From Polyangiaceae bacterium (GTDB taxonomy: Bacteria > Myxococcota_A > Polyangia > Polyangiales > Polyangiaceae): a DNA stretch of 35,391 nt. The notes under the pieces were generated by a model. The model was not told the origin of the DNA, did not search any database, and saw nothing but the letters and a program-made list of their open reading frames with translations. The translations under genes were made by a program, and so were the position numbers. Shown here piece by piece: positions 1 through 35,391 of this stretch. Location of the stretch: assembly GCA_025453595.1 (NCBI GenBank), contig JALOQB010000019.1:1-35391 (forward strand). Reading direction: 5' to 3'. The stretch's first letter is position 1. Every line of letters begins with the position of its first letter.

Positions 1-380
1 GGATCGAGGGGAGGTTCACTCCGCCGGGGCGTCGCTGGTTGGCGTCGCCGTTTCGATGAACTGGACTCTACTTCTTTTTTTCGGCCCGTCCAGTTTTTTC
101 TTCACCGCCGCATCGATTTTTCTGCGGTGCTCGGTGCTCTATTCTCCATCAACAAGATACACGTATCCCGTTGATTGGATAATCGAACACCGATTGAGAA
201 AGATCAAAGGGAGAGGGACCCTCTCCTTGAGGCTTCTCCCGATGAGATCGTGAGATCTCGCTCGGGTGGGTGAAGATGTCGCCCTTCTTATAGAGGGAGG
301 CGAAACAAGTTCGCCAGGACGCCTCGACCGGAAGGGTTTGTAGTTCTAGCCCCTGCCCCCCGCACCTGTCCAGACTTTTT
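1..380. other. Unassigned, relatively AT-rich stretch at the window edge
   Basis: No convincing gene is visible here. The stretch is clearly richer in A and T than the rest of the window, with several T-runs, for example around 70-80 and 374-380. On the minus strand a short lysine/arginine-rich open frame ends at a TGA at 16-18. It has an in-frame stop at 139-141 and only a GTG as a possible start, so it could be a peptide of about 30 residues or chance. A CCTGT/ACAGG inverted repeat flanks the T-run near 365-387, next to the stop of the small lipoprotein gene. The stretch may hold regulatory DNA or the remains of a gene that continues left of the window. Confidence 0.4.
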
Positions 381-605
381 TTACAGGCCCTCGTCAGGTT
401 CGTTTTCTGAGGGAGCCGGGGCCCTGGGGCGTTGATGGATCGCCCCCAGCGAGGCGCGAGGGAGCGGTTCGCTGCCGAGGAATTGAGGATTCTGGGCGGC
501 CTTGGGGATCGCGGAGCTGACGCCGCTGGCCCCCTGCTGAGGGGAGATCCGGGCGCTGCAGCCGCCGAGCACAAGCGCCGCGGTCAACAGGAAGAAGGGC
601 CTCAC
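381..605 (-). CDS. Small putative lipoprotein (74 aa)
   Basis: A short gene starting with GTG inside the end of the epimerase gene: its GTG shares four bases (GTGA) with the epimerase stop, so translational coupling is likely. A purine-rich GGAGGGGAGG lies just upstream. Another GTG directly before it would be an equally possible start. The product begins VRPFFLLTAALVLGGC, a typical lipoprotein signal with an LGGC lipobox, followed by about 58 residues rich in Pro, Ser and Ala with no recognisable domain. It ends at TAA 381-383. The role is unknown. Its place as third gene behind an acyltransferase and an epimerase suggests an envelope function, but this is only context. The lipobox, ribosome-binding site and coupled start together make it likely to be real. 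Confidence 0.6.
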   Translation of the reverse strand: MRPFFLLTAALVLGGCSARISPQQGASGVSSAIPKAAQNPQFLGSEPLPRASLGAIHQRPRAPAPSENEPDEGL

Positions 606-1579
606 CACCACCTCCCCTCCTCCACGGAGAAGACGGTCTCCTCGATCCCCCGGAGCGGCGCGTAGCCAAGCTGCTCCCGCGCGCGGCTGTCGTCGACCAT
701 GCACACGTACCGGATGTGATCCAGCTCGGGCGAGGGGAACGAGGAGAGGTGGAGCCGGAACATGCGATCCAGCGTCGAGCGGAGGAGCGGGTACGGGACC
801 GGCACCCGGGTGCGTTTCAGCATGCGAAGCAGGTGGGAGAGCGGCAGCGGCGGGGGGCCAGCGACGTTGAAGATCCCCCGGAGCCCCGGGATCAGGGCGC
901 GCTCGATGGCCTGCACCACGTCGTCCTCGTGGACCACTTGCACCATCGGGTCGAACCCCATCACCGTGGGCGTGGTGCGGAGCCGCAGGTAGTTGGAGGC
1001 CGCGTTGCGCACCGAGCCCAGGATATGAACAGGCCGCAGGATGACGGTCTCGGTCTCCGGATGCCGCCAGAAGAAGCTCTGGGCCAGCATGTCCACCTCG
1101 ATCAGGTCGCGGATCTCGCTGAACGAAGCCCCGCCCAGCAAGGGGTTCTCCTCCGCGAGGAACTGCGGGTTGTCCGGGCGCGGGCCGTAGACGTTGGCGC
1201 TGGAGAGCACCACCACCTTGGGGACCCGGAAGGCCGCGGCGTACTCGAGAAGTTTCTGGAACCCCACCACGTTCCACTCGTGGTGCATCTCGGCCGAGTC
1301 TCGCAGGTTGTGCAGGACCCCGAGGTGGACGACGGCCTGCACGTTCTCGGCGCGGAAGACATCCTTGGTCTTCTTCCGGCGCAGGTCGAACTGGAGCAGC
1401 TTCACGTCCCGCGGGCGATCCGGGAAGGGGCGCCGATCGATGCCGACGATGCGAAAATCACGGTGAAGACGCCGCACCACGCGGCGCCCCAGGCGGCCGC
1501 ACAGGCCCGTCACCAGGATCGTAGGCTCCCCCCCCTGCTCCGCTCCACGACGCGACGGTACGCTCGCTTCGGTTTTCAT
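602..1579 (-). CDS. NAD-dependent epimerase/dehydratase family protein (atypical extended SDR)
   Basis: 325 residues, about the usual length for an extended short-chain dehydrogenase. The N-terminal nucleotide-binding motif TGLCGRLG (TGxxGxxG) is present after a roughly 20-residue lead, followed by the acidic strand end GIDRR and by SSANVYGPRP, the usual active-site serine strand. The canonical YxxxK pair expected after it is not seen: the segment reads FSEIRDLIEVD. The protein may therefore bind NAD(P) and sugar-nucleotide-like ligands but use other chemistry or act non-catalytically. An AGGAG sits 5-6 nt before the ATG. The gene follows the acyltransferase gene by 7 nt and overlaps the small lipoprotein gene, so the three form one operon. 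The substrate is unknown; a lipid or cell-surface sugar is a guess from the neighbours. Confidence 0.8.
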   Translation of the reverse strand: MKTEASVPSRRGAEQGGEPTILVTGLCGRLGRRVVRRLHRDFRIVGIDRRPFPDRPRDVKLLQFDLRRKKTKDVFRAENVQAVVHLGVLHNLRDSAEMHHEWNVVGFQKLLEYAAAFRVPKVVVLSSANVYGPRPDNPQFLAEENPLLGGASFSEIRDLIEVDMLAQSFFWRHPETETVILRPVHILGSVRNAASNYLRLRTTPTVMGFDPMVQVVHEDDVVQAIERALIPGLRGIFNVAGPPPLPLSHLLRMLKRTRVPVPYPLLRSTLDRMFRLHLSSFPSPELDHIRYVCMVDDSRAREQLGYAPLRGIEETVFSVEEGRWW

Positions 1580-1586
1580 GAAACTC

Positions 1587-2510
1587 CTAGAAAAATAGGC
1601 TCTTTCGCGCCTTCAGCCCGACGTTCACCATCTCCTGGATGGTGCTCTTCACCACCCACACCTTCTCCTCGATGACCGCGTCATCGTCGTCCGGGTCGCC
1701 CTCGAAGAAGATCGGCTTACCGAAGTGGATATGGTAGCGCGTGGGCAGGGGGAGCTGGAGGCCAGGGATGAACCACTGGGGGACGACCGGGAAGGTCGGC
1801 ATCCCCACCAGGTTGGCCATCGACGTCAGGTTGGCCACGTTGATGTACTGCTCCTCTGCGCCCACCACCGCGACCGGGACGATCGGGGTGTTGGTCTCGA
1901 GCGCCAGCCGGAGGAAACCCAGCCCGAACTCGGTGAGGCGGTAGCGCTGGGAGAAGGGCTTGGAGATGCCGCGGGCCCCCTCGGGGAACACCAGCACAGC
2001 CTCGCCGTTGTGGAGCAGGCGCCGGGCGTTCTCCGGGACACCAACGACCTGCCCGACCCGCTGGAACAGCACCGAGACGAAGGGCAAGGTCTGGGTCCAC
2101 TTCTCGACCATGCTGCGCACGACCCGGGGTGGCTCGCGATCAAAGAACAGGGAGGCGCCGATCATCGCCCCGTCGATCGGCACCTGCCCCGAGTGGTTGG
2201 CGATCAGCAGCACGCGCCCGTCAGGCACGTTCTCCAGGCCGTAGACCCGGGTACGGAAGTAGCGCCGGTGGAGGAAAGCCACGGCCGCCAGCGCGTACTT
2301 GCCCCACGCGAGGTCGAGGCCGAAGGGGTCAACCTGGCTGCCAGACGTCAGCGAGACCCGGGTCAGTCGCTCCTCGATCTCGCGGCCAACAAGGGCCCTC
2401 CAGGCGTCCTCGGCGCGGGCTTCGATCGACGAAAGGAGCCGCTGCGCCAGCGGGATCGCGTCGCGCCGCGCCACCCGGGACAGCGTGGCCAGGGCCTGTG
2501 TCGTTCGCAT
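1587..2510 (-). CDS. Lysophospholipid acyltransferase family protein (PlsC-like)
   Basis: 307 residues with the glycerol-phosphate acyltransferase fold. Such enzymes move an acyl chain from acyl-ACP or acyl-CoA to a glycerophospholipid or related alcohol at the cytoplasmic membrane. Motif I reads NHSGQVPID (Asn105, His106, Asp113). The spacing is longer than the textbook HX4D, as in the NHSGQxPxD sub-branch. Motif III is FPEG (175-178) within VFPEGARGISKPF, and a PIVPVAVVG segment follows. The first 80 residues are a family-specific extension without a clear signal peptide. The gene is divergent from the LD-carboxypeptidase gene across 63 nt, so both promoters should lie there. It leads a three-gene operon. 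The substrate cannot be read from the sequence. Confidence 0.85.
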   Translation of the reverse strand: MRTTQALATLSRVARRDAIPLAQRLLSSIEARAEDAWRALVGREIEERLTRVSLTSGSQVDPFGLDLAWGKYALAAVAFLHRRYFRTRVYGLENVPDGRVLLIANHSGQVPIDGAMIGASLFFDREPPRVVRSMVEKWTQTLPFVSVLFQRVGQVVGVPENARRLLHNGEAVLVFPEGARGISKPFSQRYRLTEFGLGFLRLALETNTPIVPVAVVGAEEQYINVANLTSMANLVGMPTFPVVPQWFIPGLQLPLPTRYHIHFGKPIFFEGDPDDDDAVIEEKVWVVKSTIQEMVNVGLKARKSLFF

Positions 2511-2573
2511 GATGGCTCATGCTACCTCGCCTCCCGCGGGACAGGGAGCCCCGCGGCGCGCTACCCTGCCGCG

Positions 2574-3464
2574 GTGCGCTTTCCACCTGCCCTGCGCCCC
2601 GGTGATACCGTGGGCGTCTTCGCGGGCTCCAGCCCCTTTGACCCCACCCTCGCCTGGCGCGGCCTCGGGTGGCTCGCCTCTCGCTACCGCCTGCGCTTCG
2701 ACCGCTCCCTGTTCTCCCGCAGCGGCTACCTCGCCGGCAGCGATGAGCGGCGGCGCCAGGAGCTGGCGGAGCTGCTCGCGGCCCCGGAGGTCAAGGCCAT
2801 CCTCGCGGTCCGGGGGGGCTACGGGCTCTCCCGCATCGCCCACGAGCTCCCCTGGGGCCAGTTCCTGCGTAGCCCCCGGTGGCTCCTGGGCTTCAGCGAT
2901 GTCACCGCCCTCCATGCCGAGGCCACCCGGCTGGGCGTCGCCAGCATCCATGGCCCCATGGTCGCGGCCCTGGGGCGCTGCGATGCGGTCTGCCGGGCCG
3001 AGACGCTGCTGGCCCTGGAGCGCCCGGACGCCCCCCAGCGCCTGACGGGCCTCGTACCCCTCGCCCCGGGCCGCGCCTCGGGCCCTCTCGTCGGCGGGAA
3101 CCTCACCGTGCTCCATGCCTGCGCGGCCGCCGGTCGTATGGAACTTCCAGACAATTGCATCCTGCTGCTGGAGGACGTGACGGAGCGGCCTTACCGGGTG
3201 GATCGGGCGCTGACGACGCTGCTGGTGGGGGGGCACCTGCGGCGTGTGGCGGGGGTCTTGCTGGGAGATTTCACCGACTGCGGTCCGGGTGCGGACGGGG
3301 TGCGGGTGGAGGAAGTGCTGGGGGAGCGGCTCGGGGCGCTGGGGGTGCCGGTGCTGCTGGGGGCGCCGGTGGGTCACGGTGCGCGGAACAAGCCGGTGGT
3401 GCTGGGGCAGCGCTGGACGCTGGACGCGGAGCGAGGGGAAGCGTTCAGCGGAGAGGGACCGTGA
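2574..3464 (+). CDS. LD-carboxypeptidase family protein (peptidase S66)
   Basis: S66 peptidases cleave an L,D bond, for example removing the terminal D-Ala from murein tetrapeptides (LdcA) or hydrolysing microcin C (MccF). With the GTG start at 2574 the protein is 296 residues, close to the family norm. Motifs are in the expected order: RGGYG (80-84), GFSD with the likely nucleophile Ser108, SIHGPM, GGNLTVL, LLLED with Glu200, and APVGHG with His268. This fits the Ser-Glu-His triad of E. coli LdcA. No signal peptide is seen, consistent with cytoplasmic murein recycling. The open frame extends far upstream opposite the acyltransferase gene, but the homologous part starts here. The 3' end overlaps the convergent lipoprotein gene by 20 nt. 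LdcA versus MccF-like specificity is unresolved. Confidence 0.88.
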   Translation: MRFPPALRPGDTVGVFAGSSPFDPTLAWRGLGWLASRYRLRFDRSLFSRSGYLAGSDERRRQELAELLAAPEVKAILAVRGGYGLSRIAHELPWGQFLRSPRWLLGFSDVTALHAEATRLGVASIHGPMVAALGRCDAVCRAETLLALERPDAPQRLTGLVPLAPGRASGPLVGGNLTVLHACAAAGRMELPDNCILLLEDVTERPYRVDRALTTLLVGGHLRRVAGVLLGDFTDCGPGADGVRVEEVLGERLGALGVPVLLGAPVGHGARNKPVVLGQRWTLDAERGEAFSGEGP

Positions 3465-4176
3465 CCTTGGCGGGCCAGCTCCCCGGGGAGGGGAACTGGA
3501 GGCCCTGGATGGCCTTGACGACGCAGGTCGCGGTTTCAGGTCGCTCCGGATCCGGGGCGCTGGCCCCGGCGGCGATGACCTTGCCATCGGTATCAATGTA
3601 AACGGTGACCTCGACGGCCCCCCTGGCGGCGCAGGGCTGCAGGGGGGCACGGGCGAGGGTGGGTTGAGCCTTGTCCGCGGCCCAGGGGGTTGGCTCGCGG
3701 TCGCCCTTCATGGGGAAATGCATCTCGTTGGAGGCAAGGCCGGTACGACCACCCTCGGGCCTGGGCCAGGAGAGGGCTCTGGCCGCGTCGAGCACGCAGG
3801 TTTCGAGGCGAAGATCACCGACGCTGGAGCTGGGCAAGGCGGCGGAGAGCACACGCCCGTCCTCGCCGATGCGGAGCTCGATGCGGAGGTCACCGGCGAG
3901 GAAATCAAGCCGGGGGTCCTTCTTGCGGAGATCCTCCTGGCAGGCCTCCGACTTCTTGAGGATGGCCTCGAAGTTTTTCTTCACCTGCTTCGCGTCGAGG
4001 GCACCGACCTCGGCGTCGAGGGAGGGGGTATTCCTGGACCCTCTTGGCGTGACAGAGGCAGAGGATGAGGACGAGGGAGCCCCTCCGGGAGAAGGGAGGT
4101 CGGGGGCCGGTCTGGGCGAAGGGGAGGAGGCGCAGGCGACGAGGGGAGGAAGGAGGAGGGCCAGAACACGGCGCAT
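3445..4176 (-). CDS. AgmX/PglI C-terminal domain-like lipoprotein
   Basis: 243 residues starting with a lipoprotein signal (MRRVLALLLPPLVAC, lipobox LVAC at about residue 15), then a Pro/Ser-rich linker to about residue 50. The rest contains two copies of a module: a beta-hairpin with an IxxDGxV core (IGEDGRV; IDTDGKV), a conserved cysteine (ETCVLDAA; ATCVVKAI) and a closing FP-type strand. This is the layout of the AgmX/PglI C-terminal domain known from myxobacterial gliding and envelope proteins, and related to TonB C-terminal domains. The four cysteines could pair as disulphides in the periplasm. It is convergent with the LD-carboxypeptidase gene. The function is unknown; binding to an envelope machine is the family-based guess. 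Confidence 0.72.
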   Translation of the reverse strand: MRRVLALLLPPLVACASSPSPRPAPDLPSPGGAPSSSSSASVTPRGSRNTPSLDAEVGALDAKQVKKNFEAILKKSEACQEDLRKKDPRLDFLAGDLRIELRIGEDGRVLSAALPSSSVGDLRLETCVLDAARALSWPRPEGGRTGLASNEMHFPMKGDREPTPWAADKAQPTLARAPLQPCAARGAVEVTVYIDTDGKVIAAGASAPDPERPETATCVVKAIQGLQFPSPGSWPAKVTVPLR

Positions 4177-4201
4177 GGCCGGGGCACCCTACCACAGGAG
4201 A

Positions 4202-5014
4202 TCAGGGCCGACGGTGCTCGATCTGGTAGCGCGCCGGGTCCTGGCCGTGGACGCGGATCACGAGCCGGTGGGCATCGATGCGGGCGATGGCATGGGCCGC
4301 TGCGGGGCGACCTGGAGCGTCGTCGTCGAGGTTCTCGATGAGGCTCTGGATCGTGATGTAGGGGATGCCGTCGATCAGATCGAGGTGATTGCGGTGCACG
4401 TGGCCGTTGAACACGGCGCGCACCTTGCGGCTCTCCAGGAGGATCTGGCGGAGCTGGGCGCGCTCGCGGACCAGGGCGAGGTGAGGCGCCTTGTGGAACC
4501 AGCGGGCATCGCCGAGATCCTGCTCGGAGGCGCTGTGGTGCATGAAGACCAGCGTATCGAGGGAGGTTCGGGCCAGGTCCTCGCGCAACCACTCGAGCTG
4601 CCCCGGATCGATGCGGACGTCCTGATCCTTGCGCTCGACGGTGTGGAGGACGACGAGGTGAAATTCGCCGAGGTCTAGCGAATAGTAGAGGGGGCCGCGG
4701 CGCCCCCAGGCCTCGTTGAGGTCCTCGATCGAGAGGTGCACGGTGTCGTGGTTACCGGCCACGTTGAGCACCGGGCAGGGGGCAGATCGGAGGATCCGCT
4801 GGCAGTCGAGGTACCGGGCGCGATCGAGCGCGGGCCCCTCGTCTTCGATGTCGTCGCCGAGGTTGACCAGGAGGTCGAGGTGCTCCTCGGCCCGCAGCCG
4901 CTCGATCACCCCGTGCAGCAGCGCGGGAGCCTCGTGAGAGAGCTTGCGGAGCTTGCCCTCGAAGGAGGCGAGAGGGCCAAAATGGAGGTCGGTGACGAAG
5001 GCGAAGGTCCTCAT
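4202..5014 (-). CDS. Calcineurin-like metallophosphoesterase
   Basis: 270 residues from the ATG at 5012-5014, which has AAAGG about 9 nt upstream; the frame is open further upstream but shows no homology there. All metal-site motifs are present in order: DLH (Asp9, His11), LGDD (Asp54), GNHD (Asn88, His89), MHH (159-160) and GHVH (His205, His207). These coordinate two divalent metals for phosphomonoester or phosphodiester hydrolysis. The layout is that of the CpdA/Icc-type 3',5'-cyclic-nucleotide phosphodiesterase group, but the substrate cannot be told. No signal peptide is visible, so it is probably cytoplasmic. It is divergent from the lipoprotein gene at 5127. Confidence 0.88.
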   Translation of the reverse strand: MRTFAFVTDLHFGPLASFEGKLRKLSHEAPALLHGVIERLRAEEHLDLLVNLGDDIEDEGPALDRARYLDCQRILRSAPCPVLNVAGNHDTVHLSIEDLNEAWGRRGPLYYSLDLGEFHLVVLHTVERKDQDVRIDPGQLEWLREDLARTSLDTLVFMHHSASEQDLGDARWFHKAPHLALVRERAQLRQILLESRKVRAVFNGHVHRNHLDLIDGIPYITIQSLIENLDDDAPGRPAAAHAIARIDAHRLVIRVHGQDPARYQIEHRRP

Positions 5015-5126
5015 GATGTTCAACCTTTCACGGTGCGCCTCGGGGGGGAAGGGCCGGAGGGCGAGGGACGCGTGAGTGGCACGACCCGAGAAAACATCGT
5101 ATAGGCCCGCGGGAACAGATCCCTTG

Positions 5127-5564
5127 ATGCGAACGCTCTCCCTTCTCCCGCTGATGATGCTGTACGCCGGCTGCGAGCCCGAGCCTGCGCCGACCTGCCC
5201 GGGGCCCAGCCCGGCGTTCCGGGTGCAGGTGAAGGCTGAGGGTGGGGGCCTGCTGGCTCCGGACACCAGGATCGCGGTGCGTTACGGTGGAAACGGTGAA
5301 GAAACCTTCCTGACGAACGCCCCGGGGCCCTCGCCGCAGGTGCTCTTCTGTGCGCTGATCCCGGTGGGGACGACGGCGGACAAGCTGGAGGGCGTGTCGT
5401 GCCAGCTCTGGACCGATGGTGCCGCGGAGTTGAAGATCGAGGGTACCGGCTTCGAGACCTACGATCGCTCCCTGGCGGCCACCCGCGGCGAGTGTGGCAT
5501 CGAGACGACCCTCATGGAGATCTTGCTTCGCCCCACCCCAACCGAGGGAACCACCCCGCCATGA
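5127..5564 (+). CDS. Putative lipoprotein of unknown function
   Basis: 145 residues from the ATG at 5127, chosen because it begins a clean signal sequence (MRTLSLLPLMMLYAGC, lipobox YAGC). The frame continues upstream to 5076 without a signal. The mature part has five further cysteines and a beta-rich pattern with an IAVRYGGNGEE segment. I do not recognise a family. The stop overlaps the start of the thioesterase gene (ATGA), so the two are translated together. The product should be anchored in the inner or outer membrane. Confidence 0.65.
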   Translation: MRTLSLLPLMMLYAGCEPEPAPTCPGPSPAFRVQVKAEGGGLLAPDTRIAVRYGGNGEETFLTNAPGPSPQVLFCALIPVGTTADKLEGVSCQLWTDGAAELKIEGTGFETYDRSLAATRGECGIETTLMEILLRPTPTEGTTPP

Positions 5565-5977
5565 CCGAACCGCTCCTGGAGCGCACCCCGCTGACCGTTC
5601 GATTCTGCGAGACCGATCTGATGGGGATCGTCCACCACGGGAATTACCTCCAGTACTTCGAGGTCGGCCGCGTCGCCTGGTTCAAGAGCCGGGGCGCCAC
5701 CTTCGATCGCTGGGAAGGGATCCAGCTCCCCGTGGTCGAGGCTCACCTGCGCTACCGCAAGCCCGCTCGCTTCGACGACGAGCTGCGCATCGACACCTGG
5801 GTCGCCGAGCTCAAGGGGGCCAGCGTGCGCTTTGCGTACCGCATCTTCCGGGTGCAGAGCGGCAGCGATGAGCTGCTCTGCGAGGGCGAAACGTTGCTGG
5901 CCTGCGTGGGGCCGACCCTGATCCCCCGGCGCTTCCCCCCCTTCCTGCGGGAGGCCTTCGAGGGTCAACGGGTGTAG
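5561..5977 (+). CDS. Acyl-CoA thioesterase, YbgC/4-hydroxybenzoyl-CoA thioesterase family (hotdog fold)
   Basis: 138 residues, a typical single hotdog domain. The N-terminal signature RFCETDLMGIVHHGNYLQYF contains the catalytic Asp19, the GIVHHGNY loop and the start of the long helix (FEVGRVAWF) that defines this family. LRYRKPARFDDELRIDTWV is the second conserved block. Such enzymes hydrolyse acyl-CoA or acyl-ACP thioesters in the cytoplasm. YbgC homologues are often linked to phospholipid synthesis or the Tol-Pal system, but no tol genes are here. The ATG overlaps the TGA of the lipoprotein gene. The 3' end overlaps the convergent ElyC/YdcF-like gene by 13 nt. Confidence 0.87.
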   Translation: MTEPLLERTPLTVRFCETDLMGIVHHGNYLQYFEVGRVAWFKSRGATFDRWEGIQLPVVEAHLRYRKPARFDDELRIDTWVAELKGASVRFAYRIFRVQSGSDELLCEGETLLACVGPTLIPRRFPPFLREAFEGQRV

Positions 5978-6750
5978 CCTCTTGCACGGTAGATCAGGCG
6001 CCCCGCCAGCTCTCGCAGCGCAGCGGAGCTCATGTGCAGCGAGCGCGTGCGCGGCAGCAGATCGACGACCCCCCGGGGCACCTGATCCGAACGCAGATCC
6101 ACGGCCCAGGTATCCGGCTCGAGGCCCAGGGCACGGAAGCAACCAAGCGCCCTGGGCATGTGGAAGGCGCTGGTCACCAGCAGCACCCGGGACCAGCCGC
6201 GCTCGCGCCAGATCGCCGCTGATTCCACCGCGTTCTCCCGGGTGTTGCGGCTCTTGCTTTCGACCAGCAGCCTGGCTGGATCGACCCCCCATGCTTCCAG
6301 CTGTTTCTTGAGGACCAGGGCCTCGTCCGTGCTGCCCGGCGCCGGGTCCCCGTCCCCGCCAGAGAGGAGCGCGAACCGCACCTTGTCCGCCCTGAGCAGC
6401 TCGTGAGCGGCGAGCAGCCGGTCCACGTTGTCGTTGTAGGAAGCCCGCCCGAAGGTGGCCATGGCGCGATCGTCGAGCATGCCGCCGAGGACGATCACCG
6501 CGTCGTAGCCGCCCTCGCCGCGAAAGCTGGTCAGCGGCGGGGCCTCGGTCGCGCGCCAGAGGGCGTTGGACACCGGATCTATGGAAAATATATACAAGAG
6601 AAGCAAGCCCGCGGGGGTGGAGAAGCGGAGGCGGCGGGCGAGGTGAGGGCGGCGGAGGCGTGGCGCGAGGGAGCCGAGGGAGACCAGGAAGAGGGCCCAG
6701 CAGAGGGGGCTGAGGAGGACGTCGAGGCTCTTGGAGAGGAGGAAGAACAC
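5965..6750 (-). CDS. ElyC/SanA/YdcF family membrane protein (DUF218)
   Basis: 261 residues from a GTG start, the only start codon available in the frame. Two N-terminal hydrophobic segments (about 2-28 and 45-62) are followed by a DUF218 domain from about residue 80. Its motifs are YDAVIVLGG, LLSGGDG, the ExxSRNTRENA segment and VLLVTSAFHMPRAL. ElyC in E. coli affects peptidoglycan or lipid-carrier metabolism, and YdcF binds S-adenosylmethionine; the exact reaction is not settled. The domain is probably on the periplasmic or cytoplasmic face of the inner membrane. It lies 47 nt behind the DUF481 gene and may be cotranscribed. Its 5' part contains one copy of the recurring TATGGAA word (6580-6586, antisense to the gene). 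Confidence 0.85.
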   Translation of the reverse strand: MFFLLSKSLDVLLSPLCWALFLVSLGSLAPRLRRPHLARRLRFSTPAGLLLLYIFSIDPVSNALWRATEAPPLTSFRGEGGYDAVIVLGGMLDDRAMATFGRASYNDNVDRLLAAHELLRADKVRFALLSGGDGDPAPGSTDEALVLKKQLEAWGVDPARLLVESKSRNTRENAVESAAIWRERGWSRVLLVTSAFHMPRALGCFRALGLEPDTWAVDLRSDQVPRGVVDLLPRTRSLHMSSAALRELAGRLIYRARGYTR

Positions 6751-6797
6751 GGAGGCACCGGGGGTGGTGAGGTGGGGCGCCTCCGCGAAGTCGGCGC

Positions 6798-7727
6798 TCA
6801 GAGGAAGGTATAGACGAGGGAGACGGCGGAGATCGTATCGAGCTTCTCCTTGCCGGGGACGGGCTTGCTCTCGTAGCGATTCGAGAAGGAGAACGAGATG
6901 GCGAGGGCGTCGAAGATCTTGGTGGTGAGGGCCACGTCGCCGTTGAGGCGGTACAGCTTGGTGTCGCTGAGGCCCTGGAGGAACTCGAGGCCGGCGGTGA
7001 GCTTGCTGGTCTCGGAGAGGGCATGCTCGTAGCTGACCGCGAGGCGCCCGGAGTGGACGGTGCGGGTCTTGGGGGTGATGAAGTTGCGAGAGCCGTCGGG
7101 GTTGCGGATCTCGTTCTTGTTGGCGTCGAGGGGGACGCGGGCGTCGTCGAGGCGGATATCGTGGAGGAGGTCGTAGCCAAGCTCGATGGAGAGCAGCTGG
7201 GCCTTCTTGTTGATGATCGTGTAACCGACGCCGGGGTCGACCTGGAGGCGGAAGGCGAGGCCCTGGAACTTGTCGTGGCGGCCCTGGGCGGAGGTGAAGA
7301 GGGTCACGTCGCCGAGGAAGTAGTCGTAGCGGGTGAGGCCCTGGATGTTACGGACCGACTCCTCGGCCTTGTCCTGGCCGGCGGGGGTGTTCTGCGCGTA
7401 GTTCCCGGCGAGGGCAGCGCGGAACTGGTGGTCATCGCGGCGGAGGCGGAACTTGGTGGCGGAGGTGAGGGCCAGCAGGCGCGCGTTACCGGTGGACTGG
7501 AGCCCACCAGCGGACAGCGAGAGCTCGGTGGCGTCCTTGGATTCATCCGCCTTCTCGGCGGTCTGGAACTTGTCGGTGTTGATATCGGTGGTGCCGGTGG
7601 TCGCCTTGCTCTGGGCCTGGGTCCCCTTCGGGATCTCCTGCTGAGCGAGGGCCTGGGAGGAGGCGCCGAGGGCAAGACAAGCAGCAAAGAGGGAGATGGA
7701 AAGGCGAAGGGGAGTACGCATGTTCAT
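6798..7727 (-). CDS. DUF481-type outer-membrane beta-barrel protein (YdiY-like)
   Basis: 309 residues from the ATG at 7725-7727, chosen over the far-upstream start because a GGAG lies 5-8 nt before it and it opens a signal peptide ending ALA-QQ near residue 29. After a Thr/Lys-rich linker the protein is made of alternating amphipathic strands with turns such as ELSLSAGGLQSTGNARLL, FRLRRDDHQFRAALAGNYAQN and GYDLLHDIRL, and ends in the aromatic/hydrophobic strand VSLVYTFL, a classic outer-membrane C-terminus. This matches DUF481 (putative salt-induced outer membrane protein YdiY). The function is unknown. The gene lies between the PBP gene and the ElyC/YdcF-like gene, same strand, with a hairpin separating it from the PBP gene. 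Confidence 0.8.
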   Translation of the reverse strand: MNMRTPLRLSISLFAACLALGASSQALAQQEIPKGTQAQSKATTGTTDINTDKFQTAEKADESKDATELSLSAGGLQSTGNARLLALTSATKFRLRRDDHQFRAALAGNYAQNTPAGQDKAEESVRNIQGLTRYDYFLGDVTLFTSAQGRHDKFQGLAFRLQVDPGVGYTIINKKAQLLSIELGYDLLHDIRLDDARVPLDANKNEIRNPDGSRNFITPKTRTVHSGRLAVSYEHALSETSKLTAGLEFLQGLSDTKLYRLNGDVALTTKIFDALAISFSFSNRYESKPVPGKEKLDTISAVSLVYTFL

Positions 7728-7829
7728 CGGCTCCATAGAGTCCTTGGTTCGTCGGGGCTTAAAGCACGGGACATGCCGCAAGGGGAAGCCCGATAAAAGC
7801 CGTGAGATCCGGGATAGCGGGGGCACAAA

Positions 7830-7853
7830 CGTTGAGGACAGCCGTCCTCAACG
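7830..7853 (-). terminator. Hairpin at the end of the transpeptidase gene
   Basis: A perfect 10-bp inverted repeat (CGTTGAGGAC / GTCCTCAACG) with an AGCC loop. On the minus strand it starts within the TGA stop of the penicillin-binding protein gene and is followed by TTTGTG, a weak U-tract. It probably ends or attenuates transcription before the DUF481 gene. It could also be a symmetric protein-binding site. Confidence 0.55.
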
Positions 7854-8957
7854 GCGAGCTTTTTCGTGCTCAAAGTAGGCCTCGAGCATCTCGCGAGCGA
7901 CGGCGTTGCCCTTGGTCCACCATTTGACATCGTTGGCGAGCATCACGGAGATGGCGACGCGAGGGTGGCGGGAGGGTGCGAAGCCGGCGAACCAGGAGAA
8001 CATCCGGGTGGGTTTGCCGCCGATGAGGGTCCCGGTCTTGCCGGCGACGTTCATGCCAGGGAACACCTTGCGACCATCCTCATCGTGAAACACCTTGGCG
8101 CTGGTGCCGCTCCTGGTGGTGACCTCGAGCATGCGCACCAGGGTGTTGGCGGTGGAGACACGGACCGCGCGGCCCAGCTCGAACTCGGGGTGCTCGTCGT
8201 CGTCGAGCAAGGTCAACGGTACCCGTTCCCCCTTGTTGGCGATGGTGTGCATCAAAAAGAGAGCCGATAGCGCCGACATCTTCCCGTTCCAGAAGCCGGC
8301 GGCGGCGCGCCCGAAGCCCAGCTCGTCCTCGGGGATGCGGAGCTGGCTGCGGGGCACCCGGATGTCGATGGGGATCTCGGCGCCGATGCCGAGCTGCTCC
8401 GCGGTCTCCCGGAGGTCAGCGGGCTTGAGGTGCTTGAGGGCCATGCGAGCGAAGACGAGGTTGACGCTGTGGCCGAGGGCATCGCCCAGGGTGGTGCACC
8501 GGTCATCCCGGGAGCGATCGTCGTGGAGGTCTTCTGCCTCGATGCCGTGCTCTCCGCCGGCGTAGCACTGGCGCGTCGCCGGCGAGACCCTGCGGCTCTC
8601 CAGGAGCGCCGCGGCGGTGACCACCTTGAACACGCTGGCGCTGGGCGCCATCGGCGTCGCCACGACGTCCCCGCCCCCCCGGCTCGCCCAGGCCAGGATC
8701 TTGCCGGTGCGCACGTCGCTCAGCACGATGGCCCCCTCGTGGGGTCGGGCCTTGGCGAGCAGGCGCTCCGCGGTCGCCTGGAGGGTCGGCTCCAGCGTCA
8801 GCTTCTTGTGCCCGCCGCCCCGGACAGGAGCCACGTAGACCCCGCGGGCCAGCCGCGCCTGGCGCACGCTGACCGAGACACGCTCGGAGGCAGCTCGCGC
8901 CCCGGAGCTCAGGGTAGCCACGAAGAGACTCGCAAGGATCGGCCAGACAAAGCGCAC
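7848..8957 (-). CDS. Penicillin-binding protein, transpeptidase domain only
   Basis: 369 residues from a GTG start with a cleavable-looking signal (SSGARA-AS near residue 22). The acyl-serine transpeptidase motifs are all present: SxxK as Ser108-Val-Phe-Lys111, SxN as Ser164-Val-Asn166, and KTG at 307-309. The usual N-terminal glycosyltransferase or PBP dimerisation domain is missing, so it resembles the bare transpeptidase parts of PBP2/FtsI or class D-like enzymes. It should cross-link or bind peptidoglycan stem peptides in the periplasm. A beta-lactamase role is less likely because the architecture is closer to PBPs. It is divergent from the glycosyltransferase gene across about 130 nt that should carry both promoters. 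No clear ribosome-binding site precedes the GTG. Confidence 0.85.
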   Translation of the reverse strand: MRFVWPILASLFVATLSSGARAASERVSVSVRQARLARGVYVAPVRGGGHKKLTLEPTLQATAERLLAKARPHEGAIVLSDVRTGKILAWASRGGGDVVATPMAPSASVFKVVTAAALLESRRVSPATRQCYAGGEHGIEAEDLHDDRSRDDRCTTLGDALGHSVNLVFARMALKHLKPADLRETAEQLGIGAEIPIDIRVPRSQLRIPEDELGFGRAAAGFWNGKMSALSALFLMHTIANKGERVPLTLLDDDEHPEFELGRAVRVSTANTLVRMLEVTTRSGTSAKVFHDEDGRKVFPGMNVAGKTGTLIGGKPTRMFSWFAGFAPSRHPRVAISVMLANDVKWWTKGNAVAREMLEAYFEHEKARR

Positions 8958-9089
8958 CGGCGGACCATAAGAAAGCCCACCGCGAGGGCCAAATTTCTGT
9001 CACATCTTCCCCTTCCCTCGCGCCCCCGCTGCGGCCGGGATGGACAGCCTCTCGCCCTCGTTCTAGGCCCCGATGGCCCGGAGCTTCCC

Positions 9090-9815
9090 TTGCCTGCCCC
9101 CCTGCTCATCGTGCTCCCGACCTTCAACGAGGCGGAGATCCTGCCCACCACGATCCAGCGTGTCCTGGCGGTCATCCCCTGGGCCGAGGTGCTGGTCGTC
9201 GATGATCAGTCGCCGGACGGTACAGCACGCCTCGCCCGCTCGCTGAGCGAGGCAGATCCGCGGATCCATGTGCTCTGCCGCCGCGGGCCCCGGGGCCTGG
9301 GGCTGGCCTACGTCGATGGCTTTCGCTGGGGGCTCGCCCGGGGCTACCGCTACCTCTTCGAGATGGACGCGGATCTGTCCCACGCCCCCGAGCACCTGCC
9401 GGCGCTGCTCGCCGCCCTCGAGGAGGGGGCGGACGTGGTCGTGGGGTCGAGGAACATCCCCGGAGGTCGCGTCGAGGGCTGGGGCCCCGGGCGTCACCTG
9501 CTCTCTCGCGGGGGCTCTCTCTACGCCCGCCTCGCCCTCGATCTGCCCCTGCGCGACCTCACCAGCGGGTTCAAGGGCTACACCCGGGGAGCCCTCCAGA
9601 AGATCGACGTCGAGACCCTCCGCTCCAACGGGTACTCCTTCCAGATCGAGACCTCCTTCCGCGCGCTCCGGCGTGGCCTCCGGGTCCAGGAAGTGCCCAT
9701 CGTGTTCGTGGATCGCAGGGTGGGGCGCTCCAAGATGAACGGGCGCATCTTCCTCGAGGCCCTGCTGGTTGTATGGAAACTCCGTGCATCTTCCTTCGCC
9801 GGAGCCTCGCGCTAG
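9090..9815 (+). CDS. Polyprenol-phosphate mannosyltransferase-like family 2 glycosyltransferase
   Basis: 241 residues from TTG 9090-9092, which has GGAG 6 nt upstream; the frame is open earlier but only because it lies opposite the PBP gene. Motifs match dolichol/polyprenol monophosphomannose synthase (DPM1/Ppm1): IVLPTFNEAE, VVDDQSPDGTA (about 37-46), the DAD metal site (Asp93, Asp95) in EMDADLSH, GSRNIPGGRVEGWG, the SGFKGYTR segment, and a C-terminal VDRRVGRSKM. The enzyme should transfer a sugar, probably mannose from GDP-mannose, to a polyprenyl phosphate at the inner membrane, supplying lipid-linked sugar donors for envelope glycosylation. There is no C-terminal membrane domain. One TATGGAA copy lies near its 3' end (9772-9778). 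Confidence 0.87.
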   Translation: MPAPLLIVLPTFNEAEILPTTIQRVLAVIPWAEVLVVDDQSPDGTARLARSLSEADPRIHVLCRRGPRGLGLAYVDGFRWGLARGYRYLFEMDADLSHAPEHLPALLAALEEGADVVVGSRNIPGGRVEGWGPGRHLLSRGGSLYARLALDLPLRDLTSGFKGYTRGALQKIDVETLRSNGYSFQIETSFRALRRGLRVQEVPIVFVDRRVGRSKMNGRIFLEALLVVWKLRASSFAGASR

Positions 9816-9817
9816 CC

Positions 9818-9836
9818 CGCCGGAAGGGGTCCGGCG
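9818..9836 (+). terminator. Possible hairpin after the glycosyltransferase gene
   Basis: A 7-bp inverted repeat (CGCCGGA / TCCGGCG) with an AGGGG loop, starting 3 nt after the TAG stop and 45 nt before the M16 gene. There is no T-tract, so it may be only a weak terminator or a GC-rich chance structure. Confidence 0.25.
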
Positions 9837-9880
9837 CCGGGGGTGGTGCAAGCAGGCAACTGTCTGGTAGGGAACGAGGG

Positions 9881-11314
9881 ATGCCGTCCAGAGACAAGAA
9901 GAGGAGAGGCGATCCGGTCAACATTGACCTGGATCTGCTCAACGAAGGCAAGCCTGACACCGCCCGCGTCGAGCAGGTCGAGGTGCTACCCTGGGGAGGG
10001 GGTCAACACCTGGAGCGTTACCGGCTGGGCAACGGGCTCCAGGTGCTGCTGCTGGTGGATCACGGGGCGCCGGTCTTCAGCTACCAGACGTGGTTCGCGG
10101 TGGGTTCGCGGCACGAGCGCCCGGGCAAGACGGGTCTGGCGCACCTGTTCGAGCACCTGATGTTCAACGAGAGCGAGGGCCTGCCGAAGGGTGAGTTCGA
10201 CCGGAAGCTGGAGGAGTGCGGCGCCGAGTCGAACGCCGCGACCTGGGTGGACTGGACTTACTACCACGAGAACGTCCCGAGCGATCGGCTCGCCCTGGTG
10301 GTGCGGCTGGAGGCGAACCGCATGGCCCGGCTGGTGCTGCGGGAGCCCCAGCTGGTCAGCGAGAAGGAGGTGGTATCGAACGAGCGACGGCAGCGGGTCG
10401 AGGACGACGTGGACGGGGCCGTGGCCGAGCTGCTCTACAAGACCGCCTTCGAGCGCCACGGCTACGGGTGGCCCACCATCGGCTGGATGGAGGATATCCA
10501 GAACTTCTCTACAAAAGACTGCGAGGAGTTCTACCGGACCTACTACGCGCCGAACAACGCGGTGCTCGTGGTGGTGGGGGACGTGGACCGGGAGGAGCTG
10601 CTGTCGGAGGTGCAGCGGCGCTACGGGCCGATGGAGGCGGCGCGGCTGCCGGTGGAGGACGTGAGGCCAGAGCCGCCGCAGCAGGGGGAGCGGCGGGTCG
10701 AGGTGGAGAAGCCCACGGAGACGGAGAAGATCCAGGTGGGCTACCGGGGGCCGGCGCTGGGGGACGCGGATCACGTGGCGCTGTCGGTGCTCAACGAGAT
10801 CCTGTTCGGGGGCCGGGCCTCGCGCATGCATCGGGCGCTGGTGCAGGACGCGGAGGCGGCGGTGGACTGCCGGGGCTGGGTCTCGACCTTCCGTGACCCT
10901 GGGCTCTACGACATCGGGGTCACCGCTCGTCCCGGGGTCAAGGCCGAGGTGTTGCTCGAGATCCTGGATCGGGAGCTCCAGCGCGTGAGCCAGGATCCGG
11001 TCGAGGAGGCCGAGCTGGCGCGGGCCCGGGCGCGGATCGAGCTGGGCGCGCTTCACGGCATGGAGAGCTGCGATGGGCGAGCGGAGCAGATCGGGTTCTA
11101 CGAGATCGTGCTCGGTGACCCCCTGGGGGCCCTCCGGCGCCTGGAGGCGCTGCGGCGAGTCACCATCACGGATCTGCGGCGCGTGGCCCGCCGCTACCTC
11201 GTCAAGGAGGCCCGCTCCGTGGTCCTTGTCCGGGCCTCGCTCGCCGGGGAAGACGGGGGGGAAGAGGGCCCAGAGCAGGAAGATTTGACCGGAGAGAGGC
11301 AGGTGTCGCCTTGA
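9881..11314 (+). CDS. M16 family zinc metallopeptidase, catalytic subunit
   Basis: 477 residues from the ATG at 9881, with GGGA 7 nt upstream. The inverted zinc motif HxxEH is His88-Leu-Phe-Glu91-His92 (AHLFEHLMF), and the third ligand glutamate should lie in EKEVVSNERRQRVED. The two M16 halves follow: the catalytic half to about residue 240, then the inactive half with GGRASRMHRALV. There is no signal peptide, so a cytoplasmic location is likely; other M16B pairs are periplasmic. It overlaps the next M16 gene by 4 nt (TTGA), as expected for a two-subunit protease like mitochondrial processing peptidase or the bacterial M16B pairs. Substrates are probably short peptides or signal remnants, but this is family knowledge only. 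Confidence 0.88.
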   Translation: MPSRDKKRRGDPVNIDLDLLNEGKPDTARVEQVEVLPWGGGQHLERYRLGNGLQVLLLVDHGAPVFSYQTWFAVGSRHERPGKTGLAHLFEHLMFNESEGLPKGEFDRKLEECGAESNAATWVDWTYYHENVPSDRLALVVRLEANRMARLVLREPQLVSEKEVVSNERRQRVEDDVDGAVAELLYKTAFERHGYGWPTIGWMEDIQNFSTKDCEEFYRTYYAPNNAVLVVVGDVDREELLSEVQRRYGPMEAARLPVEDVRPEPPQQGERRVEVEKPTETEKIQVGYRGPALGDADHVALSVLNEILFGGRASRMHRALVQDAEAAVDCRGWVSTFRDPGLYDIGVTARPGVKAEVLLEILDRELQRVSQDPVEEAELARARARIELGALHGMESCDGRAEQIGFYEIVLGDPLGALRRLEALRRVTITDLRRVARRYLVKEARSVVLVRASLAGEDGGEEGPEQEDLTGERQVSP

Positions 11315-13035
11315 AGATCATCGTGGAAGAGAGCGCGGCGGTACCGCTCGTCAACATGTCGCTGGCCTTCCGGGCCGGCTCCCTCCTTGACCCCCAGGGC
11401 CAGGAGGGGCTCGCCCGCCTCGCTGGCCGCATGCTGCGGCGCGGCGGCGGCGGCCTCTCCGCACAGCAGATCGAGGAGGCCATCGACCTCCTTGGCGCCG
11501 AGCTCTCCGTCGATACCAGCTTCGGCTGGACCGCCGTCAGCGTCTCCGTGCTCTCTCGCAACGCCGAGCCCATGGCCGAGCTCCTCGGCAAGCTCGTCGC
11601 TGGCCCCTCCTTCGACGGCATCGAGCTGGGCAAGCTCCAGCGGGAGATCGAGGCCGAGATCGTCGAGTCCAGGGACAACGATCAGATCCTCGCCAGCCGC
11701 GCCCTGCGCCGCGAGGTCTTCGGGTCCCACCCCTTCAACCGTCGCATCGGCGGTTACCTCTCCACCGTCTCCACCATCCAGCCCGAGCAGGCCCGGAATC
11801 ACCACGAGCGCGTGTTCTGCAAGGCCAACGCCCTCATGGTCTTCTCTGGCAACGTCGACAAGAAGCGCGCACGCGCCCTCGCCGCCGCCGCCACCGCCGG
11901 GCTCCCCGAGGGCGAGCCGGTCAAGGACCGCTGCAGCGAGCCCGCCTCCAGACCGGGTCGTCACCTCGTCTTCGTCGACAAGCCCGACCGCACCCAGACC
12001 CAGATGTACCTGGGCACCCTCGGGGCTCACCCCCACGACGATGACCTCACCGCCCTCCAGGTGGCCACGTCGGCCCTCGGCGGCACCTTCACCGCTCGCC
12101 TCATGCAGGAGGTTCGTGTCAAACGCGGCTGGTCCTACGGCGCCTATGCGCGCGTGGGTCTTGATAGACACCGTGAACTCTTCTCGCTCTGGGCAGCCCC
12201 CGCCGCCGGCGACGCCCCGGCCTGCCTGGGGTTGCTGATCGAGCTGCTGGAGCAGTGGCACCAGGAGGGGGTCGAGAAGGAGGAGCTGGCCTTCGTGAAG
12301 CGCTACCTGAGCCGCTCCCATGTGTTCGACATCGACACGGCGCAGAAGAGGGCGCAGCAGCGGATGACAGCCGAGCTTTACGACCTGCCGGAGGGCTACC
12401 ACGAGGGGTACGTCGAGCGCATCAAGGCGGTCTCGCGCAAGGCGGCCAACAGGGCGATCCAGGGGCGAATCGACCCGAACAACCTGGTGATCGCGGTGGT
12501 GGGCAGCCACGCCGAGCTGGGGGCCGCGGTGGAGCAGGCGATCCCGGGGCTTACCAGCACGACGATCGTCCCGTACGATCTGGAATTACCCCCGGATGCG
12601 CCCCTCGCCTCCCCTCTCGCTGCCGCTGCTCGCCGCGCTGGCCTTGCTCTCCCCTTCCCTGGCCCGCGCGGGCGATTTGACCCTGTGGCATGCGTACCGC
12701 GAGGGGGGCGCCGAGCAGGAGGCGCTCCGGGCCATCCTGGCGCGTTTCCAGGAGCGCCACCCGGAGACCCGGGTCACGACCCTGGCGGTCCCCTTCGAGG
12801 GGTACGCGTCCAAGCTGGGCGCCGCCATCCCCGCCGGCAACGGACCGTCCCTGTTCATCGACGCCCACGAGCGCGTGGCCGACTACCAGCGGCGTGGCCT
12901 GGTCGCCCCGGCCGGAGGCGCCCTGCCCCCGGAGGAGCGCCCGGGCTTTGCCCCCGCCTCCCTCGACGCGGTGAGCCTCGGCGGGCAACTGTATGGAATC
13001 CCTCTATCACGCAAGTGCCTGGCGCTGTACCTTAA
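11311..13035 (+). CDS. M16 family peptidase-like subunit without zinc motif; reads through into the next gene
   Basis: Starts at TTG 11311, overlapping the stop of the first M16 gene. The region to about 12,585 (residue 425) is a complete M16 pair of domains. The HxxEH motif is absent: the equivalent segment reads GLARLAGRMLRRG. The typical LMQEVRVKRGWSYGAYA segment of the non-catalytic partner is present (RxxxY). After TTIVPYDLE there is no stop where the domain ends. The frame stays open to TGA 13033-13035, adding about 150 residues very rich in Pro, Arg, Gly and Ala, which lie over the first 440 nt of the ABC transporter gene in another frame. Most likely the natural stop has been lost by a frameshift (real or a sequencing error) near 12,560-12,595. 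Confidence 0.8.
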   Translation: MKIIVEESAAVPLVNMSLAFRAGSLLDPQGQEGLARLAGRMLRRGGGGLSAQQIEEAIDLLGAELSVDTSFGWTAVSVSVLSRNAEPMAELLGKLVAGPSFDGIELGKLQREIEAEIVESRDNDQILASRALRREVFGSHPFNRRIGGYLSTVSTIQPEQARNHHERVFCKANALMVFSGNVDKKRARALAAAATAGLPEGEPVKDRCSEPASRPGRHLVFVDKPDRTQTQMYLGTLGAHPHDDDLTALQVATSALGGTFTARLMQEVRVKRGWSYGAYARVGLDRHRELFSLWAAPAAGDAPACLGLLIELLEQWHQEGVEKEELAFVKRYLSRSHVFDIDTAQKRAQQRMTAELYDLPEGYHEGYVERIKAVSRKAANRAIQGRIDPNNLVIAVVGSHAELGAAVEQAIPGLTSTTIVPYDLELPPDAPLASPLAAAARRAGLALPFPGPRGRFDPVACVPRGGRRAGGAPGHPGAFPGAPPGDPGHDPGGPLRGVRVQAGRRHPRRQRTVPVHRRPRARGRLPAAWPGRPGRRRPAPGGAPGLCPRLPRRGEPRRATVWNPSITQVPGAVP

Positions 13036-14758
13036 CAGCGAGCTGATCCCGCAGGACCCGCCGGATCTGGAGGCGCTGCTGGACGCGCCGCTGGGGCCCG
13101 GGGTGCTGCCGCTGGCCCACGTGGCGGGGGCGGCGTACATGCATGCGCCCTTCCTGTCGGCGTTTGGCGGGGCGATGCTGGGGCCAGACGGCAGCTACGG
13201 TCTGGACAGCGAGGCCGGGCGTCGCTCGACGGAGTACGTGGCGGGGCTGGCGCGCCGGGGGAAGATCCCCGAGGAGGCGTCGGGCTCGCTGGTGAACGAG
13301 CTGTTCTCCTCGGGGAAGGCGGCGGGGGCCATCGGAGGGCCATGGACGGCGGGGGATCTGAAGGGGTCGGTGCGCTACCGGGTCATCCCGCTGCCGCCGC
13401 TGCGGGGGGTGGGCCCGATGAAGCCCCTGCTGACGGTCGAGGCGGCGTTCCTGACGCCGCAGGCGGGGGAGGAGGCGAGGGAGCTGGCGAGGTTCCTGGG
13501 TTCGGAGGACGCGGCGCAGATCCGGGCGCAGGTGGGCAGGACGGTGTCGGCCCGGGCCCGCCCGTCGGAGGCCGAGCGCAGCGATCCGTTCCTGCTGGCC
13601 TTCGCGAGGGCCGCGGACGGTGCGATCCCGATGCCCACGAGCCCGCTGATGAGGCTGACCTTCGAGCCGGCGGACCGGGCGCTGCGCAAGGTGCTCCGGG
13701 GGGACGCGCCGGCGGACGTGGCGCTGCGCGAGGCGGCGCATCGCTTCGACGATGTACGGCGGCCGCCCCCGGCCCCCGCCGCGTCGGGCCCTTACCTGCT
13801 GCTGCTGGGCCTGCTGACCTTGCTGGGGGCCGGGTACCTGGTGCGCGAGGGGCGCCAGGCCGCCGCCCAGGGCGAGCTCCGTCGATCGCTCCCGGCCTAC
13901 GCTTACATCGCCCAGGCGCTGCTCGCCGTCACCGTGCTGGTGATCGGCCCGCTCATCGTGGGCGCCGGGACTTCCTTCTTCGCAGGGAGAGGCGACACCC
14001 TGCGCTTCGTCGGGCTGGCCCACTACGCCGAGATCCTCACCGCGCGAGGGGGGCCGCTGCTGGCGAGCGGTTCCTTCTACCTCGTCCTGCTGGTGACCCT
14101 GCTCTGGACGCTGGCCAACGTGAGCCTGCACCTGCTGCTCGGTCTGTTCTTCGGCCTGCTGCTCTCCCACCCGACGCTGCGCTTCAAGGCGCTCTACCGG
14201 GTGCTGCTGATCGTCCCCTGGGCCGTCCCTTCCTACGTGACAGCCCTGGCCTGGAAGGGCATGTTTCACCGGCAATTTGGCGCGATCAACGCAATCCTCA
14301 TGGCCCTGGGGGCCGAGCCGGTGGCCTGGTTCTCCCGCTTCGCCACCGCGTTCAGCGCCAACCTGGCGACCAACGTCTGGCTCGGATTCCCCTTCATGAT
14401 GGTCGTGACCCTCGGCGCCATCACCGCCGTCCCCCAGGATGTCCTCGAGGCCGCCGAGGTCGACGGGGCCACCCGCTGGCAGCGCCTGCGGCTCGTCACC
14501 CTCCCCCTCATCAAGCCCGTGCTCCTCCCCGCTGTCGCCCTGGGCGCTGTATGGACGTTCAATATGTTCAACGTGGTCTTCCTGGTCTCCGGGGGTGACC
14601 CGGATGGCACGACGGACATCCTGGTGTCGGAGGCGTATCGCTGGGCCTTCACCCGGGACGCGCAGGTGGGCTACGCGGCGGCCTACGCGGTGTTGATCTT
14701 CCTGCTGCTCTTCGGCGGGACCCGGGCCCTCAACCGGCTGACCGGGGCGAGGGTCTGA
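12596..14758 (+). CDS. Sugar ABC transporter: solute-binding protein fused to MalF-type permease
   Basis: 720 residues from the ATG at 12596, which opens a signal peptide (cleavage after ARA near residue 25). Residues about 26-385 are a family 1 extracellular solute-binding protein (LTLWHAYREGG, PSLFIDAHER, YGIPLSRKCLALYLN, GAIGGPWTAGDL). A hydrophobic segment near 398-417 links it to a MalF-like permease (about 430-720) with several membrane spans and the EAA loop EAAEVDGATRWQRLRLVTLPL (about 617-637) that contacts the ATPase. The binding protein is thus tethered to its own channel instead of being free. The stop overlaps the next permease gene by one base. No ATPase gene is nearby, so a shared MsmX/MalK-type ATPase must serve it. 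The substrate is probably a sugar or oligosaccharide; it could also be another polyol. Confidence 0.88.
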   Translation: MRPSPPLSLPLLAALALLSPSLARAGDLTLWHAYREGGAEQEALRAILARFQERHPETRVTTLAVPFEGYASKLGAAIPAGNGPSLFIDAHERVADYQRRGLVAPAGGALPPEERPGFAPASLDAVSLGGQLYGIPLSRKCLALYLNSELIPQDPPDLEALLDAPLGPGVLPLAHVAGAAYMHAPFLSAFGGAMLGPDGSYGLDSEAGRRSTEYVAGLARRGKIPEEASGSLVNELFSSGKAAGAIGGPWTAGDLKGSVRYRVIPLPPLRGVGPMKPLLTVEAAFLTPQAGEEARELARFLGSEDAAQIRAQVGRTVSARARPSEAERSDPFLLAFARAADGAIPMPTSPLMRLTFEPADRALRKVLRGDAPADVALREAAHRFDDVRRPPPAPAASGPYLLLLGLLTLLGAGYLVREGRQAAAQGELRRSLPAYAYIAQALLAVTVLVIGPLIVGAGTSFFAGRGDTLRFVGLAHYAEILTARGGPLLASGSFYLVLLVTLLWTLANVSLHLLLGLFFGLLLSHPTLRFKALYRVLLIVPWAVPSYVTALAWKGMFHRQFGAINAILMALGAEPVAWFSRFATAFSANLATNVWLGFPFMMVVTLGAITAVPQDVLEAAEVDGATRWQRLRLVTLPLIKPVLLPAVALGAVWTFNMFNVVFLVSGGDPDGTTDILVSEAYRWAFTRDAQVGYAAAYAVLIFLLLFGGTRALNRLTGARV

Positions 14759-15609
14759 TGAAGCGCCAGGGGACCTTGCTGGAACACGCGCTGATCCACG
14801 TGGCGCTGGTGCTGGGGGTGGCCTTCGCGCTCTACCCGGTGCTGTGGGTGCTATCGCTGGCCCTCTCGCCGCAGAGCGCCGCCCCCGCCCCCCGCGCCAT
14901 CCCGCTGCCCGAGAGCGTCTCCCTGGTCAACCTGTCCAGCGTGGTGCTCTCGACCTCGGGAGGCACCTGGCTCTTTGGCCGCCAGCTCCTCAACAGCGTC
15001 GTGGTCTCCCTGGCCACCGCCGCCGTCGGTTGCCTGCTCGCCTTGCCCGCCGCTTACGCGCTCTCACGCTTCGAATTTGTCGGCAAGAAGAACGGCACCG
15101 CCCTGCTGCTCGCCACCCAGATGTTCCCCACCGTGGCCAGCGCCATCCCCCTCTACCTGCTCCTCAACGCGCTCCACCTCCTCGACACCAAGACAGGCCT
15201 GGTCGTCTGTTACGCCTCGACCTCCGTCCCCTTCGCCATCTTCCAGCTCCGGGGCGCCTTTGACACCATCCCGAAGGACCTGGAAGAAGCCGCGATGATC
15301 GACGGGGCCACCCGGCTGGTGGCCTTTGTGCGGGTGGTCTTGCCGGCGGCCAGGCCCGCGATCGCGGTCACGTTCCTGTTCGCCTTCATGAGCGCCTGGA
15401 ACGAGTTCATCCTGGCGGCGACCATCCTGGGGCGCGAGGAGGCCTTCACGCTCCCGGTGGTGCTGTCGCGGTACGTGGGCGAGCACGACGCGGACTGGGG
15501 CCGGTTTGCCGCGGGGGCGCTGGTGGTTTCCATCCCGGTCATGGCCCTGTTTTACCTCACCCAGAAGCACCTGGTCGGGGGGCTCACCTCCGGCGGCGTC
15601 AAGGGCTGA
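14758..15609 (+). CDS. MalG-type ABC transporter permease
   Basis: 283 residues with six predicted membrane spans, the second channel half of the carbohydrate importer. The EAA loop is EEAAMIDGATRLVAFVRVVL (about 176-195), and the LSRFEFVGKK segment after the third span and FMSAWNEFILA are typical MalG landmarks. The start shares one base with the stop of the fused binding-protein/permease gene, so the two are coupled. Together they form a CUT1-type importer complex in the inner membrane, missing only the ATPase. The intergenic gap to the next gene is about 50 nt, so the following operon may share its transcript. Confidence 0.88.
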   Translation: MKRQGTLLEHALIHVALVLGVAFALYPVLWVLSLALSPQSAAPAPRAIPLPESVSLVNLSSVVLSTSGGTWLFGRQLLNSVVVSLATAAVGCLLALPAAYALSRFEFVGKKNGTALLLATQMFPTVASAIPLYLLLNALHLLDTKTGLVVCYASTSVPFAIFQLRGAFDTIPKDLEEAAMIDGATRLVAFVRVVLPAARPAIAVTFLFAFMSAWNEFILAATILGREEAFTLPVVLSRYVGEHDADWGRFAAGALVVSIPVMALFYLTQKHLVGGLTSGGVKG

Positions 15610-15658
15610 CCCCCTCGGACCTGCCCGCGAGGTGAGGTACAGTGGCGCCCTCGTGTCC

Positions 15659-16834
15659 ATGGCCATCGATTTCTCGGATCCCCCTCATCTGTGGGTCCGT
15701 TTGCTGCCGGAAGGCCCCTTGTACCTGGCCCTGAGCGGCGCGCTCTTTCACGACCAGCTCGGTCAGGCGCTGCGCAACCCTCACCTTGATCCCTTCTTCG
15801 AACCCGGCCGCGTCACCGTGGCCATGCTGGACATGACGGGCGTCCCGGTGCTGGACGAGCTCCACGCGCTTCACCTGATCGCGTTCGTTCGTCGGCTTCT
15901 CGGCGCCGGTTGCCGCCGGCTCACGGTGGCGACGGCCCTGGGGCAAACCGCGTCGCTGGTGGGCCTGCTTGCAGAGCTCTCCACGGAGTTCTCTCACCGC
16001 ATCCCCCTGGCCTGCTTCGATCAGCAGGCCGAGGCGAGCCGCTGGTTGTTCTCCGGCGCTCCTTCCCCACCCTCGCTGGCCCAGGCCCCCACCGAGCGCG
16101 CCTCCCTCGCCGCCTCCAGCTCGACCGCGGCCCCCACACGGCTCGATCCCCCAGCTGCCGCCACGCCTTCGGCTCCTCCCTCGCCCCCGCCGAGGCCCCG
16201 CGTGGCGCCGCTCTCCTCCAGCGCCGCATCGACCAAGCCCTCGGCCAAACCCCTGCTTGGCGGCGCCGTCGATCGCTCCGCACCCCTGCTCCCTCTGCTC
16301 TTGCCCCCCTCCCCCTCCGCGGTCGACTTGCTCCACGTTCGCCCCTTGCTCCCGGGCCTGGACCACGAGCTCCCCCTGATCGCCATCACCCTCGGCACCG
16401 CGGCCCCTCGCTTCGCCCTGCTCCGGGAGCCCGAGACCCCTCGCTCCGTCACCGATGAGCTCCTCGCCGAGGCGACCTTTCACCTGGAACGTATGGAAAT
16501 TCCCTATGAAGAGCGGAACCAGGGCGGCGTCCCCATCGTCGCGGCGCAGGGGGTGATGGCGGCGGAGGGGCTTCTTTCTCCCAGGTTCCTCTACGAGATC
16601 CAGGATCGACTGCAGGCCCGCCGGCTGCTCGTGGGCATCCCGAGGCACGATCTGCTCCTCGCGGCGGCGCCCGGTCCGGAGGCGATGCAGCAGCTCGGAG
16701 CGCTGTGTGACGAGCATTTTCGCGGCGTGACCCCCCGGGGGCTGAGCCCTCGCCTGTTCGAGGTACAGGAGGGGAAGGTGACCTCCTTGATTCCCTGCCA
16801 CGCGGCCCCTCTTCTCGATCAGCCCCGGAGGTGA
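15659..16834 (+). CDS. STAS-domain protein with C-terminal DUF1444-like region
   Basis: 391 residues from the ATG at 15659; GTGs at 15653 and 15632 are alternative in-frame starts, the latter lying in a GAGGTGAGG. Residues about 5-120 resemble an RsbR-type STAS domain: VAMLDMTGVPVLDELHALHL, then VRRLLGAGCRRLTVATALGQTASLVGLLAEL, matching the DxxGVPxxD, LLGA and GxxxxxAQT positions of stressosome proteins. A Pro/Ala/Ser linker (about 128-210) follows. The C-terminal part (LPLIAITLG, FHLERMEIP, LLVGIPRHDLLLAAA, GLSPRLFEVQEGKV) faintly resembles DUF1444/YtpQ. STAS domains bind partner proteins or nucleotides and often respond to phosphorylation. The gene leads a four-gene overlapping operon with an aminotransferase, a deacetylase and a radical SAM protein. 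Confidence 0.6.
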   Translation: MAIDFSDPPHLWVRLLPEGPLYLALSGALFHDQLGQALRNPHLDPFFEPGRVTVAMLDMTGVPVLDELHALHLIAFVRRLLGAGCRRLTVATALGQTASLVGLLAELSTEFSHRIPLACFDQQAEASRWLFSGAPSPPSLAQAPTERASLAASSSTAAPTRLDPPAAATPSAPPSPPPRPRVAPLSSSAASTKPSAKPLLGGAVDRSAPLLPLLLPPSPSAVDLLHVRPLLPGLDHELPLIAITLGTAAPRFALLREPETPRSVTDELLAEATFHLERMEIPYEERNQGGVPIVAAQGVMAAEGLLSPRFLYEIQDRLQARRLLVGIPRHDLLLAAAPGPEAMQQLGALCDEHFRGVTPRGLSPRLFEVQEGKVTSLIPCHAAPLLDQPRR

Positions 16835-16836
16835 TC

Positions 16837-18015
16837 TTGTCCACCGCCATGACCGCTCCCTCGACCCGACGCCTCGCAGGCTACGGCACGACCATTTTCA
16901 CCGAGATGACCCGGCTCGCCCAGGAGCATGGGGCGATCAACCTTGCGCAGGGCTTTCCCGACTGGGATGCCCCCGATTTTCTCCGGAAAGCGGCCCTCGA
17001 TGCCGTGGGGTCCAGCCACGATCAATACGGCCGGATGGCCGGGGTCCTGCAGCTGGCGGCGCGCATCGCGGAGGACATCGGGCGACGCCACGGGCTGCGC
17101 TACGATCCCGAGCAGGAGGTGGTGGTGGGGTGCGGCGCCACCGAGCTGATCTTCGCCACCGTGCAGGCGTTCTGTGACGTCGGGGACGAGGTGATCCTGT
17201 TTGAACCCTTCTACGATTCGTACCGCGCCAGCGTGCACATGGCCGGCGCGATCCCCCGGGTGGTGACCCTCCGTTACCCTGATTTCACCTTCGATCTCGG
17301 CCAGCTCCGCCGCGCGTTCTCCCCGCGAACCCGGCTGCTCATCCTCAACAACCCGCACAACCCGGGCGGCAAGGTGTTCTCGCGGGCAGAGCTGGAGGAG
17401 ATCGCCGCGCTCTGCGCTCACCACGGTGTTCTTTGCCTCTCCGACGAGGTGTACGAGCACCTGGTCTACGAGGGGCAGCACACCCCGATGGCCTCGCTCC
17501 CTGGCATGCGGGAGCGCACTGTCACGCTCTCCAGCCTGAGCAAGACCTTCTCGGCCACCGGCTGGCGGATCGGCTGGGCCGCCGCGGATCGCCCCCTCGC
17601 CTCGGCGCTGCGGCTCGCTCACCAGTACCTCACCTTCTCTGCCCCCACCCCGCTCCAGATCGCCGCCGCCGCTGCCCTCGATGCCCCCCCTTCTTACTAC
17701 GACGAGCTTCGCGCTTCTTACCGCCAGAAGCGCGATTTTCTCGCGGGGGCGTTGCGCTCTGCGGGCTTCGAGGTGCACCCCCCCCAGGGGACTTACTTTC
17801 TCTGCGCCGGCCTCGGCGCCTTCCCGGGTCACGATGACGTCTCTTTTTGCCGCTGGTTGACCGAGCAGATCAAGGTCGCCGCCATCCCCCCCTCGGCCTT
17901 CTACGAGAACACCGAGCACGGCCGGGGCTACGTTCGCTTCGTCTTCTGCAAGCGCCAGGAGACCCTGCAGGCCGCCGTCGATCGCCTCGCCTCCCTGCGC
18001 CCCGGGCCTCGATGA
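16837..18015 (+). CDS. Class I/II PLP-dependent aminotransferase, kynurenine/methionine aminotransferase-like
   Basis: 392 residues. I prefer the TTG at 16837 because GGAGG ends 5 nt before it; a GTG at 16831, overlapping the previous stop, and an ATG at 16849 are alternatives. The fold-type I motifs are clear: INLAQGFPDWDAP, the GCGATELIF phosphate-binding turn, NNPHNPGGKVFS, LSDEVYEHLVY, the PLP lysine Lys236 in SLSKTFSATGWRIGW, and the C-terminal YVRFVFCK arginine. This pattern is that of the kynurenine-oxoglutarate aminotransferase / glutamine transaminase K / YbdL methionine aminotransferase group. It transfers an amino group from aromatic or sulphur amino acids to a 2-oxo acid in the cytoplasm. 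It overlaps the deacetylase gene (ATGA) downstream. Confidence 0.9.
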   Translation: MSTAMTAPSTRRLAGYGTTIFTEMTRLAQEHGAINLAQGFPDWDAPDFLRKAALDAVGSSHDQYGRMAGVLQLAARIAEDIGRRHGLRYDPEQEVVVGCGATELIFATVQAFCDVGDEVILFEPFYDSYRASVHMAGAIPRVVTLRYPDFTFDLGQLRRAFSPRTRLLILNNPHNPGGKVFSRAELEEIAALCAHHGVLCLSDEVYEHLVYEGQHTPMASLPGMRERTVTLSSLSKTFSATGWRIGWAAADRPLASALRLAHQYLTFSAPTPLQIAAAAALDAPPSYYDELRASYRQKRDFLAGALRSAGFEVHPPQGTYFLCAGLGAFPGHDDVSFCRWLTEQIKVAAIPPSAFYENTEHGRGYVRFVFCKRQETLQAAVDRLASLRPGPR

Positions 18016-18908
18016 AGCTTGTTTACTCCGAGAATCTTTTGAGCTCAAACTTGCCTTCCGGGCACCGGTTTCCCATCGGCAAGTACCGGAAGATTTACGA
18101 CCAGCTGGCGCCGCGACACGAGGGGCTGATGCAGCGAGCGGGGCGGGCCTCGCTGGAGGACATCCGTCTGATCCATGACCCCGGGTACACCCTGGCGATC
18201 GAGGAGCAGACGCTGGAGCCCAGGCTCGCCCGTCGCCTGGGGTTCCCCCTCTCGGAGGAGCTATCGGAGCGAGCCCGCCGCAGCGTGGGGGGCACGCTCA
18301 CGGCGCTCGCCTGGGCCTGCGCGCAGGGCGCAGCGGGCCACCTGGCGGGGGGCACGCACCACGGCTTCCGGGATCGCGGCGAAGGCTACTGCGTGTACAA
18401 CGACATCGCCGTCGCCATCGCCGTGGCCCGCCGGGACCACGGGCTGCAGCGGGTCGCGGTCATCGACCTGGACGTGCACCAGGGCAACGGCACCGCCGCC
18501 CTGTGCAGCGGCGATCCGGAGGTGTTCACCCTGTCCCTGCACGGGGAGAAGAATTACCCCTTCCGCAAGGAGCGCAGCTCGCTGGACGTGGGGCTCGAAG
18601 ACGGCTGCGAGGACGCCGCGTACCTGAAGGCGCTGCAGCCGGCGCTGGAGCAGGTGGAGGGCTTCCAGCCCGAGCTGCTGATCTACCAGGCCGGCGTCGA
18701 TGTGCTGGCGGGGGACGCCCTCGGGCGCCTGGCGCTCTCGCTGGAAGGGACGCGGCAGCGCAACCGATCGGTGTACGCGCTGGCTCGCCGCCTCGGGGTG
18801 CCCCTGGTGGTGACCCTGGGGGGCGGGTACCACCGGGAGATCACCCGGAGCATCGCGGCGCACGTTGCCGTGTACGAGGATCTGGTGGATGCCTTTCCCG
18901 ATCGATGA
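18012..18908 (+). CDS. Histone deacetylase family protein (HDAC11/class IV-like)
   Basis: 298 residues from the ATG overlapping the aminotransferase stop. The opening LPSGHRFPIGKYRKIYDQL is typical of the bacterial and class IV branch. The catalytic site is complete: paired histidines 116-117 (GGTHHGF), zinc ligands Asp154 and His156 (DLDVHQGNGT) and Asp235 (AGVDVLAGDALG), and the transition-state tyrosine 272 (GGGYHRE). Such bacterial enzymes remove acetyl groups from lysine side chains, polyamines or small acylamides; the true substrate is not known. Its place in one transcript with an aminotransferase and a radical SAM protein suggests deacylation of a small molecule or a peptide product as much as of protein. 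No signal peptide is seen. Confidence 0.9.
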   Translation: MKLVYSENLLSSNLPSGHRFPIGKYRKIYDQLAPRHEGLMQRAGRASLEDIRLIHDPGYTLAIEEQTLEPRLARRLGFPLSEELSERARRSVGGTLTALAWACAQGAAGHLAGGTHHGFRDRGEGYCVYNDIAVAIAVARRDHGLQRVAVIDLDVHQGNGTAALCSGDPEVFTLSLHGEKNYPFRKERSSLDVGLEDGCEDAAYLKALQPALEQVEGFQPELLIYQAGVDVLAGDALGRLALSLEGTRQRNRSVYALARRLGVPLVVTLGGGYHREITRSIAAHVAVYEDLVDAFPDR

Positions 18909-19816
18909 ATCCTTCCCCCTTCACCGGCGCCCGCTGGCTAGAACTGGCCCTGGATTATCGCTGCAACCTGCGGTGCCTCGGCTGCCGCGCCTGCGCGGGT
19001 GGCGAGGAGCAACTTGCACCGGAGCGCGCCCTCGCTCGCATGAAGCAGGCCCGGACCTCGGGCGTCGAAGGGGTCTGGTTCGGAGGCGGCGAGCCCACGC
19101 TGCGCCCCGAGCTCCCTGCGCTGCTCCGGGCCGCCCGGGCCCTCGGGTTCCCTCGCCGCCTGGTGCAGACCAACGGCATGCGCCTGGCCTACGCCCCTTA
19201 CCGCGCCGCGCTCCTGGACGCGGGGCTGACGGCCTTGCGGCTCAACCTGAAATCCCTCGATCCAGAGCTTCACGATCATCTCTCCCGGGCCCCGGGCTCC
19301 CATGCCCTGCTCGAGCAGGCCCTCGACGGCCTGACCTCGTCCTCCCTTGATCTGGCGGGCGACGTGCTCCTCACCCTCCCCTCGCTCCCCACCCTCGCGG
19401 ACACCCTCGAGCATTACGCGCGCCGCGGCCTTCGCTCCTTCTCTCTCTGGCTCCTCTCGGCCTTCGATAGCGACGACCCCTCCGTGGGCCAGGCGGTCCC
19501 CTCCCCCCAGGCGCTCGTCGAACCGCTGCGCCAGGCTCTGCTCCGCTGCCAGGCCCTCTCTGTTCACCTGGAGAGCCTCCATACCCCCTGGTGCCTCCTC
19601 CCTCCTGACCTCGCCCCCCTCTTTCGCCCCGCCGCCGACTGGCGCCTCGTCGTCGTCGATCCCTCCGATCGCCCCTTTCTCCTGCAGCGCTCCCCCTTCG
19701 AGGGTGGCTCCTACCTCCCCTCCTGCGCCTCCTGCCGCCTGCGCCCGACCTGCCCCGGACCGCGCCCTGATTACCTCGCCCTCCACGGCCCTGGCGCCTT
19801 CCAGCCACTCCCCTGA
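18905..19816 (+). CDS. Radical SAM protein with C-terminal cysteine cluster
   Basis: 303 residues from the ATG at 18905, overlapping the deacetylase stop (ATGA). The [4Fe-4S]/SAM motif CxxxCxxC is Cys20, Cys24, Cys27 (CNLRCLGC), followed by an extra cysteine (RAC), the GGGEPTLRPE SAM-binding loop (60-69), VQTNG, and LRLNLKS. At about 274-288 a second cysteine group (CASCRLRPTCPG) followed by a conserved-looking tyrosine resembles a short SPASM/twitch-type auxiliary cluster binding site. These proteins start radical chemistry on peptides or small molecules in the cytoplasm. No precursor peptide is visible nearby. It is the last gene of the STAS-aminotransferase-HDAC operon. Confidence 0.85.
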   Translation: MNPSPFTGARWLELALDYRCNLRCLGCRACAGGEEQLAPERALARMKQARTSGVEGVWFGGGEPTLRPELPALLRAARALGFPRRLVQTNGMRLAYAPYRAALLDAGLTALRLNLKSLDPELHDHLSRAPGSHALLEQALDGLTSSSLDLAGDVLLTLPSLPTLADTLEHYARRGLRSFSLWLLSAFDSDDPSVGQAVPSPQALVEPLRQALLRCQALSVHLESLHTPWCLLPPDLAPLFRPAADWRLVVVDPSDRPFLLQRSPFEGGSYLPSCASCRLRPTCPGPRPDYLALHGPGAFQPLP

Positions 19817-19900
19817 ATTTCCATAGAGGACATAGAATGTCTCACTGCACGGATGCGGAGGGCGAGGGCGGAGCTAGGTTCCAGTGACGAGGTGCTCGCC

Positions 19901-20833
19901 ATGCTCGCCACGTCCCTGAAGTCCACAGCGCTCCCGACCCCTGCTCCTTCCCCCCGCAAGGCCCCGGCCCTGCGGCCGCAGCGCGTCGTCCTGTACGGGG
20001 TGGAGGGCGTGGGGAAGTCGACCTTCGCCTCGCAGGCACCGAGCCCGGTCTTTCTGTGCGCCGAAGACGGGATCGCACACCTGGAGGTGGACAGGTTCCC
20101 GACGGCAAAGAGCTGGGTGGATGTGCTGGAGGCGATCCGGGTTCTGACCCACGAGGAGCACAGCTACGAGACGCTGGTGATCGACACGCTGGACTGGCTT
20201 GAACCCCTCTGCAACGAGCATGTCTGCAAGCTGGCGGGGGTGACGAGCATCGACGCGATCGCCTACGGGAAGGGCTATGCGGAGGTGGTGCAGCAGTGGC
20301 GTGGCCTTCTGGGGGCCCTGGAGATGCTGGTGCGGACCCGGAAGATGAACGTGCTGCTGCTGGCCCACGCCGCGGTGCGCCACGCGGAAGGGCCCCGGGG
20401 GAACTTTGATCGGTACCAGCTCAAGCTGTACGAGCGGGTGGCGGATCTGATCCGGCTGTGGTGCGACGCCCTGCTGTTTGCTCGCAAGGAGCGGGTGACC
20501 ATCGAGCTGGCGCGGCTGCCCCGGAAACCGCCGGAGGCGCGGATGCTGCACACGGAGGAGAACGGCCCGTGGGAGGCGAGCAACCGGCTGGCCTTGCCGC
20601 CGGTGCTACCGATGGACTGGAGCGATTTTTCCGCGGCAGCGCGGTCGTTCAAGCCGGCGGACGCGGCAAAGATCCGGGCGGATCTGACGGCGCTCATCCC
20701 GTACCTCCAGGAGGCGGTGCGGGCCGCCCAGGTGATGAGGGACTGGGCGGGGGATGATCCCGCCAGATTGTTCCAGCTGCTGGACCGGGTGCGCAGCAAG
20801 CTGACGCTGGAGGCGGCCGGGTTGGAGAGCTGA
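19901..20833 (+). CDS. AAA_24/Sak4-like RecA-fold ATPase
   Basis: 310 residues from the ATG at 19901, preferred over the ATG at 19853 because GAGG lies 8 nt upstream. The Walker A motif is GVEGVGKS (33-40) in VVLYGVEGVGKSTFASQAP. The Walker B strand TLVIDTLDWLEPL ends in Asp95, and IAYGKGYAEVVQQWRGLL and NVLLLAHAAVR follow in the order found in phage Sak4 annealing-type ATPases and the AAA_24 family. Phage members help single-strand annealing or recombination; chromosomal copies are of unknown role. No other phage gene is nearby. It lies 72 nt upstream of the MoxR gene on the same strand and may be part of that operon, with its own promoter possibly in the AT-rich gap 19817-19900. Confidence 0.75.
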   Translation: MLATSLKSTALPTPAPSPRKAPALRPQRVVLYGVEGVGKSTFASQAPSPVFLCAEDGIAHLEVDRFPTAKSWVDVLEAIRVLTHEEHSYETLVIDTLDWLEPLCNEHVCKLAGVTSIDAIAYGKGYAEVVQQWRGLLGALEMLVRTRKMNVLLLAHAAVRHAEGPRGNFDRYQLKLYERVADLIRLWCDALLFARKERVTIELARLPRKPPEARMLHTEENGPWEASNRLALPPVLPMDWSDFSAAARSFKPADAAKIRADLTALIPYLQEAVRAAQVMRDWAGDDPARLFQLLDRVRSKLTLEAAGLES

Positions 20834-20905
20834 TCGACGGGGTACCCTGGGGCCACGAGTGTCGGCTAGGATGCGCGCTCGCAACCAACCCCACGGAGAT
20901 GTTCC

Positions 20906-22033
20906 TTGGCTGACGCCCTTCGATTGCCCGCAGAACAGCGGTACCCCGCCGAGCTAGCTGCCCTTCAGGCCAACGACAAGGACCCGAAGCCGCCCGGCTG
21001 GCGCCTGTCGCCCCGCATGGTCGAGATGTTCATCCTCGGTAGCCAGGGCAAGGAGCTCTCTTACCAGGATGGCAAGGAGAGCCGCTCGATCGTCATCAGC
21101 AAGAAATTTTATGGCGACGACATCCTGGTGCAGCGCGCCATCGTGACGATGGCCAGCGACCGGGGGCTGCTGCTGGTGGGCGAGCCCGGCACCGCGAAGA
21201 GCTGGCTCTCCGAGCACCTCTCGGCGGCGGTGTGCGGCAACAGCTTGCTCACGATCCAGGGCAGCGCGGGCATCACCGAGGATCAGATCAAGTACTCGTG
21301 GAACTACGCCCTGCTCCTCGCCAAGGGCCCCTGCCCCGAGGCGCTGGTGCCAGGGCCGCTCTACATCGGCATGCGCGACGGCATGCTGGTTCGCTTCGAG
21401 GAGATCACCCGCACCCCCCATGAGGTCCAGGACACCCTGCTCTCCAGCATGAGCGACAAGGTGATGATCGTGCCCGAGCTGGGCGACGCAGGTGTCGTGC
21501 TGGCGCAGCGTGGCTTCAACATCATCGGCACCGCCAACACCCGCGACCGCGGCGTCAACGAGATGTCCAGCGCCCTCAAGCGCCGCTTCAACTTCGAGAC
21601 GGTGATGCCCGTGGAAGATCTCAACGAGGAGATCAACATCGTCCGTAACCAGGTGACCTCGATGCTCGCGGGCACCCCCGCCGACAAGACCAGGATCGGG
21701 GACCAGGTGCTGGAGCTGCTGGTCACCACCTTCCACGAGATCCGCCAGGGTCACACCCTCGACGGCGTGAAGATCGACCGGGGCTCCGGTGTGATGTCCA
21801 CCGCCGAGGCGGTCAGCGTCGGCCTCCATTCGGCCCTCTTTGCCAGCTTCTTCGGCAAGGGCACCGTCGACCCCGAGCACGTCGTCATCAACATGGCCGG
21901 CGCCGTCGTCAAGGAGAACAAGGACGACATCAAGATCCTCCAGAACTACTGGGAGATCGCCGTCAAGCCCCGGGCCAACAAGGAAATTGGCCTCTGGAAG
22001 GCTTACTACAAGGCCCGCAACTTCCTGAAGTGA
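20906..22033 (+). CDS. MoxR-type AAA+ ATPase
   Basis: 375 residues from TTG 20906, with GGAG 7 nt upstream. Walker A is GEPGTAKS (92-99), Walker B LVRFEEI (Glu165-Glu166, where many relatives have Asp-Glu), sensor 1 lies in GFNIIGTANTRDRGVNEM, and the arginine finger in SSALKRRF. The GLLLVGEPGTAKSWLSEHL and NTRDRGVNEMSSALKRRFNFE segments are typical of the MoxR branch. MoxR ATPases form rings and act as chaperones that remodel or activate partners, usually with a VWA-domain protein encoded close by (RavA-ViaA, NorQ-NorD, CbbQ-CbbO). Here the VWA partner is two genes downstream. The next gene starts 10 nt after the stop. Confidence 0.9.
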   Translation: MADALRLPAEQRYPAELAALQANDKDPKPPGWRLSPRMVEMFILGSQGKELSYQDGKESRSIVISKKFYGDDILVQRAIVTMASDRGLLLVGEPGTAKSWLSEHLSAAVCGNSLLTIQGSAGITEDQIKYSWNYALLLAKGPCPEALVPGPLYIGMRDGMLVRFEEITRTPHEVQDTLLSSMSDKVMIVPELGDAGVVLAQRGFNIIGTANTRDRGVNEMSSALKRRFNFETVMPVEDLNEEINIVRNQVTSMLAGTPADKTRIGDQVLELLVTTFHEIRQGHTLDGVKIDRGSGVMSTAEAVSVGLHSALFASFFGKGTVDPEHVVINMAGAVVKENKDDIKILQNYWEIAVKPRANKEIGLWKAYYKARNFLK

Positions 22034-22043
22034 GCCGAGGCCC

Positions 22044-24860
22044 ATGCCCCGCAAGAAGGCCCCTTCCCCGCCCCAGGCCCCCGATCCGACCTCGCCGGCA
22101 GACCCTGGCGCGATCGACCCCCAGGCTGCCACCCCGGAGCCGCCCCCCGCGCCGCCCGCGAGCCCGGTGGATGACACCATCGCCCCCACGGAAACAGCGG
22201 CCACTGCCGCGGCGGTAGACCCTTCCGAAGAGCCTACTGTCCCGGAGAAAACGGCCAGGAAGCCCAGGGCGCGGAAGAAAAAGGAAGCCCCTGCGGAGGC
22301 GTCTCCCACCGCGGAAGGGCCCACCCCCGAGGGCGGGCCCAGCGAGGCCGCGGCGCCCGCAGAGGTCGCCGCCGAGGCCCCCGCTGGAGACGCGGAGGCG
22401 CCCAGGAAGAAGGCGCCTCGCAAGGCAAAGAAAGGGCCTGTTGACCCGGAGAGCCTCGACATCCCTGGCCTCGTCGAGCACATCTTGCTGGACGAGCGGG
22501 TCGTTTATTTTGGGGTCAAACATTTCAGCCCGGCCTGCGCGTTCCATGTGAGAGAGCTGATCCGGAGGGAGCGCCCGGTGGCGGTGCTGATCGAGGGCCC
22601 GGAGGACGCGATGGGCCTGATCCAGTACATGGTGCACGAGGACACGCGGCCCCCGTTCACGATCTTCTCGTCGTACGTGGACAAGGACAACCAGTTCGGG
22701 CTCAACGGCAAGCTGAGCCCGGACGAGAACATCCCGGCGCGGTACCGGTCCTGGTGGCCGTTCACCGAGTACGCGCCGGAGTACGCGGCGATGAAGGCGG
22801 CGCAGGAGGTGGGGGCGCTCACGCGGTTCATCGACGCGCCCCTGCTGGCGACCATCCCGTACCATCACGTCCCGCGGCGGGAGCACACCCGCATGGTGGA
22901 CGACCGCCACCTGGCGGAGAACCGTTACTTCGAGGCGCTCCAGCGCAGGCAGCGGCGGCGGTCCTTCGAGGAATTCTGGGAGGCCAATTTCGAGGTCCTC
23001 GGCCAGCACCTCGACACCGAGGGGTTCCAGCGGCTGGTGCTCACCTTCGCCGCCTGCGCGCGGCGTTCCGGCGGCGGAGAGGCGAGCCTGGAGGCCGACG
23101 GGACGCTGCTGCGAGAGGCCCTGATGAGGCACCATATCGACGCCGTCCTGAAGGAGAAGCCCGAGGGGAAGATCGTCGTGGTGACCGGCGCCTTTCACTC
23201 GGTCGCCCTGCCCTTCACCAGGGGGCAAAGGCCCAAGCTGAAGGCGGACAAGAACCTCGAGACCTTGCTCACCGGACACTCGTTCCAGGCGCTGGCGGGG
23301 CTCTACCATCTCAACCGGCTGCCGGCCTACGGCCAGACGGTCTGGGAGGCCATCCAGGCGGGCTCACCGGAGCCCTTCAACGCGGCCGCCATCCAGCTGC
23401 TGATCGAGGTGATGCGCAAGGCACGCGACTACAAGGAGGGGGTCAGCACCGCCGACAGCGTGGGGGCCTACCAGGTCGCCCGGAACCTCGCGGTGCTGCG
23501 GCGCAACGCGCAGATCACCCTGGATGATCTCCAGGATGCGATCCAGATGACCTACATCAAGGGGGATCACCGGATGCGGGGCGCCGAGGTGCAGCGGGCG
23601 ACCAGCGACATCCTGGTGGGCAACCGGCTGGGTCGGGTGACGCCGCAGGCCGGCCAGGCGCCGCTGATCCGTGACTATTATGCGCTCTGCAAGCAGCACA
23701 AGCTGGACATCACCGGCGTGAAGAAGGACGTCCGCTGCGACATCGGGAAGCAGGAGGAGCACCGCTTCAAGTCGGCCTTCCTGCACCAGTGCAGCTTCCT
23801 CGAGATCCCGATGTTCTCTTCCCTCGACGGCGGGGGCTGGAACGCGCCGGCGCGCCACTACAAGGGGCCAAACATCGCCACCGGCGAGGGCATGGATCTG
23901 ATCACCGAGACCTGGGGGGTCCAGTGGGGGGTCAAGGTAGATGATCGGCTCCTGGAGCTATCGGACCGCGGCGCCTCGGTGGCCCACGCGGCGGGAGGCC
24001 TGCTGCGGGAGCGGGCGCTGCGGGTCAAGGGGCAGGCCAAGGAGTCCACGGCCCTGCTGCTCCAGAGCGCGCAGATGATGCTCCTCGATGTCTTCCAGGA
24101 TCTTCTCGGCAGCGTCGAGGATGCGATCGTCGAGGATTCGCTGTTCGGCAGCCTGGTCAAGGCGCTCAACAACTTCGTCGTCCTGCTCAGCTACCGGGAC
24201 AGCATCGCCCCGCAGCTCCAGGACCGGGTGCTGCGGAGCGTGGTCGCGCTGTTCAACAAATCGTGCCTGCTGCTGCCGGGGATCCGGAACACCAAGCCCG
24301 AGCACCTGAAGGAGACCATGGAAGATCTCCAGACGCTGGTGCGCATCACCCTGACCTTCGAGGCGCAGCGGCTGGATCGGCAGCTTCTGGCGGAGAAGCT
24401 GGCGGAGACCGTCGCGGATCAGGAGGGCTCACCGGCGATCCGGGGCATGGGGTACGGCGTGCTCTTCTCCTTCGGCGCCACGAGCGAGCGCGCGGTCTCT
24501 CGCGAGCTGAACGGCTACCTGATGGGGACGGCGGAGCGTGTGTTGCAGGCCGGTGCCTTCCTGGACGGGCTCTTCTTGAGCTCCAAGAGCATCGTGATGA
24601 GCAGCCCGCGGCTTCTCCAGGCGATCAGCGAGATCATCCGCAACCTGGACTGGGCGACCTTCAAGATCCTGCTGCCGGATCTGCGCCGCGCGTTCACCCA
24701 GTTCATCCCGACCGAGATCGACCGGATCTCCGCCAAGGTGAGCGAGGACATGGGGCTGAGCCAGGCCCCCTCGCGCGATGAGCCGATCCCCGACGCCCTC
24801 GCGCGGCTCGGGGGGGAGGCCGACGACAAGGTGACGAAGGTGCTGGCCGAGTGGTGCTGA
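22044..24860 (+). CDS. DUF5682 family protein with TIKI/EreA/ChaN-like N-terminal domain
   Basis: 938 residues. The first 135 or so are a Pro/Ala/Glu/Lys-rich, probably disordered tail. The DUF5682 region follows: GVKHFSPACAFHVREL (His160), VAVLIEGPEDA (Glu184), a RYRSWWPFTEYAPEYAAM block, FIDAPL, and VVVTGAFHSVALP (His385). The spaced EG and GAxH motifs recall the TIKI/TraB/EreA/ChaN superfamily of hydrolase-like domains, so catalysis is possible but not proven. The remaining 500 residues are helical (AIQLLIEVMRKARDY, LRRNAQITLDDLQDAIQM, and repeats rich in Leu) with no family I can name. In many bacteria DUF5682 proteins sit between MoxR and VWA genes, as here. Likely a large scaffold or effector remodelled by the ATPase. 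Cytoplasmic; no signal or membrane span. Confidence 0.8.
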   Translation: MPRKKAPSPPQAPDPTSPADPGAIDPQAATPEPPPAPPASPVDDTIAPTETAATAAAVDPSEEPTVPEKTARKPRARKKKEAPAEASPTAEGPTPEGGPSEAAAPAEVAAEAPAGDAEAPRKKAPRKAKKGPVDPESLDIPGLVEHILLDERVVYFGVKHFSPACAFHVRELIRRERPVAVLIEGPEDAMGLIQYMVHEDTRPPFTIFSSYVDKDNQFGLNGKLSPDENIPARYRSWWPFTEYAPEYAAMKAAQEVGALTRFIDAPLLATIPYHHVPRREHTRMVDDRHLAENRYFEALQRRQRRRSFEEFWEANFEVLGQHLDTEGFQRLVLTFAACARRSGGGEASLEADGTLLREALMRHHIDAVLKEKPEGKIVVVTGAFHSVALPFTRGQRPKLKADKNLETLLTGHSFQALAGLYHLNRLPAYGQTVWEAIQAGSPEPFNAAAIQLLIEVMRKARDYKEGVSTADSVGAYQVARNLAVLRRNAQITLDDLQDAIQMTYIKGDHRMRGAEVQRATSDILVGNRLGRVTPQAGQAPLIRDYYALCKQHKLDITGVKKDVRCDIGKQEEHRFKSAFLHQCSFLEIPMFSSLDGGGWNAPARHYKGPNIATGEGMDLITETWGVQWGVKVDDRLLELSDRGASVAHAAGGLLRERALRVKGQAKESTALLLQSAQMMLLDVFQDLLGSVEDAIVEDSLFGSLVKALNNFVVLLSYRDSIAPQLQDRVLRSVVALFNKSCLLLPGIRNTKPEHLKETMEDLQTLVRITLTFEAQRLDRQLLAEKLAETVADQEGSPAIRGMGYGVLFSFGATSERAVSRELNGYLMGTAERVLQAGAFLDGLFLSSKSIVMSSPRLLQAISEIIRNLDWATFKILLPDLRRAFTQFIPTEIDRISAKVSEDMGLSQAPSRDEPIPDALARLGGEADDKVTKVLAEWC

Positions 24861-24879
24861 GGCCACGGCGAGGGCAATC

Positions 24880-26094
24880 ATGAGCGAACAACCAGAGACC
24901 GAGAGCGACGAGCAACCGCTGGACCAGGATCAGGTCGAGCAAGCGATGCGGTGGCGCCTGATCCTGGGGCGATTCTCCGACGATCAGCTGGGGTTTGATC
25001 AGCTACGGGGGCGGGCGGCGTCCGGGGCCCTGGGCGGGGCGCAGGGCCTCGGGGGTCTCTTCGCGGAGGCTCGCCAGATGGATATCCCCCTCGAGTTTGT
25101 GTACGACCGGGAGTACGCCAACCGGGCCCACCGCCAGAGCGGAGGAGGCGACTCCAAGGGGCTCTCGGTGCCTGCCTGGTTGAACCGGGTCCGTGACCTC
25201 TTCCCCCAGGAAGCGGTGCACGTCATGGAGAACGACGCGCTCAGCCGCTACGGTCTCACCGAGCTGGTCACTGACCCGGAGATCCTGCGGCGCGCCCAGC
25301 CTTCGGAGGAGCTGCTCAAGGCCATCCTGCAGTTCAAGCACATGATGCGGGGGCCGGTGCTGGAGGCAGCCCGGGACGTGGTCAAGGCCGTGGTCGCCCA
25401 GCTCGCCGACAAGATCAAGAGCGAGTGTTACTCGGCGCTCCACGGGGTATTTGACCCGGAGCAGCGGCCCCCCAAGCCGACCTTCCGCAACACCGACTGG
25501 AAGCGCACCATCCAGCGCAACCTGAAGAATTACGATCGAGACTCGGACCGGCTGATCATCGACCGGGTTTTCTACAAGCACCGCCAGAAGCACAAGAGCC
25601 CCTGGCACATCATCGTGGCCGTCGATCAGTCCGGCAGCATGACCGACAGCCTGATTCATAGCTCGGTCATGGCGGCGATCTTCGCCAGCCTCCCGTCCGT
25701 CGAGGTGAGCCTGGTGCTCTGGGATACGCGCTACGTCGATGTGTCCCAGCACGCCACCGATCCGCTGGAGGTGCTGATGACCTGCCAGCTCGGCGGCGGC
25801 ACCGACATGTGGCCCGCGATGCAGTACTGCGCTGGCCTGGTGCGAGATCCGCAGCGCACCATCTTCGTGCTGCTCAGCGACTGGTACATCTTCGGCAACC
25901 AGGACAGGTGCCTGGCCCTCGCCCAGAAGCTTCGAGAAGACGGTGTGATGGGGGTCGGCCTCTCGGCCCTCGATAGCGAGTGCAAGCCGGTCTACGACGA
26001 GTCCTTCGCCAAGCGGCTGGCGGGGTGTGGCTGGTTCGTCGCGGCCTTGACCCCCAAGAAGCTCGCCGAGCACATCGGCAAGATCGTCGCCTGA
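24880..26094 (+). CDS. VWA domain protein, partner of MoxR ATPase
   Basis: 404 residues. The N-terminal half is helical (EQAMRWRLILGRFSDDQLG, FKHMMRGPVLEAARDVVKAVVAQLADKI). The von Willebrand factor A domain spans about 240-404, with a complete metal-ion-dependent adhesion site: DQSGS (Asp249, Ser251, Ser253), Thr308 in GGGTDMW, and Asp334 in LLSDWY. VWA proteins of this type bind a MoxR ring and carry the specificity for the target. The gene follows DUF5682 by 19 nt. No signal peptide, so cytoplasmic. The intact metal site argues for a functional pair with the MoxR protein. Confidence 0.88.
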   Translation: MSEQPETESDEQPLDQDQVEQAMRWRLILGRFSDDQLGFDQLRGRAASGALGGAQGLGGLFAEARQMDIPLEFVYDREYANRAHRQSGGGDSKGLSVPAWLNRVRDLFPQEAVHVMENDALSRYGLTELVTDPEILRRAQPSEELLKAILQFKHMMRGPVLEAARDVVKAVVAQLADKIKSECYSALHGVFDPEQRPPKPTFRNTDWKRTIQRNLKNYDRDSDRLIIDRVFYKHRQKHKSPWHIIVAVDQSGSMTDSLIHSSVMAAIFASLPSVEVSLVLWDTRYVDVSQHATDPLEVLMTCQLGGGTDMWPAMQYCAGLVRDPQRTIFVLLSDWYIFGNQDRCLALAQKLREDGVMGVGLSALDSECKPVYDESFAKRLAGCGWFVAALTPKKLAEHIGKIVA

Positions 26095-26106
26095 AGAGAA
26101 CGAACG

Positions 26107-27351
26107 ATGGCCGCCAAGCGCTCCACCAAACCCACCGAACCTGCCGCCGAAGCCCCGCCCGCCGACGGCAATGCCCCCGCCGAGGGGGCCGAGCTGAACA
26201 AGGCCGAACGCGCCAAGCTCGAGCGCATGGGCGAGGCCTTCGAGAAGATCGATCGCCTGCTCTTTCGCCTGGCGCAGCAGGGCCTCCAGCGCATGAGCCG
26301 CTCCAGCAGCGACGAGCTCAAGGCCCTGGAACAGCTGGCCCACAACGCCGCGCTGATCACCGTCGAGCGCCAGATCGAGACGCTGGCGACCCACGTGCAA
26401 CGCTACCTCGACAAGGATCCGCTGTTCCGCATCGAGGACTACATGGCCACCATCAACAAGGTGTGGCTGCTGACCTCCATGGCCCGCAAGCGCCACGCCG
26501 CCGGGCAGACGCCGGATCAGATGATCGACGTCATCGGCGAGGCACGCCGCAGCTACGTCGACCTGGAGGCGCCCCTGGTGGTCCAGCCCCTGGGCGCCAG
26601 CGGCTGGGTCTCCGACACCGATTTCGTCGGCATCACGGTCTACTTCTTCGTCAAGGACCGCCCTGGCGTCATCTACCAGGCCTCCAACTGCAAGCCCTGC
26701 GCTTACTTCGGCCGGGACCCCCAGCGCCTGCTGCATGAGCACATCAGCGAGTACGTCCCTTACTCGATCTTTGACATGGCCCACGGCGCCTACGAATTTC
26801 GCCACGCCAAGGTCTCCTCTGACGGGCGCATGAGCCTCCACAAGGGGATGTTTGTGGTCAAAGCACCTTACCAGGGGGCCCGGGCTTACCAGAGCATCGC
26901 GGTGCGCAACTGGGTCGAGCTGGTCGATCGCCTGCGCAGCAGCGAGCTGCATCCGGTCGGCGGCGCCGAGGCGGCCCTGGTCTACGTCGAGCCCTCGCTC
27001 TACGGCGATCTCAAGATCGACGACAAGAACGCCAGGGCCACCGTCGAGCTGATGGACGACAAGGCCTCGGTGATGCACGTCGAGGTGCCCCTGCGCGCCG
27101 AGAACAACCTGCTCATCAACAACCTCGAACACCTGCTGGGCAAGCCCAGGGCCGGGGCCAAGAAGAAGGGGCCGCCGCTGGGGGCACCCAGCGCCCTCTT
27201 CGGCCGCGCCACGGTCAGCGAGGGGCGGCTCAAGCTCTTCCCCATGACCGCTCTCTACGACGGCGCGCTGGTCTACCGCCACGATCGCCGCGTCAACGAG
27301 CTGCATCTCACCCTCGAAGATGCCTCCAGCTACTCCCTCAGCGAGGGTTGA
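26107..27351 (+). CDS. Uncharacterised protein of the MoxR-DUF5682-VWA operon (414 aa)
   Basis: I do not recognise a family. 414 residues: a Lys/Pro/Ala-rich tail (1-33), then a helical region (about 34-150; KAERAKLERMGEAFEKIDRL, ELKALEQLAHNAALITVERQ), then a mixed alpha/beta part with YFFVKDRPGVIYQASNCKPCAYFGRDPQRLLHEH, VVKAPYQGARAYQSIAVRNW and RAENNLLINNLEHLLGKP, and a Lys/Gly-rich loop near 350. Only two cysteines (CKPC), which could be half of a metal site or a redox pair. No signal peptide or membrane span. It starts 13 nt after the VWA gene and stops 2 nt before the next gene's ATG, so it is surely cotranscribed. It may bind substrate or the 698-residue protein encoded next. Confidence 0.75.
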   Translation: MAAKRSTKPTEPAAEAPPADGNAPAEGAELNKAERAKLERMGEAFEKIDRLLFRLAQQGLQRMSRSSSDELKALEQLAHNAALITVERQIETLATHVQRYLDKDPLFRIEDYMATINKVWLLTSMARKRHAAGQTPDQMIDVIGEARRSYVDLEAPLVVQPLGASGWVSDTDFVGITVYFFVKDRPGVIYQASNCKPCAYFGRDPQRLLHEHISEYVPYSIFDMAHGAYEFRHAKVSSDGRMSLHKGMFVVKAPYQGARAYQSIAVRNWVELVDRLRSSELHPVGGAEAALVYVEPSLYGDLKIDDKNARATVELMDDKASVMHVEVPLRAENNLLINNLEHLLGKPRAGAKKKGPPLGAPSALFGRATVSEGRLKLFPMTALYDGALVYRHDRRVNELHLTLEDASSYSLSEG

Positions 27352-27352
27352 T

Positions 27353-29449
27353 ATGGCCGAACCTCTCCTTGCGTCCCTTGAAGCCAGCCTCCAGGCCCAC
27401 ACCGCCGAGGCCGACTCCCTCCGCGAGCTGGCCCGCACCCAGCCCCCCTCCGAGACCGACATGGCCCAGGCCCTCGCCTCCATGCGCCTCGTCGATCTCT
27501 TCCTCTCTGACCTCAACGAGGCCCTGCGCCAGCTCTTCGTCGCTGGCCTCTCCTTCCCCGACCCCGAGCTCCCCTCCGCTCTCCACGAGCTCCAGCAGCG
27601 CGCCCGCGCCCTCCGCCTGCCCACCGCCTTCGAGCGCCTCGGCAAGCTCCACGCATGGCTCCGCGCCACCCTCGCCGAGCCCGACCTCGACGCCCGCGCT
27701 CCCCTCGCTTCCAGCGCCTGGAACGAGGCCCAGCGCCTCCTCGCCTGGGCACGACTCTACCGCTCTGAACACGACCTCCGCGTCGTCCAGGCTCGCATGG
27801 CCGCCGAGGCCCAGGGCCTCAAGATCGAGGCCGAACCCACCTTCAAGACCCGCTCCCTCTCCCTCTGGCCCGCAGGCATCGAGCTCGCCCCCAGCGGCAA
27901 GCTCCTGGTATATGGAATTTCCACAGATACGGGCGCCCCGGTGGTGCTGATCGATCACCTGGCCGAATACACCCGCGAGGCTCCCTTCGCGGGCCGCGCC
28001 ATCAGCCGGATGTTCCAGGAGGCCATCGAGCTCCCCCGCCTGCTCACCTCGATCGTCCGCCTCGAGGAGCACCCGTACACCGAGAAAGACGGCGTGATCT
28101 CGTTCCGCCCGGCCTTCCGGACCACCCCCAGGATGCTCCCTCCGGGCGATCGCTTCCAGCCCCCCCGCCTGCCCGTGCTGAACGTCGCTCTGGACGCCCA
28201 GATCCCCACGGGCCCCTTCGAGATCGAGGTCGCCCTCTCCTGGTCTGGAGGGCGCATCCACCTGGGCTCGCTCCGCGGCGAGATCCCGATCCGGATGACG
28301 CCCTTGCTCCGCTTCAACCTCGCCAAGCTGCTGCTCCGCGAGGGGCTCCGCCGCGATGAGTTCCGGGCCTGTCTCCTGGCCAAGGACGAAGAATTCGAGC
28401 TGCTTCACCTGATCACCCCTCTCGACGGACGGGCGTACCCGACCGTCGATCCAACCGCCTTTGGCGTGGCCCGGGAGGTGCTGCAGGCACGGGCGCGGCG
28501 GGTCCAGATCCCCGGAGAGCGCGCCGTCGAGCTCTTTCTTCAGGTGGCTGCTCACGCCCTGGGCCACGGCGATGCTGCCCAGGTTGCCCAGCTGCGAGGC
28601 CACATCCTGGAGGCGACCCCCACGGGGATCGAAGAGCGCTACCGCCTTGCCCTCGCCCGTCATCTGCTGGGCCTGCACCCGGACCCCAACAAGGAGCGCC
28701 CCTTCCTCCAGGACGCCCTCGCGCTCCTCCTTCGCCCCCAGGGCTCTCCGGTCGATCTCTCCCGCCTCAGCCGTGTCCTCGGCCTGTCGCTGGCCCACAC
28801 CTCCGCCAGCGACCTGCGCCACATCGACGGGGCCTTCGCGTACCGTGTCCTCTGGCTCCTGCTCCAGTGCAACCTGGTCGATGAATTTCGACCGCTCCTC
28901 GAGCAGCTGTTCCAGGGCTCCTACCAGGGAGAACTCAAGGACCCGACGGTCGGCGATGTCTGCGCCCGGGCCCTCCTCCTCGCTCTCCTGGCCCAGCCCG
29001 CCGTGGGTCTCACCAACCCGACGGAAGACAGCGACGAGGACGAGGACGACGATGAGGAGGACGAGGACGACGATGGGGACGACGGCGAGGAGAGCGCCCT
29101 GGATCGAGGGCTCGCTGGCTGGGTCAAGGCCCGGGAATTTCTCCAGGCACATCTGGCCGACCTGGCCCCTCGCAAATCCACCACGAAGAGCAAGCCGCTG
29201 CCCGAGCTGATCGAGCTTCTCCAGCTCGGCGACACCCTCGCGTTTCTCGCCGGAGAGAACCGGCTCGGACCGACGGTGGCAGCGCTGCAGATCTCCCCGG
29301 AGAAGCTGCGCCATGCCTGCGTCGAGGCGTTGCTTGCCTGGTGCTCATCCACCGAGAGCGAGCGCCCCCGGTGGCAGGACGCCACCGGCGCAGCGGACGC
29401 CATGCTGGTGATCGCCGCCTCGGGGCTGTCGCCTTTCTTCCTCTCATGA
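27353..29449 (+). CDS. Uncharacterised large protein with an acidic run (698 aa)
   Basis: Start at the ATG 27353-27355, 2 nt after the previous stop; the frame is open further upstream inside that gene. No family is recognised. Residues 1-200 are helical and Leu/Ala/Arg-rich. The middle (about 200-330) is beta-rich, with LVYGISTDTGAPVVLIDHLAEY, DGVISFRPAFRTTPRMLPPG and a SWSGGRIHLGSLRGEI segment. A helical repeat-like part follows (about 380-550). An almost purely Asp/Glu run occupies about 557-583, then a helical C-terminus rich in Leu. The acidic run could mimic nucleic acid, or bind basic ribosomal proteins or metal. Position in the operon, between the 414-residue protein and the eRF1-like protein, is the only functional clue. 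Confidence 0.75.
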   Translation: MAEPLLASLEASLQAHTAEADSLRELARTQPPSETDMAQALASMRLVDLFLSDLNEALRQLFVAGLSFPDPELPSALHELQQRARALRLPTAFERLGKLHAWLRATLAEPDLDARAPLASSAWNEAQRLLAWARLYRSEHDLRVVQARMAAEAQGLKIEAEPTFKTRSLSLWPAGIELAPSGKLLVYGISTDTGAPVVLIDHLAEYTREAPFAGRAISRMFQEAIELPRLLTSIVRLEEHPYTEKDGVISFRPAFRTTPRMLPPGDRFQPPRLPVLNVALDAQIPTGPFEIEVALSWSGGRIHLGSLRGEIPIRMTPLLRFNLAKLLLREGLRRDEFRACLLAKDEEFELLHLITPLDGRAYPTVDPTAFGVAREVLQARARRVQIPGERAVELFLQVAAHALGHGDAAQVAQLRGHILEATPTGIEERYRLALARHLLGLHPDPNKERPFLQDALALLLRPQGSPVDLSRLSRVLGLSLAHTSASDLRHIDGAFAYRVLWLLLQCNLVDEFRPLLEQLFQGSYQGELKDPTVGDVCARALLLALLAQPAVGLTNPTEDSDEDEDDDEEDEDDDGDDGEESALDRGLAGWVKAREFLQAHLADLAPRKSTTKSKPLPELIELLQLGDTLAFLAGENRLGPTVAALQISPEKLRHACVEALLAWCSSTESERPRWQDATGAADAMLVIAASGLSPFFLS

Positions 29450-29459
29450 GAGACGAGCC

Positions 29460-30542
29460 ATGACCTTCTACGACCGACTGCGAAAGCTGCTGGAATGGCG
29501 GGGCGCGCCCGAGCACCAGGTGCTGAGCCTCTACCTGGACATCTCTGGCAGCGGCGCGGCCCAGGCCCTCGCCGCCGCCGAATCCCTGTGGGAAGACGCC
29601 AGGGCCACCCTTGAAGATACCGGTGCCGAGGGGCTCATCGAGCAGATCCTCCACGATCTTCCCGGGGAGATCGCCGCGGCCCAGGCGGAAGGGTACGACG
29701 GCCTGGCGCTCTTCGCCTGCCGCAAGCCATCCTTGCACGAGACCTTTCGCCTGCGTTTTGCCCTTGAGAATCAGCTTGAAGTGGGGCACGAGCCGCAGAC
29801 CTGGCAGCTCGCTTATTACGAGGAGGAATACGAGCAAGCGGTCGCGCTGAGCCTGGGCGAGCACCCCGAGGTGATCGAGCTCCACGTGGGTGATGTGGCT
29901 GCCCATCACCCTGTTCACCCCACCCACGGCCGCACCCCGGAGCAGGAAGCAAGCGCGGTCCTGCACCGCATCCTCCATGATAGCCCCCGCGCCCACCTGA
30001 TCTTGCTCGGGGACCCGGATCGCCGCGCCTCCCTGCTGCGGCGTCTCGACCCCGCCCTCCAGTCCCGGCTGATCGGCGCCGTGGATACGGCCCTCGTGTC
30101 CTCCGATCCAGCCTTTCTCCGCACCATCCACCGGGTGCAGCAGGCCTACGAGCGCCGCTCCGAGGACGAAGGCGTCCGGGCGCTCCTCGATGCTCGCTCC
30201 AACCCCATCAGCGCCGGCGCCGTCGCCGCAGGCCCTCTCGCCGTCATCGAGGCCATCAACCGTGCGACCATCCAGAAGCTCTATATCCTCCAGGGCTTCG
30301 AGGGGCGCGGGTGGATCTGCGATGCCTGCGATCGCCTCGGTCTGCCCCCAACGCCACCGGTCTGCACCGCCTGCGGCGCCTCGGTTGCCCGTGCTGAACT
30401 GAAACACCATCTCATCCAGCAAGCTCGCGCCTGCGGTGCCGAGATCGAGACCATCCCCGAGAACCCAGCCCTCCTCGAACTGGGCGGCGTCGCAGCCTCC
30501 TGCCTGGCCCCGTCCGGTATCGCCTCGATCCCCCGGGGGTGA
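29460..30542 (+). CDS. eRF1/Vms1-like protein (bacterial archaeo-eukaryotic release factor family) with zinc ribbon
   Basis: 360 residues. The N-terminus HQVLSLYLDI is the opening seen in bacterial release-factor-like (baeRF) proteins. The middle region (about 145-235) keeps the aeRF1 order: a polar loop, HLILLGDPDRRASLLRRL, then LIGAVDTAL. The catalytic GGQ is missing; the loop reads HGRTPEQEAS. The last 130 residues look like the L7Ae/pelota-type C-terminal domain of archaeal aRF1: GPLAVIEAINRATIQKLYIL, a zinc ribbon CxxC (287, 290) / CxxC (302, 305), then HLIQQARACGAEIETIPENPALLELGGVAA. Such proteins bind ribosomes. Without GGQ, peptide release as in eRF1 is not expected; tRNA cleavage or ribosome binding are options. 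It closes the MoxR-DUF5682-VWA operon, 10 nt after the previous gene. Confidence 0.8.
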   Translation: MTFYDRLRKLLEWRGAPEHQVLSLYLDISGSGAAQALAAAESLWEDARATLEDTGAEGLIEQILHDLPGEIAAAQAEGYDGLALFACRKPSLHETFRLRFALENQLEVGHEPQTWQLAYYEEEYEQAVALSLGEHPEVIELHVGDVAAHHPVHPTHGRTPEQEASAVLHRILHDSPRAHLILLGDPDRRASLLRRLDPALQSRLIGAVDTALVSSDPAFLRTIHRVQQAYERRSEDEGVRALLDARSNPISAGAVAAGPLAVIEAINRATIQKLYILQGFEGRGWICDACDRLGLPPTPPVCTACGASVARAELKHHLIQQARACGAEIETIPENPALLELGGVAASCLAPSGIASIPRG

Positions 30543-30576
30543 ACACAGGTCGTTTTGCACCCATTGTGCCTGGAGA

Positions 30577-30680
30577 GCCCTCACCTCCCGGCCCCTCTCC
30601 TGTCGCGAGAGGGGAGCGTAAACGGTTGGAATCACTTTGCTTTCTCCCCCTCTCCGGACAGGAGAGGGGGTCGGGGGGTG
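30577..30680. repeat. CCCTCTCC-type palindromic intergenic repeat (copy 1)
   Basis: A palindromic element between the eRF1-like gene and the first glycine-rich lipoprotein. It holds two GC-rich hairpins: CCCCTCTC/GAGAGGGG at 30592-30614 and a perfect 10-bp stem with a GGACA loop at 30646-30670 (CCCCCTCTCC / GGAGAGGGGG). The outer ends (TCACCTCCCG and CGGGGGGTGA) are also complementary, so the whole can fold into one long arm. A related element occurs at 34571-34668. It may also serve as a terminator of the preceding operon. Such CCTCACCCCC-CCCCTCTCC elements are dispersed in many proteobacterial and myxobacterial genomes. Confidence 0.75.
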
Positions 30681-30806
30681 AAGACCTTGCGGGCAATGCT
30701 CCGAGCCTCAGCTCGCTTACCTTCCCCTGAGTAACCTTACCAAGTCGTACATGTCTCAACTTGATGAGCAACTTTTGGTAAGTAGGTACCGAAAGGTACC
30801 TACACC
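30681..30806 (+). promoter_or_regulatory. Structured 5' leader of the first RCC1 lipoprotein
   Basis: About 125 nt without a gene, less GC-rich than the flanks. At 30782-30803 a perfect 9-bp hairpin (GTAGGTACC / GGTACCTAC) with a GAAA tetraloop ends 3 nt before the ATG and takes the place of a Shine-Dalgarno; no purine-rich ribosome-binding site is otherwise seen. Just upstream, CTTACCAA (30736-30743) and TTGGTAAG (30775-30782) form a second inverted repeat that shares one base with the hairpin. Inside it, CTCA and TGAG can pair. The layout suggests control of translation or a symmetric operator. I could not match it to a known riboswitch. Confidence 0.55.
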
Positions 30807-32831
30807 ATGCGATCACCATGCAATGCTTCCTCTCTTGTTCTTCTGACCCTGACCCTCCTGGCCTGCGCAGGAGAAGACCTGGAGACCGGTGGTGAGACGC
30901 CAGCAGGCAGCGGCGGCCAGAGCCCGGTAACGGGGGGTTCCGGGGGCTCTGCAGGCCAGCCGGAAGCCGGCCAGGGCGGTGCCGGGTTGGGAGGCATGGC
31001 CGGGGCCGGCGGCGAGGCCGGAGGGAACGGAGGGGAGGCTGGTATCTCCGGAAGCTCCGGACAGGCGGGGGCCGCCGGTTCGCCGTCAGGCACGCCCTGC
31101 GACGAGCCAGGCACCTTTGCCTGCATCAACAACACGCTGCTGCTCTGCTCGCCGGACACCAAGACCCTGAAAGTCCTCGAGACCTGCTCGGACGACGGTC
31201 AGTGCGACGAGGCTTCGGGCAAGTGCCTGGAGTGCAAGCCTGGCGTGATCGTGGGTTGCCTGGACGACAAGAACCAGAGCATGTGCGACCCGGACGGGAC
31301 CCCGAGCAAGGCCGTTCCATGCCCGGAAGAGACCCCCTTCTGCAACAAGGGGAAGTGCGTGATCTGCAACGAGGACAGCGACTGTCCGGCCCTCGATCCG
31401 GAGGATGATTGCAACGTCCCGGCTTGCTCCCAGAACGCCTGCGTCGGCAAGCCGCTCTCCCTCGGGTCGAAGCCTGACTCGCAGGAGGCCTGCACCCTGC
31501 GCCTCTGCGATGGCAACGGGGGCTCCACCGTCACCCCGCTCGAGGCAGGGGTCGCCTGCGAGGGCGAGGGCGTCTGCAACGGCAAGGGTGGCTGCGGCGA
31601 ATGCATCCCGGGGGCCCGCGAGTGCACCGACGGGAGCTCCTTCCGGGTCTGCGACGAGAACGGAAAATGGCAGAAGTCCGAGCTCTGCTCCGACAAGCCC
31701 GCCTGCGACGCCGGCACCTGCCAGGGGGTCGTGCAGATGCAGTCCAGCGGCAAGCTCTCCTGTGCGTTGCTTGAGAACAAGCGCGTACGCTGCTGGGGTG
31801 AGCTGATCAACGAGGTGCCTGTCAGGGAATTTGCCACAGGGTTCCAGGATATCGTCCAGATTGCCGTCCATGACAGCTACCTCTGTGGGCTGGATTCCTC
31901 GGGGGATATGCGGTGTTCCGGCTTCAACCTCGGTGGTCAGTTCGGGACCGGGTCGAAGGGGGGTATCAACAATCCACAGAAGGAACCGCAAAAGGTCAAC
32001 ACCAGCCTGAAGTTCTCCTACATTTCCGCGGGGAAAGACTTCGTCTGCGCGGTCGCCAAGCAAGACCAAGAGCTCTACTGCTGGGGCAACAATCAGCTTG
32101 GGCAACTGGGCTTTGTACCTCAAAAAGAAGCTGACAAGGCAGCTTTCTCTCCGCGCAAGGTTGGCATCCTGGTCTTGGATGGGCCTGAGAAAATCAAGCT
32201 CGCCACCGGCGACGCCCACGCTTGCGTGATCACCGACAAGCTTCGGTGCTGGGGTGACAACAGCGCCTCCAAGCTGAGCAGCAGCGCGCCGCTCATCGCA
32301 CCGATCACGGTCATTGAGCCCACCGGAACGGTCACAGCATCCGCCAAGTTCGTCGCGCTCTCGTCTGCCAACACCCTGCTTGTCAAGTTCAATACCGGCC
32401 CAAACTTCAAAGAGATCAATCACAAGTTCGAGAGTCGTGGACTGGACCCCATGTTCAACGGTGTTGGGCCGCAAGATGTTCTTTCCGAAGCCAATGCGGC
32501 CGACGTCAAGATGCTCGCCACATCCCCCCAGGCCAGGATCGTCATCACCGCCAGTGGAAACATGATCGCCCAGGGCGACAAGCTCTCCGGCATTCTTGGC
32601 AACGGAGAACAGGTCGCCGGGAAAGGGACCAAGCTCCATGCCGATGCCATCCGCGATGGAGTCTCGCTCTCAGGTACCCATGCCTGCGCCTGGAAGAAGG
32701 GAGGTATGGGCTGGTGCTGGGGTCAAAACCAGAAAGGCCAGGCCATCCCCGGGGGTAATGCGGTTGTCTTGACGCCAACTCCCATCCGGTGGGGGGCAGA
32801 GTACCTGCTCCAGTTACCAGCATCTTGCTGA
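30807..32831 (+). CDS. Glycine-rich, cysteine-rich lipoprotein with RCC1 repeats
   Basis: 674 residues. Lipoprotein signal with lipobox LLAC (Cys20). Residues about 25-95 are a Gly/Ala/Ser-rich linker with SGSSGQAG units. Residues about 95-305 form a cysteine-rich region of repeated CxxG/CxxD blocks like those of other myxobacterial surface lipoproteins. From about 310, RCC1-like repeats appear, with the signature CALLENKRVRCWGE, FVCAVAKQDQELYCWGNNQLGQLG and HACVITDKLRCWGDN. This predicts a beta-propeller outside the cell, probably anchored in the outer membrane. The middle of the propeller is less regular (about 500-620), so some blades may be degenerate. The function is unknown; surface binding or predation-related contact is a guess. 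Two similar lipoproteins follow. Confidence 0.85.
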   Translation: MRSPCNASSLVLLTLTLLACAGEDLETGGETPAGSGGQSPVTGGSGGSAGQPEAGQGGAGLGGMAGAGGEAGGNGGEAGISGSSGQAGAAGSPSGTPCDEPGTFACINNTLLLCSPDTKTLKVLETCSDDGQCDEASGKCLECKPGVIVGCLDDKNQSMCDPDGTPSKAVPCPEETPFCNKGKCVICNEDSDCPALDPEDDCNVPACSQNACVGKPLSLGSKPDSQEACTLRLCDGNGGSTVTPLEAGVACEGEGVCNGKGGCGECIPGARECTDGSSFRVCDENGKWQKSELCSDKPACDAGTCQGVVQMQSSGKLSCALLENKRVRCWGELINEVPVREFATGFQDIVQIAVHDSYLCGLDSSGDMRCSGFNLGGQFGTGSKGGINNPQKEPQKVNTSLKFSYISAGKDFVCAVAKQDQELYCWGNNQLGQLGFVPQKEADKAAFSPRKVGILVLDGPEKIKLATGDAHACVITDKLRCWGDNSASKLSSSAPLIAPITVIEPTGTVTASAKFVALSSANTLLVKFNTGPNFKEINHKFESRGLDPMFNGVGPQDVLSEANAADVKMLATSPQARIVITASGNMIAQGDKLSGILGNGEQVAGKGTKLHADAIRDGVSLSGTHACAWKKGGMGWCWGQNQKGQAIPGGNAVVLTPTPIRWGAEYLLQLPASC

Positions 32832-32890
32832 CACCCCTGCGCTTCTTCAACCCAACAGCTTTTTCCTGACATCACTCCAAGGATTTCCCC

Positions 32891-34468
32891 ATGCGAACCA
32901 CCTCCCTGCTCCTCGGCCTCTCGCTCTTCACCCTTCTCGCCTGTGGTGGCGATGAAATTACCTCTTCTCCTGCAGCCGGTGCTGGCGGTGCGGCGGCGGG
33001 GGCGGCGGGATCCTCCGCTGGTTCCTCCGGCGCTGGACAGGCGGGAGATGCGGGCTCCGCTGGACAGGCGGGCTCCGGTGGTTCCTCTGGAACTTCCGGA
33101 CAAGCTGGTTCTTCTGGAACTTCCGGACAGGCTGGCTCCGCGGGTTCCGCTGGGCAGGGTGGCTGTTCGGCTTCTGACGCCCCTCCTGAGGACGCGCTCC
33201 TGGTCGCAACCGACGGTTCTGACACGGAGGGTGATGGCTCCCCGGCGGCACCGTTTGCCACCCTCTCCCGGGCCCTCAAGGCCACCCTGACCTTCGGCAA
33301 CCGGAAGATCATCCTGGCCGAGGGAAGCTACGCCGGAAGCGTCGTGGCTCCGGCTCTCACCGGGCCCATCACCATCGAGGGCGGCTGGGTGCGCAAGGAC
33401 GGGGCATGGCAACGGGATTGCGAAGCCGATGCCTCCACACGCACCACCCTCACCTCCTCTGAGGAGCGCGCCCCTGTCCTGACGATGCTGGACCTCGCCC
33501 ATGACGTGTCCCTGCGCCTGCTGACGGTGCAGACCAAGGGCCAGGGGCTCTCCGAGAAAGACAAGCCCGGCGAGAGCCTGATCGGGGTGCACCTGAGCAG
33601 CACCGAGAAGATCAACGTGCTGCTCGAGCAGGTGGCCATCGTGGCGGGCAAGGGAGGCGAGGGCGGCCCCGCCTCTGCCGGAGAAAATGCGGACAACAAC
33701 TGCAACGGGGTGAGCGATTGCAGCGACGGGAAAGACGGGGAAAACGGCAAGGACGGTGACCCGCCATCGGAGGGCAGCAGCTTCAACGCAAGCGGGTACG
33801 TGCCATCGAACGGAAACCCCGGCACCAGCGGCTCCCATGGCGCAAACGGCACCAAGGGGGGGGATGCCAAGACTGAAATCTGTGCGAAGTGCACGGGAGA
33901 AAAAGAAGATACCTGTCCGAATACGCTGACTTCCTACACGGAATCGTCCAAGCCTGGGGTCTGCGGGTGCGGAGGGAAGCTCGGAGAAGGAGGAAAGGCA
34001 GGGCAAGCGGGAGGGGCATCCGTGGGCTTGCTGGTCGTGGGTCCCATCGAGATGTCCCTCAACAACACCACCGTGAAGAGCAGCGATGGCGGTGGTGCCT
34101 CCCCGGGTGCTTCCGGTGCGGAAGGCCAGCAGGGCGAGGTCGGAGTTCAGGGAGATGCTAGCGTCACTTGCCCTCTGAAGGCTGGTGATGCTGTTTGCGG
34201 ATGGAGCAGCAGTCAAAGCAAGTGCCTTGTATCCAATGCAACAGATGGGAAGGCCCCTGGAGGAACGGCGGGAGGGATGGGGGGCAAGGGAGGAAAGGGA
34301 GGGAAAGGGAGCGGAGGGGCTGGAGGGCCTTCGATCGCGGTGGTCCAGGTCGCAGGGGCCAAGGTGAAGGTCGATCCCGTCTCTTCCTCTCTCGAGCACG
34401 GCAAGGGCGGACCGGGGGCCGAGGGGGCGCCGGAAGGCACCACCGCCAAGCTCAAGGAATATCCCTGA
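32891..34468 (+). CDS. Glycine-rich lipoprotein with beta-helix-like region and collagen-like Gly-rich segments
   Basis: 525 residues; AAGGA lies about 7 nt before the ATG. Lipobox LLAC (Cys18), then a long Gly/Ser/Ala linker containing 9-residue repeats GSSGTSGQA encoded by near-identical 27-bp units at 33080-33106 and 33107-33133, with a degenerate third unit. The segment VATDGSDTEGDGSPAAPFATLSRALKA is the DUF1565-type opening of right-handed parallel beta-helix proteins, and IILAEGSYAGSV and ITIEGGWV fit its coils. Gly-Lys-Asp and Gly-Xaa-Yaa rich loops (for example around 275-330 and 450-475) interrupt the helix and resemble collagen-like strings. Surface exposure is expected. Function unknown; adhesion is the most natural guess. 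Confidence 0.82.
   Translation: MRTTSLLLGLSLFTLLACGGDEITSSPAAGAGGAAAGAAGSSAGSSGAGQAGDAGSAGQAGSGGSSGTSGQAGSSGTSGQAGSAGSAGQGGCSASDAPPEDALLVATDGSDTEGDGSPAAPFATLSRALKATLTFGNRKIILAEGSYAGSVVAPALTGPITIEGGWVRKDGAWQRDCEADASTRTTLTSSEERAPVLTMLDLAHDVSLRLLTVQTKGQGLSEKDKPGESLIGVHLSSTEKINVLLEQVAIVAGKGGEGGPASAGENADNNCNGVSDCSDGKDGENGKDGDPPSEGSSFNASGYVPSNGNPGTSGSHGANGTKGGDAKTEICAKCTGEKEDTCPNTLTSYTESSKPGVCGCGGKLGEGGKAGQAGGASVGLLVVGPIEMSLNNTTVKSSDGGGASPGASGAEGQQGEVGVQGDASVTCPLKAGDAVCGWSSSQSKCLVSNATDGKAPGGTAGGMGGKGGKGGKGSGGAGGPSIAVVQVAGAKVKVDPVSSSLEHGKGGPGAEGAPEGTTAKLKEYP
33080..33160 (+). repeat. 27-bp tandem repeats inside the lipoprotein linker
   Basis: Three head-to-tail units of 27 bp, in frame, the first two differing at only three bases and coding GSSGTSGQA, the third degenerate. 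The core TGGAACTTCCGGACA recurs in the linker of the partial lipoprotein gene at the right end (about 34834-34880) with small changes. In-frame length variation by slippage is expected. Confidence 0.7.
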
Positions 34469-34680
34469 GGTTACTCATGCCACGTTCTTCTCCGCATCAT
34501 GATGATGCTATGCCCCCCCAAAGGTCAGCGTTCGTAGCAACGGTCTTGCGTCGAATACCGACAAGAGAGACCTCACCCCCTGACCCCCTCTCCCTGAAGG
34601 TAGAGGGGGGAAATCAGCAAAGACATCGGGGGGTTCTCCTCTCCCTGAAGAGAGAGGGGGGGGAGGTTCTGGACACGACC
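34469..34680. repeat. Intergenic spacer with CCCTCTCC-type palindromic repeat (copy 2)
   Basis: The stretch between the second and third lipoprotein genes holds no clear gene. The plus-strand frame of the next gene is open across it, but with no signal peptide or coding character. Positions 34571-34668 carry a relative of the 30577-30680 element: CCTCACCCCCTGACCCCCTC at the left, then TCTCCCTGAAGGTAGAGGGG and CTCTCCCTGAAGAGAGAGGG hairpin arms. The repeat likely acts as a terminator or as a mobile palindromic unit. Confidence 0.65.
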
Positions 34681-35391
34681 GTGGCCTCGGTGGATCCCGT
34701 CCCTGGATCACCTGGACGTGGACGTTTGCTGCTGAGCTGGCTCTGCCTGTGCGTGGTGATGGCGGGGTGCGAGGAGAACTTCAACGATGTTTACCTGGGC
34801 CCCCAGGGGGGCAAGGGGGGGGAGGCAGGATCCGGAACTTCTGGACAGGCTGGCGAGGCGGGGGCCGGAACTTCCGGACAGAGTGGGGAGGCGGGGTCAG
34901 GCGGGGCATCCGGTGAAGGGGGGGCCGGGGGCGCCGCGGGGGAGGCGGGAGGAGGCCAGGGGGGCACAGGCGGGGGTTGCAGCGGGGCGCGGTGCAACGG
35001 GGCGCAGGTGGAGATCTGCGAAGGGGGCGAGTGGGTACCCGGTCCGTTTTGCCAGCTTGGATGCAACGAGGGGGCCTGCGAGAAGGTGGACGAGGTAGCC
35101 GCAGGGGAGGGTCACACCTGCGTCCGGATGTCGAGCGGGAGCGTGCGCTGCTGGGGTGCGAATGGGCAGCAGCAGGTGGGGATCAACAGCCTCGGGGAGC
35201 CGGTGCTGAAGCCGCGGGAGCTGGGCGAGGTGAAGGCCCGGGTGCTCCGGTCCGGGTGGAGGCATAGCTGCCTGATCGATCCGGAGGATCAGGTGCGCTG
35301 CTGGGGGGATGGCTCGCAGGGGCAGCTCGGGGATGGGAGCTCGGGCGCCGCGGTGTCCAAGGCGGTGCCGCAGCTTGTGGCGACGAGCAAG
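34681..35391 (+). CDS. Glycine-rich RCC1-repeat lipoprotein, cut by the window end
   Basis: Partial: open to the last base, 237 codons present, no stop. The GTG at 34681 is the likely start (GGGAGG about 14 nt upstream, rather far); a TTG at 34726 is an alternative. Either gives a hydrophobic signal and a lipobox MAGC (Cys30 from the GTG). A Gly-rich linker with SGTSGQAG repeats follows (about 40-100), then a short cysteine-rich block CNGAQVEICEGGEWV, and RCC1-type repeats HTCVRMSSGSVRCWGANG and HSCLIDPEDQVRCWGDGSQGQLG. It has the same architecture as the gene at 30807 and is likely a paralogue. The rest of the propeller lies beyond the window. Confidence 0.82.
   Translation, partial: MASVDPVPGSPGRGRLLLSWLCLCVVMAGCEENFNDVYLGPQGGKGGEAGSGTSGQAGEAGAGTSGQSGEAGSGGASGEGGAGGAAGEAGGGQGGTGGGCSGARCNGAQVEICEGGEWVPGPFCQLGCNEGACEKVDEVAAGEGHTCVRMSSGSVRCWGANGQQQVGINSLGEPVLKPRELGEVKARVLRSGWRHSCLIDPEDQVRCWGDGSQGQLGDGSSGAAVSKAVPQLVATSK

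Follow-up and report, generated by a model that had tools for sequence, protein, structure and literature searches.

A loop-less, zinc-ribbon aeRF1/Balon-type protein at the end of a MoxR-DUF5682-VWA operon in a Polyangiaceae genome

We analysed a 35,391-nt stretch of a Polyangiaceae genome (the window), in which an open reading frame on the plus strand (29460–30542, ATG start) encodes a protein of 360 amino acids, hereafter the window protein. Its gene closes a series on one strand, MoxR-DUF5682-VWA-X-Y, with small gaps between the genes, and starts 10 bases after the end of Y, which bears out the terminal position in a MoxR-VWA operon given by an earlier note. The genes are as follows:

20906–22033, plus strand: MoxR-type AAA+ ATPase (AAA_5; Pfam, 114.6 bits)
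22044–24860, plus strand: DUF5682 protein (Pfam, 285 bits)
24880–26094, plus strand: VWA (CoxE-like) protein (Pfam VWA_CoxE, 125 bits)
26107–27351, plus strand: protein X, 414 aa, no Pfam family, with a predicted helical bundle and tandem OB-like domains
27353–29449 (longest frame starts at 27320), plus strand: protein Y, about 700 aa, no Pfam family; most of the operons found have a homologue after X
29460–30542, plus strand: loop-less, zinc-ribbon aeRF1/Balon-type protein, 360 aa (Pfam baeRF_family10 below cut-off; AlphaFold model; best Foldseek/VIA match Balon, 8v9j/8v9l)

In several systems, MoxR-VWA pairs work as remodelling chaperones (PMC9976466, PMC3893208, PMC7159879). The window operon resembles the MoxR-vWA ternary systems (eLife 2020, PMC7159879) and the CoxD-CoxE/RavA-ViaA-type pairs in combining an AAA+ MoxR with a CoxE-like VWA partner and further components. 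Its third component, however, is DUF5682, which is unnamed in PMC7159879 and of which we found no mention in the literature searched. The MoxR protein reached 18.9 bits against the bpMoxR profile of the MoxR-vWA beta-propeller ternary type, below the cut-off of 27 bits; it also showed weak local similarity to midasin (PDB, E about 4e-9). Just upstream of it, at 19853–20833, lies an AAA_24 (RecA-like) NTPase gene that is kept in a genome of the same genus (G001) and was not found in the other operons that we fetched. On the other side, 30807–35391 holds a row of lipoprotein-like genes whose repeats are rich in Gly/Ser/Ala; RCC1 repeats are present in the first, and the last is cut by the window end.

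For proteins X and Y, no convincing sequence relatives were found in the PDB, and a search of plasmids gave no X. The model of X (mean pLDDT 84.7) has tandem OB-like domains behind a helical bundle, and matched Teb1/RPA70 in Foldseek (E 2e-4 to 7e-4) and RPA70 in VIA (Z 9.0 over 184 residues). Unrelated models can score nearly as well, so that X can only be suggested as a partner that binds nucleic acids. One X homologue (L117:8380-9534, in G573) reads through one in-frame TAG, which could reflect a broken gene or an error in sequencing. In protein Y, a highly acidic stretch of Asp and Glu (EDSDEDEDDDEEDEDDDGDDGEE) stands out; most of it is absent from the Y homologue in G518, a genome of another family of the phylum.

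The window protein has a homologue of 65% identity in G001, and the pair shows purifying selection, with dN/dS of about 0.16–0.25 (0.256/1.56 by YN00, 0.276/1.12 by NG86) and 178 of the 339 nucleotide differences at third codon positions, from which we conclude that the gene is real. Furthermore, a profile built from ten relatives, with the window protein left out, scored it at 134 bits, while 900 shuffled sequences reached at most about 6 bits; the similarity to the family is therefore far above chance.

An AlphaFold model of the window protein (mean pLDDT 84.1, pTM 0.60) displays the three domains of aeRF1 proteins in their usual order, namely an N domain, an RNase H-fold middle domain and a pelota/L7Ae-like C domain. 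The same order emerged from the independent profile and from Foldseek and VIA matches across residues 1–354, in agreement with the earlier reading of the sequence. Given the pTM, the orientation of the domains in the model is less certain than the domains themselves. The features within the gene are:

29460–29795, plus strand: N-terminal domain of decoding-centre type, residues 1–112, with LSLYLD at residues 22–27 and no NIKS (model, VIA)
29796–30155, plus strand: middle (RNase H-fold) domain, residues 113–232 (model, VIA, Pfam)
29913–29945, plus strand: VHPTHGRTPEQ, residues 152–162, an eight-residue link and helix start that replace the GGQ/lasso loop (model, spacing, profile)
30156–30515, plus strand: C-terminal L7Ae/pelota-like domain, residues 233–352 (model, VIA)
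30312–30380, plus strand: zinc ribbon, residues 285–307 (C287, C290, C302, C305), at the site of the Balon beta-hairpin (sequence, column alignment)

In the N domain, the model places helices at residues 3–11, 32–48 and 56–76 and strands at 21–27, 81–87, 92–98 and 105–109, and residues 1–123 matched the N domain of human eRF1 (2llx; VIA Z 11.0). Residues 120–230 matched the eRF1 middle domain (2hst; Z 9.2), and the C-terminal domain that of human Pelota (5eo3; Z 12.4). The zinc ribbon is indeed retained, as had been proposed, in the form of CDAC (residues 287–290) and CTAC (302–305); each of its four cysteines is at least 90% conserved among 11 relatives. A further motif in the earlier note, VDTAL (residues 208–212), is not a family motif, as the G001 homologue reads SDEPL there. 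Neither GGQ, whose absence had been the starting point of that note, nor NIKS occurs anywhere in the 360 residues.

To place the protein, relatives were gathered from its order, class and phylum and aligned. A PDB search with the single sequence gave chance matches only, and a family profile was needed instead. The profile of the window protein and ten relatives found Balon Msmeg1130 as the best solved chain (E 3.9e-31), then Rv2629, archaeal aRF1 and Pelota. Structure comparison agreed, as both Foldseek (E 6e-19) and VIA (Z 26.2, rmsd 3.6 Å, 327 residues) ranked Balon first, with eRF1/aRF1 (Z 13–17) and Pelota (Z about 9–12) below it. The match to Pfam baeRF_family10, 23.8 bits (E 5.9e-5) over residues 162–227 only, is under the cut-off of 27.1 bits, and Msmeg1130 itself scores 124.6 bits against that family. 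A profile of only the window protein and its G001 homologue scored Msmeg1130 at 3.7 bits, which is not significant, so the link to Balon runs through intermediates. Scanning genome contigs with the single window sequence found nothing, and with the window–G001 alignment the sole match was the Polyangiaceae MAG SKYG56. Phage sequences held no match to the window protein; giant-virus eRF1s were matched in a viral fold search, more weakly than the cellular proteins. No further Balon copy was found in the window genome (G000) or G001, which is weak evidence as the assemblies are 81–84% complete.

We conclude that the window protein belongs, as a divergent member, to the bacterial aeRF1 (baeRF-1) clade described by Burroughs and Aravind (PMC6514570), and that within it Pfam family 10 and hibernation factors of the Balon type are nearest. 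The earlier note had considered it close to archaeal release factors; aRF1 is among the matches, but the closest characterised relative is Balon, which the note had missed. Nor is such a protein unusual for a bacterium, as had been thought, since Balon homologues occur in about 20% of bacteria (PMC10901736) and the baeRF-1 clade is itself bacterial (PMC6514570). Bacterial eRF1 relatives without GGQ are thus an already published kind.

What sets the window protein apart becomes clear from a comparison with the known members. With Balon (P. urativorans Balon, Msmeg1130, Rv2629; PDB 8rd8, 8rdv, 8rdw, 8v9j, 8v9k, 8v9l; PMC10901736) it shares the three aeRF1 domains, a similar length and the lack of GGQ and NIKS. 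Helena-Bueno et al. showed that Balon occupies the ribosomal A site without either motif, as do its mycobacterial homologues, that its lasso loop wraps A2602 and that a beta-hairpin of its C domain touches EF-Tu-GDP; an HP motif and a bL27-trap loop are also characteristic (PMC10901736). In contrast, the window protein has no lasso loop reaching the wall of the peptidyl-transferase centre (PTC), it carries the zinc ribbon at the site of the hairpin, and its gene lies in a MoxR-DUF5682-VWA context, whereas the published contexts of Balon are RaiA or stress operons. It resembles baeRF_family10 (PF18854) in the middle domain, and same-phylum members share its zinc ribbon; many baeRF-1 families have a two-strand insert where the ribbon would sit (PMC6514570). 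Most families of the clade are without the catalytic glutamine and their loop length is unconstrained, while family 10 keeps the glutamine and glutamine-bearing families have a loop of constrained length (PMC6514570); the window protein has neither. Archaeal aRF1 (4af1, 3agk) has the same domain order and the zinc-ribbon insertion in the C domain; unlike it, the window protein lacks GGQ, NIKS and the loop, and identity in structural alignments is 14–17%. Pelota/Dom34 likewise has an inactive aeRF1-superfamily middle domain without GGQ, but its N domain differs.

The catalytic loop is not altered in the window protein but excised. In the model, strand 145–151 is joined to helix 160–174 by only eight residues. 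A profile of ten loop-bearing relatives, from which loop-less proteins, Balon and aRF1 had been left out, aligned in two pieces (profile positions 9–153 to residues 6–149, and 188–367 to residues 163–346); the gap between them amounts to a net 21 residues and removes the catalytic loop and the Arg-rich start of the following helix. Counting the residues between flanking strand positions (V138 and L180 in the window protein) gave a spacing of 41 in the window protein, its G001 homologue and a distant protein of G518, compared with 62–89 in 13 others, comprising the ten relatives, Msmeg1130 (63) and two aRF1s (64 and 66). The earlier note had read HGRTPEQ as the loop and had proposed aligning it with GGQ loops; the sequence is there, at residues 156–162, but it is no degenerate GGQ, as the change is a deletion rather than a substitution and Gln162 sits in the helix. 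The truncated region is also the best conserved of the parts tested between the window and G001 proteins (77% identity).

The three loop-less proteins all have the zinc ligands, and share an invariant T159 and Q162. In the model, T159-x-x-Q162 at the helix start looks like a capping box, which would give the conserved glutamine a structural explanation. In a tree computed with the loop columns left out, the three group together (85/89, not starred) on long branches; the grouping was no longer resolved once two long rows had been removed, and the G518 copy evolves fast (branch length 2.3). Monophyly is thus suggested, and the sequences would be compatible with the loop having been lost either once or two independent times.

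In a sample of 379 genomes covering part of one phylum, a search with X recovered the core operon in 17. Where the operon could be followed past Y, the loop-less gene was present in 2 of 13 cases. One is the window; the other is on contig C551 of G518, where DUF5682 (60% identity), VWA (67%), X (53%) and Y (36%) are followed on one strand, in the window order, by the loop-less protein (23%), whose gene overlaps the end of Y. In the 11 others, ORFs after Y showed no resemblance to it even with permissive scoring, and no convincing copy was found elsewhere in the other operon-bearing genomes tested. G001 has MoxR-DUF5682-VWA-X-Y at 71–93% identity, continues past Y without the gene and has it on a different contig, flanked by genes for a Mur ligase and a protein kinase. 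From this intact operon without the gene we had first favoured an accidental link, a view that G518 overturned, as a second case in so distant a genome makes the link more than local. The operon is present in each of the three genomes that encode a loop-less protein, and genomes with loop-bearing relatives are absent from the operon-bearing set of the same phylum sample. The operon link is thus recurrent but optional.

The observed basis for any interpretation is therefore the predicted three-domain fold, the zinc ligands, the 21-residue deletion, the purifying selection and the recurrent neighbourhood. On balance, we favour as the probable explanation that the window protein is a non-catalytic, Balon-like, tRNA-shaped ribosome-binding factor. 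This takes up the ribosome binder among the earlier suggestions, plausible with Balon as closest relative, although binding itself is inferred from the fold. The N and C domains would hold the protein in the factor-binding A site, from which, without the loop, it could not reach the PTC. It would thereby park, mark or protect ribosomes in a hibernation-like manner without peptide release and, beside MoxR-DUF5682-VWA-X-Y, might be a substrate of the ATPase machine or an optional subunit that faces the ribosome or RNA. What speaks most strongly against ribosome binding is the deletion, together with the loop, of the positively charged helix start, a proposed 23S rRNA contact; A-site binding may have been lost with it. 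The missing lasso loop, the zinc ribbon in place of the EF-Tu-contacting hairpin, the profile link to Balon by way of intermediates, the baeRF_family10 score under the cut-off, the low share of operons with the gene and its place outside the operon in G001 also count against this reading.

A repurposed scaffold, which we hold possible at a lower probability, would not enter the A site at all; the aeRF1 fold and zinc ribbon would work inside the MoxR-DUF5682-VWA-X-Y complex, as an adaptor that binds protein or RNA or as a substrate, and X would contribute the OB-like domains. Besides those predicted domains, the loss of the PTC loop along with the Arg-rich helix start fits such a role, as do the position directly after Y in two distant genomes and the operon in all three genomes with a loop-less protein. 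However, the 11 operons without the gene and the G001 copy outside the operon argue against an obligate subunit, and the N and C domains are kept, with purifying selection across the whole gene. The ribosome-factor and scaffold readings could both hold if the protein acts as a link between the machine and ribosomes. Such a combination, which we regard as rather unlikely in full, would be a Balon-type lineage that shed its whole PTC arm, kept an archaeal-type zinc ribbon and, as an optional subunit, came to direct a MoxR-DUF5682-VWA machine and its OB-domain partner to ribosomes, the ATPase system remodelling, parking or clearing them.

That the gene is instead an ordinary degenerate baeRF gene with no maintained function, at the operon end by chance, is already disfavoured and improbable in our view. 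Its patchy distribution and the fast-evolving G518 copy would fit, but dN/dS is about 0.2, the truncated loop is the best conserved of the regions tested, all three copies keep the zinc ligands and the gene occupies the same place after Y in a distant genome.

An active ribosome-rescue hydrolase or alternative release factor that uses Gln162 of HGRTPEQ is more improbable still. In favour of this are the conservation of Gln162 in the three loop-less proteins, the catalytic glutamine of family 10 (PMC6514570) and same-phylum relatives, missed by the earlier note, whose loop keeps it as GGWSQ (L075, L076), GGWRQ (L041), WSQ (L039) or WTQ (L074). Gln162, however, lies in the first turn of helix 160–174 behind the eight-residue link, and in the column alignment falls after, not with, the catalytic glutamine of the relatives. 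Together with the 21 missing residues, this makes peptide release by the window protein very unlikely as judged from alignment and model, and the earlier view that it is not a peptidyl-tRNA hydrolase stands. Most of these five relatives have a zinc ribbon as in the window protein. Three zinc-ribbon baeRF proteins with a full-length GGWSQ/GGWRQ loop (L075:1480-2565, L076:1210-2313 and L041:946-2091) are, by their sequences, candidates for active aeRF1-type hydrolases in bacteria. In another protein, L077:1447-2703 (G326), the loop is enlarged rather than deleted, with 89 residues between the flanking strands.

Finally, the Vms1/ANKZF1-like tRNA nuclease of the earlier note, or a VLRF-1 member, is the least credible: the superfamily is the same and the loop-bearing L075 scores above cut-off to acVLRF1 (63 bits), but the window protein had no VLRF Pfam match at E 1 or better, lacks the Q-bearing VLRF loop (GxuQ/GGxSQ), keeps a pelota-like C domain and matches Balon best in structure. 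The structure prediction and Foldseek search that the note had proposed as a check thus recovered the aeRF1 middle and C folds, with Balon first.

The departure from Balon lies in the excision of the whole PTC-reaching loop, the retained zinc ribbon and the MoxR-DUF5682-VWA context. The reach of the Balon loop to the wall of the catalytic centre has been used to explain the inert ribosome, and a conserved natural version that lacks it would allow a test of the contacts that hibernation requires. In addition, the operon link in two distant genomes gives a concrete starting point for finding the substrate on which an uncharacterised MoxR-VWA machine acts.
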